From positions 1 through 64,000 of the forward strand of contig JAJCXZ010000035.1 of the NCBI GenBank assembly GCA_029263175.1: DNA of 64,000 bases, in the 5' to 3' direction. This document shows, in pieces, positions 1 through 64,000 of this stretch; the stretch's first letter is position 1; each line of letters opens with the position of its first letter. Source of the stretch: Acidimicrobiales bacterium (GTDB taxonomy: Bacteria; Actinomycetota; Acidimicrobiia; Acidimicrobiales; Aldehydirespiratoraceae). The notes below the pieces were generated by a model. It was given only the letters and a program-made list of their open reading frames with translations. It did no database searches and had not been told where the DNA came from. Position numbers and translations under genes: made by a program.

Positions 1-729
1 CCCACCTCCCCCGCTGCCCAGGCGATCAACGCCAGCAAGATCTACGGCTCCGGCGAGACCGAGGTCCGTGCCCTCGATGGCGTCGACGTGAACTTCCCGG
101 TCGGTCAGTTCACCGCCATCATGGGCCCATCCGGGTCGGGCAAGTCGACCCTCATGCATTGCATGGCCGGCCTCGATTCGCTGACCAGCGGCGACGTCCT
201 CATCGGTGACACCACGCTCGGGTCACTCAACGAGCGTGACCTCACCCTGCTGCGCCGCGACAACGTCGGGTTCGTGTTTCAGGCGTTCAACCTCGTCCCA
301 ACGCTCTCCGCCATGGAAAACATCACCCTGCCGATGGACCTCGCCGGCGTCGCTCCCGATCAAGCGTGGGTCGACCAAGTCATCGACACTGTCGGCCTCG
401 CTGATCGCACCAGCCATCGCCCGAATGAACTCTCAGGCGGTCAGCAGCAGCGCGTCGCCGTGAGCCGAGCACTGGCCACCAGGCCGAAGATCATCTTCGC
501 TGACGAACCCACCGGCAACCTCGACTCGGTCACCGGCAACGAGATCCTCTCGTTCATGCGAAGCGCCGTGGACGACTATGGCCAGACCATCGTGATGGTC
601 ACCCACGACCCCAACGCCGCGTCCTACGCCGACCGCGTGGTGTTCCTGGTCGACGGCAAGATCGTCGATGAGATCGACAACCCCGATGCGGACGTCATCT
701 TCGACCATCTGAAGCAGCTCGGGGGCTGA
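1..729 (+). CDS. ABC transporter ATP-binding protein, MacB/LolD type (5' partial)
   Basis: The reading frame is open from base 1, so the true start lies before the window; a GTG at 88 is internal because the sequence before it (frame 1, ...INASKIYGSGETEVRALDGV) is the usual first strand of this family. Walker A GPSGSGKST, Q-loop in FVFQAFNL, signature LSGGQQQRVAVSRAL, Walker B IIFADEPTGNLDS and the switch His in MVTHDP are all present. The EPTGNLDS form is typical of the MacB/LolD/FtsE group, which drives mechanotransmission or lipoprotein/peptide export rather than import. The partner permease follows after three bases, so the two form one exporter. Substrate cannot be read from sequence. 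Confidence 0.93.
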   Translation, partial: PTSPAAQAINASKIYGSGETEVRALDGVDVNFPVGQFTAIMGPSGSGKSTLMHCMAGLDSLTSGDVLIGDTTLGSLNERDLTLLRRDNVGFVFQAFNLVPTLSAMENITLPMDLAGVAPDQAWVDQVIDTVGLADRTSHRPNELSGGQQQRVAVSRALATRPKIIFADEPTGNLDSVTGNEILSFMRSAVDDYGQTIVMVTHDPNAASYADRVVFLVDGKIVDEIDNPDADVIFDHLKQLGG

Positions 730-732
730 TCC

Positions 733-3309
733 GTGCTCAGGCTCACGATCAAGAGTCTTCTCGACAAGAAGATCCGGTTCGCCCTCACCACGCTCGCCGT
801 CGTCGTTGGTGTGACGATGATCGTGGCCGTCTTCACCATGACCGACTCTCTTCGCGACAGTTTCAGCGGGCTGGCCGAGGACATCGCCGAGGGGTCCGAT
901 CTCACCGTTCGTACCGGTCAAACGGTGGGCGAAGAGATCGACCGCGAGCCGGTCCCGGAGTCGCTCGAGTCGGTGATCGCCGCGGTGCCGGGCGTCGCGC
1001 GGGTCGACCCTGGAGTCGCGGCCCTCAACACTGTGATCACCGATGCAGATGGCGAGGCCATCTTGCCATCAGGCCCTCCGACCTTCGGGTTCAGTTGGGC
1101 ACCGTCCCAGTTCTTCATCATCGAGGGACAGGAACCAACCGCCCCTGGCGAGTTCGCCGCCGACGCCACCACCGCCGGTGACAACAACCTGGTGGTCGGC
1201 GAGACCTATTCCATCACCGGCCCGATCTCGCAGCGAGAGTTCACACTGTCCGGAATCTTCAATTTCGGTTCACCCGACAAGCACACCAGTCTCGGCCAGA
1301 CCATGAGTGCGTTCGAGATGGAGACCGCGCAGGAGTTCCTCGGTCTATCCGGCGTGTACTCGAGCATCGGGGTCGTCGTCGACGGCAACGTCCCCACGGT
1401 CCAGAGCGCGATCCAAGATGCGATCGGGCGGGACTTCGAAGTCGTGACCGCCGAGGTCATCGAGACCGAATTCAATGACAACGCCGGCGAGTTCATCGAC
1501 ATTTTCGCCAACGTCTTGCTGTCGTTCGCGTTCATCATCGTCTTCGTCAGCACGTTCATCGTGAACAACACGTTCCAGATCGTGGTCGCACAGCGCATTC
1601 GCGAACTCGGCCTCCTTCGGGCCATTGGTGCAACCGGTCGACAAGTCAGTCGGTCCGTACTCTTCGAAGCGTTGCTCGTGGGAATCTTCAGCACCATCAC
1701 CGGCATCGTTCTCGGCTTCTTCTTCGCCGGTGGCTTGCGTGCCCTCCTCAACGGCCTCGGTTTCGCCTTCCCCACCGGCGATCTCTCGCTCGCTCCCCGC
1801 ACGATCATCTGGGCCGCTGCGGTCGGGATCGGCGTGACATTCGTATCTTCGATCATCCCCGCTCGCCGCGCCCGAACCATCAGCCCGATCGCTGCGATTC
1901 AATCCGACCAGCGTCTCGGCGGTGCGAGTCTGCGACGCCGCCTGATCATCGGCAGCGTCCTCAGCGGGGTGGGCACGTTCCTCCTCGTCATCGGACTGTT
2001 TGTCGCCTCCAGCACCTCGGGCACGCTCACCGCGGTCGCCGTCGGGGCAGTCCTTGTTTTCATCGGGGTCAACACCCTCAGCCCCTCGTTCGCGCGGCCG
2101 GTGGCGTTCTGGCTCGGCAAGCCGTTCGCCCGGTGGTTCGGTATCCCCGGCCAGATTGCGCAGGGAAACGCGGCGCGCAGCCCACGGCGCACGGCATCCA
2201 CTGCCGGCGCGCTGATGATCGGCCTCGCGCTGGTCGGCATGGCCGGCGTGGTGGGGGCGTCGCTCGGGTCGAGTTTCCGCGACACGTTCGACAACTCGGT
2301 CGAGGCGGACTACTTCATCCAGCCTTCCAACGGTGGATTCGACCCATCTGCTGCGTTCTCGGCGGAAGTCGTCGACAAACTCGCCGAGCTTTCCGAGATC
2401 GACACGATTGTGACCTACCGGTTCGCCTTGAGCTCCATCAGCATCGAGGGTTCCACCAAACACATCTTCACGAGCGACTTCGACCTCGTCGAGTCGCACA
2501 TGAATGCCGACATTCAGTCCGGGTCGCTCAGCAATGCCGACGCCGCCACCAGCATCGCGCTGCACATGGATCCGGCCGAAGACCTGGGCGTCGAGGTAGG
2601 CGACACCATCGATGTGACCTTCCCCGACAACGCCACCGAGACCCTCACCGTCGCGGCCATCTATGCCGACTCCACGATCTTCGGGAACTGGATGGTGGAC
2701 AACGTCTTGTGGGATCGCCACTTCGCTCGCAGCGACATCGGTTTCGTGAGTGCCACCATCGCCGGCTTCTCCGATGATCTCCCCGAATCGGAGCAAACGG
2801 CCTTGCTGGAGGCAGTCGGGATTGCGATCGAGCCGATCGAGAAGCAGTACCCGAACATCAAGGCGGAGAATCGGGTCGAGTTCCGCCAGAGCCAGGAGGA
2901 ACAGCTCAACTCGTTCCTCATGGTGATCTTCGTGCTCCTGGCCCTTTCCCTGCTCATTGCTCTGATCGGCATCGCCAACACGTTGGCGTTGTCTGTGTTC
3001 GAACGAACCCGGGAGATCGGGCTCCTCCGAGCGGTCGGCATGAGCCGCCGTCAACTCAAGCGGGCAATCCGTTGGGAGGCCGTGATCATCTCGGTATTCG
3101 GGGCGATTCTGGGCCTCGCCCTTGGTGTGGTCTTCGGTGTGGCTGCGGTGATCGCCATCCCCGACACATTTATCAAGACCGTCTCGGTGCCCTACGGGCA
3201 GCTGATCTCCTTTGTCATCGTCGCTGCGCTGGCCGGTGTCATAGCCGCCATTCTCCCGGCCCGGCGGGCCGCGAAGATGGACGTGCTCGAGGCGATCTCG
3301 CACGAGTAG
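733..3309 (+). CDS. ABC transporter permease with two FtsX domains
   Basis: An 858-residue membrane protein starting at GTG 733, three bases after the ATPase stop. A transmembrane helix at about residues 14-38 precedes an extracytoplasmic MacB-PCD-like region; an FtsX core follows at about 258-380 with the coupling motif RIRELGLLRAIGAT. The pattern then repeats: a second set begins near 485 and ends with a second FtsX core at about 730-850, again with ERTREIGLLRAVGMS. This duplicated architecture is common in actinobacterial exporters of the LolCDE/MacB superfamily that act as a single large permease. Role inferred: export or extraction of a lipid-linked or peptide substrate at the cell envelope. 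Confidence 0.9.
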   Translation: MLRLTIKSLLDKKIRFALTTLAVVVGVTMIVAVFTMTDSLRDSFSGLAEDIAEGSDLTVRTGQTVGEEIDREPVPESLESVIAAVPGVARVDPGVAALNTVITDADGEAILPSGPPTFGFSWAPSQFFIIEGQEPTAPGEFAADATTAGDNNLVVGETYSITGPISQREFTLSGIFNFGSPDKHTSLGQTMSAFEMETAQEFLGLSGVYSSIGVVVDGNVPTVQSAIQDAIGRDFEVVTAEVIETEFNDNAGEFIDIFANVLLSFAFIIVFVSTFIVNNTFQIVVAQRIRELGLLRAIGATGRQVSRSVLFEALLVGIFSTITGIVLGFFFAGGLRALLNGLGFAFPTGDLSLAPRTIIWAAAVGIGVTFVSSIIPARRARTISPIAAIQSDQRLGGASLRRRLIIGSVLSGVGTFLLVIGLFVASSTSGTLTAVAVGAVLVFIGVNTLSPSFARPVAFWLGKPFARWFGIPGQIAQGNAARSPRRTASTAGALMIGLALVGMAGVVGASLGSSFRDTFDNSVEADYFIQPSNGGFDPSAAFSAEVVDKLAELSEIDTIVTYRFALSSISIEGSTKHIFTSDFDLVESHMNADIQSGSLSNADAATSIALHMDPAEDLGVEVGDTIDVTFPDNATETLTVAAIYADSTIFGNWMVDNVLWDRHFARSDIGFVSATIAGFSDDLPESEQTALLEAVGIAIEPIEKQYPNIKAENRVEFRQSQEEQLNSFLMVIFVLLALSLLIALIGIANTLALSVFERTREIGLLRAVGMSRRQLKRAIRWEAVIISVFGAILGLALGVVFGVAAVIAIPDTFIKTVSVPYGQLISFVIVAALAGVIAAILPARRAAKMDVLEAISHE

Positions 3310-3413
3310 GCCACAGGACCCGGGACCATGGTCACCTCTCTCGGTGATGCGCCTCAGTTGACCACGGACAACGCCGATTGGTGAAGTGCTCGCACTGCGG
3401 AAAGGGGCAAACG

Positions 3414-4055
3414 ATGAGCATCGAGACCATCACGGTTCTCCTCGGCGGAGACGTCTCAGCTCCCGCAGCACCTGTCGACGAGCAGAAAGTCGAAGTCGTC
3501 GGCTCGGCGATCACCGGTAGTGAGACTGTCGCCAAAGTGCTGGCTGAACTGCCCGACGTCCTGCTGCTCGATGTCCGCATAGCCGAACCTGACGCTCGCG
3601 CCGTCTGTCGACGAGTCCGCGAGTGGGCACCGGCCACGAGGGTCCTCGTGGTTTGCGAACTCGATGATGAGTCGGCCTACACCACCGTCGTCGCAGGGGC
3701 GTGTGGCGCAGTCATCGGCGGATTGACTTCGGCGGATCTCCTCGCCGCCATCACATCAGTGGCGAACGGTGAAACCGTTCTTCAGTCACGGATGGCATCA
3801 CGGCTGCTCCACGACCTCGACTCGTGGGCCGAGCGATCTGCTGATCCGCTGTACCCCCCGCCCACGCTGACAGCAACCGAGCGCGAGGTCCTGGCCGCCC
3901 TGGGTGCCGGCCACTCGTCGGCGACCATCGCGGCGAGTTACTCGGTCACGTCTCACCTGGTGAACCTGCACGCCGGCTACGCCGTCGCCAAGCTGCACCG
4001 TTACGTGCTCGGCGCCGAGCGAATCGCCGCACAGGGCCGTGAGCACTCCGGCTGA
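3414..4055 (+). CDS. Orphan LuxR-type regulator with degenerate receiver domain
   Basis: 213 residues from ATG 3414, chosen over TTG 3378 because an AAAGGGG ribosome-binding site sits 6 bases before it. Residues 1-115 resemble a response-regulator receiver: DVLLLDVR carries the phospho-acceptor Asp, but the N-terminal acidic pair is missing (TITVLLGGDV) and the conserved Thr/Ser strand reads VLVVCEL. The C-terminus (about 155-200) is a LuxR/NarL helix-turn-helix, LTATEREVLAALGAGHSSATIA. No histidine kinase is adjacent. It may bind DNA without ordinary phosphorelay control. Its 3' end overlaps the convergent nei-like gene by 55 bases. Confidence 0.75.
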   Translation: MSIETITVLLGGDVSAPAAPVDEQKVEVVGSAITGSETVAKVLAELPDVLLLDVRIAEPDARAVCRRVREWAPATRVLVVCELDDESAYTTVVAGACGAVIGGLTSADLLAAITSVANGETVLQSRMASRLLHDLDSWAERSADPLYPPPTLTATEREVLAALGAGHSSATIAASYSVTSHLVNLHAGYAVAKLHRYVLGAERIAAQGREHSG

Positions 4056-4807
4056 CACGTCGGGCACCAAAACGTCATACGACCCTGAACCCCGTGGGTT
4101 CGAACGCGGATTCGATCGAGGCACTTCCGGCAACCTTGGCCGGCGCGGTCGTACACGGCGACACCATCACCGTGAGTCTCGCGCCGCCAACGCCCGAGAT
4201 TCTGCTGAAGCAGCCGCGACGCTGTTTGATAAAGGGTGTGACGCACATCAGCGTCGACCGCCGCGGCCAGGGTGAACGGGCTGAGTCCGCAGGCAAAGAG
4301 GGTCTCGCACTTGTAGACGTTGCCGATCCCTGCGGCAATGCGCTGATCGAGCAGCACGTCGGCGATTTCGAGCCCGGGATCGACGGCAAGGGACCGGGCC
4401 ACGCACTCGCCGATCTCAACCGTCGGGTCACAGAGATCGGGACCGAGATGATCGAGCCGCCCATCCCCGACCACGCCGACCTCCACGACGGGAGCGGCAA
4501 AGCACACGGCCACCGCACTCGCCGTCTCGAGCACTGCTCGGGCCAGATGTTGAGGCTTTCGCCACCGTTGGCCCGTCTCGTAGAGATCCCAGCTTCCGGT
4601 CATCCGGAGGTGGGTCCGAAGCACGAGGCCACGTTCGACCTCGATCTCCAGAAACTTGCCGCGACTCTCGACCGCTGAGACCAGATCCCCGACCCGCAGG
4701 CGGTACATGCCACGCGCTCGTGGTACGGCCACCCTCGTCAATTCGCGATCGATCAGGGCGGGACGCAGGAGCTCGGCAATATTGTGAAGGCTGTCGCCCT
4801 CCGGCAT
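4001..4807 (-). CDS. Fpg/Nei family DNA glycosylase (Nei2-like)
   Basis: 268 residues beginning MPEGDS, so after Met removal the N-terminal Pro is the catalytic nucleophile and Glu the acid of the Fpg/Nei family; SRGKFLEIE carries the conserved Lys. The helix-two-turn-helix region is LLDQRIAAGIGNVYKCETLFACGLSP (about 160-186) and a C-terminal zinc finger is formed by CRKC and CPTC with the DNA-contacting Arg in GRMTFW between them. The family removes oxidised pyrimidines in base-excision repair; the MPEGD start favours Nei over Fpg. It is the last gene of the leftward run guaB-esterase-nei, one base after the esterase stop. Confidence 0.9.
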   Translation of the reverse strand: MPEGDSLHNIAELLRPALIDRELTRVAVPRARGMYRLRVGDLVSAVESRGKFLEIEVERGLVLRTHLRMTGSWDLYETGQRWRKPQHLARAVLETASAVAVCFAAPVVEVGVVGDGRLDHLGPDLCDPTVEIGECVARSLAVDPGLEIADVLLDQRIAAGIGNVYKCETLFACGLSPFTLAAAVDADVRHTLYQTASRLLQQNLGRWRRETHGDGVAVYDRAGQGCRKCLDRIRVRTHGVQGRMTFWCPTCQPECSRPCAAIRSAPST

Positions 4808-4808
4808 G

Positions 4809-7330
<2,522 letters not shown>

Positions 7331-7338
7331 TCAAGAAC

Positions 7339-7920
7339 ATGTTCCGTTGGTCTCTACGCGGCATCGCGCTCGTGGCATTTGTTGTCGCTGGATGCAGCGC
7401 GCCTCAGCGGACGGACCACTGGACGGTCGAACGACACGTGCCGGACGAAGTGGTCGCCAGTCCGAGCAGCACGATCTGCAACGACATCAGCGGCCTTGCT
7501 CTGGGCCGGTTCGCGGCCGACACCGACATCGGCCCGGCGCTCGGTGAGTTGTCGCGTATCGCCGCCCTGGTCGGCGCGTCCGAGGCCCTCCCCCATCTGA
7601 CCACGGCCCACGCCGCGGTCGAAGCCGGCGATAGCCCCGCACTTGCGTTGGGGCAGGCCGCGGCCGCGATCGACGCCGCGAGCTTCAGTGAGTGCGAGAT
7701 TCCGGTCTTCACCGCACTGTATCTCTCGACGTCGTTCTCGTCATGCCACGGGCGCGTCGCCCTACCGGTTGCCGGATTGGCACCCGCAACCACGGGCTGT
7801 GACCCGACCGCATCGGCCCTCTTTCTGCCGTGCTTCGATCCCGCTGCCGGCTACGCGCCGACCGACTGCCTGACCGGAGAACCGGTGCGCCTCGTGGATG
7901 CGGACTGGGTGAGCGTCTAG
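7339..7920 (+). CDS. Small secreted lipoprotein of unknown function
   Basis: 193 residues. The N-terminus is a lipoprotein signal peptide: basic start (MFRWSLR), hydrophobic core and lipobox VVAGC with the acylated Cys at about residue 19. The mature part is rich in Ala/Asp with six further cysteines in the second half (SECEIP, SCHGR, TGCD, PCFDP, TDCL), suggesting disulfides outside the membrane. I do not recognise a family. It is divergent from guaB; its stop codon overlaps a stop on the opposite strand (CTAG), which hints that a gene once ended there from the right. Confidence 0.75.
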   Translation: MFRWSLRGIALVAFVVAGCSAPQRTDHWTVERHVPDEVVASPSSTICNDISGLALGRFAADTDIGPALGELSRIAALVGASEALPHLTTAHAAVEAGDSPALALGQAAAAIDAASFSECEIPVFTALYLSTSFSSCHGRVALPVAGLAPATTGCDPTASALFLPCFDPAAGYAPTDCLTGEPVRLVDADWVSV

Positions 7921-8030
7921 AGCATCCGCTCGATGGCATCAGCCGCTAGTTGAGCCGGTGTCGATTCGCCATCGAGGCGCAGATGGTACTCCGAAAAAGG
8001 CCTTTGGCGACGTCTCAGTATCGCTCTGTG
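7917..8030 (-). pseudogene. Possible truncated 3' remnant of a P-loop kinase-like gene
   Basis: On the minus strand the last roughly 30 codons read RPFSEYHLRLDGESTPAQ followed by LAADAIERML and a stop. This looks like the C-terminal helix of an APS-kinase/shikimate-kinase-like P-loop protein (pattern: hydrophobic-LD...SPEE-A..I...L). Upstream of about 8030 the frame loses any protein-like character. The stop shares CTAG with the convergent lipoprotein gene, a normal arrangement for a real gene end. I infer a gene truncated when the glycan island arrived; the match is short, so this is tentative. Confidence 0.3.
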
Positions 8031-8208
8031 GATAGGCCCTACGAAGAAGTAGCGAAGTAGCGGGGACCCGTGAGGTACTCGCCGCAGTGGAGCACCCCTG
8101 AGTACGACACGATCCGTCGGTCTGTTGTGGTTGGACTCTCTCCGATACACGCGAGCCCAACCCCTCGCCGATAACATTCCACCGCGCCGCGCACGACCGG
8201 GAGACCAT
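8031..8208. other. Intergenic island boundary with short repeats
   Basis: About 180 bases with no protein-like frame. It holds a perfect 8-base tandem repeat GAAGTAGC at 8046-8061, a GTACTC/GAGTAC inverted pair (8075-8080 and 8100-8105), and a TAACAT hexamer at 8172-8177 about 30 bases before the ACP start that may be its -10 box. It is the left edge of the surface-glycan island. Confidence 0.4.
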
Positions 8209-8472
8209 ATGGACATTCGAGCGATCGTTTTGGAAGAGCTCCTTGTGCTCTTCGAAGAAGATGACCTAGCGGCGCCCGAGTTCGAAGACGACACATTGCT
8301 GCTTGAGACGGATCTCGACAGTCTCGGATTCGCTGTGCTCGTCACACGTCTCGAAGAGCGTTTGGGCTACGACCCCTTCTCGTTGATGGACGAGCCGATC
8401 TACCCGGCGACGTTCAAGGAGTTTGTCGATATCTACGGCCAGTTCGCGTCGGAAGCACGGCCTTCGACATGA
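8209..8472 (+). CDS. Acyl carrier protein
   Basis: 87 residues, strongly acidic, with the phosphopantetheine attachment serine in LETDLDSLGFAVLVTRLEE (about residue 41) and the three-helix length of a discrete ACP. ATG 8209 is used because the ACP fold starts there and a GGGAGA site precedes it. The family carries acyl or aminoacyl groups as thioesters. The stop overlaps the start of the adjacent ligase by four bases (ATGA), and a ketoreductase follows with the same overlap, so this is a dedicated ACP for the trio rather than the housekeeping fatty-acid ACP. Confidence 0.88.
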   Translation: MDIRAIVLEELLVLFEEDDLAAPEFEDDTLLLETDLDSLGFAVLVTRLEERLGYDPFSLMDEPIYPATFKEFVDIYGQFASEARPST

Positions 8473-9698
8473 GCCCGAGCGAACGATCGCTCTCCGCGGC
8501 TGTTCGATCAATCGACTACGAGCTCACCGGCGACGAACTCAGGTCCGATCGGCTCGGCCTCCGCAGCCAGGTGCCTCGAGGCGGGGTTGCGGCGTTGTCG
8601 ACCAACGACGCCGCCGTTGTAGCCGCCGCGCTGACATCGCTCGATGGCTGGGCCTCCGAGGTGCGGCTCATCCCCCCTTGCGCAGAGCTTCCGGCGCAGG
8701 TTGTCGATGTCGCGACAATCGCCCCAAGGCCGGACGGACCAAAGGTCCAGAGCGATCCCTTGCCGGACGCGACTCGATGGGTTCTCTACACCTCAGGAAC
8801 CACAGGGGTGCCAAAGTCCGTCTCGCATACCCTCCAATCCCTGACCCGAACGGTCGTTGCCGGGAAGCGAGGGGCATTCGTGTGGGGCTTGCTCTACGAC
8901 CCAAACCGGATGGCCGGGCTTCAGGTCCTGCTGCAGGCCATCCATAGTGAAGCGACCGTGATCGCCCCGGCTCTAAGCGAACCGTTGAATGCTCGAGTGC
9001 GCGCACTTCTTGAAGCCGGGGTGAACGCGTTGTCCGCCACACCGTCATTGTGGCGCCAGATCCTCCAGCTGCCGGTGACGCACGAGTGGAACCTTCAGCA
9101 GATCACCCTCGGCGGTGAGATCGCCGATCAGCGAGTGCTGGATGCGCTCGCCGGTCGATTCCCCGCCGCTCGGATCGTCCACGTGTTTGCGTCGACTGAG
9201 ACCGGAGCGGCCTTCAGTGTGAAGGACGGCCGCGCCGGCTTCCCTGTCGAGTACCTGGATGACCCGCCCCGCGGCGTCCGACTGGAAATCCGAGAGGGCA
9301 TCCTGCACGTGTACAGCCCCGGGGTCAGCACGGCAGGAAGCGACGGGTTTGCCTCGACCGGAGACATCGTCGAGGTCGTCGACGACCGGGTCATGTTCAA
9401 TGGCAGGTCCAGCGGAGTCGTGAATGTGGGAGGTTCCAACGTCTGGCCGGAGGCCGTAGAGACGATCTTGCGAGAGCATCCTGATGTCGTCGAAGCAGTC
9501 GTTTCGGCGAAACCCAATCCGATGATGGGCAATGTGCTCGTCGCTCAGGTAACGCTCATCGAGGGTACCGACACCACGGGGATCGCCAAGCAACTACGCC
9601 GCTGGGTCCGCGATCGGGCCTCCGGATCCCACGTTCCGGCGTCGGTGGCAGTCGTAGACGAACTCCAGGTTTCAGCGACCGGAAAGGTGCAGCGATGA
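8469..9698 (+). CDS. AMP-forming acyl-ACP/CoA ligase (ANL superfamily), short form
   Basis: 409 residues, shorter than the usual 500-550. The phosphate loop LYTSGTTGVPKSVSH is at about residue 107; later ANL motifs include FASTETGAAF, STGDIVEVVDDRVMFNGRSSG (hinge region) and a C-terminal SATGKVQR with the catalytic Lys. The N-terminal subdomain is trimmed. The family activates a carboxylic acid as the adenylate and loads it on a phosphopantetheine thiol. Four-base overlaps with the ACP before it and the SDR after it imply it charges that ACP. The acid is unknown. Confidence 0.85.
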   Translation: MSPSERSLSAAVRSIDYELTGDELRSDRLGLRSQVPRGGVAALSTNDAAVVAAALTSLDGWASEVRLIPPCAELPAQVVDVATIAPRPDGPKVQSDPLPDATRWVLYTSGTTGVPKSVSHTLQSLTRTVVAGKRGAFVWGLLYDPNRMAGLQVLLQAIHSEATVIAPALSEPLNARVRALLEAGVNALSATPSLWRQILQLPVTHEWNLQQITLGGEIADQRVLDALAGRFPAARIVHVFASTETGAAFSVKDGRAGFPVEYLDDPPRGVRLEIREGILHVYSPGVSTAGSDGFASTGDIVEVVDDRVMFNGRSSGVVNVGGSNVWPEAVETILREHPDVVEAVVSAKPNPMMGNVLVAQVTLIEGTDTTGIAKQLRRWVRDRASGSHVPASVAVVDELQVSATGKVQR

Positions 9699-10417
9699 CC
9701 GCGGGGGAACGCGACCTCGTGGTCGTGACCGGCACGTCGGGGGGTCTCGGCGGCGCGATCGCGGCTCGCTCAATCGCCGACGGTTTCCGCGTTGTGGGCA
9801 TCGCTAGACGGGACGTGTCCGCAGCTGATATCGGCGACGGCTATGAGCACATCCAATACGACCTCGGCGACATCGACGGGCTCGGCGGATTGGTGGGCGA
9901 AATCGCCGAGCAGTTCGGCAAGCCCTATGCGCTCGTCAACAACGCAGCGATCGGCACTGACGGCCTTCTCCCCACGATGCATAACGCCGACATCGAGGAG
10001 GTCGTTCGGGTGAACGTGACCTCTCCTATGGTCCTGACGAAATATGTGGTCCGACACATGCTGGCGGCTCGCCGCGGTCGAATCATCAACATCTCATCGA
10101 TCGTCGCACGAACCGGGTATCGCGGGCTCGCCGCCTATGGCGCAACCAAGGCAGCCGTCGAGGGCTTCACGCGCTCTCTGGCACGCGACGTCGGTCCCCG
10201 AAAGATCACCGTCAACGCGGTGGCTCCTGGATTCCTCGCCACTGAGATGACGTCTGGCCTCGGTGACACGAACCTCAAGCGCATCCAGAACCGATCGGCG
10301 TTGGGGCGGTTTGCAGAGGTCGACGAGGTTGCCGGGTCCGTTGCGTACCTGCTCTCCACGTCCGCGGCAGGCGTGACAGGCACGGTGCTCACTGTGGACG
10401 GTGGCTCAACCGCATGA
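9695..10417 (+). CDS. SDR oxidoreductase, FabG-like 3-oxoacyl-ACP reductase
   Basis: 240 residues, classical SDR. NAD(P)-binding GTSGGLGGAIA at about residue 10, NNAAIG, catalytic Ser in INISSIVA and Tyr/Lys in YGATK, then the C-terminal LLSTSAAGVTGTVLTVDGG typical of FabG. Translationally coupled (ATGA) to the ligase and thus to the ACP. Inference: it reduces a 3-oxoacyl group held on the ACP, giving a 3-hydroxyacyl donor for decorating a sugar; a sugar ketone is an alternative substrate. Confidence 0.85.
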   Translation: MTAGERDLVVVTGTSGGLGGAIAARSIADGFRVVGIARRDVSAADIGDGYEHIQYDLGDIDGLGGLVGEIAEQFGKPYALVNNAAIGTDGLLPTMHNADIEEVVRVNVTSPMVLTKYVVRHMLAARRGRIINISSIVARTGYRGLAAYGATKAAVEGFTRSLARDVGPRKITVNAVAPGFLATEMTSGLGDTNLKRIQNRSALGRFAEVDEVAGSVAYLLSTSAAGVTGTVLTVDGGSTA

Positions 10418-10485
10418 TCCAGTCACCCGTTGGAACAAATAGTGGAGCCCGTCCGGACGTCGTCCTCCAAGCGGGACCTCGACGT

Positions 10486-10491
10486 TACCAT
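10486..10491 (+). promoter_or_regulatory. Predicted -10 box of the wzm-wzt exporter genes
   Basis: TACCAT, five bases before GTG 10497, in a 79-base gap after the SDR gene; suggests a separate leaderless transcript for the exporter. Confidence 0.35.
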
Positions 10492-10496
10492 CTGTC

Positions 10497-11348
10497 GTGA
10501 TGCCTGCCACCCGAGTCACCGATCCTGGACTCGTCGATGCTCACGCAAACAGCCAGTTGGGCCCCTACTTGCGCGGGCTTTGGAAGCGGCGGAGCTACGG
10601 CTGGTACGTCGCCGAGTCGGACCTCCGTCAACGGCAGATCACGACCATCTTCGGGAGTTTGTGGCACCTCCTCAATCCCCTGCTGTCGATCGCCGTGTAC
10701 TTCCTCGTGTTCGGACTCATCCTCAAAACAGACCGTGGGGTTGATGGGAAGGGCGGCTTTCTGCTGTTCCTGACTGTGGGATTGTTCGTGTTCCAATACA
10801 CGCAGCGAGCGGTAACCCAGGGCGCAATATCCATCGTCGCCAACCGCGGACTCATCCAAGCCATCCGGTTCCCCCGGGCGCTGCTTCCGCTGTCGGCGAC
10901 GCTCACAGAGACCTTCGCCGCGTTGCCGAGCTTCATCGTTGTATATGTAGTGGCGATCACCACCGGCACAACCCCCACCTGGAGTTGGCTGGCCCTTCCT
11001 GGGATCGTCGCGTGGCAGATGTTGTTCAATTTCGGCGCAGCAATGATTGCCGCCCGCGTGACGACTCACTTCCGCGATATGCAGCAACTTCTCCCGTTCG
11101 TGTTCCGTCTGCTTATCTACGCCTCCGGGGTGTTCTTCTCCATCGAGAACTATGTCTCTGACGGTTGGATGACGGTCCTGTTCATCCTCAACCCGATGTA
11201 CGCCTTCATCGCGATGGCGAGGTGGGCAACGATGGGAATGGACATGCCCGCTGAAGCCGTCTTTGCCGCCATCGTATGGACCGCGGTCGCGCTCGTCGGA
11301 GGCTTCTTGTGGTTCAAGTCGGCGGAGCATGCCTATGACCGCGTCTGA
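10497..11348 (+). CDS. wzm: Polysaccharide ABC exporter permease (Wzm, ABC-2 type)
   Basis: 283 residues with six hydrophobic spans in the ABC-2 arrangement (about 56-76, 85-107, 130-160, 168-190, 200-222, 250-272). The N-terminal RSYGWYVAESDLRQRQITTIFGSLWHLLNPL is characteristic of the O-antigen/teichoic-acid exporters (Wzm/TagG), with the amphipathic interface helix before the first span. It moves undecaprenyl-linked glycans across the membrane. GTG 10497 or ATG 10500 can be the start. It overlaps the ATPase by 14 bases. No Wzx/Wzy is present in the island, so this is its export route. Confidence 0.92.
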   Translation: MMPATRVTDPGLVDAHANSQLGPYLRGLWKRRSYGWYVAESDLRQRQITTIFGSLWHLLNPLLSIAVYFLVFGLILKTDRGVDGKGGFLLFLTVGLFVFQYTQRAVTQGAISIVANRGLIQAIRFPRALLPLSATLTETFAALPSFIVVYVVAITTGTTPTWSWLALPGIVAWQMLFNFGAAMIAARVTTHFRDMQQLLPFVFRLLIYASGVFFSIENYVSDGWMTVLFILNPMYAFIAMARWATMGMDMPAEAVFAAIVWTAVALVGGFLWFKSAEHAYDRV

Positions 11349-12096
11349 GCAAGCGTCCCCGGCCACTGGGACTGAGCAACTGAGCGTCCTCGTGGAGGAT
11401 GTGCACGTCAACTTCCGTGTATACAAGGACAACGACGCTTCGCTCCGAGAGTTCGTCCGGCGCGGAATGCGACGAGCCGTCGATGTCCACGCACTAAAGG
11501 GTGTGAGCATCGAAATCGGCGTCGGCGAGTCGGTCGGCATCGTGGGCTCCAACGGTTCCGGCAAGTCGACGCTGTTGCGAGCGATTGCGGGGGTCCAGCC
11601 CTTGAGCAACGGCAAGGTTTTCGTGCGCGGCGAGGCACACCTTCTCGGCGTCGGTGCCGCCTTGAAGCCTCTGCTCTCCGGGCGACGCAACATCCTTCTC
11701 GGCGGGTTGGCGATGGGGATGACCCGATCCGAGATTGAAGCGAAGCTCCACGAGGTGGTCGAGTTCGCTGGGCTTGAGGAGTCGATCAACCTCCCGCTGA
11801 ACACCTACTCGGTTGGCATGCGGAGTCGGCTCGCCTTCGCGATTGCGACGCTGCGCGTCGCGGATGTTCTCTTGGTTGACGAAGCCCTCGCCGTCGGCGA
11901 CCAGGCATTCCGGGAGCGAAGTCTCGCCCGGCTGCGCTCGCTACGGGACGAGGCTGGCGCGGTTGTACTCGTCACCCACAACCTCGTCGAGATTCGTCAG
12001 AGCTGTTCACGGGCCATTTGGCTGGAACAGGGCGAGATCCGTGCCGACGGCGACGTCGGCGAGGTGCTCGACGAGTATTCGCCGACCTCTGCATGA
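11335..12096 (+). CDS. wzt: Polysaccharide ABC exporter ATPase (Wzt/TagH type)
   Basis: 253 residues from ATG 11335, inside the end of wzm. Walker A GSNGSGKST, signature YSVGMRSRLAFAIA and Walker B DVLLVDEALAVGDQAF are diagnostic for the polysaccharide-export subfamily, as is the N-terminal FRVYKDNDASLREFV. There is no C-terminal carbohydrate-binding extension, so chain-end recognition as in E. coli O9a Wzt is not expected. Works with Wzm to flip the finished glycan. A 168-base gap follows. Confidence 0.92.
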   Translation: MTASEQASPATGTEQLSVLVEDVHVNFRVYKDNDASLREFVRRGMRRAVDVHALKGVSIEIGVGESVGIVGSNGSGKSTLLRAIAGVQPLSNGKVFVRGEAHLLGVGAALKPLLSGRRNILLGGLAMGMTRSEIEAKLHEVVEFAGLEESINLPLNTYSVGMRSRLAFAIATLRVADVLLVDEALAVGDQAFRERSLARLRSLRDEAGAVVLVTHNLVEIRQSCSRAIWLEQGEIRADGDVGEVLDEYSPTSA

Positions 12097-12230
12097 CGCC
12101 CTCGCCGGCTCGTGTGCAATACGGTCACCGCTACGATGCAGCAGTTGACCGGGACGGGCCGGTTACCCCTAGTCGCCTCCTCCGGAACTGACACCAATGA
12201 GCGAACTCCGCCCTGATCGACACCGTTGCA

Positions 12231-12263
12231 GGCGCTCACGATGCGCCAAGCTTGGTGAGCGCC
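12231..12263 (+). promoter_or_regulatory. Hairpin immediately before the start of the 12265 gene
   Basis: GGCGCTCAC (12231-12239) pairs perfectly with GTGAGCGCC (12255-12263), nine base pairs with a 15-base loop, ending one base before ATG 12265. In the transcript it would cover the translation initiation region. It has no U-tract, so it is not a standard terminator. Confidence 0.5.
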
Positions 12264-12264
12264 C

Positions 12265-13203
12265 ATGAAACGGGTACTGCTTGCCGGATGCGGCAACATC
12301 GGGTTTCGACACCTCCAGGCGTTGTGCACAGTGCCAGACCCAATCCACATCACCGTCGTCGAACCGAACTCAGCCGTTCACGAGCGGATCACTGGGCAGT
12401 TCGAGGCTGGTTCGGTAGCCGGACATACCTTCGAATTGTCGATCGTCATGCCAACCGGAAACGAGAAGTTCGATCTCGCTGTTGTGGCAACGGCCGCCGC
12501 ACAACGACGGCGGATCGTCGAGGAGATTCTCGAACACTATGACGTCAGCGTCATGATCCTCGAGAAGATCCTTTTCCAGACAGTGGGAGATCTCGACACA
12601 GTCGGGAGGCTTCTCGACGAGAGCGGCGTTCGAGCCTTCGTGAACTGCGGACGACGAACGTTCGACGGCTATCGCAACCTCCGCTCCCGACTCTCACGAC
12701 CGATCAGCATCGAAGTTCGGGGGCAGGGACTTGGGCTCGCGTCCAACGCGGTTCACTTCCTTGACCTCCTCGAATTCTTGAATGACGACTCGCTTGTCGC
12801 CATGGACGCGAGTGGTCTTGATTCTGGGTCGTTCCCCGGGAAACGACCCGGGGTGGTAGAAGTCTTCGGGACAATTACAGCGCAACTCGCGAACGGGGCG
12901 AGGCTGTCTGTCGAGAGCTTGGATGCGGATCCCGCCAGCATCCAGGTACATCTTCGGTCCGGTTCCACTCTCGTCAGCATCGATGAGCTGACTCGTACCC
13001 AGGTGGAGGACAGTCGGTCGTCCGCTTTCTCGTCTCAGAATGTGTCCGAAACCACCGAGATCTATGTCGATGCCCTGGGTGCAGGGCACTGCTCCCTGAC
13101 CCCCTACGTCGACAGTGTGCGGCAACATCGCTTTTTCATTTCGGAAATTCGAAGCCATCTCGAACTGTCCAACGTCGACGACGCCCCGTGCCCGGTGAGC
13201 TGA
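12265..13203 (+). CDS. Gfo/Idh/MocA-like NAD-dependent oxidoreductase (divergent)
   Basis: 312 residues. The N-terminal Rossmann motif is VLLAGCGNIGFRHLQAL, a clear GxGxxG dinucleotide site, followed by LAVVATAAAQRRRIVEE and a weak form of the EKP segment (ILEKILFQ). The C-terminal half diverges from typical family members. Such enzymes oxidise or reduce sugar hydroxyls, often on nucleotide sugars, in surface-glycan loci. Between the exporter and a second Gfo/Idh gene (14-base gap), so probably part of sugar modification. Substrate unknown. Confidence 0.7.
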   Translation: MKRVLLAGCGNIGFRHLQALCTVPDPIHITVVEPNSAVHERITGQFEAGSVAGHTFELSIVMPTGNEKFDLAVVATAAAQRRRIVEEILEHYDVSVMILEKILFQTVGDLDTVGRLLDESGVRAFVNCGRRTFDGYRNLRSRLSRPISIEVRGQGLGLASNAVHFLDLLEFLNDDSLVAMDASGLDSGSFPGKRPGVVEVFGTITAQLANGARLSVESLDADPASIQVHLRSGSTLVSIDELTRTQVEDSRSSAFSSQNVSETTEIYVDALGAGHCSLTPYVDSVRQHRFFISEIRSHLELSNVDDAPCPVS

Positions 13204-13216
13204 ACAAAGGATTGGT

Positions 13217-14200
13217 ATGACGACGCCTTCTCCGCTCCTGCTCGTCGGCGCCGGCGCGATGGCCCGTGAGTACTCAAAGGTCCTGACCACCCTGGACCGC
13301 CCGCACCGAGTACTCGGTCGGGGGGCCGAGAACGCGAGGCGATTCGAAGACGCGACAGGGATTCATGTCGGCACCGGCGAGCTCGACGCGCAGCTCGCCG
13401 CCTTCGGGGAGCTACCAGGGGACGCGATTGTCGCGGCCAACGCAATGCATCTGACCGAGGTCACATCACAGCTCGCGCTCGCCGGCGTTGGCCGGATTCT
13501 CGTGGAGAAGCCGGCAGCCCTCGACGGTGACGAGCTCGCTGATCTCCTCGACATTGTTGAGCGGACAGGCGTCGAGATCCGGATCGGCTACAACCGGCGC
13601 TACCTTCCATCCGTCATTCGAGCTCGAGAGATGGTGTCCGAAGATGGCGGCGTGTTGAGCGTCACGTTCGACTTCTCAGAACCGTCACGACGGATCGCGG
13701 CACTAGACAAGCCTCAACGCGAGCTCGACACTTGGTTCTATGGCAACTCGACCCACGTGGTCGATCTTGCTCTGCACTTCGCCGGTGACTGCGAATCGTT
13801 TGCCGGCGAGGTCGCCGGTGGGGTTTCTTGGCACCCGGGGGCCGGAGTGTTCGTCGGGCACGCACGCGCTCAGAGCGGAGCTTTGGTGTCCTGGCACGCC
13901 GACTGGATGGGACCGGGCCGATGGGGGATGCAGGTCGTGACCCCCCAACGCCGTCTGATTCTCCAGCCGCTCGAACGCCTACGTGTCCAAGATCACGACA
14001 GCTTCGCAGAGCACGAGATCGAACTCGACTACGAGTTGGACATGGGTTGCAAGCCCGGGCTCGTCGGCCAGGTGAGAGCGTTTCTCTTCGGATATGGGCA
14101 GGAGCACCTGCCCGAACTGTCCGAGCACTCCGCCCGGTGGCCGGTGTATGAGACGATCCGAACCGGGGCAATGCCAGATGACCAGACCGGACAGGAATGA
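13217..14200 (+). CDS. Gfo/Idh/MocA family oxidoreductase
   Basis: 327 residues. Rossmann motif LLLVGAGAMAREYSKVL, the family-defining EKP (ILVEKPAALDGDEL, about residue 97) and a C-terminal alpha/beta domain with the catalytic-type WFYGNSTHVVDLAL (His in the family's active-site helix). An AAAGGA ribosome-binding site precedes the ATG. It overlaps the SGNH hydrolase gene by four bases (ATGA). Likely acts on a sugar or nucleotide-sugar of the surface glycan; distinct from the PtmF-like paralogue at 23.9 kb. Confidence 0.82.
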   Translation: MTTPSPLLLVGAGAMAREYSKVLTTLDRPHRVLGRGAENARRFEDATGIHVGTGELDAQLAAFGELPGDAIVAANAMHLTEVTSQLALAGVGRILVEKPAALDGDELADLLDIVERTGVEIRIGYNRRYLPSVIRAREMVSEDGGVLSVTFDFSEPSRRIAALDKPQRELDTWFYGNSTHVVDLALHFAGDCESFAGEVAGGVSWHPGAGVFVGHARAQSGALVSWHADWMGPGRWGMQVVTPQRRLILQPLERLRVQDHDSFAEHEIELDYELDMGCKPGLVGQVRAFLFGYGQEHLPELSEHSARWPVYETIRTGAMPDDQTGQE

Positions 14201-15123
14201 ACCCGCAGGACCAAGAACGGATCGCCGCACAGATCGAGCAGGCGTGGGAACTCGCTGAGCGCGGCGTCAACGACACCGCCGCGCTCGCCTTCGCTCAGGC
14301 CAGGGCCATGGTCGTCTCGCTCGCTGAGCCGACAGAGCGCGACAGAGTCGTCGGCAACAATGTGATCGCGCTAGGCCGCGAGCGCGAGCAATACAGAGAC
14401 CGAATTGCGGGGAAGCGCGATGGCGTTCGGCAATTGCTGATTCTCGGCGACTCGCTCGGCTTGCCGCGTCCCGATGAGAAGACCGGCTCCGACATGGGGG
14501 CCGGGCGGACATACCCAATGTTGCTCCTCGATCGACTTCCACAACACGGGGTCGACAGCATCTGCCAGCGATTCTTCACAACCAGGGACATCGTCGACCT
14601 GCTGCATGCCGACCCCGCGCTCGGAGTCGCGTCCGACGTTGTGTTGCACATCGGGTTGAACGATTGCGCGAATCGAATGTTCCTCGAAAGCGAGCGCCTC
14701 TCTCTCGACCTCCTGTCGGTGGAGACGAAAGAACGAATCGTCTTGTTCGCCCAGACATACCGACACCTGCTGCTCTCCCATCTACCAAGCCACCACTACG
14801 TCACCCCCAACAGGTTCGCCGCCAATCTGTCCGCGATCCTCGAAGTGCTCACCCAGCGTCGAGCGCGACGAATCGTCGTCACCACGATCATCCTCCCGCC
14901 GATCCGTGTCTGGCCAGCGACTCCAGGCATCCAACGCAACTTCGGACGGTACAACCAGATGTTGATGGACATGGCCCACGCACACCCCTCGACAGTTCTG
15001 TTCGATCTCGACCGGCACGTTTGGGCACGCCAACACGAGGACGTTCTCCTGCCTGACGGCATGCATCTGTCGCTCGCCGGTCACGAACTCTTCGCCACTG
15101 AGGTCGCAAGCCTCCTGGCATGA
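14197..15123 (+). CDS. SGNH/GDSL hydrolase (probable O-acyl esterase)
   Basis: 308 residues. Block I LLILGDSLGLPRP (nucleophile Ser, about residue 88), block III VLHIGLNDCANRMF (Asn) and block V LLPDGMHLSLAGHELF with the Asp-x-x-His pair are all present. No signal peptide; the first 85 residues are helical and charged. SGNH enzymes in glycan loci add or remove O-acetyl groups. Coupled by ATGA to the Gfo/Idh gene; convergent and almost touching the deacetylase gene. Confidence 0.82.
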   Translation: MNPQDQERIAAQIEQAWELAERGVNDTAALAFAQARAMVVSLAEPTERDRVVGNNVIALGREREQYRDRIAGKRDGVRQLLILGDSLGLPRPDEKTGSDMGAGRTYPMLLLDRLPQHGVDSICQRFFTTRDIVDLLHADPALGVASDVVLHIGLNDCANRMFLESERLSLDLLSVETKERIVLFAQTYRHLLLSHLPSHHYVTPNRFAANLSAILEVLTQRRARRIVVTTIILPPIRVWPATPGIQRNFGRYNQMLMDMAHAHPSTVLFDLDRHVWARQHEDVLLPDGMHLSLAGHELFATEVASLLA

Positions 15124-15127
15124 AGAT

Positions 15128-16066
15128 CTACTGCGGGAAGTCGTTCGTGTCGTAGCGCGGCAGGGTGAGGGGATCATCGACACCGATTTGCGCAGTATCG
15201 ACCCTTGTCGTCAGACCAACCGTGCAGCTCCGAGCCCGAAGGATCTCGACAAGAGCATCGTCCCAACCCCCAAACGGATAGCACATCACCCACTGGTCGC
15301 CGACCGGCATGCCGAGGTCGGCCAGGAAGTCCAACGATCCCTCGATCTCATCGATACGGGTCGCCGTGTCGACATGATTGAGCCAGAGGTGCGACTTACC
15401 GTGCGAACCGAAGTACATCCCGCAATCAACCATTAGGCGAGCCTGATCGCGGTTCAGATATTGCTCGGCCGCGAAAGTCGATTCGTCGACGCTCACGAAC
15501 CGCTCGAACAGTTGCCGCGCGACCTGTCCGCGAAGAGCGGAGGGCAATGCGGTCTGCAGCATGCGTTTGACGTAGATCGTTTCGGCGTCATCGAACCGGT
15601 TCGAATGCGCCCACTCGGAGCGGTAGTCCGAAACCGACCTCACGTCGTACTCGCCTACTGCTCCAACAACGGCTTCGTCGATCGCTGCTGCCAGCGGAGC
15701 GGAGGACGGAGCGCTGGCGAGGATGAAGTGCACCCGATTCACATCGAGCAGGGTCCCGTCGCGAATAGGGGCGACCGGCGGAAAGAACGAGCCTTGAAGA
15801 CCCCGATCGTGCAGGATCGGAAAGACAGCGTCGAAGTGCTCGGCATAGCCGTCGTCGAAGGTGAGCAGCGCAGCGTCAGGAGGAAGTTCGGCCTCGCCGC
15901 GAACGGCGGCGATCACATCCTCCATGCGCACGATCCGGAAGCTCGACATGAGGTGATCGAGTTGGCGCCGAAACCCGGCCACGTCGAGTCCCTTCAGACC
16001 TGGATACCGGGTCCGAGCGAAGTCTCGAACGTAGTGGTACATCACGATCGTGAGCGGTGAGGCCAT
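15128..16066 (-). CDS. Polysaccharide deacetylase (NodB/CE4-like)
   Basis: 312 residues. The CE4 signature appears as ALLTFDDGYAEHFDAVFPIL (about residue 67; metal-binding Asp), with FGSHGKSHLWL supplying the H-x-x-x-H metal ligands and YPFGGWDD further on. N-terminal VMYHYVRD is the usual opening of this branch. No signal peptide is evident, so it probably works on a lipid- or nucleotide-linked intermediate in the cytoplasm, removing N-acetyl groups. Start supported by a TAGTCT box six bases upstream. Transcribed against the preceding genes. Confidence 0.88.
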   Translation of the reverse strand: MASPLTIVMYHYVRDFARTRYPGLKGLDVAGFRRQLDHLMSSFRIVRMEDVIAAVRGEAELPPDAALLTFDDGYAEHFDAVFPILHDRGLQGSFFPPVAPIRDGTLLDVNRVHFILASAPSSAPLAAAIDEAVVGAVGEYDVRSVSDYRSEWAHSNRFDDAETIYVKRMLQTALPSALRGQVARQLFERFVSVDESTFAAEQYLNRDQARLMVDCGMYFGSHGKSHLWLNHVDTATRIDEIEGSLDFLADLGMPVGDQWVMCYPFGGWDDALVEILRARSCTVGLTTRVDTAQIGVDDPLTLPRYDTNDFPQ

Positions 16067-16072
16067 CCCGCC

Positions 16073-16078
16073 AGACTA
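16073..16078 (-). promoter_or_regulatory. Predicted -10 box of the deacetylase gene (leaderless)
   Basis: TAGTCT on the minus strand, six bases before ATG 16066. The remaining gap to 16345 (about 270 bases) contains no protein-like frame or clear terminator. Confidence 0.45.
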
Positions 16079-16345
16079 CGGCTTGGGAAGCGCTCAGTGA
16101 ATGTGCTGAGTGCGATACGGCGCGTATCGTGGCTACCCCGACCTCGTCGTTCACTGTCGACGATGACACCATGACGGCCAGTCGAGGCACGATCTTGCCA
16201 AACCAGCGTTCTGGCCTTGCCTGCCATCTCCTCATGTTCGAGGAACTTCGCCTCTCGCCCCTGAGCTTGGCGTCGCATGGTTCAAGCGCGTGCCACAATC
16301 GGTTTGCGGATGCGCTGGCTCCAGGGCATGAACGCTCAGAACCTG

Positions 16346-17422
16346 TCAGCTCGCACCAACCGAGGCCCGGCGTTTCGCGGTAATCAGCAGGAGCGTCCCG
16401 GCAGCCATCAGGGCCGCCGTCAATCCTGAGATGGCACCGTTGATTCCAGTCACCGCCAACTCAACCGCCGAATCCGGGGTTGCAACAGCGGTCGGACTGG
16501 TCGTCGAGGTTGTGGTTGCCGTGGCTTCTGGATCCGCCGCGATCAACGACCAGGAGGGCATTGCGCCCCCTGGGGCCAGAGCCCCCGTCGACGCCCCGAA
16601 CGACTGGAACACCACGATGAATCCGGCCCGCTCGCCCGGGCTGAGCGCTCGGACAGTGAACCGACAAGTGATCGATGTGCCAGGCTCGAATGGCCCGGCG
16701 AATTCAACCAGCACCTGCCCGGATGCGGACGGTTTCTCGGGGAGGGCAGGCGGATCGCAGATGATCTCTGTGCCATCGTCTGGATCGATGGAGAACCGCA
16801 TATCGACATCGACGACTGGCTCGGTGCCGACGCTGTACACCGTAAACACCATGTCGGTCGGCACGCCAGGCGCTACCAACGACGTTTCGATCTGGTCCGT
16901 GGACAGTGGGAATTCTTGGATGGGCCGAAGGCTGGCCTGTGTCCACGGGCCGGTACGAGCGTAAATGAAGTCGAGCGTGTCGTCGGAAGCCCCGGCGGTG
17001 TCCAACGCAGAAGTTGTGAGCACGCCATCACTCGGCGTGATGAGGGTAAACGCGCCTCCGGTCGGAGGTCCGATCGAGACTGTGTAGGACTCACCAGAAG
17101 CGAGCACAGGCAGATCGAGGAACTCGAAACGGCCGGGCACCGCTGTCTCGCCCGAGCCGGCTCCCGTCATCAGGTTCGGTACCCCTGCTTGTGCGGTGCC
17201 GATCAGCAACCCGTTCACATCCGTGACCGGAGATCCGTCGGGCCCGCAAGTAGTGGCGAATCTCCCGGTACGACAGCGGGGTCGTATGAGCCGTTGCCAT
17301 TCGCGTCGACAAATACATGCCCGCTGACTGAAACGCTAGGTGGAGCGCTTTGGCCTTGCGCCGCCCCACCCAAGCCAGCAAAATATGAGAACGAGAACTA
17401 CAGCAGTCCGGAGGCTCTTCAC
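16346..17422 (-). pseudogene. Frameshifted SdrD-B-like wall-anchored surface protein with LAVTG sorting motif
   Basis: Three frames join into one protein. From GTG 17422: MKSLRTAVVLVLIF, a signal peptide start. At the AAAA run 17380-17383 one extra base shifts the frame; the next frame gives AGLGGAAQGQSAPPS then VSGHVFVDANGNGSYDP, a typical SdrD-B/Cna-B opening. At 17240-17245 (GGGCCC) one base is missing and the third frame continues PDGSPVTDVNGLLIG to the end. The C-terminus has LAVTG, a hydrophobic span and an Arg/Lys tail: the LAxTG pattern of class E sortases. As sequenced, neither start yields the full protein. Both shifts are at short homopolymers, so sequencing error is as possible as real decay. 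Intact, it would be a secreted wall-linked protein of about 355 residues. Confidence 0.75.
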
Positions 17423-17552
17423 GTCCGAAAGCTACTGCTACACGCTTGCCCCCTACCCGCTTCGCACGGTCCCGCATCGCGATGACCCCATGCGCAGCGT
17501 TCCACATGGCAGCGGGCAAAGATGACGCCCTGTGATCGAGGTGGGCCACAAG

Positions 17553-17558
17553 TACAGT
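17553..17558 (+). promoter_or_regulatory. Predicted -10 box of the legionaminate operon
   Basis: TACAGT, nine bases before ATG 17568, in the 145-base divergent region between the surface-protein pseudogene and legC. Confidence 0.35.
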
Positions 17559-17567
17559 GGCTGATCT

Positions 17568-18737
17568 ATGAAGGTGCCGCTGGCGATACCCAACCTCAGT
17601 GGCCGGGAGGCCGAATACCTCCAAGAGTGCATTCGATCGACTTTCGTGTCCACCGCTGGCCCGTTCGTCACTCGCTTCGAGCAGCAGATCGCCGAATTGA
17701 GCGGCACAGAGAGCGCGGCCGTCACATGCTCGGGCACGGTTGCGCTGCAGATGGCGCTTGAGGGTCTCGGCATCGGTGACGGCGACCTCGTCATGGCCCC
17801 GTCGCTCACATTCATCGCTTCCCCGAACTCCATACGTCACAGTCGCGCCGACGTGTGGCTGGTCGACTGCACCACTCACGACTGGACTTTGGATCTGGAG
17901 ATCGCCGAGGCGGCCATCGAGCGAGAGACCGAGCCACACCCGTACGGCCGGCTCCATCGCGAGACCGGCAAGGTATTGAAGGCCATCATGCCGGTGATGA
18001 TCATGGGAGCGGGCCTCGACTTCGACGCCTACGTCGAGTTCGCTCAACGACACGGCCTGCGGGTCGTGGTCGATGCGGCCGCCGCCATTGGCGCGTCCAG
18101 CGTCGACAACACCCCGCTGGGAGCCACCGGGGTGGATGCCATCTGCTACTCGTTCAACGGCAATAAGACGGTCACCAGCGGCGGCGGTGGCGCCGTCGCT
18201 TCCGCTCACGCTGAGGTCGTGGCACGAATCAACCACCTGGTTTCGACGGCGCGCGTCGGCACGGCCTACGACCACGATGAGGTCGGCTACAACTTCCGGA
18301 TGACAAACGTCGAAGCGGCGATCGGCGTCGCCCAGCTGGAACGTCTGCCGCTGTTTCTCGAACGGAAGCGACAGATTCACGAGCGCTACGCGGCCGTGGC
18401 CGGGCCCCACCCGGACCTCGAGCCTTTCCCCGCCTCTGCCGCTCGAGGCAGCGTTCACTGGTTCTCCGGGTTCCACTACACCGGCGCCGACGTCAGTCGC
18501 TGCAAGCGGTTCTGCACATTCATGGTCGACCGGGGAATCGATGTGCGGCCGTTCTGGAAGCCGGTCCATCTCCAAGGGCCGTATGTCAACGCGCAACGCA
18601 CCGCCGTCGAGGTGACCGAACAGCTTTGGGAGCGGATCATCCCGTTGCCCTGCTCGACCGGGATCACCGACGACGAACTCGACTATGTGGCTGACTCCGC
18701 CGCAGAGTACTGGGCGGGCGGCTCCAACGATGCATGA
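17568..18737 (+). CDS. legC: DegT/DnrJ/EryC1 aminotransferase, LegC-like
   Basis: 389 residues, PLP-dependent sugar aminotransferase. The PLP-lysine is in YSFNGNKTVTSGGGGAV (about residue 203), with the cofactor-phosphate/threonine region CSGTVALQMAL and aspartate in VVVDAAAAIGA. The family adds an amino group to a 4-keto sugar; in legionaminic acid synthesis LegC converts the 4-keto-6-deoxy nucleotide sugar from LegB into the 4-amino form. First gene of a tightly packed run with every other step of the pathway, which is the main reason for the LegC assignment. It overlaps legG by eight bases. Confidence 0.88.
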   Translation: MKVPLAIPNLSGREAEYLQECIRSTFVSTAGPFVTRFEQQIAELSGTESAAVTCSGTVALQMALEGLGIGDGDLVMAPSLTFIASPNSIRHSRADVWLVDCTTHDWTLDLEIAEAAIERETEPHPYGRLHRETGKVLKAIMPVMIMGAGLDFDAYVEFAQRHGLRVVVDAAAAIGASSVDNTPLGATGVDAICYSFNGNKTVTSGGGGAVASAHAEVVARINHLVSTARVGTAYDHDEVGYNFRMTNVEAAIGVAQLERLPLFLERKRQIHERYAAVAGPHPDLEPFPASAARGSVHWFSGFHYTGADVSRCKRFCTFMVDRGIDVRPFWKPVHLQGPYVNAQRTAVEVTEQLWERIIPLPCSTGITDDELDYVADSAAEYWAGGSNDA

Positions 18738-19956
18738 GCTGCGGCGGATCGCGGTCGCAACGTTCGGGCGATCCGACTTCTCGATCCTCCGCCCACTCTG
18801 CCGCCAGCTGCTCGCCGACCCGACGTTCGAGGTCGGCATGTGGGTAGGCGGTGCACACTTCGAGGAGGTCAGCGGCCGTACCGTCAATGAGATTGAACGG
18901 TCGGGTATCCCGATCTGGGCCCGAGTCGAGGGAGTCCCGTCCGATCGGTCGACCCTCGGAACCGTCCAGACGATGGCGGATCAGATGACCGGATTCGCCG
19001 CTGCCGCCTTGCGGGTCGACCACCCCCTCGTCGACGTCACCGGGCCACACGCCGACCTCGTGCTCATCCTCGGCGACCGCTTCGAGGCTGTCGCCGCGGG
19101 GCTTGCGATGGTGCCACTGGGCATCCCGGTCGGTCATATTAGCGGTGGAAGCATTACCGAAGGCGCTATTGACGACGTATTTCGACACTGTCTGACGAAG
19201 ATCGCCGCAGTCCACTTCTGCGACCTCCCTCGATTCGCCCAGCGAATCCACTACATGGGTGAGCCAACCGATCGAATTGTGACGACCGGCGCGCTCGGCC
19301 TGGACGGCTTCGCGGCGGCAAGGACGCATGACCTTTCGGAGTTCGCGGCACGGTTCGACTTGGGCGATCTTCGCCCGGGCTACGCCTTGGGGACTCTCCA
19401 CCCAGAGACACGCAATCCCGAAGTGACCCGATCCATGGCCGAGTCTATGGTCGAGGCGCTATCAGTGTCCGGACGCGACGTCGTCATCACCTATCCGAAT
19501 GCTGACCCTGGCTCAGAGGAGATCATCGACGTGATCGAGGGTGCCGCAATACGTCACCGACATGTTCACTGTGTGCGCGCGTTCGGTGCCGACTGGTACC
19601 CCACCGCAATGGCACACGCAGGCTTGATGGTCGGCAACTCGTCGGGAGGAATCATCGAGGCGGCGAGTTTCAACCTCCCCGTCATCGATATCGGCGCCCG
19701 CCAGAAGGGCCGGGAACACGGCCCCAATGTCATACACTGCAGCCGTGATCAGGCGGGCATCCTCAGGGCGATTCGCGAGGTAGGCCACGTGGATTTCCGT
19801 GCGAAGGCCATGAGCGGCAACATCTACGGCGACGGGCGGGGCGCCGAGCGCGTGATGGCTGCCCTTCACATCGCGGACTTCGAGGCGCTCGCCGCGCCGA
19901 AGCGATTCGCAGCGCCGGATCCCGAGTTCGAAGGCGGACTGATGGAGCTCCGATGA
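18730..19956 (+). CDS. legG: Hydrolysing NDP-sugar 2-epimerase, LegG/NeuC-like
   Basis: 408 residues from ATG 18730. GT-B epimerase fold: AVATFGRSDFSILRPL at the N-terminus, catalytic-domain segments ILGDRFEAVAAGLAM and GHISGGSITEGAIDD, then NSSGGIIEAASFNLPVIDIGARQKGRE, the nucleotide-binding hallmark of NeuC. NeuC/LegG enzymes invert C2 and hydrolyse off the nucleotide, here giving 2,4-diacetamido-2,4,6-trideoxymannose for LegI. Overlaps both neighbours; ATGA with the PtmE gene. NeuC-specific GDRFE and GHISGG separate it from the non-hydrolysing WecB family. Confidence 0.9.
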   Translation: MHELRRIAVATFGRSDFSILRPLCRQLLADPTFEVGMWVGGAHFEEVSGRTVNEIERSGIPIWARVEGVPSDRSTLGTVQTMADQMTGFAAAALRVDHPLVDVTGPHADLVLILGDRFEAVAAGLAMVPLGIPVGHISGGSITEGAIDDVFRHCLTKIAAVHFCDLPRFAQRIHYMGEPTDRIVTTGALGLDGFAAARTHDLSEFAARFDLGDLRPGYALGTLHPETRNPEVTRSMAESMVEALSVSGRDVVITYPNADPGSEEIIDVIEGAAIRHRHVHCVRAFGADWYPTAMAHAGLMVGNSSGGIIEAASFNLPVIDIGARQKGREHGPNVIHCSRDQAGILRAIREVGHVDFRAKAMSGNIYGDGRGAERVMAALHIADFEALAAPKRFAAPDPEFEGGLMELR

Positions 19957-21023
19957 AGCTGATCACCCTACGCGGAGACGATTGCAGTGCGCTGTCGGTC
20001 GAGCCGGGGGAGGACCTGCGCAGCGCAATGCAGCGTATGAACGAGAGCGGCCGCACCCTGCTCCTCGTCACCAAGGACAGCCGCCTGATGGGTGTGATCG
20101 CTGACGGGGACATCCGTCGATACCTCGCTGGCGGTGGAATGGCCGACGAGCCGGTCCAGGCCGCTCTCAATGAGGCACCAACAACGCTCGACCACGAAAC
20201 CCCGATACCCGAAGTCCGCGCATTCATGGTTCGCCGCGGGTTCGAATACATGCCGCTGACCGACGGTGACAACGCCGTGGCGCTTTGCATCCTCGACCGC
20301 GCTCCGCGGGCAACGGAGCTCTCGGCGATCATGATGGCCGGCGGGCTCGGCACACGCCTCGCTCCGCTGACGGACGACTGCCCGAAACCGTTGTTGCCTC
20401 TCGGCGGCAAGCCCATTCTGAGCCACATTCTCGATCACCTGAAGGGGCAGGGGGTCCACCGCTACGTGTTCTCGGTCAGCTATCTCTCGCACATGGTCGT
20501 CGACCACTACGAGGACGGCTCGGGGTTCGACTGTTTGATCGACTACGTCCACGAGACGCAACGGCTCGGCACCGGCGGTCCCCTGAGTCTCGTCGATCCC
20601 GAATCGATCTCCGATCCGTTTCTGTGCATGAACGCCGACGTGCTCAACGACATCGACATCGGAGCCCTCCGCGACACACACGAATCCAACGGCTGGGATG
20701 CCACGATGGTCGTCCTCGAACACACCAACGCAATCCCGTACGGCGTGGTGGACACCGCCCAGGACGGCAGTTTCGTCGAGATCCGCGAGAAGCCGGTCCA
20801 GTCGTTCCGCATCAACGCCGGCGTGTACATGCTGTCGAAATCAACTCTGCCATTGATACCAAGTGGAACGCAGTACGACATGCCGCGCCTGTTTTCGGAC
20901 CTTCGGGCCTGCGGTATGCGCTGTGGCACCTACGTGCACAGCGGTCGTTGGATCGACATCGGCACGACTCGAGAGTTCGAGCGTGCGAGGGCGATCTTCG
21001 ACGACGAGGCCGATGCTCGATGA
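19953..21023 (+). CDS. ptmE: CBS-domain sugar-1-phosphate nucleotidyltransferase, PtmE-like
   Basis: 356 residues. A CBS pair occupies about residues 1-115 (TKDSRLMGVIADGDIRRYL, YMPLTDGDNAVALCILDR); the rest is a nucleotidyltransferase with MMAGGLGTRLAPLTDDCPKPLLPLGGKPIL and the metal-binding CMNADVL. This CBS-plus-transferase order is that of Campylobacter PtmE, the glucosamine-1-phosphate guanylyltransferase that puts legionaminic acid synthesis on GDP-sugars instead of the UDP-sugars of the pseudaminic route. Its presence is the strongest pointer to the GDP pathway. ATGA overlap with the next gene. Confidence 0.88.
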   Translation: MKLITLRGDDCSALSVEPGEDLRSAMQRMNESGRTLLLVTKDSRLMGVIADGDIRRYLAGGGMADEPVQAALNEAPTTLDHETPIPEVRAFMVRRGFEYMPLTDGDNAVALCILDRAPRATELSAIMMAGGLGTRLAPLTDDCPKPLLPLGGKPILSHILDHLKGQGVHRYVFSVSYLSHMVVDHYEDGSGFDCLIDYVHETQRLGTGGPLSLVDPESISDPFLCMNADVLNDIDIGALRDTHESNGWDATMVVLEHTNAIPYGVVDTAQDGSFVEIREKPVQSFRINAGVYMLSKSTLPLIPSGTQYDMPRLFSDLRACGMRCGTYVHSGRWIDIGTTREFERARAIFDDEADAR

Positions 21024-22270
21024 ACGGACTCGAAGCCAGCCTCTCGCCGCTCGATCGTCGAGTTGCGGGACGGGAACGCAGCTTCCTCTTTGACGATCTC
21101 GCCGCTGCCTCTGATGAGCTCAAGGAGCTCATCGAGGGGAGCCGGATCCTCATGATTGGCGGGGCGGGGTCGATCGGCTCCCACACTCTGCGCACCATCT
21201 TGCACTTTGGACCGAAGACCTTGCATGTCATCGACCACAACGAGAACGGCCTCGCCGAGTTGGTGAGAGGACTCCGGTCATCGTCCGATACCCCGCCACT
21301 CGGTGAGCTCCTCACACTGCCGTTCGGTCTCGGCGGTGAACCATTCCGGTTGTGGCTCTCCTCTAGCGGCGTTGCCTACGACCACGTCCTGAACTTCGCC
21401 GCGCTCAAGCACGTCCGTTCCGAGAAAGACCCCTTCTCGATTCTCGCGATGCTCGAGACGAACGTGTTACATCTCGACCGCCTCTCACAACTCCTCTCCC
21501 AACGCACAAGTATCAAGCGGGTGTTCTCCGTCTCGACCGACAAGGCAGCCAATCCGAGCAGCATGATGGGCGCGACGAAACGACTGATGGAGCACGCTCT
21601 GTTCCAGCCGACACATCCGTGGGCCAACGGTGTGAGTGTTTCTTCGACCCGCTTCGCGAACGTTGCATTCTCGAACGGTTCACTCCTCCAGGCGTGGCAA
21701 CATCGCCTCGCCGACAGCCAGCCCCTGGCATGCCCGGAGGGGACACGACGCTTCTTCGTGTCGCTCAGCGAGTCAGGGCATCTCTGCACACTCGCCGGAT
21801 TCCTAGGCACCGACCGGAGCGTGATGGTGCCATCACTTGATCCCGACGAGAACCTCGTCCTGCTGGCCGATGTCGCAACCGAGTTCTTGGCTCATCATGG
21901 CTATGAGGCCCATCTGACGTACGACGAACAGGAGGCGCTTGAGCGCGTCGGAGAGTTGAAGGCCGCTGGCCGCTGGCCGCTCTTGCTGACCCCGCTCGAC
22001 ACAAGCGGCGAAAAACCATACGAGGAGTTCGTGGGTGCCCACGAGACGGTCCAGCAGTCTCGTTTCGCTGCATTGGAGGAGATCCCCTACCTGGCTCCAG
22101 CATCGCCGGGGAGTTTCCCTGCGCTCGTCGACACGCTACGCGAACTGCTTGCCAGCGCTGATTCCACCACCGTCACGGTCGAGGGTCTCAGATCACTCAT
22201 CGCCCAGGTCGAGCCGTCCTTCGCCCAAAGCCATCGGGCCAGCACTCAGTCCCTCGATCAACGGATGTAA
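21020..22270 (+). CDS. legB: CapD-like NDP-sugar 4,6-dehydratase, LegB role
   Basis: 416 residues from ATG 21020. Extended SDR of the polysaccharide-biosynthesis CapD/FlaA1 group: NAD site RILMIGGAGSIGSHTLR (about residue 40), then FSVSTDKAANPSSMMGATKRLMEHAL, where Met replaces the usual active-site Tyr before Lys, as in CapD. It lacks the membrane domain of long CapD proteins. By position it should supply the 4-keto-6-deoxy sugar used by LegC (LegB step). The C-terminal 140 residues are longer than in typical soluble dehydratases and look group-specific. Confidence 0.82.
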   Translation: MNGLEASLSPLDRRVAGRERSFLFDDLAAASDELKELIEGSRILMIGGAGSIGSHTLRTILHFGPKTLHVIDHNENGLAELVRGLRSSSDTPPLGELLTLPFGLGGEPFRLWLSSSGVAYDHVLNFAALKHVRSEKDPFSILAMLETNVLHLDRLSQLLSQRTSIKRVFSVSTDKAANPSSMMGATKRLMEHALFQPTHPWANGVSVSSTRFANVAFSNGSLLQAWQHRLADSQPLACPEGTRRFFVSLSESGHLCTLAGFLGTDRSVMVPSLDPDENLVLLADVATEFLAHHGYEAHLTYDEQEALERVGELKAAGRWPLLLTPLDTSGEKPYEEFVGAHETVQQSRFAALEEIPYLAPASPGSFPALVDTLRELLASADSTTVTVEGLRSLIAQVEPSFAQSHRASTQSLDQRM

Positions 22271-22272
22271 TC

Positions 22273-23295
22273 ATGCAGTTCGACGATGGTTGTTTCGTCA
22301 TCGCAGAGATCGGTGTCAATCACAACGGTTCGCTCGATCTCGCACGCGAACTGATTGACGCCTCCGCGGAGGCCGGCGCCGACGCCGTCAAGTTCCAGAC
22401 ATTCTTCGCTGCCGATCTGGTGACCGAATCGGCTCGCAAGGCCGACTATCAGAGCCGGAACACCGGCGACGAGGGCAGTCAGCACGCTATGCTGGCGTCA
22501 CTTGAGCTCGGTGAGTCGGACTTCGGCGACCTGATGGCCCATTGCGCCGAGCGGAGTATCCACTTCCTTTCGACCCCATTCGGCTTTCGTGCCGCCGATC
22601 TTCTCGAGCGCATCGGTGTCGACGCGTTCAAGGTGAGTTCCGGCGACCTCACCTATCATCAGCTGCTCGCCCATCTGGCGCAGAAGGGCAAGCCGATCAT
22701 CTTGTCCACCGGCATGGGCACGATGGCGGAGATCGAAGTGGCGTTGGAAGTCATCGACCGCGCCGGGCCCGCACCAGTGTCGCTGCTGCACTGCGTCTCG
22801 GACTACCCAGCCGCACCCGATACCTGCAATCTCACGGCCATGGCCACGATGGAAGCGGCATTCGGCCGGCCCGTTGGCTGGTCCGACCACACAGTCGGGT
22901 CCGCCGTTGGTTTCGCCGCCGCTGCATTGGGTGCGCGGATCATCGAGAAACACATCACCCTCGACGTCACCATGGACGGGCCGGATCATGCCGCCTCGAT
23001 GGAGCCAGCCGCCTTCGGCGATTTCGTTGCCGGTATCCGAGCGATCAGCGCGGCTCTGGGCAACGGTATCAAGCGTCCCGGAGCGGCCGAACTACGCACG
23101 GCGGAGGTCGCTCGCCGTTCCCTCATCGCAGCCCGCGACCTGCATGCCGGTGAAGTTATCGGCGCTGACGACCTCGCAATCCTGCGGCCGGGTACCGGAC
23201 TTCCACCGGCGATGTTCACCACCGTGGTGGGGTGTCGGTTGGGTCGTTCAGTTTCGACAGGCGAGCCGTTGACGATCGAGGATCTACATGGCTGA
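22273..23295 (+). CDS. legI: Legionaminic/sialic acid synthase, NeuB family
   Basis: 340 residues. NeuB TIM barrel: FVIAEIGVNHNGSLDLA, ADAVKFQTF, metal-binding His residues in SLLHCVSDYP and GWSDHTVG, and EKHITLD; the C-terminal SAF/antifreeze-like domain begins near residue 280 (RRSLIAARDLHAGEVIGADDL). It condenses phosphoenolpyruvate with a six-carbon amino sugar to give a nine-carbon nonulosonic acid. Neighbouring LegB/LegC/PtmE indicate the 6-deoxy diamino substrate of legionaminic acid rather than ManNAc. Eight-base overlap with the acyltransferase gene. Confidence 0.93.
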   Translation: MQFDDGCFVIAEIGVNHNGSLDLARELIDASAEAGADAVKFQTFFAADLVTESARKADYQSRNTGDEGSQHAMLASLELGESDFGDLMAHCAERSIHFLSTPFGFRAADLLERIGVDAFKVSSGDLTYHQLLAHLAQKGKPIILSTGMGTMAEIEVALEVIDRAGPAPVSLLHCVSDYPAAPDTCNLTAMATMEAAFGRPVGWSDHTVGSAVGFAAAALGARIIEKHITLDVTMDGPDHAASMEPAAFGDFVAGIRAISAALGNGIKRPGAAELRTAEVARRSLIAARDLHAGEVIGADDLAILRPGTGLPPAMFTTVVGCRLGRSVSTGEPLTIEDLHG

Positions 23296-23923
23296 CACCG
23301 ACGCCCCGGTGGTCGTGGTCGGGGCCGGCGGCCACGCTCGCGTGGTGGCGGAGGCGGTCGGGCAGGATCGAGTGGTCGGTCACCTGTCACCGACTAAGGG
23401 TGAGTTCAACGCCTTGCTCGGGCCTCGACTCGGCGACGACAAAGCGGTCGCTCAGGTCGAAGCCGACGGGCATTCGCTCGCTATCGGTGTCGGATTCGTC
23501 GATCGGCCGAGCGCTGAACGACGCTCTCGGCTAATCAAGGGGTTGGGTGCGGTCAGGCTGGCCACGGTCGTACACCAGCGGGCGATCGTGGCACCGAGCG
23601 CGCAGATCGGTGCCGGAGCCTTCGTTGCAGCCGGAGCAGTGATCGGCACAAACTCTCGTATCGGGCGCGCCTCGATTGTGAACACCGGCTCAGTCGTCGA
23701 CCATGACTGCCAGATCGGAGCCAACGTGCACATCGGCCCTGGCGCTGTTCTGTCTGGCGATGTAGAAGTGGGCGACGACAGCTTGATCGGCGTCGGAGCG
23801 ACCGTGCGCCAAGGGGTCCACATCGGTCGGAACGTCATCATCGGCGCCGGTGCCGCCGTTATCGCGGACATTCTTGACGGGGATACTGCGGTCGGCGTTC
23901 CGGCGCGCAGTGTAGACAAGTGA
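23288..23923 (+). CDS. NeuD/PglD-like hexapeptide acyltransferase (LegH candidate)
   Basis: 211 residues. An N-terminal Rossmann-like half (VVVVGAGGHARVVAEAV) leads into a left-handed beta-helix of hexapeptide repeats from about residue 95 (APSAQIGAGAFVAAGAVIG...). The likely catalytic His is in GSVVDHDCQIG, as in PglD. PglD acetylates the 4-amino group of a UDP-sugar; LegH does the equivalent on the GDP-sugar. It may instead use an acyl-ACP from the 8.2 kb trio. Alternative role: O-acetylation of the finished acid (NeuD). GTG/stop overlap with the next gene. Confidence 0.83.
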   Translation: MADTDAPVVVVGAGGHARVVAEAVGQDRVVGHLSPTKGEFNALLGPRLGDDKAVAQVEADGHSLAIGVGFVDRPSAERRSRLIKGLGAVRLATVVHQRAIVAPSAQIGAGAFVAAGAVIGTNSRIGRASIVNTGSVVDHDCQIGANVHIGPGAVLSGDVEVGDDSLIGVGATVRQGVHIGRNVIIGAGAAVIADILDGDTAVGVPARSVDK

Positions 23924-24897
23924 GACATTTCGTCCTCATCGGGCTCGGCTCAATTGGCCGTCGGCACGCGACAAACCTCGCATCGATGCACCCCGATGCA
24001 CGTTTCACAATCGTTCGACACCGCCCGGTTGTGGACGACTTCTGCCAGCAATTGGGCGCAAACGTGGTGACCGAGTTGTCTGCAGTCAAGGGCGGGGTAG
24101 ACCTGGCTGTCCTGGCCACTCCCTCGGCCAACCACGTGGCCCTACTGCCGACGCTGATCGAATTGGAGTGGCCGCTCCTCATCGAGAAGCCCGTGGTGAC
24201 CGAACTCGCTGACTGTCACCAGATCACAGAGCTGCTTGATCGAGCATCGACCTCGGTTCGTGTCGCTGGATTCAACCTTAGGTACCTCCCCTCACTGCGA
24301 GCCATGCGCGATGTGATCGTGGGTGGTGAACTTGGCCGCCCCGTTCATGCATCGTTCACTGCAGGGCAGTGGCTCCCCGCCTGGCGGCCCTCGGTCGACT
24401 ATCGGACCGTCTACTCGGCCGTTGCGGATCGTGGTGGCGGGGTCGAGCTCGACCTCTCACATGAGTTCGACGTCGCTCGGTGGTTCTTCGGTGATCTTGA
24501 GATCGAGTTCGCCCGGAGCGGCCGGTTCTCGGACCTGGAAATCACCTCGAACGACGCCGCCATCGCCATCCTGGAGCCGCCTCTCGGCCGTGGACCGGTC
24601 GTGAGTATCACGCTCGACTACCTCGCACGACCGCGCGTTCGACGGTACGAAGTAGTCGGCGATCGAGGTCGTCTCCATTGGAATATCGACGGGTCGCTGG
24701 AGCTGGCAACCGCCGACGGGCAACGGTCGCTCACCACAAGTCCAGCCGAGTTCGATGTGGGCTCGTCCTATGTAGCGATGATCAACGCAACACTCCGCGC
24801 TGCTGACACTGGCGATCTAAGCAGCGTGCAGTCGTTGTCGGACGGCCTAGCCTCCACACAGCTCGCGATCGGAGTGCGAGAGAGAGGGGGTCGCTGA
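23920..24897 (+). CDS. Gfo/Idh/MocA oxidoreductase, PtmF-like
   Basis: 325 residues from GTG 23920, which overlaps the preceding stop by four bases. Rossmann motif FVLIGLGSIGRRHATNL, the EKP motif (LLIEKPVVTELAD, about residue 88) and YRTVYSAVADRGGGVELDLSHEFDVARW in the active-site helix. In Campylobacter the ptm cluster carries an oxidoreductase of this kind (PtmF) between ptmE and ptmB; the order here (legI, acyltransferase, this gene, legF, ptmA) is very similar. The exact reaction is not settled from sequence. Confidence 0.78.
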   Translation: MRHFVLIGLGSIGRRHATNLASMHPDARFTIVRHRPVVDDFCQQLGANVVTELSAVKGGVDLAVLATPSANHVALLPTLIELEWPLLIEKPVVTELADCHQITELLDRASTSVRVAGFNLRYLPSLRAMRDVIVGGELGRPVHASFTAGQWLPAWRPSVDYRTVYSAVADRGGGVELDLSHEFDVARWFFGDLEIEFARSGRFSDLEITSNDAAIAILEPPLGRGPVVSITLDYLARPRVRRYEVVGDRGRLHWNIDGSLELATADGQRSLTTSPAEFDVGSSYVAMINATLRAADTGDLSSVQSLSDGLASTQLAIGVRERGGR

Positions 24898-24898
24898 C

Positions 24899-25582
24899 AT
24901 GGCGACGATCTGCACCATTTGCGCGCGCGGCGGCTCGGCGGGGGTCGCGCGCAAGAACGTCCGACCCTTGTTGGGCAAACCACTCATCGGGTGGACGATC
25001 GAGCAGGCGCTTGCGAGCCCCGCCATCGACGCAGTCTATGTCTCGACGGAAGACGACGAAATCGCCGAGGTCGCCATGGAATTCGGAGCGTCCGTTCCGT
25101 ATCGACGACCTGCCGACCTCGCCACCGCCTCGGCGGCGAAGCTTCCCGTCATCGCTCACCTCATCGAGCGAGTCGAAGAGGACGGCGTCGAGGTGACACG
25201 CATCGTCGACCTCGATCCCACGTCGCCGCTGCGGACGGGGGACGACATCGAGGCGGCCATCTCCTTGTTGCAGGACGATGTCGACGTTGTGATAACCGGC
25301 TACGCGTCGGACAAGAACCCGTATTTCAACATGGTCGAACAGAAGCCCGACGGGACGTTCGGCCTGGTGGTTGCATCCAGCGCGGTTTCGCGGCAGTCCG
25401 CCCCGACTGTTTTCTCTATGAACGCCTCCATCTACGTCTGGCATCGCCACACATTCTCGAGCGGATTATGGAACGGCCGAACAAGTCTCTATGAGATGCC
25501 ACGGGAGCGTTCGATCGACATCGACAGCGAACTGGATTTCAAGATCGTCGAGCTACTAATGGACGAACGAGGAGAGTCATGA
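24899..25582 (+). CDS. legF: CMP-legionaminic acid synthetase, PtmB/NeuA family
   Basis: 227 residues. The cytidylyltransferase signature ICARGGSAGVARKNVRPLLGKPLIGWTI is complete, with VYVSTEDDEIA, LDPTSPLRTGDDI and the late IDIDSELDF metal-binding motif. The family activates nonulosonic acids with CTP to CMP-sugars for transferases. NeuA homologues act on sialic acid; the linked genes favour legionaminic acid (PtmB/LegF). It follows the PtmF-like gene by one base and overlaps the SDR gene by four bases. The CMP-sugar product is the presumed donor for the two large transferases at 28.7-32.4 kb. Confidence 0.92.
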   Translation: MATICTICARGGSAGVARKNVRPLLGKPLIGWTIEQALASPAIDAVYVSTEDDEIAEVAMEFGASVPYRRPADLATASAAKLPVIAHLIERVEEDGVEVTRIVDLDPTSPLRTGDDIEAAISLLQDDVDVVITGYASDKNPYFNMVEQKPDGTFGLVVASSAVSRQSAPTVFSMNASIYVWHRHTFSSGLWNGRTSLYEMPRERSIDIDSELDFKIVELLMDERGES

Positions 25583-26358
25583 TAGCAGCGGGGCGCACAG
25601 TCCTTCTCACCGGTGGTGGAGGCATCATCGGCCGAGCAATGACAGTCGAGCTGGCGAAGGCCGGGCATCGTGTGGCGGTCGTGGATCGCGACCTGGCCCT
25701 CGCAACAGCTGCGGCCCAACAGGTCGACAGCACCGCGGCCAAGCCCTACGAGTGCGACATCACCGACCGCGATGCACTGATTGACCTCCGCGATCATGTG
25801 GGATCAGCTCTCGGACCGGTCAGCGCACTCATCTGCAACGCCGCGGCCAAGAGCGAGAACTTCTTCGACCCTTTTCCGGAGTTTCCGCTCCAGGACTGGA
25901 ATGAGGTAATGGCCACGAACCTGACTGGCCCCATGCTGTGCGCCCAGATCTTTGGTGAGCCGATGGCGGAGGCCGCCGACGGTGTAATCATCAACGTGCT
26001 GTCGATCTATGGCATTGTCGCCCCTGACCAGCGCATTTATGACGGTTCCGAGTACGAGGGACGGCCGATCAACACGCCCGCTGTCTACAGCGCGTCCAAG
26101 GCTGGGCTATGGGGGTTGACGAAGTACCTCGCGAGCTACTGGGGATCAGTTGGCGTCCGCGTAAACGCAGTCACGCCAGGGGGCGTGTTCAGCGGCCAGA
26201 ACGAGACCTTTGTCGCTGCCTATTCACAACGAACCATGCTCGGCCGCATGGCTCAACCGGAGGAGATCGCGTCCGCCACCGCCTATCTGATGTCGGAAGG
26301 TGCGGCCTACGTCACGGGCCAGAACCTGGTTGTCGATGGCGGACTCACGGCATGGTGA
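25579..26358 (+). CDS. ptmA: SDR oxidoreductase, PtmA-like
   Basis: 259 residues, classical SDR: VLLTGGGGIIGRAMTVELA, CNAAAKSENF, catalytic Ser in NVLSIYGIV, Tyr/Lys in YSASKAGLWGLTKYL, and VTGQNLVVDGGLTAW at the C-terminus. The long NDQRIYDGSEYEG-type insert before the Tyr is found in flagellin-modification PtmA proteins. PtmA belongs to the legionaminic acid cluster of Campylobacter; its biochemical step is less firmly known than those of PtmE or the Leg enzymes. Coupled to legF by ATGA. Confidence 0.82.
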   Translation: MIAAGRTVLLTGGGGIIGRAMTVELAKAGHRVAVVDRDLALATAAAQQVDSTAAKPYECDITDRDALIDLRDHVGSALGPVSALICNAAAKSENFFDPFPEFPLQDWNEVMATNLTGPMLCAQIFGEPMAEAADGVIINVLSIYGIVAPDQRIYDGSEYEGRPINTPAVYSASKAGLWGLTKYLASYWGSVGVRVNAVTPGGVFSGQNETFVAAYSQRTMLGRMAQPEEIASATAYLMSEGAAYVTGQNLVVDGGLTAW

Positions 26359-26362
26359 AGTC

Positions 26363-27436
26363 ATGATTCGAGTACGCATCGCAGAAGCCGATGACCAAAA
26401 GCGGCTCATCGAGTTCATCCACGATCATTGGTCCGAGACGCACATCTTCGCGCAGCGACCTGAGGTGTTTGCCTGGCAGCATCTCCAAGACGACGGCCGG
26501 TTGAACATGGTCCTCGCCGAGGAGGTCGACGTGCCCGAAGAACGGGTGCTCGGAGTCCTCGGCTTCATTCCAATGGGTCGGTTCGCGCCGAACCTCGGGG
26601 ATCGCGACTTGCTGCTAGCGATCTGGAAAGTCGACGAGAGCGCAGCTCCACCCGGGCTCGGACTTCGGCTGCTGAAGTACCTCCGCTCCGAACTGCAGCC
26701 GCGGATGATCGCCGCGATCGGCACCTCGGAAATGGTTCGCCGGATCTACGAGGTGCTCAGGTACCGCGTTGGTGCACTCCACCAATCGGCGATCTTCAAC
26801 CCCGCTCGCCGCGATGACCTCCGCGTCGCCGCCAATGTCCCCGCTTCGGCCTTCGAGCCGGCTATTGAAGTGCCCGCCGAGGTACTCGAGCTGGTTCCCT
26901 TCGGCGCCGACGCCAGCGCCGACCTTCGTGTAACCATCGACACCCTCGGCGAGGGCGGTTTGCCGACAAAAAGCTGGGCCTATGTTGAAGCTCGCTATTT
27001 ACGGCACCCGTGGTACCGATACGAAACTCGGCTCGTGCGTTCTGGCGGCCTCCCTGTCGCAATCGTTGTCTGGCGGGTTGTGCGGGGGGTTGGCGCCGAC
27101 GTGCTTCGAATCGTGGACGTGATCGGCGACACCGGGTGGCTGCGTCGAGCGCCGTTCGCCCTGCAAGAAGAGATTGTTCGAGTAGATGCCGAATACATCG
27201 ATCTGATGCAGTGGGGCATCGATTCTGCCCTTCTCGCCGCCGCTGGCTTTGTGTGCGTCGACAACCATCCCGACATGATCTTGCCGAACTACTTCTCACC
27301 TTTTGAAGCGCGCAATGTGCCGATCGAACTGGCTGTCAAGGTGTTCGACGACGACGAGGCGCGAGCGACCCTCTTTCGGGCGGACTCCGATCAGGATCGA
27401 CCCAACCTCGTCTCCGAGGTCGAGCACACCCGCTGA
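26363..27436 (+). CDS. GNAT-like N-acyltransferase of the glycan island
   Basis: 357 residues from ATG 26363. The first 160 residues have GNAT features: VRIAEADDQKRLIEFIHDHW, a central VLGVLGFIPMGRF strand and the acyl-donor loop APPGLGLRLLKYL. The second half (from about 190) looks like a related but degraded fold with no motif I can name. Sits between ptmA and a glycosyltransferase; stop and next start overlap by one base. It could be the 4-N-acetyltransferase (LegH in Campylobacter is GNAT-type), leaving the NeuD-like protein for another acylation. Confidence 0.65.
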   Translation: MIRVRIAEADDQKRLIEFIHDHWSETHIFAQRPEVFAWQHLQDDGRLNMVLAEEVDVPEERVLGVLGFIPMGRFAPNLGDRDLLLAIWKVDESAAPPGLGLRLLKYLRSELQPRMIAAIGTSEMVRRIYEVLRYRVGALHQSAIFNPARRDDLRVAANVPASAFEPAIEVPAEVLELVPFGADASADLRVTIDTLGEGGLPTKSWAYVEARYLRHPWYRYETRLVRSGGLPVAIVVWRVVRGVGADVLRIVDVIGDTGWLRRAPFALQEEIVRVDAEYIDLMQWGIDSALLAAAGFVCVDNHPDMILPNYFSPFEARNVPIELAVKVFDDDEARATLFRADSDQDRPNLVSEVEHTR

Positions 27437-28635
27437 TGCGCATCGCGCTGGTCGTCCAGAAGCTGGCTGGGTTGCAAGGTGGGGCAGAACGAGTCGTGAT
27501 CGACCTCGCCAGGGCGTTATCAACGCGCGGCCACGAACTTACTATCGTCACCTACGAGCCTTCTACAGGACCTCCTGGTTTCGATTCTGGAGACATCCTC
27601 ACGGCAAATGTCTTTCCCCAGCCGCTTCGGTCGATGCTTGGGGGGCTCAGTCGCGGAACAAACCTCGACCACGGCGAGCGCATCATCTCCGCCCATGGGA
27701 ACTCGGCCGGCCTCGCATCACTCAAATGGCAAGCCACGCACGGATGGTTCGCTCGCCGGTTGACACGTTGGCTACGGCGCAATCCGCAGGACGTGATTGT
27801 TGGGTTCCTTCCCCCCGCGATCTCGGCAGTCGCGCTCGCGGGCCGCTCGCTTGGGTCCGAGCGTCCGCGCGTAATTGCGTCCACACATAGCGTGCCATCG
27901 ATCGATTTCGGAGTTGGCGGGCGCTGGGATCAGAACCCCGTCGCTCGCCGCACGAACCTCTGGGCTCTAAGTGCTGCAGACGTCGTGACCGTACTCCAAC
28001 CGGACTTCATCGAGGACTTGCCTAGCGAGGCTCGACGACATGCAGTGGTCGTGCCAAACGCGGTGCGAAGACTTTGCCCACCACCGGATGAGGATCGTCG
28101 GAACCGAATCCTCGGTGCTGGGCGCCTCTCCAGCACCAAGCGCTACGACGTTTTGATCGAAGCGTTTTCTCGCATCGCCAGCGAGTTCTCGACCTGGGAC
28201 CTAGTCATCTGTGGAGAAGGCCCCGAGCGGAACCACCTGCAACAAACCGTGGAGAAGCTGGCACTGGGCGACCGCGTCTCCCTGCCGGGCGCGGTGGATG
28301 ACATCGGACGGTTCTACGACGAATCACTAATCCTCGGGCACCCGGCGGTCTTCGAAGGTTTTGGCCTAGTGGTCGCAGAGGCGATCCTGCATGGTCTTGT
28401 CGTCGCCGCATCGTCGAGTTGCTCGGGTGTCAACCGGCTGGTCGAACCAGCGGTGACCGGAATACTCGTTGACGAAGGTGAGGACCCGGTCAGCGCGTTC
28501 GCAACAGGTCTTCGAGAACTAATCGTCAACCCACCGTCAAGTGAGGTTCGAGACGCTGGGAAAGATCGGTTGAGCGAACGGCTCGATCCAGATCGAATCG
28601 TTGCCATGTGGGAACGTTTGCTTAGAGCGAACTAA
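27436..28635 (+). CDS. GT4 family glycosyltransferase
   Basis: 399 residues, GT-B fold. N-terminal IALVVQKLAGLQGGAERVVIDLARAL, acceptor domain to about 200, donor domain with ILGAGRLSSTKRYDVLIEAF, the ICGEGPERNHLQ strand and the E-x7-E motif FEGFGLVVAEA. No signal or membrane segment; cytoplasmic side of the membrane. The nucleotide sugar is probably an ordinary hexose donor. Last gene of the rightward legionaminate run; convergent with the next gene, with 29 bases between them and no clear terminator hairpin. Confidence 0.9.
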   Translation: MRIALVVQKLAGLQGGAERVVIDLARALSTRGHELTIVTYEPSTGPPGFDSGDILTANVFPQPLRSMLGGLSRGTNLDHGERIISAHGNSAGLASLKWQATHGWFARRLTRWLRRNPQDVIVGFLPPAISAVALAGRSLGSERPRVIASTHSVPSIDFGVGGRWDQNPVARRTNLWALSAADVVTVLQPDFIEDLPSEARRHAVVVPNAVRRLCPPPDEDRRNRILGAGRLSSTKRYDVLIEAFSRIASEFSTWDLVICGEGPERNHLQQTVEKLALGDRVSLPGAVDDIGRFYDESLILGHPAVFEGFGLVVAEAILHGLVVAASSSCSGVNRLVEPAVTGILVDEGEDPVSAFATGLRELIVNPPSSEVRDAGKDRLSERLDPDRIVAMWERLLRAN

Positions 28636-28664
28636 CGGGACCCGCTCGAACTGCCGTAGGGAGG

Positions 28665-31283
28665 TTAGACGCTGAAGACCGGGTGGGGACCATCCAAGAA
28701 CATCGATATCGGCCGCTCATCCTCTGGTCGAATGACAGCTGGTCCCGCAGCGAGAACGTCCTGGACGAGTTCTCGTACGCGCGATCCGGGACCATCCACG
28801 AACTGCCGTTCCCGTTCGATGAACGCTCTGGATCTTGCGGTGAACGGCTCGGGGTCTGCTCTGAAGTCCGCGAGTAGTGCGCCAAGCTCGGCGGCCGAAT
28901 GCACCATCTGAGCACCAACAATCGCCGGAATGTCAACCGGGTAGGCGACGTTACCGTCGGTCACGCACACGACCGGCCGCTGCCGGATGGCCGCGTCGAT
29001 TGCCGCAGCGCTGTAGGCGGTGAGCACTAGGTCACCGAGCGCAATCGCCGTTGCCGCATCGCAGTCGAGCATCACGACCAAATCGGACATACCCAGCGAC
29101 GCCGCCTGGTCGAGGTACTGCTGAGCCCTATTCACCGATTCCTCAGGGTGAGTCTTGAGTAGGATTCGACAACGTTCGGATCCAGCCCCTTGGAGCACGT
29201 TCGCCCACACCTTCGACACATGTGACCAATCCGAGGGCTGGCAGAAAAACACCACATTCATCTCACCGGGTGTGAATGACACACCGTGTTGTGCCGAATA
29301 GGAGATGCGTGCACCCCGTTGGGCTTGGACCGGGTCGTACCCCTCTGGGGCGACCTGACGGGGCGAGCCGACCACAGATATGCGATCCGGCATGATCCCG
29401 AGGCCGGCCGCCGCGTTGATCGCGAAGTGCTCCGAAAGTACGCCGTATCGATCTGCCGCAATCTTGATGTAGCGGCTGTAGTTGGCGTCCTGGGCGTGTG
29501 GTTCGAGGACGACGGTCGGGACGCCCAGCGAACGCGCCGCGGGTATCACCGAAGTGACGGAGACGCTCCGGTTGGGCGACATCACGATGATGTCAGGAAG
29601 CTCGTTCCGACGTTGCAGATCGCGCAACCAGGAGCGCACTGCTCGCATACGTGCGATCGCCGGGGCGATCGTCGTTTGGGCCAAGCGACCAGCACCGATC
29701 TCGAGCGCTGCCAAGGCTGCTTGCTCAGCTGGCCCGGACCGCAGCTCGAACGGCCGGTCGCGAATCGAGTCAGCAACTACGCCGGCCATCGCACCAACTC
29801 TCTCCGGAACCGGAGTCAGGAAATCGATCGGGATGTGCGAGGCGCTGAGACCATCGAGGTGTAAGGCGAGATCTGCGGCATTCTGGCCCATGTGCAAAAT
29901 GCTGACGTTGGCGGATTCGTCCACCGCTTGTGCATACGCCGCTGTCGAGGAGTTGTAAGCAGCGTTGTTCGTCGTGACGAACAGAGCCCGAGGACGATCG
30001 GTGTTCGGAAATGACGGGAGCGAACCGGTGAGCCTTCGAGCTTCCGCCCGGAAACTGCGCGTAGCAATTGCTAGCGGCACTCGCCGAACGGGGCGCCGTG
30101 TAGTGGTAGGTGGTCCGAACAGACCGTCGAGTTGCCCCCAAAAGGTTGTGCGCTGGCTAGCGGTCCTCGAGACCGAAGCGACCTCGAGGCGCGGGTCCTC
30201 CAGTAGACCGTCGACGTGACGCAACAAAGCTAGGAACTCATCTTCAGGTCGCTGATTGCTCAAGGCGACTACGACCTCGTCGTATGTTTGATCGCCGACG
30301 AGTTGCTCGAGCGCTCGAATCTTGAGCGCTTGAAAGAACAGGAAGTCGGCAACCTCCACCTCGAGGAACGGCTGATCGGCAGACTCGAGGAGATCAGAGA
30401 CTTCTCCCAAACGTGCGCAGACCTGTGATGCAAGTGTTGCCGTGGCCTCGTGAAGGTCGATGTACGGTTGCGAGAATCTTGTTATCCGACTTCGGACATG
30501 TTCGACACGTAGGCTCCCCACATTCGGCCAGTCTCGGTACTTCTCGAGATCTGCCTTGCCGAACGTGTCGGACGTGGCAATCAATGAGGTCTGTGCCGAG
30601 CCGGGAAGTAGCAGCGCGACAGCGTCACAATCGGCATCGCTCTCGGTGATGACAAGTCGGTTGCCAGGGCCCTCGGACCCCAGAGCTCGAGTCCCGGCGG
30701 GCCGGTAGGAGGCGCTATCCAGCACCTGGAAGAACCGGCTGTCAGGGACTTCGTAGCGGTTAGCGATGCGATCGATGAGCGCTGTGGCATCGTCGGGTTC
30801 GAGCAAGATTCGGGCGGCGCCGGCGAATGCTCCACCAAGCACGCGATCGCTCTCAACCCGGTTGACGAACTCGATCTGAGTTGCATCGGTCCGCAACCAC
30901 TCTGCGACAAGATCACTGCTCATCGGGTGACGAGCCAGGCCGATTATCACCGTTGGGTCAGGTGCCTGCGCCAGACTCTCGGCCACGAAGTGTGCGACTG
31001 CCTCGTCCGCATTCTCCGTGTCAAGCCGTTCGAGTCGCTGCTGCACATCGAACCAGACCGGATCCCGCCCAATACTTCGCCAGAAGTACCGGTTCGCTGA
31101 AAGCTCGCCGCAGGCCATTTCGACCAAGCGCACCTGCCCACTCATCGCTCGACGCTTGACTCGGTGGAGCAACAGCCCTGATCGAGTCTTGATGAGGTCC
31201 TTCGCTGCCGAGAACCGCGACTCAGGGGCGACGCCGCGCGCGGAACGAACCAGCGTGAGCAGCGGTCCAAGAGGATTCCTCAT
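28665..31283 (-). CDS. Large GT-B glycosyltransferase, capsule/polyol-phosphate polymerase type
   Basis: 872 residues. The N-terminal half (to about 430) is helical with no domain I recognise. The C-terminal half looks like a GT-B enzyme of the capsule-synthesis / CDP-glycerol transferase group: SLGVPTVVLEPHAQDANYSRY, DRYGVLSEHFAINAAAGLGI then ISVVGSPR, MNVVFFCQPSDW, the HP motif ILLKTHPEES, and LGDLVLTAYSAAAIDAAIRQRPVV near the end. The K-x-HP motif is shared with polysialyltransferases. Start overlaps the stop of the upstream gene by four bases. It may transfer or polymerise legionaminic acid; donor unproven. Confidence 0.65.
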   Translation of the reverse strand: MRNPLGPLLTLVRSARGVAPESRFSAAKDLIKTRSGLLLHRVKRRAMSGQVRLVEMACGELSANRYFWRSIGRDPVWFDVQQRLERLDTENADEAVAHFVAESLAQAPDPTVIIGLARHPMSSDLVAEWLRTDATQIEFVNRVESDRVLGGAFAGAARILLEPDDATALIDRIANRYEVPDSRFFQVLDSASYRPAGTRALGSEGPGNRLVITESDADCDAVALLLPGSAQTSLIATSDTFGKADLEKYRDWPNVGSLRVEHVRSRITRFSQPYIDLHEATATLASQVCARLGEVSDLLESADQPFLEVEVADFLFFQALKIRALEQLVGDQTYDEVVVALSNQRPEDEFLALLRHVDGLLEDPRLEVASVSRTASQRTTFWGQLDGLFGPPTTTRRPVRRVPLAIATRSFRAEARRLTGSLPSFPNTDRPRALFVTTNNAAYNSSTAAYAQAVDESANVSILHMGQNAADLALHLDGLSASHIPIDFLTPVPERVGAMAGVVADSIRDRPFELRSGPAEQAALAALEIGAGRLAQTTIAPAIARMRAVRSWLRDLQRRNELPDIIVMSPNRSVSVTSVIPAARSLGVPTVVLEPHAQDANYSRYIKIAADRYGVLSEHFAINAAAGLGIMPDRISVVGSPRQVAPEGYDPVQAQRGARISYSAQHGVSFTPGEMNVVFFCQPSDWSHVSKVWANVLQGAGSERCRILLKTHPEESVNRAQQYLDQAASLGMSDLVVMLDCDAATAIALGDLVLTAYSAAAIDAAIRQRPVVCVTDGNVAYPVDIPAIVGAQMVHSAAELGALLADFRADPEPFTARSRAFIERERQFVDGPGSRVRELVQDVLAAGPAVIRPEDERPISMFLDGPHPVFSV

Positions 31284-32401
31284 GTGCCGGGTCCGAGGTC
31301 GCCAGCGTCGGGCGCCGACGGGTGAAACGTAGGTGCGGCACCATCGAAAGATCGATCGATCATGGCCGGCCAGGTGTCCCAGTAGCGCGGGTAGAACCGA
31401 TCGGGCGGTACCAGTTGAAGCCGTCGCCGAGCGAAACCTAGGTCTTCATCAGAAAGCGCCGCGGAGTTGAGCGAAACGGCGAGATCGAACGGTGGTCGTC
31501 CGAGGTACGTCCACCCCTCGATGGGGAACGCCTGCGGGATGTGCTGGCATCCGGCCAGAGCGGCGACCTGCTCGCGCGGATGCGGCTTCACGACGACGTC
31601 AAACCCGTGCTGTCGGAGCCGCTCGGCGAGGGATTCGTAGAGTTCGAGCTTCTGCGCTGTCGTGCACATCTCCAACTGATCGATCGGCTGCGTGACGATG
31701 AGCGCGGTCGGACCGTCGAGTTCGAGAGCCAGCGGTGGCTCGCCATAGAAAGCGAGGGTGAGAGCCAGCGACCGCTCGGCCGAAAGCCGGGCCATGAACC
31801 TGTCGAGCGTGATACGCGAGGCCTTGCCTCGAACCCTGGCGGGCACCAGGTCAGGGCGCACCACTTGAATCTCGTCGATCCACCGTTCCTCGCCCCAGGT
31901 CTGGAACACCGGCGACCGCCCTGCCAGCAGCCGCGGCAGGGCCCTGGCTGGCGGGACTCGGTGGCGGACATAGTTCGCGTAGCCGGAATCACGCATGACA
32001 ACACGCCGAGAACGACCAGCAACCACCTTCGACAGGAAGAAGCCGGGGTTGTACACGTACGCGACGTCGAATTCTCGATCCTTGAGCATCCCTGGTGTCC
32101 ATCGGTGCGGCGACAGCGGCCTGCCGCCCCGCCAGCTCAGGTTGCGCCGCAGCATCCCAGGGAAACGTTTAGGCAGCTGAGCGAACTCTTCGACCGCCGC
32201 GGCGTCCGACACCCGGACAATCCGAGCTGAGGTCAACCTCTCAAGCGACGATGAGAGCCGATCGTCGATCGGAAGATGATCGTTAATGTAGAGGATCATC
32301 GCCCCGCTGTGGCTGGCTCGACCCGCGAGGTCTGCAGCCGCAACGAGCAGGCTCGAGTAGTTGTCGCAGAGATGCGCTTCGGCACAATCACCATCGGCCA
32401 C
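31280..32401 (-). CDS. Polysialyltransferase-like glycosyltransferase
   Basis: 373 residues from GTG 32401. An open frame extends to GTG 32536, but the extra 45 codons are poor in G/C at third positions and repeat-like, so I exclude them. The fold resembles bacterial alpha-2,8-polysialyltransferases: LCDNYSSLLVAAADLA opening, YINDHLPIDDR, RDSGYANYVRH where those enzymes have an acidic-D-G motif, and the HP motif VVVKPHPREQV (about residue 275). Such enzymes use CMP-nonulosonic acids, as made by the legF product nearby. First gene of a two-gene leftward unit with the 872-residue transferase (ATGA overlap). Confidence 0.6.
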   Translation of the reverse strand: MADGDCAEAHLCDNYSSLLVAAADLAGRASHSGAMILYINDHLPIDDRLSSSLERLTSARIVRVSDAAAVEEFAQLPKRFPGMLRRNLSWRGGRPLSPHRWTPGMLKDREFDVAYVYNPGFFLSKVVAGRSRRVVMRDSGYANYVRHRVPPARALPRLLAGRSPVFQTWGEERWIDEIQVVRPDLVPARVRGKASRITLDRFMARLSAERSLALTLAFYGEPPLALELDGPTALIVTQPIDQLEMCTTAQKLELYESLAERLRQHGFDVVVKPHPREQVAALAGCQHIPQAFPIEGWTYLGRPPFDLAVSLNSAALSDEDLGFARRRLQLVPPDRFYPRYWDTWPAMIDRSFDGAAPTFHPSAPDAGDLGPGT

Positions 32402-32741
32402 GCCCGACGCGGGGTCTGATGCTGTCACGGTCGCATTCGACGGCGCAGGCTGACACCACGCTTCCGACGATGTTGTGCAGCCGCCGCTCTTGTTTCCCCC
32501 ACGATGTGAGGATATCCCGCCTATAGCTTCCCTCACGAGGCGAAAGCCTATCCCTCCTCATCACTGGCCGAGGCAGCGATTTTCCATGCATCGGCCGCAG
32601 GTGCGCCGCTTTCTGCCCCTGAGGATCATGCTTTGGCTGGGCGTCCATTCGTGTCGGGCCGCACAGCACTCGATCCTCCGCCACATCGCTCGTTGGTCCG
32701 AGGGCCCCGTCCGAACGGGGAGACTCGTAGGATCGGCCACC
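32402..32741. other. Divergent intergenic region
   Basis: 340 bases between the leftward polysialyltransferase-like gene and the rightward acyltransferase gene. It contains a TAGGCT hexamer on the minus strand eight bases before GTG 32536 (possible promoter for the leftward genes), and a small hairpin CCCCGT-CCGA-ACGGGG at 32705-32720 just before the acyltransferase -10 box. No protein-like frame is seen on the plus strand. Confidence 0.4.
32728..32733 (+). promoter_or_regulatory. Predicted -10 box of the acyltransferase gene
   Basis: TAGGAT, eight bases before GTG 32742. Confidence 0.4.
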
Positions 32742-34862
32742 GTGAATGGCGCAAACGGTCGCGGCTTTCGGCCCGACGTCGAAGGTCTTCGAGCGGTTGC
32801 CGTGTGCCTTGTTGTCGCGTTCCATGCCGGACTCGCACAAACAGCCGGCGGCTTTATCGGCGTCGATGTGTTCTTCGTCCTGTCCGGTTTCCTGATCACC
32901 CGACTGCTGCTCGAAGAACGATTCCGCACGGGCACTGTCTCGCTCCCGACATTCTGGTCGAGGCGAGCCCGGCGATTGCTCCCGGCGGCATGCCTCACGC
33001 TGGTGGCCACAGTTGTCGCGGCTCAGTTCGTTCTCCCGCCACTGCAGCGTCGAACGGTAACAATCGACGGTCTGTTCTCGGGGGTCTTCCTGGCGAACTT
33101 CCGGTTCTCCGAAACGCTTGGCAACTATTTCGGCAACCAGCTGGCCCAGACCCACCCATCGCCATTTCTGCACTATTGGTCGTTGGCCGTCGAAGAGCAG
33201 TTCTACGTCCTTTGGCCGATCGCTGTCTTGCTCGCAACCCGATTCGGCCAACGCCCGAAGGTCACGCTTGGCATCGTCACTGCGTCCGCCGCGATCGGCT
33301 CGTTCGCGATCGGGGTGTGGTGGACGCCGCAACGACCGGAGGCGGCCTTCTATCTCCTCCCCGCACGTATGTGGGAACTACTGGCTGGGGCACTTCTCGC
33401 CATCGCTGGCCCTGCGATCGCCAAGGCGGCGTCTGGGCTGCGGGCGGCACTCGGATGGCTCGGCCTCCTCGGTATCGCAGTAGCGGCCATGGCGTACTCC
33501 GAGACCACGCCGTTCCCCGGCTACGCCGCGCTGCTGCCGGTGCTTGGCACTGTCGCCATCCTGGTTGCCGGTGCTGGTCAGACAGCCCGATACGGTCCTC
33601 ATCGGCTCTTGGGGCTCGGCCCGTTGCAATGGATCGGTGGGATCTCTTACGCCATCTACCTATGGCACTGGCCGGTCCTTGTGCTGGTCCAAGCGCACGA
33701 CCCCAGCGGCGCGCCTTTGCACCGCTTCGCTGCGATCACACTCTCCGTGGCACTGGCCTACCTGTCGACCCGCTTTGTCGAGAATCCAATCCGATTCGCG
33801 CGGTTTCTGGCCGCATCGCCAAAGCGCGGACTTGGCTTCGGCCTCGGCCTAACGACCTGCACCGTCCTATTCCTCGGCATCGCGTGGATCACACAACCCT
33901 CGTTTGACACCGGTGACGTCGCCACAGCAGTGGCGCTGGCGCCGCCGATTCCAACAACGATCGCGGATCCCAATCCCGTGAGCGAAGCGACCGACCAGCC
34001 ACCAACCATCCCTGACACCACGCCGGCCCCTGTCCCCAACCTGTCCCGCCTCGCTGGACTCGAGGCCGAATTGCAGAGAATCCTCGAGGACGCTGCAACA
34101 ACCACCGACGTACCGGCAAACCTGCGTCCCTCACTACTTGACGCCGCCCGCGACACTGCTCAGGTGTACTTCGACGGTTGTATCAGCCTCTTCGATAGCT
34201 CCGAAGTTCTCGACTGCCGGTACGGCTCGGTCGGAAGCGAGACGAGAATCGTTCTGTTCGGCGACAGCCACGCTGCGCACTGGTTCCCCGCTGCAGAAGT
34301 CATCGCTACAGCTCACGGGGCGGAACTGGTCGTGATCGTCAAAGGCGGATGTCCCGTTTCGGAGGTCCCATCGACGCGTGTCGATCTGGCCGAATCGTGT
34401 CCCGCCTGGCGTGCTGCTGCCATCGCGACCGTGATGGACCTGCAACCAGCAATGGTGATCGCGGCGTCCCTGTCGGGCTACACCCTGGATGAGGACCAAT
34501 GGGAGAACGGTCTCACCGAGGTGCTCGACCAGCTGAATCCCTGGACGGATCGCTTGATTGTGATGCTGGACACGCCCCGACCCGCTGAATCCCCCCCGCT
34601 GTGCTTGTCCGAAAATATCCGTAGCGCTGAGGCGTGCGTGACGTCGCCGACTAACGCGATCCAGTTCGCACGCGCCGAATCCGAGCGCGCCGCCGCTGCG
34701 ACCGTGAACGCCGAGATCATCGACCCGACGTCGTGGTTGTGCGGCCAGAACCTGTGCCCGGTGATCATCGGCAACACGTTGCTCTATCGCGACGGTGACC
34801 ACATCACCACGGTCGCATCGCTCATGCTGGCGCCGCTCCTCGATGCTGCACTCTTCCCGTAG
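32742..34862 (+). CDS. OafA/YrhL acyltransferase-3 with C-terminal SGNH domain
   Basis: 706 residues from GTG 32742. Acyltransferase-3 membrane domain over about residues 8-370: RPDVEGLRAVAVCLVVAFHAG with the catalytic His, the F-F-V-L-S-G-F motif, RRARRLLPA and HYWSLAVEEQFYVLWP. A Pro/Thr-rich linker (about 385-430) leads to an extracellular SGNH domain with LFGDSHAAHWFPA (nucleophile Ser) and DGDHITTVASLML (Asp/His). These proteins take an acyl group across the membrane and O-acylate surface sugars, as in O-antigen or peptidoglycan O-acetylation. Last gene of the island; convergent with the helicase. Confidence 0.92.
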   Translation: MNGANGRGFRPDVEGLRAVAVCLVVAFHAGLAQTAGGFIGVDVFFVLSGFLITRLLLEERFRTGTVSLPTFWSRRARRLLPAACLTLVATVVAAQFVLPPLQRRTVTIDGLFSGVFLANFRFSETLGNYFGNQLAQTHPSPFLHYWSLAVEEQFYVLWPIAVLLATRFGQRPKVTLGIVTASAAIGSFAIGVWWTPQRPEAAFYLLPARMWELLAGALLAIAGPAIAKAASGLRAALGWLGLLGIAVAAMAYSETTPFPGYAALLPVLGTVAILVAGAGQTARYGPHRLLGLGPLQWIGGISYAIYLWHWPVLVLVQAHDPSGAPLHRFAAITLSVALAYLSTRFVENPIRFARFLAASPKRGLGFGLGLTTCTVLFLGIAWITQPSFDTGDVATAVALAPPIPTTIADPNPVSEATDQPPTIPDTTPAPVPNLSRLAGLEAELQRILEDAATTTDVPANLRPSLLDAARDTAQVYFDGCISLFDSSEVLDCRYGSVGSETRIVLFGDSHAAHWFPAAEVIATAHGAELVVIVKGGCPVSEVPSTRVDLAESCPAWRAAAIATVMDLQPAMVIAASLSGYTLDEDQWENGLTEVLDQLNPWTDRLIVMLDTPRPAESPPLCLSENIRSAEACVTSPTNAIQFARAESERAAAATVNAEIIDPTSWLCGQNLCPVIIGNTLLYRDGDHITTVASLMLAPLLDAALFP

Positions 34863-34888
34863 CTGGCCCACGAACGTCACCTCGCGCC

Positions 34889-37800
34889 TCAGCCCCGAAA
34901 CACCATCCCGCGATAGCCCGGCGAGAAGCCTGCCGCTTCGAGCCGTGCCGCCCACGAGGTTTCCCGAACCGGCTGCCCGTCGACCTTGCTGATCTCCAGC
35001 TTTCGCAACCGGCCGTCCTTCACCAGTCGCTGGATGGCGTCGATCCAGGCGTCGTTGTCGCGGGCGCCCGGGAAGGTGATGAGCGAGCGTCCTCCTCGTT
35101 CGAGCTCCACCGCGGGGACGCCGTCGATCAACACCACGTGCGCGCCTACGGCGCGTACCGGACGACCGACGGTGTCTGGCCACGCGAGCACCGCGCCGTA
35201 GGGCTGGGCCGGATCGGTGGCGGCCAGCACCAGGGGGGGTTCGTCCGAGTCGAGATCGCGGACCGCCCGCAGCCGGTCGACGGCACCCGGGAGCGCGAAC
35301 TGGGCTGCACCGAGGCCGGCGACAAAGTAACCCCGACGCACCTCACCACGCTCCTCGAGCGCCTTCAGCACGGGGTACACGCCGGCGAAGCCACCGACGA
35401 CTCCTTCACTCAGCGCCGTTTCGCGGGTGAGTACGCCGTAGCGGTCGAGGAGCTGGTGTGCTTTCGCGTAAGCGGCTTCGGTCGGCGTCGCGGCAGGTTG
35501 CCGGAGCGGGGCGACAAGCGACCACCGCCCCGCTGCACTGGGAGGACCGGTCGCCGAAAGACCGCCAGGACGAGCCCGCAAACGCCGACCACCCCGCGCC
35601 GGACGCGTGGCGGCCTTCTTGCCGGTGCCACCGGAGACCAGCGAACGCAGCGGAGCGAGAGAGTCGTTGGTGACCTCGCCGGCCCACACCAGATCCCATA
35701 AAGCGGCGACCACGGTCTCGTCGTCGTACGGGAGCTCGGCCGCCTGGGCCGCACCGACCAGATCGTTCCAGAATGATGCCCCGCGGCCGGCGAGGTGGTC
35801 GCGGAGCGCGTCGTGCATCGGAGTCGCCGGCAGTTCGTCCTCGACGAGAAGCGGCGCGAGCAGCCCGACTTGATCGCGGAACATCAGGCGAACCCGGCCG
35901 TCGCCGGTGCCGACAGCCCCGGCGCCGATCCACACCACCTCACCCATTGTGCAGAGCTGGTCGAGATCGCTCGACTGGTAACCGGCCAGGCGAGTTCGCA
36001 GCACATCGGTCTCCAGCACCGAGGCAGCGATCGCGGCGCCTTGAAGCTGCCCGATCACTTCAGCGAGTCCGTCGATACCACGACGTCGGCTGCCGACGCC
36101 CTGCCACGAAGGCAGGAACCGGGCCAACGCATCGCCTTCGACCGGTTCGATCTCATGGCGCAATTTCGAGAGCGAACGACGCCGAAGTTGGCGGAGCACA
36201 TCATCGTCACAGAACTCGCGCTCGGAGCCGCCAGGCCGGAACTCGCCGCGGATCAGCACCCCTTCAGAGATCAGTCGGCCGAGCGCAACCCCGATCCGAT
36301 CTTCGGAGACACCGATCCAGTGGGCGACATCGCGTGCCACGAACGGGCCGTGGGTTCGGGCATAGCGACGGCAGAGATCACCAAGCGGATCGTCGACCGG
36401 GTCGGTATAGACCGCGGGCAACCCCACCGGCAGCGCGACTCCCACAGCATCACGCAGCCGGGCTGCATCGTCGGCCGCGGCGACGCATTCCTGGTCGGCG
36501 ACGCGCACGTCGATCACTCGACGTTCCTCCCGCAGCTTCTGGAGCCAGTCCCCTACAGCGGCACCGTCGACGGAGCGAGCGTCGAGACCAAGGCGGTCGA
36601 GGGGACCAAGGGTTCGCAGCGCGTCATGCAGCTCGTCGGCATCACGAGCCCGTCGACCGTCGACGAGCCGTTGGAGCTCGAGTTCGAGATCGGCGAGCAC
36701 GTCGGCATCAAGCAGCTCACGCAGCTCTTCGGCGCCGAGGAGATCGCGCAACAGTTCACGATCAAGCGAAAGCGCGGCAGCCCGGCGCTCCGCGATCGGC
36801 GCGTCGCCTTCGTACATGTAGACGGCGATCCAGGAGAAGAGAAGCGACTGGGCAAAGGGCGAAGCCGAGTCAGTATCGACCGCGACAGTGCGGATCTTCC
36901 GGCTCCGCAGATCTGTCATCACCTGACGCAGAGCGGGGAGATCGAAGACGTCGTTGACGCACTCGCGCGTGGCCTCGAGCAGTATCGGGAAGCTCGGGTA
37001 CTTGGAGGCGACCGACAACAGATCCGCCGCGCGTTGACGCTGTTGCCACAGCGGCGTGCGCTGATCGGGGCGGCGGCGGGGCAAGAGGAGCGCCCGAGCC
37101 GAACACTCCCGAAACCGAGCCGCGAACATCGCCGTATCAGGGAGGCGAGACACGATGATGTCGTTGATCTCGTCGGGGTCGAACAACAGCTCATCGACCG
37201 GCACGCGGTCGAGCGCCTCGGGCAACCGTACGACTATGCCGTCGTCACTCCACATCAGATCGACGTCGGCCCCCCATTCCTCGCCGAGGCGCTCCTGCAG
37301 CGCCATCCCCCATGGGGCATGGACTTGCGCACCGAACGGCGTGAGGATGCAGACTCGCCAGTCGCCGATCTCGTCGCGGAAGCGCTCGATGACAATGGTG
37401 CGATCGTCGGGCACCACACCGGTCGCCGCGGCTTGGTCGGTGAGGTAGGTGAGCAGGTTCTCGGCCGCGAGTTCGTCGAGACCGTGACGTTCGCGCAACC
37501 GCGGCAGTGGGTCGTCGTCGGTGCGGATCTCGCGGACGAACGCGCCGATCGCACGCCCGAGTTCGAGCGGACGACCAGGACCATCGCCGTGCCAGAACGG
37601 CATCCGGCCGGGCTGACCGGGCGCCGGCGTGACGACCACTCGCTCGAAGGTGATGTCCTCGATACGCCACGTCGACGCGCCGAGGAGGAAGGTCTCGCCG
37701 ACCCGGCTCTCGTAGACCATCTCCTCGTCGAGCTCGCCGACCCGAGTGCCGTCGGGCAGGAAGACGCCGAACAAGCCCCGGTCGGGAATGGTGCCCGCGT

Positions 37801-39433
37801 TGGTCACGGCCAGACGCTGCGCCCCGGCCCGCCCCCGCAGCGAACCGGTGACCCGATCCCAGACAATGCGAGGCCGAAGCTCGGAGAACTCCTCACTCGG
37901 ATACGTGCCCGAAAGCAGATCGAGGATGTTGTTGAGCACCTCATCGGAGAGGTCTCCGAAGTTGGCGCACCGCCGCACGACGGCCGTCAGCTCTTCGACC
38001 GACCAGTCGTCCATTGCACACATCGCCACGATCTGCTGGGCCAGGACATCCAGCGGATTGCGAGGGAAGTAGGTCTCCTCGATCAAGCCCTGATGCATCC
38101 GATCGACCACGACCGCGGCCTCGAGGAGATCGGCTCGATGCTTCGGGAAGATCTTGCCCTTGCTCGGCGCTCCCACCTGGTGTCCGGCGCGGCCGATGCG
38201 CTGCATGCCCGACGCCACCGAACCGGGCGATGCGACTTGGATCACGAGGTCGACGGCGCCCATGTCGATTCCGAGCTCGAGTGATGAGGTGGCGACGAGG
38301 CCCTTGAGATCTCCCCGCTTGAGCTCGTCCTCCACCATCAGGCGCCGCTCCCGAGAGAGCGAGCCATGGTGCGCCTTGACCAGCTCCTCGCCCTCGGTTG
38401 CGCCCCGACCAACCTGTTCGTCTCCCGCACCGATGGCGACCCTAAGCGCGGGGGACTTGCCGTGATCCGCTGTCTCCAGCGCCAACTCGTTGAGCCGTGT
38501 CGCCAAGCGTTCCGTCAGCCGACGAGCGTTCGCGAACACGAGGGTGGAATTGTGCTCCTGAATCAGCTCCAGGAGCCGGGGATGGATCGACGGCCAGATC
38601 GACCGACGAGCCGGGGTGCCGATGGTGGCCGGCGCATCGAGCGGAACCTCAACTCGTTCGCCCAGCGAGCCCATGTCCTCGATTGGCACAACCACTTCGA
38701 TCTGCAGCTCTTTGCGTGCCCCGGCATCGACCACGGTGACCGGCCGAGGCCGAGTGGTGCCGTCGGGCTCGACGGTGTTGCCCCCGAGGAAGCGGGCGAT
38801 CTCGTCGAGCGGGCGCTGGGTCGCCGACAAGGCGATGCGCTGTGGAGGCTTCTCATTCAGCTCTTCCAACCGCTCGAGGGAAAACATCAAGTGTGCCCCA
38901 CGCTTCGTGCCGGCCATGGCGTGGATCTCATCGATGATGACGTGCTGAACATTGGCGAGCGTCTCACGCGCCTTCGACGTGAGCATCAAGAACAGTGACT
39001 CGGGAGTGGTGATCAGAATGTCGGGCGGGTGGCGGATGAGCTGACGGCGATCGTTGCTCGAAGTGTCACCAGTCCGAATCCCAACGGTGGGCGTGTGGAC
39101 CGCCTCGCCTTCGCGCTCCGCAGCAAAGCCGATCCCGCCCAGCGGTGCTCGCAGGTTCTTCTCCACATCGACGGCCAACGCCCGCAGCGGCGAAAGGTAG
39201 AGCACCCGGGTTCGAGCAATTGGATCTTCAGGAACCGGATCAGTTGCCAGTCGGTCGAGCGCCCACAAGAACGCCGACAACGTCTTGCCCGTGCCGGTCG
39301 GCGCAAGGATCAGGGTGTGATCGCCCGCGGCGATCGCCGGCCAGCCCTTGGCCTGAGGCGGGGTGGCCTCGCGAAACGTGGACGCGAACCACTGACGAAC
39401 GGGCGGGGAGAACATCGCCAGTTGGTCGGCCAT
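34889..39433 (-). CDS. lhr: Lhr-type DEAD/DEAH helicase
   Basis: 1514 residues from ATG 39433; a TAGCGT box seven bases upstream supports this over a start 75 bases further out. Motif I APTGTGKT, motif II DEIH (VIIDEIHAMAGTKRG), motif III SATQR, and motif VI QRIGRAGHQ define an SF2 Lhr-core helicase in residues 1-870 with the winged-helix and Lhr-core regions after RecA domain 2. The C-terminal 600 residues are the long Lhr-CTD of actinobacteria. Lhr is a 3'-5' DNA/RNA:DNA translocase in DNA repair. Not related to the glycan island. Confidence 0.92.
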   Translation of the reverse strand: MADQLAMFSPPVRQWFASTFREATPPQAKGWPAIAAGDHTLILAPTGTGKTLSAFLWALDRLATDPVPEDPIARTRVLYLSPLRALAVDVEKNLRAPLGGIGFAAEREGEAVHTPTVGIRTGDTSSNDRRQLIRHPPDILITTPESLFLMLTSKARETLANVQHVIIDEIHAMAGTKRGAHLMFSLERLEELNEKPPQRIALSATQRPLDEIARFLGGNTVEPDGTTRPRPVTVVDAGARKELQIEVVVPIEDMGSLGERVEVPLDAPATIGTPARRSIWPSIHPRLLELIQEHNSTLVFANARRLTERLATRLNELALETADHGKSPALRVAIGAGDEQVGRGATEGEELVKAHHGSLSRERRLMVEDELKRGDLKGLVATSSLELGIDMGAVDLVIQVASPGSVASGMQRIGRAGHQVGAPSKGKIFPKHRADLLEAAVVVDRMHQGLIEETYFPRNPLDVLAQQIVAMCAMDDWSVEELTAVVRRCANFGDLSDEVLNNILDLLSGTYPSEEFSELRPRIVWDRVTGSLRGRAGAQRLAVTNAGTIPDRGLFGVFLPDGTRVGELDEEMVYESRVGETFLLGASTWRIEDITFERVVVTPAPGQPGRMPFWHGDGPGRPLELGRAIGAFVREIRTDDDPLPRLRERHGLDELAAENLLTYLTDQAAATGVVPDDRTIVIERFRDEIGDWRVCILTPFGAQVHAPWGMALQERLGEEWGADVDLMWSDDGIVVRLPEALDRVPVDELLFDPDEINDIIVSRLPDTAMFAARFRECSARALLLPRRRPDQRTPLWQQRQRAADLLSVASKYPSFPILLEATRECVNDVFDLPALRQVMTDLRSRKIRTVAVDTDSASPFAQSLLFSWIAVYMYEGDAPIAERRAAALSLDRELLRDLLGAEELRELLDADVLADLELELQRLVDGRRARDADELHDALRTLGPLDRLGLDARSVDGAAVGDWLQKLREERRVIDVRVADQECVAAADDAARLRDAVGVALPVGLPAVYTDPVDDPLGDLCRRYARTHGPFVARDVAHWIGVSEDRIGVALGRLISEGVLIRGEFRPGGSEREFCDDDVLRQLRRRSLSKLRHEIEPVEGDALARFLPSWQGVGSRRRGIDGLAEVIGQLQGAAIAASVLETDVLRTRLAGYQSSDLDQLCTMGEVVWIGAGAVGTGDGRVRLMFRDQVGLLAPLLVEDELPATPMHDALRDHLAGRGASFWNDLVGAAQAAELPYDDETVVAALWDLVWAGEVTNDSLAPLRSLVSGGTGKKAATRPARGGRRLRARPGGLSATGPPSAAGRWSLVAPLRQPAATPTEAAYAKAHQLLDRYGVLTRETALSEGVVGGFAGVYPVLKALEERGEVRRGYFVAGLGAAQFALPGAVDRLRAVRDLDSDEPPLVLAATDPAQPYGAVLAWPDTVGRPVRAVGAHVVLIDGVPAVELERGGRSLITFPGARDNDAWIDAIQRLVKDGRLRKLEISKVDGQPVRETSWAARLEAAGFSPGYRGMVFRG

Positions 39434-39440
39434 GCTCGGC

Positions 39441-39446
39441 ACGCTA
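39441..39446 (-). promoter_or_regulatory. Predicted -10 box of lhr (leaderless)
   Basis: TAGCGT on the minus strand, seven bases before ATG 39433. Confidence 0.45.
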
Positions 39447-39528
39447 TCGAGGCTCGACGACACCGTCCTGTCGGTATTTCCGAACAAGCCGGCCACACTG
39501 AAGGCCACGAACGCAACCGGAAGCAGTG

Positions 39529-41193
39529 ATGGCTGAATTCACGATCTACTGCGCCCGCCGCGTGATCACGATGAACCCCGGGCTTCCGTTCGCTGAAGCC
39601 GTTGCCGTGAAGGGTGACCGCATCCTCGGCGTGGGAGATTTGGCCGAGCTCCAGACGTGGGGTGACCACACCGTCGACGAGTCGTTCCGTCACCACGTCA
39701 TCACCCCAGGATTCGTCGAGGCCCACAGCCACGCGATGACCGGCGGCATGTGGAATTTCACCTATCTCGGCTACTTCGATCGGCGAGATCCAGACGGTGT
39801 GCTCTGGGCCGGGTGCAAGACAATGGCCGAAGTCGTGGCCCGGCTGCGTGAGTCCGAGTCGGCGATGACCGACCCGAGCGAACCGCTGATCGGCTGGGGC
39901 CTCGACCCGATCTACCTGAAGGGTGAGCGCCTCGTCGGGCATCACCTCGACGCGGTCAGCGAGACACGACCGATCTTCATTCAGCACGCCAGCGGTCACC
40001 TCGCCACTGTCAATACAGCATTGCTTGCCCAAGAGGAGATCACGGAGTCCAACCCGACACCCGGGATCCAACTCGGCGGCGATGGTCGGCCCAACGGTGA
40101 ACTCCAAGAACCCGCCGCCATGAGCCTGGCCATCACCGCCCAGCGACGCTTCCGGGCGGATCTCTCGACCGAGGCCAGCAAGTGGAACTTCGCGTTCGAG
40201 GCCCGCAACACCGGCCACACCCTCATCACCGATCTCGGCGGTACACCGATGACGGACTCAGGCGTGGGCGCGTGGAAATCGGTAACGAGCAGCCCGGGAT
40301 TCCCGGCTCGCGTTATGGTCGCCGGCTCGTTCTTCGCCACCCCGATGGACCCCGATGCGCTGGCCCAGATGGTGGTCGACCTTCGTGACAACCCGGCCAA
40401 CGACAAGCTCAAGTTCGGCATCATCAAGCTTCTCCTCGACGGCTCCATCCAGGGCTTCACCGCTCGGATTTCGTGGCCCTACTACCACAACCCCCCAGAG
40501 GGCAACGCCGAGAACGGGATCTGGGTGATGCCCCCCGAGACGATGGTCGACGCGCTCGAGGCGTTCCACCGCGCCGGCCTCACCGTGCACTGCCACTGCA
40601 ACGGCGACCAGGCCGCCGAGGTCTTCATCTCGGCAGTCGAGGAGGTGCTCGAACGACACCCGCGCTGGGATCACCGCCACACCGTGCAGCACTGCCAGCT
40701 CACCACCCAATCGCAGTACGCCCGGATGGCTGCGCTTGGCATGCACGCCAACATCTTCAGCAACCACATCTTCTACTGGGGCGACGAGCACGCCGCCTTC
40801 ACCGTCGGCCCCGAGCGGGCAGCGCGCATGGACGCGTGCGCCACTGCCGAGCGGCTCGGTGTGCCGTTCTCGTTCCACTCGGATGCACCCATCACGCCGC
40901 TCGGGCATCTTCACGTCATGTGGTGTGCGGTCAACCGGCGAACGGCCTCCGACGCTGTGCTCGGTCCGGACGAATGCATCTCCGTCGAGACGGCCATGAA
41001 AGCCGCCACAATCGACGCCGCCCGCCAGTTGAAGCTCGACCATGAGCTCGGGTCGATTCAGGCCGGCAAGTACGCCGACTTCGCCATCCTCGACGCCAAC
41101 CCCCTCGTGGTCGACCCGACGGAGCTGAAGCACATCGGCGTTTGGGGCACCGTGGTCGGCGGCGAGAAGTTCCAAGCCGGCACCAGCCGGTGA
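39529..41193 (+). CDS. Amidohydrolase family 3 protein (YtcJ type)
   Basis: 554 residues from ATG 39529 with a GGAAG site upstream. Metal-dependent hydrolase: FVEAHSHAM carries the H-x-H pair (about residue 63), HRAGLTVHCHCNGDQAAEVF the next His, HRHTVQHCQL another, and FHSDAPITPLG the final Asp. The C-terminal GSIQAGKYADFAILDANPL closes the composite beta domain. YtcJ relatives hydrolyse C-N bonds of amides or imides; the substrate is unknown. Divergent from lhr; four bases before the CobW gene, so possibly co-transcribed. Confidence 0.88.
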   Translation: MAEFTIYCARRVITMNPGLPFAEAVAVKGDRILGVGDLAELQTWGDHTVDESFRHHVITPGFVEAHSHAMTGGMWNFTYLGYFDRRDPDGVLWAGCKTMAEVVARLRESESAMTDPSEPLIGWGLDPIYLKGERLVGHHLDAVSETRPIFIQHASGHLATVNTALLAQEEITESNPTPGIQLGGDGRPNGELQEPAAMSLAITAQRRFRADLSTEASKWNFAFEARNTGHTLITDLGGTPMTDSGVGAWKSVTSSPGFPARVMVAGSFFATPMDPDALAQMVVDLRDNPANDKLKFGIIKLLLDGSIQGFTARISWPYYHNPPEGNAENGIWVMPPETMVDALEAFHRAGLTVHCHCNGDQAAEVFISAVEEVLERHPRWDHRHTVQHCQLTTQSQYARMAALGMHANIFSNHIFYWGDEHAAFTVGPERAARMDACATAERLGVPFSFHSDAPITPLGHLHVMWCAVNRRTASDAVLGPDECISVETAMKAATIDAARQLKLDHELGSIQAGKYADFAILDANPLVVDPTELKHIGVWGTVVGGEKFQAGTSR

Positions 41194-41197
41194 TCCG

Positions 41198-42106
41198 ATG
41201 AGCAGTGACCGAATCGCAGTCACCATCATCGGGGGCTACCTCGGCGCAGGCAAGACCACCCTGCTCAACCACCTGCTCGCCGCGGCTGACGAGCGTGTGG
41301 CGATTCTCGTCAACGACTTCGGCGAGCTCAACATCGATGCCTCACTGATCGATACGACTGCCGGCAACACCATCGCGCTACCCAACGGATGTATCTGCTG
41401 CAGCCTCGTCGACGGCTTGGGAGCGGCCATGTCCGACATCGATGAGCTCGACCCTCGCCCCGAGCGGCTGGTCATCGAAGCAAGCGGGGTCGCCGATCCA
41501 GCCGGGGTCGCGGCATTCACCCATCGCAGGGGGTATCGCCTCGATCTCGTCGTCGTGATGGTGGACGGGGAGCAGTTCGCAGAGAACGCAGCCGATGAGT
41601 ACGTCGGTGAGACGGTTCGTGGCCAGCTCGCGGCCGCCGATCTCGTCGTCGTGAACAAAACCGATCTCATGGACGATGCGGCAGATTCTCGGCTCGACGA
41701 GCTCCTCGACCGGCTCGCCCCCGCCGTGCCGACCGTTCGAGCCGTGAATGCGGTCATCGATCCCGCGGTATTGCTTGACCTCACCACGCCCGCGGTTGCA
41801 CCGCAGGCAGATCACCTCCACGACCACGGAGTGCCGTTCGAAACCTGGAGTTACGAGGGTGGCGTGGTCGATCTCAGCAGAGTCCGGGCCATGGCCGAGG
41901 CCCTACCACGGGCCGTCGTCCGGGCGAAAGGCATCGTCGCCACCCCCCAGGGCGCCCAGCTGTTCCAGCGCGTCGGTCCCCGCTGGTCTCTGACCGAGCA
42001 AGTCACGCTGGGGTCTGTCCCCAGCGTGACTTGTCTGGTCGTCATCGGGCTCCCCGGAGCGATCACCGAGAACTGGCTGGAAGACCAACTGGAGAACAGT
42101 CACTAG
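41198..42106 (+). CDS. CobW/G3E-family GTPase metallochaperone
   Basis: 302 residues. P-loop GGYLGAGKTTLLNHLL at the N-terminus, the metal-binding CxCC motif GCICCSLVDGL (about residue 65), EASGVADPAG switch region and VVNKTDL for guanine. COG0523 proteins deliver zinc or cobalt to client enzymes. The next gene is a metal-responsive DtxR regulator. Near the C-terminus a perfect 15-bp palindrome (41999-42033) is translated as the extra segment EQVTLGSVPSVTC between RWSL and LVVIGLPG, which looks like an in-frame insertion. Translation is uninterrupted. Confidence 0.88.
   Translation: MSSDRIAVTIIGGYLGAGKTTLLNHLLAAADERVAILVNDFGELNIDASLIDTTAGNTIALPNGCICCSLVDGLGAAMSDIDELDPRPERLVIEASGVADPAGVAAFTHRRGYRLDLVVVMVDGEQFAENAADEYVGETVRGQLAAADLVVVNKTDLMDDAADSRLDELLDRLAPAVPTVRAVNAVIDPAVLLDLTTPAVAPQADHLHDHGVPFETWSYEGGVVDLSRVRAMAEALPRAVVRAKGIVATPQGAQLFQRVGPRWSLTEQVTLGSVPSVTCLVVIGLPGAITENWLEDQLENSH
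41999..42033 (+). repeat. Intragenic perfect palindrome with GGGGTCTGTCCCC core
   Basis: Arms of 15 bases (41999-42013 and 42019-42033) pair perfectly around the loop TCTGT, inside the CobW coding sequence and in frame. The core CTGGGGTCTGTCCCCAG is shared with the element at 58500-58536; the left half of the core also occurs at 57227. Outer arms differ (AAGTCACG here, TAACGCACA there). Confidence 0.85.
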
Positions 42107-42109
42107 ACT
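42104..42109 (+). promoter_or_regulatory. Predicted -10 box of the DtxR-family gene (leaderless)
   Basis: TAGACT, six bases before ATG 42116, overlapping the stop of the CobW gene. Confidence 0.45.
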
Positions 42110-42115
42110 GTGTGC

Positions 42116-42787
42116 ATGTCCGAGTACGAATCCCCCGAATGGCATCCGGCGTTCGAGGAGTACTGCGAGACCATCTACGAGCTCGGTGAGGACGACGTAA
42201 GCGTCATCCAGGCCCGCATCGCCGAACGGATCGACGTCAGCCGACCCGCAGTATCGGAGATGATGACGCGCATGGAGGCCGAGGGCCTGATCACCCGCAG
42301 CCGTCGGGAGATCCTGCTGACAGAATCCGGGCAGCAGTTGGCAGAAACCGTCGTGCGCCGCCACCGCCTGGCCGAATGCTTCCTCACCGACATCCTCGGA
42401 TTGTCCTGGGCTGACGCCCATCAGGAGGCCGGCAAGTGGGAGCACGTGATCTCCCCCCTCGTCGAGAAGGCGATGATGTCTCGCCTCGACGATCCCACCA
42501 CCTGCCCACACGGCAATCCGATTCCCGGCACCGCCTATGTGGCCCCCGCCCTGGTGACCCTCGACTCGATCACGGTCGGCGACGAGTTCGTCGTCGAACG
42601 CATCCCCGAAGAACTCGAGTTCACCGACGGCATGCTCGACTTCCTCGAACACGCGTCGATCGTTCCCGGTTCTCGCGGCACGGTGCTCTCATCCTCCCCG
42701 GATGGCACCACCACGCTCGACATCGGCGATGCGCCCGTCGGTGTGGGCGGTTTTGCCGCAGCACGAATCCTGGTCGTCGCGTCCTGA
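42116..42787 (+). CDS. DtxR/IdeR/MntR family metal-dependent repressor
   Basis: 223 residues from ATG 42116. Winged helix-turn-helix at about 15-70 (ISVIQARIAERIDVSRPAVSEMMTRMEAEGLITR), dimerisation/metal domain with ETVVRRHRLAECFLTDILGLSWADAHQEAGKWEHVIS, CPHGNPIPG, and a C-terminal FeoA/SH3-like domain from about 150. DtxR proteins repress iron or manganese uptake when the metal is bound. Next to it, convergent, is an FbpABC-type ferric iron importer, its probable target. Metal specificity (Fe or Mn) cannot be fixed from sequence. Confidence 0.9.
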   Translation: MSEYESPEWHPAFEEYCETIYELGEDDVSVIQARIAERIDVSRPAVSEMMTRMEAEGLITRSRREILLTESGQQLAETVVRRHRLAECFLTDILGLSWADAHQEAGKWEHVISPLVEKAMMSRLDDPTTCPHGNPIPGTAYVAPALVTLDSITVGDEFVVERIPEELEFTDGMLDFLEHASIVPGSRGTVLSSSPDGTTTLDIGDAPVGVGGFAAARILVVAS

Positions 42788-42805
42788 GGCCTGCTCGCCG
42801 ACCTG

Positions 42806-44410
42806 CTAGTGGTGCTCGATGCGACGGATCACCACAACCCACGTGAGCACCGCGCTGAGGGCCACCAAAACAAGGCTCGCAACCGCCCCCTGAGCGAGGG
42901 CGCCGCGCTGCTCGGCACTCCAGATCTCGGTGGCGAGCGTGTCGAAGCCGATCGGCGCGAGAAGCAGCGTGGCGGGCAGCTCCTTCATGGTCGAAAGCAT
43001 GACGATTCCGGCGCCGGCGAGGAGGCCAGGGGTCATCAGCGGGACCTCGACGCTGAAGAATCTGCGAACGCGGCCCGCGCCGAGCGTGGCCGCGGCGTCG
43101 CCCAGACGCCGCGGCACCGCGTCGACGGCAACCTGGGCCGCGCGGGTGGCCTGGGCACCGAAGTGCAAGACGTAGGCGATGATCAGGAGGGGAAGCGTCT
43201 GGTACCAGCGGTTCAACAACGGTGTATCGATCGCCCAGAACACGAGGGACAGGGCGATGACGACACCGGGGAGAGCAAAGCCGGTGACAACCATCGAGTT
43301 CGCCACCCCGGCCACACGACTGCGGTAACGCGAAATGGTCCAGGCCAGCGGCAGAACCACAGCGATGGCGACGAGTGCCGTGATGAGGCCGGCCTCGGCG
43401 GTGTGCAATGTGGGGCCGACGAGATCGCCCATGTCGGTGGCCAGCCCGACCGTGGTCGTGTCGGCCGTCATCCCCCGCCATGCCCAGAAGCCAAGAACCG
43501 CAACGGGTCCGGCCAGCGCGTTCCCGAGGAATCCGCCGACCACCACAACCGCGGGCCAACGCCATCGGCCCAGCGGTACGATCAACGACTCACGCGAGCG
43601 AACCACTTCGATTCGTCGGCGTCGACGGTCGAGGGATCGTTCGGCGATCACCACGATGAGTGCCACCCCGCCGAGCACCAGCGACAACCCCATGGCCCGG
43701 GGCTGGTCAAAGAGCTTGTCGGCGAAGATCTGTTCGGTCAGCGTGTCGTAGCCGAGCAAGGCGACGGCGCCGAAATCGCTGATTGCGTAGAGGAAGACGA
43801 GGAGCGTGCCGGCCCAGATCGCACTCGACGCCTGCGGCAGCACCACCGAGCGAAACACGGCAAGCGGGCTTCGACCCAGGAGCCGCGCCGACTCCTCGAG
43901 GCTGGGTGGGAGCGACGCCAGGCGGGCCGCCACCGGAAGGTAGACGTAGGGGTAGGTGAAGAGAGTGAGCACCAGCCACGCCCCGCGGAAACCGCGCATG
44001 TCGGGAAGGCTGTGGATGCCGAGCGGCGTCAGCAACTCCTGCACCAATCCTCCGCTGGCGAAACCGGCCAGAAGCGCCGTGGCACCGACGAAGCTCGGGA
44101 AAACCAGGGGCACCGGCGCCAGGAGCCGCCAGACCCGACGGCCGGGAAGGTCACAGCGAACGGTGAGCCACGCCAGGCCGGTGCCGATCACCGCAGCGCT
44201 GAGCGCCACTGCGACTCCGAGCCGAAGCGACTGGCTGAGCGGGCGCAGCGTGTCGGCGTCGACAAGGACCGACCCGAGGTCGGTGCCGAGATCAACGTTG
44301 CGCCAAACGACATACGCGAGGGGGCCGAGAAACACGAGCCCGATCGCCACCGCCGCGGCGGTGAGGCCGAACGGGGCGCGGACTGAGCTACTGCTCAATG
44401 CCGCTTTCAC
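42806..44410 (-). CDS. fbpB: Ferric iron ABC importer permease, FbpB type
   Basis: 534 residues from GTG 44410 (VKAALSSSS...), overlapping the fbpA stop by 23 bases; TTG 44398 is an alternative and the open frame extends further upstream. Two homologous halves of six helices each, as in FbpB, with EAA-type loops containing ESARLLGRSPLAVFRSVVLP (about residue 190) and RLGDAAATLGAGRVRRFFSVEVP (about 450). It imports Fe3+ delivered by FbpA. Last gene in the leftward set fbpC-fbpA-fbpB; its 3' end faces the DtxR regulator. Confidence 0.92.
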   Translation of the reverse strand: MKAALSSSSVRAPFGLTAAAVAIGLVFLGPLAYVVWRNVDLGTDLGSVLVDADTLRPLSQSLRLGVAVALSAAVIGTGLAWLTVRCDLPGRRVWRLLAPVPLVFPSFVGATALLAGFASGGLVQELLTPLGIHSLPDMRGFRGAWLVLTLFTYPYVYLPVAARLASLPPSLEESARLLGRSPLAVFRSVVLPQASSAIWAGTLLVFLYAISDFGAVALLGYDTLTEQIFADKLFDQPRAMGLSLVLGGVALIVVIAERSLDRRRRRIEVVRSRESLIVPLGRWRWPAVVVVGGFLGNALAGPVAVLGFWAWRGMTADTTTVGLATDMGDLVGPTLHTAEAGLITALVAIAVVLPLAWTISRYRSRVAGVANSMVVTGFALPGVVIALSLVFWAIDTPLLNRWYQTLPLLIIAYVLHFGAQATRAAQVAVDAVPRRLGDAAATLGAGRVRRFFSVEVPLMTPGLLAGAGIVMLSTMKELPATLLLAPIGFDTLATEIWSAEQRGALAQGAVASLVLVALSAVLTWVVVIRRIEHH

Positions 44411-45425
44411 GGATGAGGTCAATCGTGCCGGTGAGGCCGTCACCGAGTAGGTCGTAGTCGATGGTGTCGGCGGCATAGCCGCTGAGCGCGGGCAGGCCGT
44501 CGGGAGCGGCAACGCCATCGAGCAGCGGATACTCCTGCGTCTCTGCCGCGAATGTGGTCTGGGCATCAACACTCAAGAGGTACCGAAGCAATTCCTCGCC
44601 GGCAGCCCCGGACTCTGATGCGGCCAGAACCGCACCGCCGGTGACGATCACGAGCGAACCCACGTCGCCGGCCGGAAGGAAGTGGTTGACGCTGCTGACC
44701 GACGGGTCGGCTTCCAGTGCCCGCAGGTTGTAGTAGTGGTTGACGAGACCCATCTCGACCTCGCCACGACCGACCGCCTCGACGATGGCAGAGTTCTTCG
44801 GGTAGTTCGGGGCGCCGTTCGCGGCGAGTCCCTCCAGCCAGGCTGATGTGGCTTCATCGCCGAGTTCGCTGCGCATTGCGGTCACGAAGTCTTGGAATGA
44901 TCCGTTGGTCGGCGCCACCGCCACCCGGCCTGCATAGTCGGCACCGGACAGCTCGAGCACGGACGTGGGGAGATCGGCGACATCGACGAGATCAGAGTTG
45001 TAGACCACCACTCGGACGCGGCCGCTCAACCCGACCCACGTGCCGTCGCTCGCCGCGAATCCCGGGTCGACAAGACCGAGCAGATCGTCGGGAAGCGGGG
45101 CCAGCCGGTCTTCACCGGCCAAGAGCCCGAGCGCGCCCGGGCTCTGCGAAATGAAGACATCGGCAGGTGTGTTGTCGCCCTCGGTCTGGATCAGTAGCGC
45201 GAGTTCGGCAGAGTCGGCGTAGCGAACATCGACCTCGATGCCCGAGGATGCCGTGAAGGCATCGATCAGCGGCTGGACGAGCTCCTCGTCGCGACCGGAG
45301 TACACGGTGATCGGCCCGGAGCCAGCGGAGGACTCGGAATCGGAGTCACTGCCGCACGCGGTGGCCAGGACTGCGAATACGACGAGAACGGGGGTGAGAA
45401 ATCGACGAAGGGAACTGTTGGTCAT
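44388..45425 (-). CDS. fbpA: Ferric iron-binding lipoprotein, FbpA type
   Basis: 345 residues from ATG 45425. Lipoprotein signal FLTPVLVVFAVLATACGSD with Cys at about residue 24, then the periplasmic-binding fold: ITVYSGRDEELVQPLIDAF, DVFISQSPGALGLL, LVNHYYNLRAL (the paired Tyr residues typical of iron-binding FbpA/FutA). It captures Fe3+ outside the membrane and passes it to FbpB. A TATGAT box six bases upstream and a nearby palindrome suggest its own regulated promoter within the operon. Confidence 0.92.
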   Translation of the reverse strand: MTNSSLRRFLTPVLVVFAVLATACGSDSDSESSAGSGPITVYSGRDEELVQPLIDAFTASSGIEVDVRYADSAELALLIQTEGDNTPADVFISQSPGALGLLAGEDRLAPLPDDLLGLVDPGFAASDGTWVGLSGRVRVVVYNSDLVDVADLPTSVLELSGADYAGRVAVAPTNGSFQDFVTAMRSELGDEATSAWLEGLAANGAPNYPKNSAIVEAVGRGEVEMGLVNHYYNLRALEADPSVSSVNHFLPAGDVGSLVIVTGGAVLAASESGAAGEELLRYLLSVDAQTTFAAETQEYPLLDGVAAPDGLPALSGYAADTIDYDLLGDGLTGTIDLIRESGIEQ

Positions 45426-45431
45426 GCTCAC

Positions 45432-45437
45432 ATCATA
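45432..45437 (-). promoter_or_regulatory. Predicted -10 box of fbpA (leaderless)
   Basis: TATGAT on the minus strand, six bases before ATG 45425; the best -10 match in the window. Confidence 0.5.
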
Positions 45438-45441
45438 ACGG

Positions 45442-45461
45442 ATGTCAAGTATCCCTAACAT
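45442..45461 (-). promoter_or_regulatory. Candidate DtxR-family operator upstream of fbpA
   Basis: On the minus strand ATGTTAGGGATACTTGACAT is an imperfect 20-base palindrome (14 of 20 positions symmetric), placed just upstream of the TATGAT box. TTAGG matches a DtxR half-site, the other half is weak. A DtxR-family gene lies 3 kb away. Confidence 0.3.
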
Positions 45462-45471
45462 GAGACTTTCG

Positions 45472-46554
45472 TCACTTCTTGGCTGGACGGGCATAGGCGA
45501 CACTCGCCGCTCCCGAGTGACGAACACTGACCGAATCGCCGACGGCGAACCGAGGGGCGCCAGTCGTGCGACTGCGAACCTCGACGCCTGAGGCAAAGCG
45601 GACCATGGTGACAGCGTCGTGGCCGTAGTACTCGATGGCCACCACCTCACCGTCGCCGTGAGGTTCGACCACCACCTCTTCAGGGCGAATGAGCACGTCG
45701 ACGTCGCCGAGCGTTTTGTCCTGTAGCGGCACACGACCGATCGCGGTCGAGGCACAATCACCACGACCCTCGCCGGGCAGAACATCGGCGTCGCCGACAA
45801 AACGGGCGAGCCACGGGTCGACGGGGTGAGCGTAGAGCTGGGCCGGCGAGGCGTGCTGCACGACCTTCCCATCACGCATGACTGCCACCTCATCGCCGAG
45901 CACAAACGCCTCGTCCTGATCGTGGGTGACGAATACCGCCGTTATCTCGAGGTGGCGAAGGAGCCGAGCGACGTCAGCACGAACGTCGGCGCGCAGGTTG
46001 GTGTCGAGACTCGAGAAAGGTTCGTCGAGCAGAAGGACCGACGGCTTGGGCGCCAGTGCCCGGGCCAACGCAACCCGCTGCTGCTGACCACCCGACAGAG
46101 AACCGGGCATGCGGTCGGCGAGATCGCCAATGCCAACCATGTCGAGCAGGTCCGCGACGTGAGACGTCGCGCGCGCTTGGCGACGGTTCCCAAAGGAGAA
46201 CCGGCCACGCTGGTCGGCCGAGAGCCCGTACGCCACGTTGGTGGCAACGGTGAGATGAGGGAAAAGCGCCCAGTCCTGGAACACGAGGCCCACGCCTCGG
46301 CTCTCCGGCGGAGCATGGAAGGAGAGGGCGGCCACGACACGATCACCGATGCGAATCTCACCCTCGTCGATTCGCTGGAGACCGGCAAGCGACCGCAAGA
46401 GGGTGGTCTTGCCACAACCACTCGGGCCGAGCACGGCAACCTGCGAACCGGGCGAGGCGGCAAAGTCGACGGCGCGAAGAACCGGACCGCCATCAAGGGA
46501 TACGGAAACCGACTCTGCCGAGATGCCAGCGGCACCAAGTGCCATGTCAGGCAT
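45472..46554 (-). CDS. fbpC: Ferric iron ABC importer ATPase, FbpC type
   Basis: 360 residues. Walker A GPSGCGKTT, Q-loop GLVFQDWALFPHLT, signature LSGGQQQRVALARALA, Walker B VLLLDEPFSSLD and the His switch VTHDQDEAF. The C-terminal 110 residues form a TOBE-2 domain (VLIRPEEVVVEP), as in FbpC and other mono/trivalent-ion importers. First gene of fbpC-A-B; ATG 46554 has a TAGCGT box seven bases upstream. 46 bases separate it from fbpA. Confidence 0.93.
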   Translation of the reverse strand: MPDMALGAAGISAESVSVSLDGGPVLRAVDFAASPGSQVAVLGPSGCGKTTLLRSLAGLQRIDEGEIRIGDRVVAALSFHAPPESRGVGLVFQDWALFPHLTVATNVAYGLSADQRGRFSFGNRRQARATSHVADLLDMVGIGDLADRMPGSLSGGQQQRVALARALAPKPSVLLLDEPFSSLDTNLRADVRADVARLLRHLEITAVFVTHDQDEAFVLGDEVAVMRDGKVVQHASPAQLYAHPVDPWLARFVGDADVLPGEGRGDCASTAIGRVPLQDKTLGDVDVLIRPEEVVVEPHGDGEVVAIEYYGHDAVTMVRFASGVEVRSRTTGAPRFAVGDSVSVRHSGAASVAYARPAKK

Positions 46555-46561
46555 GCCTTAC

Positions 46562-46567
46562 ACGCTA
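46562..46567 (-). promoter_or_regulatory. Predicted -10 box of fbpC (leaderless)
   Basis: TAGCGT on the minus strand, seven bases before ATG 46554. Confidence 0.4.
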
Positions 46568-46577
46568 CCGGTTCGAA

Positions 46578-47540
46578 TCAGGCGCCAACCACCTGGGGCG
46601 GCGACGTCACCACATACTCGGTGCCGGGTTTCGCCTTGCCGCCACCGAGTTGGCCACACTTGATGCTGGGCACCGACCGACCGAGACCCACGCCGACCGT
46701 CCATTTCAGCTCGCCGGCGCCCACCGTGCACCGCCAGCCGTCGCCGTCGGCTCCGACCTCGGCGTCGACTTCGACCGTGCGGTCGAGTTCGTCGAATACC
46801 CAATCGTCGACAAGCGCCAACACGGCTGCTTCCGCGACTTGGCCCGGCCCATCGGCGCCGATCCAACCGCGGCAACGTTCGGCCACCGAAGCCGGCGAAC
46901 CGGCCCGGTCGAGGATGCCGACCATCTCATCGAGGTCGAACTGACCCCACATCCGACCATCGGGAAGGGTGATCCCGGTCGGGGCGAAGCGATGACCGCC
47001 GGTATGGGAGACCTGCCGTACCGAGACCCCGGGACGAACGGCTTCGATCTCGCCCGCCATCGCGGTGCCCCGAGATCCACAACACACGTCGTGGGAACCC
47101 TGTGTGCAGATCAAGAGTTCGGCGATCGGGACAGGAACGTCGACCACCGTTTGTGGCGACGCCTCCAAGCCCTCGAGCAGCAACAAAGAGAGGAGATCGC
47201 GCACCAAACCGGGGGTGCAGCGGTGTTCGACGCGCTCGAGCTGGCCGGATCCGGCAACCCGTCGGTGCACCACGACCTTCGCGACATCTGCACGCTCATC
47301 ACCGACGGCGGCAAGGACCCGTACACGACGGCCGACTTCACCCGCAGCCATGACCCATTCGGGCACCGCGGTGAACCCGTCGGCCGCCCAGACCGGTTTC
47401 GGCCACGGGCGGGGCACGTCGACAACGATGATCTCGTCTACAAAAAGTGCAGACCCACCTGGCCGCAACTCGATCTCCTCGGCATGAACCGCGCACCGCG
47501 GCGAGTCATCGGCGGCAGGGAGAAGCGACGTGTCGAACAT
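46578..47540 (-). CDS. Sucrase/ferredoxin-like protein (thioredoxin-fold 2Fe-2S)
   Basis: 320 residues. The C-terminal half of the fold carries CTQGSHDVCCGSRGTAMAGEI followed by VRQVSHTGGHRFAPTGITLPDGRMWG; the H-x-G-G-H motif and the cysteines are the cluster ligands seen in Apd1/sucrase-ferredoxin-like proteins, which hold a 2Fe-2S centre in a thioredoxin-like domain. Function in bacteria is not well defined; redox or iron-sulfur handling is likely. It lies two bases after the HelR-like gene and 23 bases before fbpC, so it may belong to the iron-uptake transcript. Confidence 0.85.
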   Translation of the reverse strand: MFDTSLLPAADDSPRCAVHAEEIELRPGGSALFVDEIIVVDVPRPWPKPVWAADGFTAVPEWVMAAGEVGRRVRVLAAVGDERADVAKVVVHRRVAGSGQLERVEHRCTPGLVRDLLSLLLLEGLEASPQTVVDVPVPIAELLICTQGSHDVCCGSRGTAMAGEIEAVRPGVSVRQVSHTGGHRFAPTGITLPDGRMWGQFDLDEMVGILDRAGSPASVAERCRGWIGADGPGQVAEAAVLALVDDWVFDELDRTVEVDAEVGADGDGWRCTVGAGELKWTVGVGLGRSVPSIKCGQLGGGKAKPGTEYVVTSPPQVVGA

Positions 47541-47542
47541 GT

Positions 47543-49648
47543 CTATTCCTGTAGGACGTCGGGAAGCGGCTCTGAATGCACAACAGCGACACGCTTGGTC
47601 GCGCGAGTGAGCGCGACATAGAGAGAACGTACTCCCTGTCGTTCCTCGCGAATGATCCGGGCCGGCTCCACCACGACGGCAGAATCGACCTCCAGGCCCT
47701 TGACGAGGCGCACCGGCACAAGCGTGATCTGCTGATCGAGCCCGTGACGGTTGGCGCCGCCGAACGGAAGTCGATGGGCCTCGAAGAGTTCGCGGACGGG
47801 AGCCACAAGGGAGTCGGGCACGATCACGGCCACGTTGCCCTCGACAACCGCACCCAATTCTGAGCGCACAACATCCACCAGCTGCTCGCCGGCCGCGGAT
47901 GCGACCTGCACGAGGCGTGGCGGATCACCGTCGTCGCGCACCGGTCGCGGCGGGCGAAGACCGGGGGCCGCCAGAGGGAGAACCTGGTTGGCAAGGGTCA
48001 TCGCCGGGCCGGGGATGCGATAGCCAATCGTGAGTTCGCGATGCTGTACCTCACGCTTGTCGGGGAGTTGGGCGAGCACGCTCCCCCAGCCGTCGTTCGC
48101 CCATGCACCAGTGGCCTGGGCGATGTCGCCAACGACCGTCATCGACCCGTTGAGCGATCGACGCGAGACCATCCGCAGCTCCATCGGCGCGAGGTCCTGC
48201 GCTTCGTCGATGCAGATGTGGCCGTAGGTACGGACCGCGTCGGCGTTGCGCTTGCCCGGGCGGAACCCGAGCAGAGCCCGCGCCTCGTCGAGCAATGGAA
48301 CATCGTGGAATCGCCAGATCACCTCGTCGGCATGACGGGCGCGGGTTCGGTGCAGGAGAAGGATCTCGTCCTCTGCGAAGATGCCGCCGTTCCTGCCTCG
48401 ATTCGCCGAGCGCAGCAACGCTTGTGATCCGTACAGGTCGTGCAGCAGATGAGCGGGTGTGAGCACTGGCCACATCCAGTCGAGCGCTTCTCGGATCGGG
48501 AGTTCGTTGCCGAGCTGTTCGCTGACCGTTGTTGCGTCCACCGGCTTGCGAGCGCTGGCCGCGAGCTTCTGGAAGAAGAGCTCCTCGACGACCTTGCGAC
48601 CGGAGTTGTGACCGCGGGACCGGCGACGAGCCTCTCCAACGATCCAACGACTCTCATCAGCCGACAGGTGGAGGCGCTGGAGACCGAACCCGATGACGAG
48701 GTCCTCGCGCAGCGGACGCTGCCGATCGGCAACTGCGCGCGCCAGTACCTTAATCATGCGCAGATCGCCCTTGACGGAGGCCGTCGATTCATTGTCGAGC
48801 TTGTCGACCCGAACCCGGGGACGGAGAAGATCGGCGAGCACGGCGATCTCGACGCCGGCCTCGCCGAGAGACGGCAGAACCTGCTCGATGTAGGCCAGGA
48901 ACAGTCGGTTCGGGCCGATGACCAACACGCCTTGACCCTCGAGCGGGAACCGATGGGTGTACAGCAGATACGCGGCGCGATGCAGCGCTACCACGGTCTT
49001 GCCCGTGCCCGGGCCACCCTGCACCAGCAACACGCCCGGCATCGGAGCGCGGATGATCTCATCCTGCTCGCCCTGGATCGTGGCGACGATGTCGCCAAGT
49101 CGACCGGTGCGCGAGGCCTCGATCGCGGCGATGAGCGCACCCTGACCACGAACCTGGGGCTCGGGCCGGGCGTGGGCGAGATCACCGAACAGTTCATCGT
49201 CGATCCCGAGCAGGGTTTGGCCGCGGGTGGCGAAGTGCCGGCGCCGTTCGATGCCCATGGGCTCACGGCCCGTCGCTCGGTAGAACGGCTCGGCCACCGG
49301 AGCGCGCCAATCAACGACCACCGGGTCCTGCTCGCGGTCCCAAACCCCGAGGCGGCCGATGTAGAAGCGTTCCCCCGTACCAGCGGGATCGATGCGGCCG
49401 AAGACCAGCGAACGATCACCGAGGTTGAGCTGGCTGAGACGCTGAAGCACGCTCTCGACGATCGATTCGCGCTCATGACGCGCCTGCGTCGTGCCGCCCG
49501 CCGACGGGGCGTAGTTGGACGTCATTCGGTTCGCGCGCTCGCGCGACTCGTCCAGGCATACATACGCGAAGTCGAGGTACGCCTGTTCGGCGTCAAGCTC
49601 AGGGTGACGATCGGACACTCGGTCGGACTCCCGGGAAGGGGGGAACAT
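47543..49648 (-). CDS. HelD/HelR-like RNA polymerase-associated helicase
   Basis: 701 residues from ATG 49648; the open frame upstream is not protein-like. An N-terminal coiled-coil arm (LDAEQAYLDFAYVCLDESRERANRM) precedes a 1A domain with Walker A VQGGPGTGKTVVALHRAAYLLYTHR (about residue 215), Walker B ICIDEAQDLAPMELRM, and late UvrD motifs TIGYRIPGPAM and LYVALTRATKRV. This is the layout of actinobacterial HelD/HelR, which inserts its arm into stalled RNA polymerase to recycle it; HelR in Streptomyces also counters rifamycins. Class cannot be fixed without a tree. Confidence 0.88.
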   Translation of the reverse strand: MFPPSRESDRVSDRHPELDAEQAYLDFAYVCLDESRERANRMTSNYAPSAGGTTQARHERESIVESVLQRLSQLNLGDRSLVFGRIDPAGTGERFYIGRLGVWDREQDPVVVDWRAPVAEPFYRATGREPMGIERRRHFATRGQTLLGIDDELFGDLAHARPEPQVRGQGALIAAIEASRTGRLGDIVATIQGEQDEIIRAPMPGVLLVQGGPGTGKTVVALHRAAYLLYTHRFPLEGQGVLVIGPNRLFLAYIEQVLPSLGEAGVEIAVLADLLRPRVRVDKLDNESTASVKGDLRMIKVLARAVADRQRPLREDLVIGFGLQRLHLSADESRWIVGEARRRSRGHNSGRKVVEELFFQKLAASARKPVDATTVSEQLGNELPIREALDWMWPVLTPAHLLHDLYGSQALLRSANRGRNGGIFAEDEILLLHRTRARHADEVIWRFHDVPLLDEARALLGFRPGKRNADAVRTYGHICIDEAQDLAPMELRMVSRRSLNGSMTVVGDIAQATGAWANDGWGSVLAQLPDKREVQHRELTIGYRIPGPAMTLANQVLPLAAPGLRPPRPVRDDGDPPRLVQVASAAGEQLVDVVRSELGAVVEGNVAVIVPDSLVAPVRELFEAHRLPFGGANRHGLDQQITLVPVRLVKGLEVDSAVVVEPARIIREERQGVRSLYVALTRATKRVAVVHSEPLPDVLQE

Positions 49649-49703
49649 TTCATGGTATCGGCCGGTCCGGGCTGCCCCGACTCCCGATCGACCGTCGAAT
49701 GAG

Positions 49704-49709
49704 TACCCT
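49704..49709 (+). promoter_or_regulatory. Predicted -10 box of the patatin gene
   Basis: TACCCT, eight bases before ATG 49718. Confidence 0.35.
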
Positions 49710-49717
49710 GCGTTCCC

Positions 49718-50665
49718 ATGTTCTCGGTAGGAGTCGTGTGCAGCGCAGGCGGTTGGCGCGGCGACCCGTGGCACAGCGGCGTCATCGATCAGATTCACGC
49801 TTCCACGGGTTGGGATGCGCGCCGCGCCGATCTACTCATCGGCACCTCGGCCGGCAGCTTCACGAGTACGGCATTGCGGGCCGGAATCGGTCCGATCGAC
49901 CTCGCAGCCCGCCATGAGGGCGGCACGATCTCAGCAGAGGGACAAGCGATCATCGACCGCATCGTCACCCCCTACGAGGAACCGGCCGAGTCACGGGACT
50001 GGCGCCCCTCGTCGCTGGCGATGTCGGCGCGCGCCATGTGGCCGCCGTGGAACTCCGACCCTGTGCGCTTTGCCTTCGGCGGAATTCCCCGCGGCACGCT
50101 GAACGGCGGCGCCATCGCCACCCGGATCAACGAACTCCTTCCCGACGGCTGGCCCGAGCAGCCGACATGGATCGTCGCGGTGCGCAGCAACGACGGACGT
50201 CGTGTGGTCTTTGGTCGTGACGACGTGCGCGGCACCGTCGGCCAGGCCTGTCAGGCCTCCTCGGCCATTCCTGCCGTCTACCAGCCCGTGACGATCGGCG
50301 AGCGCGACTACATCGATGGCGCCGTCCATTCCGCCACAAACGCAGATCTTGCCGCCATGGCCGGGTTCGACCTCGTGATCGTGTCGTCGGTGATGACGGC
50401 CACGGCCGACAGCCGAAGCTGGCTTCGTGATCCGAAGCGCAACTGGTTCGCCAAGAAACTCGACGAAGAGGTCGAAGCGATCCGTTCTCGGGGCACTGCC
50501 GTGGTCGTCGTCGAACCCGACGGCGAGACGTTGGCGCACTTCGACGAGATCGACACCACCGCTCGCGGATCGATGGTCTCTCTGGGCCGGCAAGCCGCCG
50601 AGCGGGTCTTGGCCGGGCGAGACGGCGACACGATTCGAGCGCTCATCCAGCGCGCCGCCGACTAG
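49718..50665 (+). CDS. Patatin-like phospholipase
   Basis: 315 residues. Oxyanion segment CSAGGWRGD near the N-terminus, nucleophile GTSAGS (about residue 44) and the catalytic Asp in YIDGAVHSATNADLA (about 190) form the Ser-Asp dyad of patatins. No signal peptide, so a cytoplasmic or membrane-associated lipid acyl hydrolase. It is divergent from the HelR-like gene and convergent with the next gene, hence probably a single-gene unit. Confidence 0.9.
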   Translation: MFSVGVVCSAGGWRGDPWHSGVIDQIHASTGWDARRADLLIGTSAGSFTSTALRAGIGPIDLAARHEGGTISAEGQAIIDRIVTPYEEPAESRDWRPSSLAMSARAMWPPWNSDPVRFAFGGIPRGTLNGGAIATRINELLPDGWPEQPTWIVAVRSNDGRRVVFGRDDVRGTVGQACQASSAIPAVYQPVTIGERDYIDGAVHSATNADLAAMAGFDLVIVSSVMTATADSRSWLRDPKRNWFAKKLDEEVEAIRSRGTAVVVVEPDGETLAHFDEIDTTARGSMVSLGRQAAERVLAGRDGDTIRALIQRAAD

Positions 50666-50676
50666 CACAGCCGGCT

Positions 50677-51558
50677 TCAGCAGCTTCCGGTGGTGCCGGG
50701 TCGGTCCGGGATCGACGGATCGACCACCTCGATGTGCACATGCGGGTTCGCCGGTGTCGCCGTGAACTCATCAACTTGTGACTCGAACGGCAGCACCCGG
50801 GCGTTCGTGCCGATCAGCGTGACGCCCGCTTCGAGAACATCACCGACACCGACCTGCAAACCTTCGAAGTGGAAGATCTTGACTTCCCAGCCGGGATGAT
50901 CGGTCGGGTCGATCACGATGAAGTGATCTGTGTGATCGCAATACAGCGTGTAGCTGCCGGCTCGCACAACGGTGCCGCTGACGGGTGAGCGGATCTCCGC
51001 ATCCGGCGCCACCACGATGTCGGCCGCGGTGCGAGACCCAGTCCCGCGGCCACGTGACTCCATCGTGACGTAGCGGGGGATGCCGTCGAGGGTGGACATC
51101 TGCCGCGAGCCGTCGTGGCCCGACTCATGGAACCCGATGTACTCCACGCGGCTCGCGGGGAGAAAGAGCGCGAGCCCAAGTGCCGTGGCAAACGATTCGT
51201 AGTTCTGTTCGGTGTACTCCAGCGGGACCGGCGCCCGCGTGGTCGTGGTGGTCGTGGTGGTCGTGCTCGTCGTTGTCGTGCTCGTCGTTGAAGTCGTCGA
51301 CGTAGTGCTCGTCGTTGAAGTCGTCGACGTGGTGGTCGGTGTGGTCGTCGACGACGTGGCGGTCGATGCGGTCGTCGAGGTCGTGGAGGAGGTCGTCGGC
51401 GAGCTGGTGGAAGACGTGTCGACTGCGGCGGCGTCCGCGGCGAGGTCGACGCCTGCTGTGCCGCAACTCGCCGCCAACAGAGCGGAAACGACGAGCGCGG
51501 TGATGATCAGAGCCGGTCCGCGAGCCACACCCAAACGGTACTTCCCCGATCGCAGCAT
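50677..51558 (-). CDS. Lipoprotein with Thr-rich linker and M23-peptidase-like domain
   Basis: 293 residues. Signal peptide with lipobox LLAASC (Cys about residue 32), then a 65-residue linker almost wholly Ser/Thr (residues 47-111), then a domain like lysostaphin-type M23 peptidases: SPVSGTVVRAGSYTLYCDHTDHFIVI, KIFHFEGLQVGVGDVLEAGVTLIG and the paired His of PHVHIEV. The first metal-binding HxxxD is degenerate (GFHESGHDG), so peptidase activity is uncertain. Anchored outside the membrane, it may bind or trim peptidoglycan. A 27-bp tandem repeat underlies part of the linker. Confidence 0.75.
   Translation of the reverse strand: MLRSGKYRLGVARGPALIITALVVSALLAASCGTAGVDLAADAAAVDTSSTSSPTTSSTTSTTASTATSSTTTPTTTSTTSTTSTTSTTSTTSTTTTSTTTTTTTTTRAPVPLEYTEQNYESFATALGLALFLPASRVEYIGFHESGHDGSRQMSTLDGIPRYVTMESRGRGTGSRTAADIVVAPDAEIRSPVSGTVVRAGSYTLYCDHTDHFIVIDPTDHPGWEVKIFHFEGLQVGVGDVLEAGVTLIGTNARVLPFESQVDEFTATPANPHVHIEVVDPSIPDRPGTTGSC
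51278..51331. repeat. 27-bp tandem repeat in the Thr-rich linker
   Basis: Two adjacent 27-base units (51278-51304 and 51305-51331) differing by one base, within the Ser/Thr linker code of the M23-like lipoprotein. Confidence 0.85.
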
Positions 51559-51574
51559 CGGCAGGCAGCAGCGT

Positions 51575-51580
51575 TAGCGT
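51575..51580 (+). promoter_or_regulatory. Predicted -10 box of hemE (leaderless)
   Basis: TAGCGT, six bases before GTG 51587. Confidence 0.45.
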
Positions 51581-51586
51581 GAAACC

Positions 51587-52633
51587 GTGAACGGCCGATT
51601 CGACGACCATCCCTTCATTCGTGCGTGCCGCGGACTGCCCCACGATCGTGTGCCGGTGTGGTTCATGCGTCAGGCCGGGCGCTCGCTGCCGGAGTACCGA
51701 GCGATCCGGGGCACCGGCACAATCCTCGATGCGATCGCCGACCCTGATCTGTCGACCGAGATCACTCTCCAACCAGTCCGGCGCTACGGCGTGGACGCCG
51801 CGATCCTCTACTCCGACATCGTGGTGCCGGCCCATGCGGTCGGTTTCGGGCTCACCGTCACTCCTGGCGTTGGCCCGGAGGTCGAGCATCCGTTCATGTC
51901 GGAGGCCGACCTCGAGCGGCTGCGCCCCCTCGACCCCGAAGCCGACACACCCTACGTACTCGAAACAGTGCGTCAGCTCGTGGCCGAGCTCGATGTGCCA
52001 CTGATCGGGTTTGCCGGCGCGCCGTTCACCGTGGCGAGCTATCTCGTCGAAGGCCGCCCGTCGCGTGACCACCTCACCACCAAGTCGCTGATGTTCGCCA
52101 ACGAGCCACTGTGGCACGCACTGTGCGACCGGCTCGCCGACATGGCCATCACCTCGCTTCGCTCACAGATCGACAACGGCGCTTCGGCCGTCCAGTTGTT
52201 CGATTCCTGGGCCGGCGCTCTCTCCCCGGCGCAATACCGCCGCTACGTGTATCCACACTCGGCCAAGGTCATGGCCGGCGTGGCCGACACGGGCGTGCCC
52301 CGCATTCACTTCGGCGTCACCACGGGTGAGCTTCTGCCGCTGATGGGTGAGGTCGGCGCCGACGTGGTGGGTGTCGACTGGCGAGTGCCGTTGGCCAGCG
52401 CCCGCGAACGAGTCGCACCCGGCACATCACTGCAAGGCAACCTCGACCCCACCGTCGCCTTTGCTGGTGCCGACATCGCATGCGCCGCCGCTCGAGCCGT
52501 CCTGGTCGACAATGCGGGGCACCCGGGTCACATCTTCAATCTCGGCCATGGCGTCATGCCTGCCACCGACCCCGACGTCCTCACCGAGGTCGTCAAGACC
52601 GTCCACGAAGAGGGCATGGTCAACGCCACATAG
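51587..52633 (+). CDS. hemE: Uroporphyrinogen decarboxylase
   Basis: 348 residues from GTG 51587. N-terminal [19 protein letters not shown] with the catalytic Arg/Asp region, [50 protein letters not shown] and the C-terminal [14 protein letters not shown] are all conserved. Converts uroporphyrinogen III to coproporphyrinogen III in haem synthesis. The HemY gene follows 26 bases downstream, so the two are one operon. Confidence 0.96.
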
Positions 52634-52659
52634 GCCGGCCAACACGAAAGGGACGTGCC

Positions 52660-54021
52660 ATGAGTTCCCCCGTAGTCGTCGTTGGCGGCGGCATCACCGG
52701 TCTCGCCGCGGCGTACGACCTCGTGCAGCAGGGCCGTGCGGTCGTCCTCCTCGAATCGGACTCGCGTCTCGGCGGGAAGATAGACGCCGGGCCCGTGGAT
52801 GGCGCCGGCCTCCCATTCGACGTCGACATGGCAGCGGATGGTTTCCTCGCTCGACAGCCCGAAGTCGTCGGTCTTTGTCACGAACTCGGACTTGGCGACC
52901 AGCTAGTCGCTCCATCGGGAGCCCGGGCCTACATCTGGTTCGACGGAGCGCTTCGAACCATCCCTGCGCCTTCGGTGCTCGGTGTCCCCTTCGAGGTGGC
53001 GTCGATCGAAGCAAGCGACCTGATCAGCTCCGCGGGGGCTGCTGACTTCGCGGCTCGCATCGACAAGGCCGCTGACCCGTTGGTCGGCGATGCAACGGTT
53101 GGCGCGGTGCTCCGACCGCGGGTCGGCGACGAAGTCTTCGAACGGCTCGTCGATCCGCTGCTCGGCGGCATCAATGCCGGCGAAGCAGACCGGCTCAGCA
53201 TCGAGTTGGGAGCCGCGCAGCTCGCCGACGCCGCGCGCGCTGGTGGCTCGCTTCGAGCAGCCCTTCGAGCCCAGGTCGATGCCGCGCTCGCGGCCGCGGC
53301 GGGCCCGGTCTTCAACGGTCTGGAAGGCGGGAATCACAAGCTCATCGATGCGCTGGCTGCCGCTCTCGGCGATCGAGCCCGCACCGGCACCGCTGCGGAA
53401 CGCCTCGAGCGCACCGCCGTCGGGTGGCGCGTCTGGGCCGGAGGCCAGGCCATAGACGCCAGCCGAGTGATTCTCGCAACACCCGGTTGGGTCACCGCCG
53501 GGCTCATCGCCCCCTACGCACCCGAGGCCGCGGCCGTACTCGCCGGTATCAGCTACGGCGACGCGATCCTTGTCACGTTCGTGATCGAAAAAACGCAGAT
53601 CGCCAACCCTCTCCAGGGCTCGGGCTTCCTCGTTCCCCGCAGCCAAGGTCTCCTGATGACCGCCTGCTCGTGGTCCTCCTCGAAGTGGGCGCACTACGAC
53701 GACGGCACCCACGCGATCCTTCGGGTCTCCGCTGGACGCAGCGACGATCGGCGGTGGCTCGACATGACCGAAGCCGGGGTCGTCGCCACGCTGCGCCAAG
53801 AACTGGTCACCACGATCGGCCTCGATGGAGAGCCGGTCGCCCGGGTCACGCCGTGGCGCCAATCGCTTCCCCAGTACCGACCGGGCCACCTTGATCGCTG
53901 CGCCGACATCGATGCTCAACTCGCCGGCGATGCGCCCGGACTCACGGTCACCGGAGCCCAGATGCGGGGCCTCGGCTTGCCGGCGTGCGTCCGCCAGGGC
54001 CGAGCCGCCGCCCAAACGTGA
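52660..54021 (+). CDS. hemY: Protoporphyrinogen/coproporphyrinogen oxidase, HemY type
   Basis: 453 residues from ATG 52660 with a GAAAGGGA site upstream. FAD-binding VVVVGGGITGLAAAYDLVQQG and LLESDSRLGGKI, a central substrate domain (DPLLGGINAGEADRLS) and the C-terminal flavin motif expected near GAQMRGLGLPACVRQGRAAA. In actinobacteria this enzyme oxidises coproporphyrinogen III to coproporphyrin III in the coproporphyrin-dependent haem branch. Operon with hemE; HemH and HemQ are not in the window. Confidence 0.92.
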   Translation: MSSPVVVVGGGITGLAAAYDLVQQGRAVVLLESDSRLGGKIDAGPVDGAGLPFDVDMAADGFLARQPEVVGLCHELGLGDQLVAPSGARAYIWFDGALRTIPAPSVLGVPFEVASIEASDLISSAGAADFAARIDKAADPLVGDATVGAVLRPRVGDEVFERLVDPLLGGINAGEADRLSIELGAAQLADAARAGGSLRAALRAQVDAALAAAAGPVFNGLEGGNHKLIDALAAALGDRARTGTAAERLERTAVGWRVWAGGQAIDASRVILATPGWVTAGLIAPYAPEAAAVLAGISYGDAILVTFVIEKTQIANPLQGSGFLVPRSQGLLMTACSWSSSKWAHYDDGTHAILRVSAGRSDDRRWLDMTEAGVVATLRQELVTTIGLDGEPVARVTPWRQSLPQYRPGHLDRCADIDAQLAGDAPGLTVTGAQMRGLGLPACVRQGRAAAQT

Positions 54022-54080
54022 CTGGCGGTTCTTTTTACGCCATCCCCCACCGGTGTGACTTCAGCCACAATATTGCGGTT

Positions 54081-54203
54081 GTGTGACGTTTTGCGTCTAG
54101 CTTTTTGAGAGCTGAAACGGCGGCGGTGACCATCCTGCCAACTGCCGGCGACCAACCAGTCGCTGAAACGGTCACCAGAGACGCCAGAACGGGAACTTTC
54201 CCG
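54081..54203 (+). ncRNA. Structured 5' leader of the Rpf-like gene (candidate regulatory RNA)
   Basis: The 197-base gap before 54219 holds several pairable pieces: GACG-TTTTG-CGTC, AGCT-TTTTGAG-AGCT, a perfect 7-bp stem GGTGACC (54125-54131) with GGTCACC (54170-54176), and a short CGGGA/TCCCG hairpin (54190-54203) directly before the GAGGAGG ribosome-binding site. GCTGAAACGG occurs twice (54111 and 54162). Leaders of rpf genes often carry c-di-AMP (ydaO) riboswitches, but I do not see the ydaO core sequences. Confidence 0.35.
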
Positions 54204-54218
54204 AGGAGGCAGCACCTC

Positions 54219-54593
54219 ATGTCAACCAAACTGCGAATCATTTCGCTCGCGCTCGGAACCTTGATCCTCGCCTCGTCCTGCACGGTCGAAGAGATCGTCC
54301 AATACCTCGACTCCACCGAAGAGTTCCGCGATGTCCTCACTGTTGAAGAACTCGCCCGGCTGCGCCACTGCGAGTCCACCGACAACTACGAGGCCATCTC
54401 TCGGTCCGGCACCTACCGCGGTGCGTACCAGTTCGACCAGACGACTTGGGACGACGTCGCGGGGCGGCATTTCGAGTGGCTGGTGGGAATCGACCCGATC
54501 GATGTCGACCCGTGGTGGCAAGACTCGATGACCCGTGCGCTCTGGAGCGAGCGAGGCAGCCAACCATGGCCGATCTGTGGCACAAAGGTCTGA
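54219..54593 (+). CDS. Rpf-like transglycosylase lipoprotein
   Basis: 124 residues from ATG 54219 with a strong GAGGAGG site. Lipoprotein signal IISLALGTLILASSC, then a resuscitation-promoting-factor-like lysozyme domain: ELARLRHCESTDNYEAI with the catalytic Glu after Cys, GTYRGAYQFDQTTWDDVAG and the closing Trp-Pro-Ile-Cys, likely disulfide-bonded to the first Cys. Rpf enzymes cut peptidoglycan glycan strands and help cells leave dormancy. The short linker puts the enzyme close to the membrane. Confidence 0.85.
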   Translation: MSTKLRIISLALGTLILASSCTVEEIVQYLDSTEEFRDVLTVEELARLRHCESTDNYEAISRSGTYRGAYQFDQTTWDDVAGRHFEWLVGIDPIDVDPWWQDSMTRALWSERGSQPWPICGTKV

Positions 54594-54675
54594 CCAGCGC
54601 TTCCGGAAAACCGGGGTGTCACCGCCACCGCCCGTAGTCTCCAAACAAGAACAATATTGTGAGAGTCTGGCCGCC

Positions 54676-55296
54676 GTGACCGACGAACCGACCGGGGAAC
54701 TCCTGCTCCCAATCCTTGCCAAAGACACTGGCCCGGCTCGCGAATGGGCAGCCGCGGCGCAAGCCGATCAAGTTGCGGCGCCGCCTGATCTCCCCCAAGG
54801 CGACACCCATCTCAATGTCACCCGCACGTTTTGCTTTGTCGACCTCAGCGGCTTCACGGCCTACACCCGGGCCAAGGGGCCCCACGCCGCGGTACGACTG
54901 CTCGGCGAGTTCCGACAGGTCACGCGCAACGTTGCCGCCAAGCGCGGTGTGCGAGTGGCCAAGTGGCTGGGTGATGGCGTGATGGTGGTCGGCACCGAAC
55001 CGACCCCCACGATCGCATTCGGTGCTCATCTGGTGCACCACTTCCGCAACAGCGGCCTGAAAGTTCGCGTCGGCATCGCCACCGGCATCGCCCTGCTGTT
55101 CGAAGGTGACGACTACATCGGCGAGCCGGTGAATCTCGCGGCCAAGCTCTGTTCGGCCGCAGAACCCGGCGAGATGCTCGCGGTCACCGACACGACCAAT
55201 CTCCCCAGTTGGGTGCGGTCCGAGCAGGACATCTCCGTACGAATCAAAGGCATCGGATCGGTGGGCGGCGTCCACCGCCTCAAGCTCGCGATCTGA
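54676..55296 (+). CDS. Class III adenylate/guanylate cyclase domain protein
   Basis: 206 residues from GTG 54676; earlier in-frame codons overlap the Rpf gene and are not protein-like. Class III cyclase: FCFVDLSGFTAYTRAKG with the first metal Asp, VAKWLGDGVMVVG with the second, and the helix VNLAAKLCSAAEPGEM. The last carries Lys where catalytic cyclases have the transition-state Arg (NxAARL), so activity is in doubt. No membrane segment or sensor domain apart from about 55 N-terminal residues. Its stop overlaps the start of lnt. Confidence 0.85.
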   Translation: MTDEPTGELLLPILAKDTGPAREWAAAAQADQVAAPPDLPQGDTHLNVTRTFCFVDLSGFTAYTRAKGPHAAVRLLGEFRQVTRNVAAKRGVRVAKWLGDGVMVVGTEPTPTIAFGAHLVHHFRNSGLKVRVGIATGIALLFEGDDYIGEPVNLAAKLCSAAEPGEMLAVTDTTNLPSWVRSEQDISVRIKGIGSVGGVHRLKLAI

Positions 55297-56786
55297 TGAA
55301 CCGGTCTTCGGTCCGGTCGATCGCTGCCGGCCTCCTCCTCGCCGCCGCGATCCCGCCGTGGGGCTGGTGGCCGCTCGGGATGATCGGCATCGCGATCTGG
55401 TTCCGGTCGATCGAGGGAGTCGCCGGCCGTACGCGTTTCTGGCGTTCATTGCTCACCGGACTGGCCTGGTCGATTCCCACCACCATCTGGATGTTCGACC
55501 TCACGCCCGCCGGTTGGCCGGTATCGGTGATCATCTTCTCGGTCTTCCTCGCTCTGGCCGGGTTGCTGACGCCCGCGGAGGGGCGCCTCCGATCCGTTGC
55601 CTTCGTCGCCGCAATCGTGTTGATGGAACTGATCCGCTGGAACTGGCCGTTCGGCGGAACCCCGATCGGCACCTTCGCCATGGCCGGGGTCGCAACCCCA
55701 TTCGCCATGAGTGCGCGACTCTTCGGCTCGCCGCTGCTGGCCGCAATCCTCGTCGTCGCGTCGATCGCGGTCGCCGAAGCGAAACGCCGCGAATGGCGGC
55801 CGGCGGCGATCGCGGCCGGCATCGTCGTGGCGGCGACCATCGGCGGTCATCTCGGCGGCTCCCTCTTCGTCGATCAGGGCGAATCGATCGACGTGGCCGT
55901 GGTTCAAGGCGGCGGACCCCAGAACACACGAGCGGACCTGTGCACGACCCGTGCGGTGTTCGAACGCCACATGGAGGCGAGCGAATCAATCGACCGCGAC
56001 GTGGATCTGGTGCTGTGGCCCGAAGACGTCGTGCACCCCGCATCCGACGCCGCCATCACTCCCGACCGATGCGACCAGGCCCTTCTCCGCCTCGCCGAAG
56101 CCACCGACCGACTCGCCCGCCTGGCGACCGACCTCGATGCAGTCGTGGTGAGCGGATGGTTCGAGCAAGCCGAAGACGGCACCGCGAATCTCAACTACTC
56201 GATCGCTCAGTCACCCGATGGCACGGTCACCGGCCGCTACGACAAGGTGCGTCTCGTGCCCTTCGGCGAGTTCGTGCCGATGCGCTCCTTGATCGAGCGG
56301 TTCAGCGGCGAACTCCCCGCCCGCGACGTGCGATCAGGCACCGGCGAGGCCGTGCTTCAAACCGACGTCGGCCCACTCGGCGTCTCCATCTCGTGGGAGA
56401 TCTTCTTCGATCATCGAGCCCGCGACGCCATCGGCAACGGCGGCGAAGTACTCCTCAACCCCACCAACGGATCGAGCTACTGGCTCACCATCGTGCAGAG
56501 CCAACAGATCGCCGCGAGCCGTCTTCGAGCGTTCGAGACCGACCGATGGGTACTCCAGGCCGCACCGACCGGGTTCTCCGCGATCATCTCGCCTGATGCC
56601 GAGGTCATCGAGCGCACCGGGGTCGGTGAGCAGCGGGTGCTCTACGCCACGATCGAGCGGCGCACGGGCCGCACCCCCGCAGTTGCGCTGGGTGGCTGGC
56701 CGATATTCGTTTTCGCGCTCGTGACGCTCGGCGCCACGTGGGGCCCGACGTTGCGGCGGCGGATCAGACCTCGATCGACAGCGTGA
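55296..56786 (+). CDS. lnt: Apolipoprotein N-acyltransferase homologue with Ser for catalytic Cys
   Basis: 496 residues. Six hydrophobic spans at about 7-170 and one at the C-terminus flank a nitrilase-type domain (about 190-455). The triad Glu (LWPEDVV) and Lys ([14 protein letters not shown]) are conserved, but the nucleophile position reads ISISWEIFF instead of ICYE, so Ser replaces the thioester-forming Cys. Lnt adds the third acyl chain to lipoproteins in the membrane. The substitution implies an inactive, altered or oxyester mechanism. Three-base-coupled to the cyclase gene; 3' overlap with dtd. Confidence 0.88.
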
Positions 56787-57201
56787 TCGGGCCGTCGTTC
56801 ACCAGCTCCACAGCCATCTCCGCCCCGAACCTTCCCGTCGCCACCGTGGCTCCGAGCGAACGCAACTCGGCGACCACCGCATCGACCAACGGTTCAGCCT
56901 GCTCGGGGCGCGCCGCGTCGGTGTACCCCGGTCGGCGCCCCTTGCGCGTGTCGCCGTAGAGAGTGAACTGGCTCACCACCAGCACCTCGCGCGAGGCGTC
57001 AGCGAGCGATACGTTCATCACCCCGTTGGCATCGTCGAAGATACGAAGATTCCAGAGCTTGTCGGCCAATTTCGCCGCGTGGGCCGGCGTGTCGTCGTGA
57101 GTCACGCCGACGAGCACCAGCGACCCGGCCGCGATCTCACCCACGATGTCGTCACCGACCGTGACCTTGGCCCGACTCACCCGCTGCACCAGTCCTCGCA
57201 C
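56764..57201 (-). CDS. dtd: D-aminoacyl-tRNA deacylase
   Basis: 145 residues from GTG 57201 ([17 protein letters not shown]), the family's usual N-terminus; a TACCCT box lies seven bases upstream. [17 protein letters not shown] and the C-terminal [11 protein letters not shown] are the two cross-dimer active-site motifs. It frees tRNAs from D-amino acids and glycine. The 3' end overlaps the convergent lnt gene by 23 bases. Confidence 0.95.
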
Positions 57202-57208
57202 CGCCCCG

Positions 57209-57214
57209 AGGGTA
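57209..57214 (-). promoter_or_regulatory. Predicted -10 box of dtd (leaderless)
   Basis: TACCCT on the minus strand, seven bases before GTG 57201. Confidence 0.45.
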
Positions 57215-57226
57215 CCGGGCGGCCCC

Positions 57227-57278
57227 AACGCACACTGGGGTCTGCCGTCGCAGCGAGAGCGCTGTCCCCATGTGCGTT
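57227..57278 (+). repeat. Palindromic element, expanded copy, upstream of the amidohydrolase
   Basis: Left arm AACGCACACTGGGG (57227-57240) pairs with CCCCATGTGCGTT (57266-57278) with one bulged base. The loop is 25 bases here instead of 5. AACGCACACTGGGGTCTG is identical in this element and in the one at 58502-58519. Confidence 0.8.
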
Positions 57279-57283
57279 AGCGT
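57278..57283 (+). promoter_or_regulatory. Predicted -10 box of the 57289 amidohydrolase gene
   Basis: TAGCGT, five bases before ATG 57289, starting at the last base of the palindromic element. Confidence 0.4.
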
Positions 57284-57288
57284 TGGCC

Positions 57289-58491
57289 ATGACCTCAACT
57301 GTGTTTTCCGGTGGACGGATCTTCGACGGAACCGGCAGCGCGCCCGAAGAGGGCGACGTCCGGGTGGTGGACGGCAGGATCGCCGAGGTCGGCGTCGGAC
57401 TCGAGGGTGACCATGAGATCGATGTCAGCGGCAAGACGATCTTCCCGGGGTTCTTCGACTGTCACGTCCATCTCACGATGACGACGATCGACACCGTCGA
57501 ACGTCTCAACACGCCGTTGTCGTACCGCTTCTACCAATCCATCCACAACATGCAGACGACGCTCAACGCCGGCATCACGAGCGTGCGCGACGCGTCCGGC
57601 GCCGACCTCGGTGTCAAACGAGCGGTCGACAACGGTCTGGTCCCCGGCCCACGCATGCAGATCTCCATCGCCATGTTGTCGCAGACCGGAGGGCACGGGG
57701 ACGGCCACGTGCTCTGCGGAGCCGAACTGAAGGTGCCGTACCCCGGAGGCCCGAGCGGCGTGGTCGACGGGCCCGATGAGATGCGGAAGCGCGTTCGAGA
57801 GCTGATTCGCGAGGGCGCAACCGTGATCAAGGTCGCCACCAGCGGCGGCGTGTTGTCACCGATCAGCGATCCGACCCGCGGCCATCTTCGCGACGCCGAA
57901 CTCGAGGTGCTGGTCGAGGAGGCCACCGCGGCCGGCCTGCATGTGATGGCTCACGCTCAGGCCACCGACGGCATCAAGGCTGCGATCCGCAGCGGTATTC
58001 GTTCCATCGAGCACGGCATCTATCTCGACGATGAGGCGGTCCAGATGATGCTCGACCGCGGCACGTACCTCGTCCCCACACTGCTCGCTCCGCGTATGGT
58101 CGTCGAGGCCGCCGACGGTGGTTCGCGGCTCAGTGACCGGGTGCTCGAGAAGGTCCACATGGTGATCGAAGCCCACACGGACTCGATCAGCCGAGCAATC
58201 GCCGCCGGAGTCAAGATCGCCATGGGAACCGACAGCGGGGTCGGCCCTCACGGCCAGAACCTCCGAGAACTGGGTCTCATGGTCGACGCCGGCCTCACAC
58301 CCAGCCAAGCCCTTGTGGCCACAACAAAGACGGCCGCCGAACTCCTCGGCGTCGAAGACGACCTGGGCACCATCCAGGAAGGCAAGCTCGCCGACCTGGT
58401 CGTGGTCGACGGCGACCCACTCGACGTCAGCCGGTTGCAGGCCAACATCGTCAGCGTCTACAAGGGCGGAGAACTGGTCGGGCCCGTCTGA
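57289..58491 (+). CDS. Amidohydrolase, imidazolonepropionase/prolidase-like
   Basis: 400 residues from ATG 57289. Composite domain start (VFSGGRIFDGTGSAPEEGDVRVVDGRIAEVG), H-x-H in FFDCHVHLTMT (about residue 60), IKVATSGGVLSPISDP with the metal-bridging Lys position, HAQATDGIKAAIRSGIRSIEHGIYLDD for the next His residues, and MGTDSGVGPHG for the final Asp. The family hydrolyses dipeptides (Xaa-Pro/Xaa-Arg) or cyclic amides. A palindromic repeat lies directly on each side of the gene. Confidence 0.9.
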   Translation: MTSTVFSGGRIFDGTGSAPEEGDVRVVDGRIAEVGVGLEGDHEIDVSGKTIFPGFFDCHVHLTMTTIDTVERLNTPLSYRFYQSIHNMQTTLNAGITSVRDASGADLGVKRAVDNGLVPGPRMQISIAMLSQTGGHGDGHVLCGAELKVPYPGGPSGVVDGPDEMRKRVRELIREGATVIKVATSGGVLSPISDPTRGHLRDAELEVLVEEATAAGLHVMAHAQATDGIKAAIRSGIRSIEHGIYLDDEAVQMMLDRGTYLVPTLLAPRMVVEAADGGSRLSDRVLEKVHMVIEAHTDSISRAIAAGVKIAMGTDSGVGPHGQNLRELGLMVDAGLTPSQALVATTKTAAELLGVEDDLGTIQEGKLADLVVVDGDPLDVSRLQANIVSVYKGGELVGPV

Positions 58492-58499
58492 AAGCGGTT

Positions 58500-58536
58500 C
58501 TAACGCACACTGGGGTCTGTCCCCAGTGTGCGTTAG
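58500..58536 (+). repeat. Perfect 16-bp palindrome with GGGGTCTGTCCCC core
   Basis: Arms 58500-58515 and 58521-58536 pair perfectly around the loop TCTGT, eight bases after the amidohydrolase stop. It could act as a hairpin in the 3' end of that transcript, although no U-tract follows. Confidence 0.88.
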
Positions 58537-58622
58537 GCCTGCCGCGGTGGTGTACGGCGTAAGTGCGGGCAGACTTGTTGCCTCTTTGACCGAAACGGTC
58601 GCCCCTGGAAGCCTGGTATCTC

Positions 58623-60011
58623 ATGTCTGCGGCCCCCTACATCCCCCCACGCGATGACGCGCCGCTTCGCATCGCGCTGCTGACCTACCGCGGCAAGCCC
58701 CACGTCGGCGGCCAGGGCGTCTATGTGCGCCATCTTTCGAAGGCCCTCGTCGACCTGGGCCACGCTGTCGAAGTGCTCGGTGGTCAGCCGTACCCGATTC
58801 TCGACGAGCGAGTCCCGCTGGTCGAGCTTCCGAGCCTCGACATCTGGGCCGACCCTCACCCCATGCGCAAACCGCGCCTATGGGAGTGGAAGGACTGGAC
58901 CGATGCCGTAGAGCACATTTCGTTCAACACGGGATCATTTTCTGAGCCGTTGGCGTTCAGTCTTCGGGCGTGGAAGCACCTGCACACCCGGCGTGATGAC
59001 TTCGATCTGATCCAGGATAACCAGACGCTGGGGTGGGGCATTCTCAAGCTCCATCAGGAGGGGTGGCCCATCCTCGAGACGATCCATCATCCGATCACCG
59101 TCGATCGGCGGCTTGAACTCGAGCATGCACGTGGCTGGTCGGAGCGCTGGGGAAAGCGACGCTGGTACTCCTTCACCAAGATGCAGACGCACGTCGCCAA
59201 ACGGATGCCGCGGATCATGTCGGTGAGCGAGTCGTCGAAAGCCGACATCTCCACTGACCACAACGTCGACCTCGACAAAATCCACGTCGTCCCCGTCGGC
59301 GTCGACCCCGATCTCTTCCTCCCGGTCGCGGGCGTCGAGCGTCGACCTGGTCACCTGGTGACCACCGCGTCGGCTGACGTGGCAATGAAGGGCCTCAAGT
59401 ACCTGCTCGAAGCCGTGGCCAAGCTCCGCACCGAGCGACACATGGAGCTCACGATCATCGGCACGCGCCGCCCCGATTCGCATGCCAGCCAGACCATGAC
59501 CGATCTCGGGTTGGACGACTGTGTGAACTTCGTGTCCGGTGTGCCGGACGAACGAATCGTCGAGCTCTACAGCGAAGCCGAACTCGCCGTCGTGCCGTCG
59601 CTGTACGAGGGGTTCTCGCTACCCGCCATCGAGGCCATGTCGTGTGGCGTGGCCCTGGTGGCCACCACCGGTGGCGCCCTCCCCGAAGTCGGCGGCAAGC
59701 ACGGCGAAACCTGCTTCCTCACCACGCCGGGCGACAGCGAGGCGCTCGCGTCCACAATTCGGGATGCACTCGACAATCCTGAGTTGCGGGCCAAGGTCGG
59801 CGCCCAGGGTCGCGAGCGGGTGAAGAACCAGTGGTCGTGGCGCCACACCGCCATCAGCACGGTCGAGCAGTATCGCGAGGTGCTTGCCGACCACGCCACC
59901 CGTATGAATGGCGAGGCCAACAACCGTTCGCGGCTCTCCGGCGCCGTCCGGATGAATGGGGAGGCCAACAACCGTTCGCGGATCTCCGGCGCCGTCCGGA
60001 GCGAGGAATAG
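58623..60011 (+). CDS. GT4 family glycosyltransferase with duplicated C-terminal tail
   Basis: 462 residues. N-terminal RIALLTYRGKPHVGGQGVYVRHLSKAL, donor domain with HVVPVGVDPDLFLPV, LVTTASADVAMKGLKYLLEAV, LTIIGTRRPD and the E-x7-E motif YEGFSLPAIEAMSCG. The last 35 residues are two copies of a 16-residue unit, MNGEANNRSRLSGAV with Arg, encoded by a 48-bp tandem duplication. First of a three-gene run with a methyltransferase and a terpenoid-cyclase-like protein; this trio looks like a conserved envelope-lipid or glycolipid unit, function unknown to me. Confidence 0.88.
   Translation: MSAAPYIPPRDDAPLRIALLTYRGKPHVGGQGVYVRHLSKALVDLGHAVEVLGGQPYPILDERVPLVELPSLDIWADPHPMRKPRLWEWKDWTDAVEHISFNTGSFSEPLAFSLRAWKHLHTRRDDFDLIQDNQTLGWGILKLHQEGWPILETIHHPITVDRRLELEHARGWSERWGKRRWYSFTKMQTHVAKRMPRIMSVSESSKADISTDHNVDLDKIHVVPVGVDPDLFLPVAGVERRPGHLVTTASADVAMKGLKYLLEAVAKLRTERHMELTIIGTRRPDSHASQTMTDLGLDDCVNFVSGVPDERIVELYSEAELAVVPSLYEGFSLPAIEAMSCGVALVATTGGALPEVGGKHGETCFLTTPGDSEALASTIRDALDNPELRAKVGAQGRERVKNQWSWRHTAISTVEQYREVLADHATRMNGEANNRSRLSGAVRMNGEANNRSRISGAVRSEE
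59901..59996 (+). repeat. 48-bp tandem duplication at the end of the GT4 gene
   Basis: Units 59901-59948 and 59949-59996 differ at three bases and keep the reading frame, adding 16 residues to the protein tail. Confidence 0.93.
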
Positions 60012-60781
60012 TGCTCACCGTCGACTACGACCGCCTCGGACTACGGGCCGGCGATCGTCTCCTCGATCTCGGCTGCGGTTTTGGCCGCCACACCTACGAA
60101 GCCCTCGTCCGTGGCGCCCATGTCGTCAGCTGTGACATGGCGCTGCCCGAGCTCGAGCAGGTCCGCGACACGGAGCCGGAGCTGATCGACAACGGCTTCT
60201 TTGACCGTGAACTGAGCCACACCCAGGTCCAGGGCGACGGCACCCGCCTGCCCTTCGCCGACAACAGCTTCGACAAGGTCATCGCCTCCGAGGTGCTCGA
60301 ACATGTGCCCGACGACATCGCCGCCTACGACGAGCTCATGCGGGTGACCAAGCCCGGCGGCACGGTGGCGGTCACCATCCCCGCTCGCTTCCCCGAGCGC
60401 GTTTGCTGGAAGCTCAGCTCCGACTACCACGCCCCCGCCGCTGAGGGCGGCCACGTCCGGATCTACAGCGAAGCCGAAGTGCGCTCCAAACTCTCCGGTG
60501 CCGGACTCGACCCCGTCGGCTCGCACAAGGCGCACGCCCTGCACTCCCCCTATTGGTGGTTGCGCTGCGTCGTTGGCGTCAACAACGAGATCGACGACAA
60601 CTGGTCGGTGCGCACCTACAACCAGCTCCTCGAGTGGGACATCATGAAACAGCCGTGGATCACCCGCGCGGCCGAGAAGATGCTCAACCCCGTGCTCGGC
60701 AAGAGCCTGGTCGTCTACGCCGACAAGTCGCCGCTGCGTACCCCCGCACCCACGGCCGGACAAGCCGCTCATGCTGCCTGA
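60011..60781 (+). CDS. Class I SAM-dependent methyltransferase
   Basis: 256 residues from GTG 60011, preceded by GAGGAA and overlapping the GT4 stop by one base. SAM motif I LLDLGCGFGRHTYEAL (about residue 17), motif II region VSCDMALPEL, VIASEVLEHVPDD and the post-motif LMRVTKPGGTVAVTIPARFPE place it in the Methyltransf_11 group. The C-terminal half has a family-specific extension. Substrate unknown, probably a product of the adjacent transferase or cyclase-like protein. Confidence 0.9.
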   Translation: MLTVDYDRLGLRAGDRLLDLGCGFGRHTYEALVRGAHVVSCDMALPELEQVRDTEPELIDNGFFDRELSHTQVQGDGTRLPFADNSFDKVIASEVLEHVPDDIAAYDELMRVTKPGGTVAVTIPARFPERVCWKLSSDYHAPAAEGGHVRIYSEAEVRSKLSGAGLDPVGSHKAHALHSPYWWLRCVVGVNNEIDDNWSVRTYNQLLEWDIMKQPWITRAAEKMLNPVLGKSLVVYADKSPLRTPAPTAGQAAHAA

Positions 60782-61841
60782 GGTTCCCGGCATTCTCACT
60801 GCGGCCGAGGTCCGACTCACCGCGGATCACATCGCCGAGTGGCAGCTGCCCGACGGCATGATCCCGTGGTACCCGGGCGGTCACGCCGACCCGTGGAATC
60901 ACGTTGAAGCCGCGATCGCGTTGGCGATCGGCGAGCGACGCGCCGAAGCCGAGGCCGCGTACCAATGGTTGGCCGACCTCCAACGAGACGATGGCGGCTG
61001 GCATCAGTACTACATCAACGGCGAGGTCGAGCAGGACAAACTCGATGCCAACGTCATCGCGTACGTCGCGGCCGGCACCTGGCATCACTTCCTGCTCTAT
61101 CGAGACCAGGGATTCCTCGAGACGATGTGGCCGGTGGTCGGCAAGGCGATCGACTTTGTTCTCGACCTTCAGCAGCCTCGCGGCGAGATTCTGTGGGCCC
61201 GCCACCCCGACGGCACTCCGTGGTCGTTCGCATTGCTCACTGGATCCTCGTCGATTGCTCACTCGCTTCGCTGCGCCATCGCGATCGCTCAGGAGCTCGG
61301 TGAAGAACGGCCCGACTGGGAACTCTCACTCGGCCAACTCGCGCACGCCATCCGCCACGAACCCGACACCGCATTTTCACCAAAGCATCGCTGGGCGATG
61401 GACTGGTATTACCCCGTGCTCTCCGGCGTGGTCAGCGGCGAAGCCGGCCGCGAACGTCTCAACGACCGTCTCGCCACGTTCTTGCTGCCCGACGAAGGCA
61501 TTCGGTGTGTCAGCGATCGGCCGTGGGTCACGGCCGCGGAGACCTGCGAATGCGCGCTCGCCTTCCTCGGTGTCGGCGACCGCGAAACGGCGCTGATGCT
61601 GTTCACCGCCGCCCAGCGGCTCCGCGAGCCTGACGGTCGCTACATCACCGGCAAGGTCCACCCGCAGGGCGACATGTTTCCGGCGGACGAGCGATCGACC
61701 TACAGCGCCGCGGCGGTCGTGCTCACGGCCGAAGCGCTCGATGGTTCATCGCCGGCCGCCCGGCTCTTCGCCGACCACACGTTCCTGCCGCCGATCATCG
61801 ACATCGACCCGATCAACCGAGACCAACACGTCCGGGATTGA
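60771..61841 (+). CDS. Prenyltransferase/squalene-cyclase-like alpha-toroid protein
   Basis: 356 residues, overlapping the methyltransferase gene by 11 bases. It is built of repeated helical pairs with motifs such as QLPDGMIPWYPGGHADPWNHVEAAIALAI, QRDDGGWHQYY and EGIRCVSDRPWVTAAETCECALAFLGVG, resembling the (alpha/alpha)6 barrel of prenyltransferase beta subunits and terpene cyclases. The catalytic DxDD of squalene cyclases is not visible. Co-transcribed with GT4 and methyltransferase genes. Function unknown; glycoside- or lipid-binding is as likely as cyclisation. Confidence 0.78.
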   Translation: MLPEVPGILTAAEVRLTADHIAEWQLPDGMIPWYPGGHADPWNHVEAAIALAIGERRAEAEAAYQWLADLQRDDGGWHQYYINGEVEQDKLDANVIAYVAAGTWHHFLLYRDQGFLETMWPVVGKAIDFVLDLQQPRGEILWARHPDGTPWSFALLTGSSSIAHSLRCAIAIAQELGEERPDWELSLGQLAHAIRHEPDTAFSPKHRWAMDWYYPVLSGVVSGEAGRERLNDRLATFLLPDEGIRCVSDRPWVTAAETCECALAFLGVGDRETALMLFTAAQRLREPDGRYITGKVHPQGDMFPADERSTYSAAAVVLTAEALDGSSPAARLFADHTFLPPIIDIDPINRDQHVRD

Positions 61842-61842
61842 G

Positions 61843-62082
61843 CTAGTCGACAGTCGGATCAGGGGTCCAGCGAGCCGGCAGCAACCGGACAACGACCCAC
61901 CCATCGTCAACCTGGCGCACGGAGATCGGCCTCGGCATCATGCGGGCGAGAGCCCGAGCCTCCTCAACCGAATCGGCCCGGGCCACGACATGCTCATCGC
62001 TCGGCCGATCCTCGAGCCGGGCAGCGCGCCCCGATGCAGTTTCATTCCGAACTGATGCTGTGTTTCGTGTGCTCAGATTCAT
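61843..62082 (-). CDS. Small protein of unknown function
   Basis: About 79 residues from ATG 62082; TTG 62091 is also possible. Only the C-terminal part looks conserved in style: ADSVEEARALARMMPRPISVRQVDDGWVVVRLLP, an alpha-beta unit like those of small ligand- or peptide-binding domains. The first 30 residues are low in protein-like features, so the true start may be further in. Convergent with the prenyltransferase-like gene, one base between stops. A 179-base gap without visible features follows on the right. Confidence 0.45.
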   Translation of the reverse strand: MNLSTRNTASVRNETASGRAARLEDRPSDEHVVARADSVEEARALARMMPRPISVRQVDDGWVVVRLLPARWTPDPTVD

Positions 62083-62261
62083 CCCGCTCAACCCCGCCTC
62101 GATCGGAAAGATCCACCCGGATCCGACCTCTATCAGTTAGGTCGGCGGGACCTTCGGCCGCGTTGAGTGAGTCGATTCCAGGGGCCCATGCCTCGTGGCA
62201 GGTTGCTCTAGCGCCCTAGGCCAAAGGGCCCACGTGAGACGCGTTTGATCCGTGACAAGTG

Positions 62262-62894
62262 TCAGCCGGACGACGAAACGATCCGGCGCAGTGTCCGCAG
62301 CGAGCCCGTCACACCGACCTCTTCGAACTCTCCGGACTCCAGAGCCCGGAGGTAGATCTCGTACGGCGGGCGACCACCGTCGGCTGGATCGGGGAACACA
62401 TCGTGGATCAGGAGGATGCCGCCGACTGCGACGTGCGGAACCCAGGTGTCGTAGTCGCGATGAGCGGGTTCGGAGCCGTGGCCGCCGTCGATGAACAGGA
62501 GCGCCAATGGGGTGGACCACACTGAGCCGACCGTCGGCGAATCGCCGACCAGCGCGACCACGGTGTCTTCGAGTCCGGCGTCGTGAATCGTTCGACGAAA
62601 GACCGGCAGTGTGTCCATCTTGGCGACCGCGGGGTCAACCAGATCGGCTTCGTGGTGCTCCCACCCAACCTGGTTCTCCTCGGAGCCCCGGTGGTGATCG
62701 AGCGCAAACAGCACTCTCCCCGACCTCTGGGCGGCGGCGCCGAGATAGACCGCGGACTTACCGCAGTAGCTCCCCACTTCGAGGAACGGGCCATCGACCT
62801 CAACGGCGGCGGCCGCTGCGTTCAACGCCAGACCCTCGTCCGAAGGCATGAAACCGCGGGCGGCTTCGGCGTGCGCGAGGAGTTCTGGGTCCAT
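62262..62894 (-). CDS. Class I SAM-dependent methyltransferase (Methyltransf_24-like)
   Basis: 210 residues from ATG 62894, which has TACCCT six bases upstream. SAM motif I FLEVGSYCGKSAVYLGAAAQ (about residue 38), FALDHHRG for motif II, LALLFIDGGHGSEPAHRDYDTW and GGILLIHDVFPD. The FIDGGH/HDVF pair is typical of Methyltransf_24, often found beside sugar- or natural-product genes. Substrate not predictable. 25 bases after the GtrA gene, probably with its own promoter. Confidence 0.88.
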   Translation of the reverse strand: MDPELLAHAEAARGFMPSDEGLALNAAAAAVEVDGPFLEVGSYCGKSAVYLGAAAQRSGRVLFALDHHRGSEENQVGWEHHEADLVDPAVAKMDTLPVFRRTIHDAGLEDTVVALVGDSPTVGSVWSTPLALLFIDGGHGSEPAHRDYDTWVPHVAVGGILLIHDVFPDPADGGRPPYEIYLRALESGEFEEVGVTGSLRTLRRIVSSSG

Positions 62895-62900
62895 CCCCGG

Positions 62901-62906
62901 AGGGTA
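62901..62906 (-). promoter_or_regulatory. Predicted -10 box of the 62894 methyltransferase (leaderless)
   Basis: TACCCT on the minus strand, six bases before ATG 62894. Confidence 0.45.
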
Positions 62907-62919
62907 ATGGTCGGGTGGG

Positions 62920-63405
62920 TCAGACTGTTTCGGGCTCGACACCCGGGTGGGTGACCTTCCACATGAGCCGATCGAGCACGAGGTACTTGGCCACCCAAAC
63001 GACGCCGTATGCGCCCAAGCTCGCAAGCATCAACACCGGAGTCGAATCGGTGGCTCGGTCAGCGAACCCGACCACGACAAGCGCAAAGGCGAGGCCTATG
63101 GCGCTCATGATCCAGAACGGCAGGACCTCGCTGCGGAGGCTGTCAGGTCCCTTCTGTTTCCAGACCCAGCGCTTGCTCAGGATGTAGGCCGGAATGGCGG
63201 ACAGCATCGCCGACCAAAACTGCGAAACGACTCCGCTGAGATCCAGGACGGCGAGACAGAACGCCAAGATGCTCTGTCCGACGATCACGTTGACGACGGA
63301 CACGCTGCAGTAGCGGAGCACCTTGCCGCCGTGATCGGCAACAAGCTGCGCAAGCTGGCTCGGGGCTTCGCCGGCAGTGGACACAGGAGCAGAGGTTAAC
63401 GTCAT
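62920..63405 (-). CDS. GtrA-like small membrane protein
   Basis: 161 residues from ATG 63405. Four hydrophobic spans at about 33-53, 58-78, 98-120 and 125-145 with the GtrA hallmarks LRYCSVSVVNVIVGQSILAF and the basic turn YILSKRWVWKQKG after the second span. GtrA proteins help flip polyprenol-linked sugars or associate with glycosyltransferases that use them. It may serve the neighbouring glycosylation genes. Confidence 0.88.
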   Translation of the reverse strand: MTLTSAPVSTAGEAPSQLAQLVADHGGKVLRYCSVSVVNVIVGQSILAFCLAVLDLSGVVSQFWSAMLSAIPAYILSKRWVWKQKGPDSLRSEVLPFWIMSAIGLAFALVVVGFADRATDSTPVLMLASLGAYGVVWVAKYLVLDRLMWKVTHPGVEPETV

Positions 63406-63477
63406 CCTCGTTCTTGTCGGCCGAACCATGACGGGAGTTGACCCCCGGCTTCGACATCGTGCGGGCATGATGGGGAG

Positions 63478-64000
63478 ATGTCCGACCCCGTCGCCACCCT
63501 GCTCGGCCTGCTCGATCTCGAACCAATCGAGGTCAACATCTTCCGCGGGACACAACCCGACGAAAAACGTCAGCGCACCTTCGGCGGCCTGGTCGCCGGC
63601 CAGGCGCTTGTGGCCGCGGCGCGAACGGTCGATGACGATCGTCCGGTCCATTCGCTCCATGCGTACTTCCTGCGCCCTGGCGATCCCCTGGTTCCGATCC
63701 TGTACGAGGTCGACCGCATCCGGGACGGCCGCTCCTTCACCACCCGACGGGTTGTGGCGATCCAACACGGCCGGGCGATCTTTCACATGTCCGCTTCGTT
63801 CCATGCTCGTGAAGAGGGCTTCGAGCATGGCGACCCGATGCCTGACGTGCCGCGGCCCGAGACGTTGCCGACCCGGGCCGAGCGGTTTGCCGCCGCGGGC
63901 GAGATCGACACCAGCGGAATGGCAGCCCTCGACATTCGTTACATCACCGCCGATCCATTCAATCGAGACAAGCCATTGCCGCCCAACCAGCAGGTCTGGC
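63478..64000 (+). CDS. tesB: Acyl-CoA thioesterase II (3' partial)
   Basis: The frame is open to the window end (174 codons seen; family about 285). First hotdog domain: LLGLLDLEPIEVNIFRGTQP, FGGLVAGQALVAAARTV, SLHAYFLRPGDPLVPILYEVDRIRDGRSFTTRRVVAIQHGRAIFHMSASF. These are classic TesB sequences. It hydrolyses medium- to long-chain acyl-CoA. ATG 63478 follows GGGGAG closely; a CATGAT hexamer six bases upstream would fit a leaderless start. Confidence 0.93.
   Translation, partial: MSDPVATLLGLLDLEPIEVNIFRGTQPDEKRQRTFGGLVAGQALVAAARTVDDDRPVHSLHAYFLRPGDPLVPILYEVDRIRDGRSFTTRRVVAIQHGRAIFHMSASFHAREEGFEHGDPMPDVPRPETLPTRAERFAAAGEIDTSGMAALDIRYITADPFNRDKPLPPNQQVW

Follow-up and report, generated by a model that had tools for sequence, protein, structure and literature searches.

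An operon of three genes, for an acyl carrier protein (ACP), an AMP-forming acyl ligase and a FabG-like reductase, lies immediately upstream of a glycan exporter in an Acidimicrobiales bacterium, and the trio probably readies a small acid on a private carrier for the decoration of an unusual sugar. It was found in a stretch of 64,000 nucleotides (contig JAJCXZ010000035.1 of GCA_029263175.1, an assembly of 4.4 Mb in 111 contigs), which is referred to as the window. Homologous trios recur, although rarely, in Actinomycetota and Pseudomonadota and, outside one subclade, are linked to nonulosonic acid (NulO) genes. Because the same trio is found again in two phyla, its composition is not a matter of chance. 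The reading given slightly better than even chances is that the trio is a private acyl-supply cassette providing 3-hydroxyacyl-ACP for N-acylation of an amino sugar, in the window likeliest the 4-amino intermediate of a Leg-type pathway acylated by a NeuD-like protein.

The operon and its glycan locus

The three reading frames (Table 1) are joined by two ATGA overlaps, and coordinates and codons agree with the three-gene operon originally predicted. The ACP gene starts at ATG 8209 with a GGGAG-like Shine-Dalgarno sequence and stops at 8470-8472, the ligase gene runs from ATG 8469 to the stop codon at 9696-9698, and the reductase gene from ATG 9695 to that at 10415-10417. The gap between the end of the trio and the Wzm-type gene of the ABC exporter is 79 bp, which bears out the predicted position directly before the glycan exporter. 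No second copy of the trio was found in the bacterium's own genome, where the next-best ligase match has 34% identity and covers the C-terminal domain only.

Table 1. Predicted genes of the trio and of the surrounding glycan locus (window positions)
Feature	Position	Strand	Basis
Dedicated acyl carrier protein (ACP), 87 aa	8209..8472	+	Weak PF00550; attachment Ser38 in LDSLGF
AMP-forming acyl ligase, presumed acyl-ACP synthetase, 409 aa, short N-terminus	8469..9698	+	PF00501 + PF13193
FabG-like 3-oxoacyl-ACP reductase, 240 aa	9695..10417	+	PF13561; best NCBIfam match below cut-off
ABC exporter permease (Wzm-like, ABC2_membrane)	Start 10497 (GTG) or 10500 (ATG), to 11348	+	PF01061
ABC exporter ATPase (Wzt-like)	About 11332..12096	+	PF00005
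Polysaccharide deacetylase	15128-16066	-	
LegC-family aminotransferase	17568..18737	+	TIGR04181 best match, below cut-off
NeuC/LegG-type hydrolysing epimerase	18730..19956	+	TIGR03568 above cut-off
CBS-domain sugar-1-phosphate nucleotidylyltransferase (PtmE-like)	19953..21023	+	PF00571 + PF00483
LegB-like dehydratase (Polysacc_synt_2)	21023..22270	+	PF02719
Neu/Leg-type nonulosonic acid synthase (NeuB/LegI)	22273..23295	+	TIGR03569 above cut-off; PseI model below its cut-off
NeuD/PglD-family hexapeptide N-acyltransferase, candidate acyl-ACP user	23288..23923	+	TIGR03570 above cut-off
CMP-NulO synthetase (NeuA/PseF-like)	24899..25582	+	PF02348
Orphan protein, originally called a GNAT, possible acyltransferase	About 26363..27436	+	No Pfam match

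The locus further contains genes for two Gfo/Idh/MocA oxidoreductases, an SGNH hydrolase, an SDR and a GT4 glycosyltransferase, and as far as sequence can tell this gene set fits the expectation for an ABC-exported NulO glycan. Neither ketosynthase III nor luxE/luxC was found among the Pfam-scanned genes of the window locus, and no gene for synthesis of a 3-oxo acid was recognised in it. Farther along, a protein matching alpha-2,8-polysialyltransferase (PF07388; 31280-32536, minus strand) suggests a poly-nonulosonic acid or a similar polymer; it is adjoined by an 872-residue protein lacking a Pfam match (28665-31283, minus strand). An AT3-SGNH fusion acyltransferase (PF01757 + PF19040; 32475-34862, plus strand) is a candidate O-acyltransferase of the same glycan.

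The closest PDB entry to the NeuD-family protein is perosamine N-acetyltransferase (4ea7), and PglB/PglD-type enzymes are also close; these relatives are users of acetyl-CoA. The protein at 26363 had been labelled a GNAT; it matched no Pfam family and nothing meaningful in the PDB, and it has no homologue in the 295 other genomes of the class, that is, no relative elsewhere among 296 genomes. It was dropped as a partner of the trio on these grounds. It is also unrelated to the unclassified transferase adjoining the trio in four relatives (L130, L131, L133, L134), and its single-sequence model (pLDDT 35.6) was unusable.

The three proteins

The ACP scores just under the cut-off of the PP-binding family of Pfam (19.8 against 20.8 bits) and retains the DSL motif with the attachment serine. 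It is 42-47% identical to the ACPs of the trios L113, L114, L130, L169, L170 and L174, with which it shares the signature LLE(T/S)xLDSLGFA...DPF...YPxTFxEFV; two of the trio ACPs are annotated as ACP. Its nearest relatives are sugar-linked ACPs.

In the ligase, the match to PF00501 covers profile positions 151-333 only, so that the N-terminal part is trimmed or diverged. This short N-terminus is shared with relatives; about 85-125 residues precede the P-loop in most trio ligases, and the few longer reading frames probably have mis-called starts. The catalytic letters are present, namely the P-loop TSGTTGVPK, T-E, TGD and the C-terminal Lys406. A structure model (four rows; mean pLDDT 57.5) confirms the fold class only, and its top match in Foldseek is the amide bond synthetase McbA. 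This match might be taken to mean that the ligase is an amide synthetase acylating an amine straight from acyl-AMP, the ACP and the reductase acting elsewhere. However, the model is poor, its scores against MenE and acetyl-CoA synthetases are about as high, and the ACP and the reductase are linked to the ligase throughout the family, and such an activity is very improbable.

The reductase matches PF13561/PF00106, and its best NCBIfam model is 3-oxoacyl-ACP reductase. The catalytic set is complete (Asn107, Ser135, Tyr148, Lys152). Arg126 and Arg169 are taken here, on an alignment made by eye, to correspond to R129/R172, the arginines with which E. coli FabG docks the ACP; arginine stands at these positions in only 9/30 and 13/30 family members, respectively.

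Recurrence of the trio and its association with nonulosonic acid genes

Ligase scans of 395 genomes of the class, 396 of the phylum, 289 of the class of genome G753 and 398 of its phylum revealed trio-type ligases in 4, 4, 8 and 20 genomes, respectively. In the class scan, three of the nine matches besides the window are true trio ligases according to the tree, and the rest are other ligases. A plasmid search added trios of Azospirillum, Haematobacter and Qingshengfaniella, and with the L174 ligase as a query the same 14 records were obtained again; a search of E. coli genomes gave no match to the cassette. L012-L016 and most of L026-L102 were rejected as trio ligases; their identity is low, their matches are mostly C-terminal or generic, and they look like ordinary acyl ligases. 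The order ACP-ligase-reductase is kept almost throughout the flanks of the relatives.

In a ligase tree built from 32 trio ligases with four outgroups, the trio ligases stand apart (98/95) from those of the MenE-like and other kinds. A 16-row group (100/98) unites the window ligase with L130, the pse-linked L169, L170 and L174, the sugar-linked L113 and L114, and GNATx_TPP, a monophyletic subclade (100/99) of nine tree rows. The window ligase lies outside this subclade; the window reductase comes out as its sister (91/84). The reductase tree otherwise repeats the main ligase groups, and the largely congruent trees indicate that the trio travels as a unit.

Positions of NeuB-family genes (PF03102) were searched in 35 trio genomes, two of which (G061, G510) were left out because their contigs are too short to judge. 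Outside GNATx_TPP, 11 of 18 genomes have such a gene no more than 15 kb from the ligase, against 0.16 expected under random placement (P ~1e-19, a value that overstates independence because the genomes are related), and the positive genomes fall on several separate branches. Within GNATx_TPP the count is 0/15 (Fisher P 0.0002), where the classes were assigned after the neighbourhoods had been seen and the 15 genomes were placed by the tree (nine) or by near-identical neighbourhoods and best matches (six). Thus, the predicted co-occurrence with NeuB clusters elsewhere holds outside GNATx_TPP and fails within it, apparently in a non-glycan setting. The window itself has a NulO synthase within this distance, 12.7 kb from the ligase and beyond two minus-strand genes, though it is of the Neu/Leg type, whereas every one of the eight linked synthases that were typed in other genomes is of the PseI type.

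The members of GNATx_TPP (L131, L133, L134, L157-L168) are from Pseudomonadota, and their trios have varying neighbours, among them a second AMP ligase, TPP enzymes, an aaRS-like ligase and an unclassified transferase of about 280-345 aa with a conserved SSWYV motif. Such neighbours, together with the missing NeuB genes and the sister position of the window reductase, would suit a cassette supplying an acyl donor for a small metabolite, which in the window would adjoin the exporter by chance. Against this stand the position of the window ligase, the closeness of the ACP to sugar-linked ACPs and the absence from the window of the transferase typical of the subclade, and a non-glycan use is accordingly rated as a distinctly poor prospect.

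Outside GNATx_TPP, the trio belongs for the most part to glycan loci, chiefly those for NulO, and often has a hexapeptide or GNAT acyltransferase with it, in line with the original view of a self-contained unit for acyl loading and reduction. It lies inside a pse operon in L170, L173 and L174, and between pseI and flagellin in Azospirillum. Hexapeptide acyltransferases are adjacent to or near the trio in L017, L018, L019, L112, L113, L114 and L169; in L018 the sugar ketoisomerase FdtA is also adjacent, and one in L019 has an LpxD-like N-terminus. GNAT-like proteins occur near the trio in L023, L025, L116 and others. The pse operon of L170 also encodes a fusion of a PseH-like GNAT with a MaoC dehydratase domain (L170:6685-7599); the MaoC domain usually acts on 3-hydroxyacyl thioesters. 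Polysaccharide deacetylase genes are close to the trio at L112:1178-2116, L133:5451-6248 and, by similarity, L130:7928-8890, and, like the one in the window, they possibly serve deacetylation before re-acylation.

These deacetylases, the AT3-SGNH acyltransferase of the window and the relatives in sugar loci lacking a NulO synthase (L113, L114, L018 with FdtA) are what might be expected if the cassette acylated some other part of the same glycan, such as another amino sugar, a deacetylated residue or a hydroxyl group. This is the least unlikely of the alternatives, but no other association of the trio family is statistically as strong as that with NulO, and a NulO pathway forms the core of the window locus.

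Proposed function and comparison with known systems

In the preferred explanation, supply of 3-hydroxyacyl-ACP for N-acylation, the ligase would adenylate a short carboxylic acid, in the simplest case a 3-oxo acid such as acetoacetate, and load it onto the phosphopantetheine of the private ACP. Reduction by the FabG-like enzyme would then turn 3-oxoacyl-ACP into 3-hydroxyacyl-ACP, and an acyltransferase would pass the acyl group on to an amine of a nucleotide-linked sugar. In the window, the most probable acceptor is the 4-amino intermediate of the Leg-type pathway, with the NeuD-like protein as the transferase. The finished glycan would be exported by the adjacent Wzm/Wzt pair. Reduction may also follow transfer to the sugar, an order for which the discussion of a P. 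syringae study leaves room in mentioning a dTDP-N-acetoacetylviosamine intermediate (PMC3927599). Substrate, step order, acceptor sugar and acyltransferase are all inferred as parts of this explanation. It draws support from the gene overlaps, the short distance to the exporter, the conserved order, the largely congruent trees and the NeuB link, and also from the trios in pse operons and flagellin islands, the hexapeptide acyltransferases nearby, the GNAT-MaoC fusion of L170 and the vioR precedent described below. It is weakened by the distance of the synthase, the PseI type of its counterparts in relatives, the acetyltransferase-like character of NeuD, the lack of a recognised gene for a 3-oxo acid, the NulO-free subclade and the sister relationship of the window reductase to that subclade.

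The precedent originally named, the a-type flagellin glycosylation island of P. aeruginosa with its acyl module orfB-orfE (PMC4020848), fits in part. Like the viosamine island of P. syringae (vioS, vioR, acp, vioB), it has a private ACP and a 3-oxoacyl-ACP reductase for the N-acylation of an amino sugar. In P. syringae flagellin, the reductase VioR is needed for 3-hydroxybutyryl-viosamine, and the glycan lacks the modified viosamine once vioR is deleted (PMC3927599). However, in these islands a ketosynthase III (VioS, OrfC) replaces the ligase, which is not among the genes listed, and the acceptor is dTDP-viosamine rather than a nonulosonic acid (PMC3927599, PMC4020848).

The Aeromonas and enterobacterial islands are nearer. 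In Aeromonas, orf1-orf3 of the Group II flagellin island, described for 98 strains, encode an ACP, a 3-oxoacyl-ACP reductase and an AMP-dependent synthetase, the same three predicted functions as in the window, and likewise among NulO genes (PMC7874193). That island is concerned with pseudaminic acid and flagellin, has the order ACP-reductase-ligase and carries additional luxE and luxC, whereas the window combines the order ACP-ligase-reductase with a Neu/Leg-type synthase and an ABC-exported glycan; the likeness is one of predicted functions. Similarly, enterobacterial flagellin glycosylation islands of about 71 strains contain Acp, CaiC and FabG, that is, an ACP, an acyl ligase and FabG, along with LuxE and LuxC, which were not seen among the Pfam-scanned genes of the window locus; here, too, the likeness is one of predicted functions (PMC4875605).

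Homology of the trio itself extends to the flagellin-linked pse islands of Azospirillum brasilense Sp7 (L116) and A. ramasamyi (L115), where ACP, ligase (40-42% identical) and reductase stand beside pseI. These islands are of the pseudaminic type and carry extra genes, namely a ketosynthase III gene right behind that of the reductase, one for a further ACP and one for an alpha/beta hydrolase. Since a ketosynthase III is added, the acid loaded by the ligase there may not be a 3-oxo acid. By extension, the ligase in the window might load a starter such as malonate, and a ketosynthase III, dedicated in Azospirillum and the housekeeping FabH here, would make acetoacetyl-ACP for the reductase. Such a route is improbable, if a shade less so than the non-glycan use; no ketosynthase was found among the Pfam-scanned genes of the window locus, nor was one seen in the pse-operon cassettes of L170 and L174.

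Within the literature searched, no biochemical test of an ACP-ligase-reductase trio was found, and no route to a non-acetyl acyl donor in NulO loci had been demonstrated biochemically. A broader claim is also conceivable, at somewhat less than even chances: that a Leg/Neu-type, ABC-exported glycan of an actinobacterium undergoes ACP-dependent N-acylation with a donor made from free acid and no dedicated ketosynthase, and that the cassette is a general, horizontally moving changer of NulO acyl groups across phyla. Sets of ACP, FabG and AMP ligase have already been described in the Aeromonas and enterobacterial islands, and the new element here is that such a set occurs together with a Neu/Leg-type synthase and an ABC exporter. 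N-acyl groups define the identity of bacterial nonulosonic acids, and the cassette, which pse operons and Azospirillum flagellin islands share with the window locus, is a testable candidate for a donor route, consisting of three small proteins that could be rebuilt in vitro.
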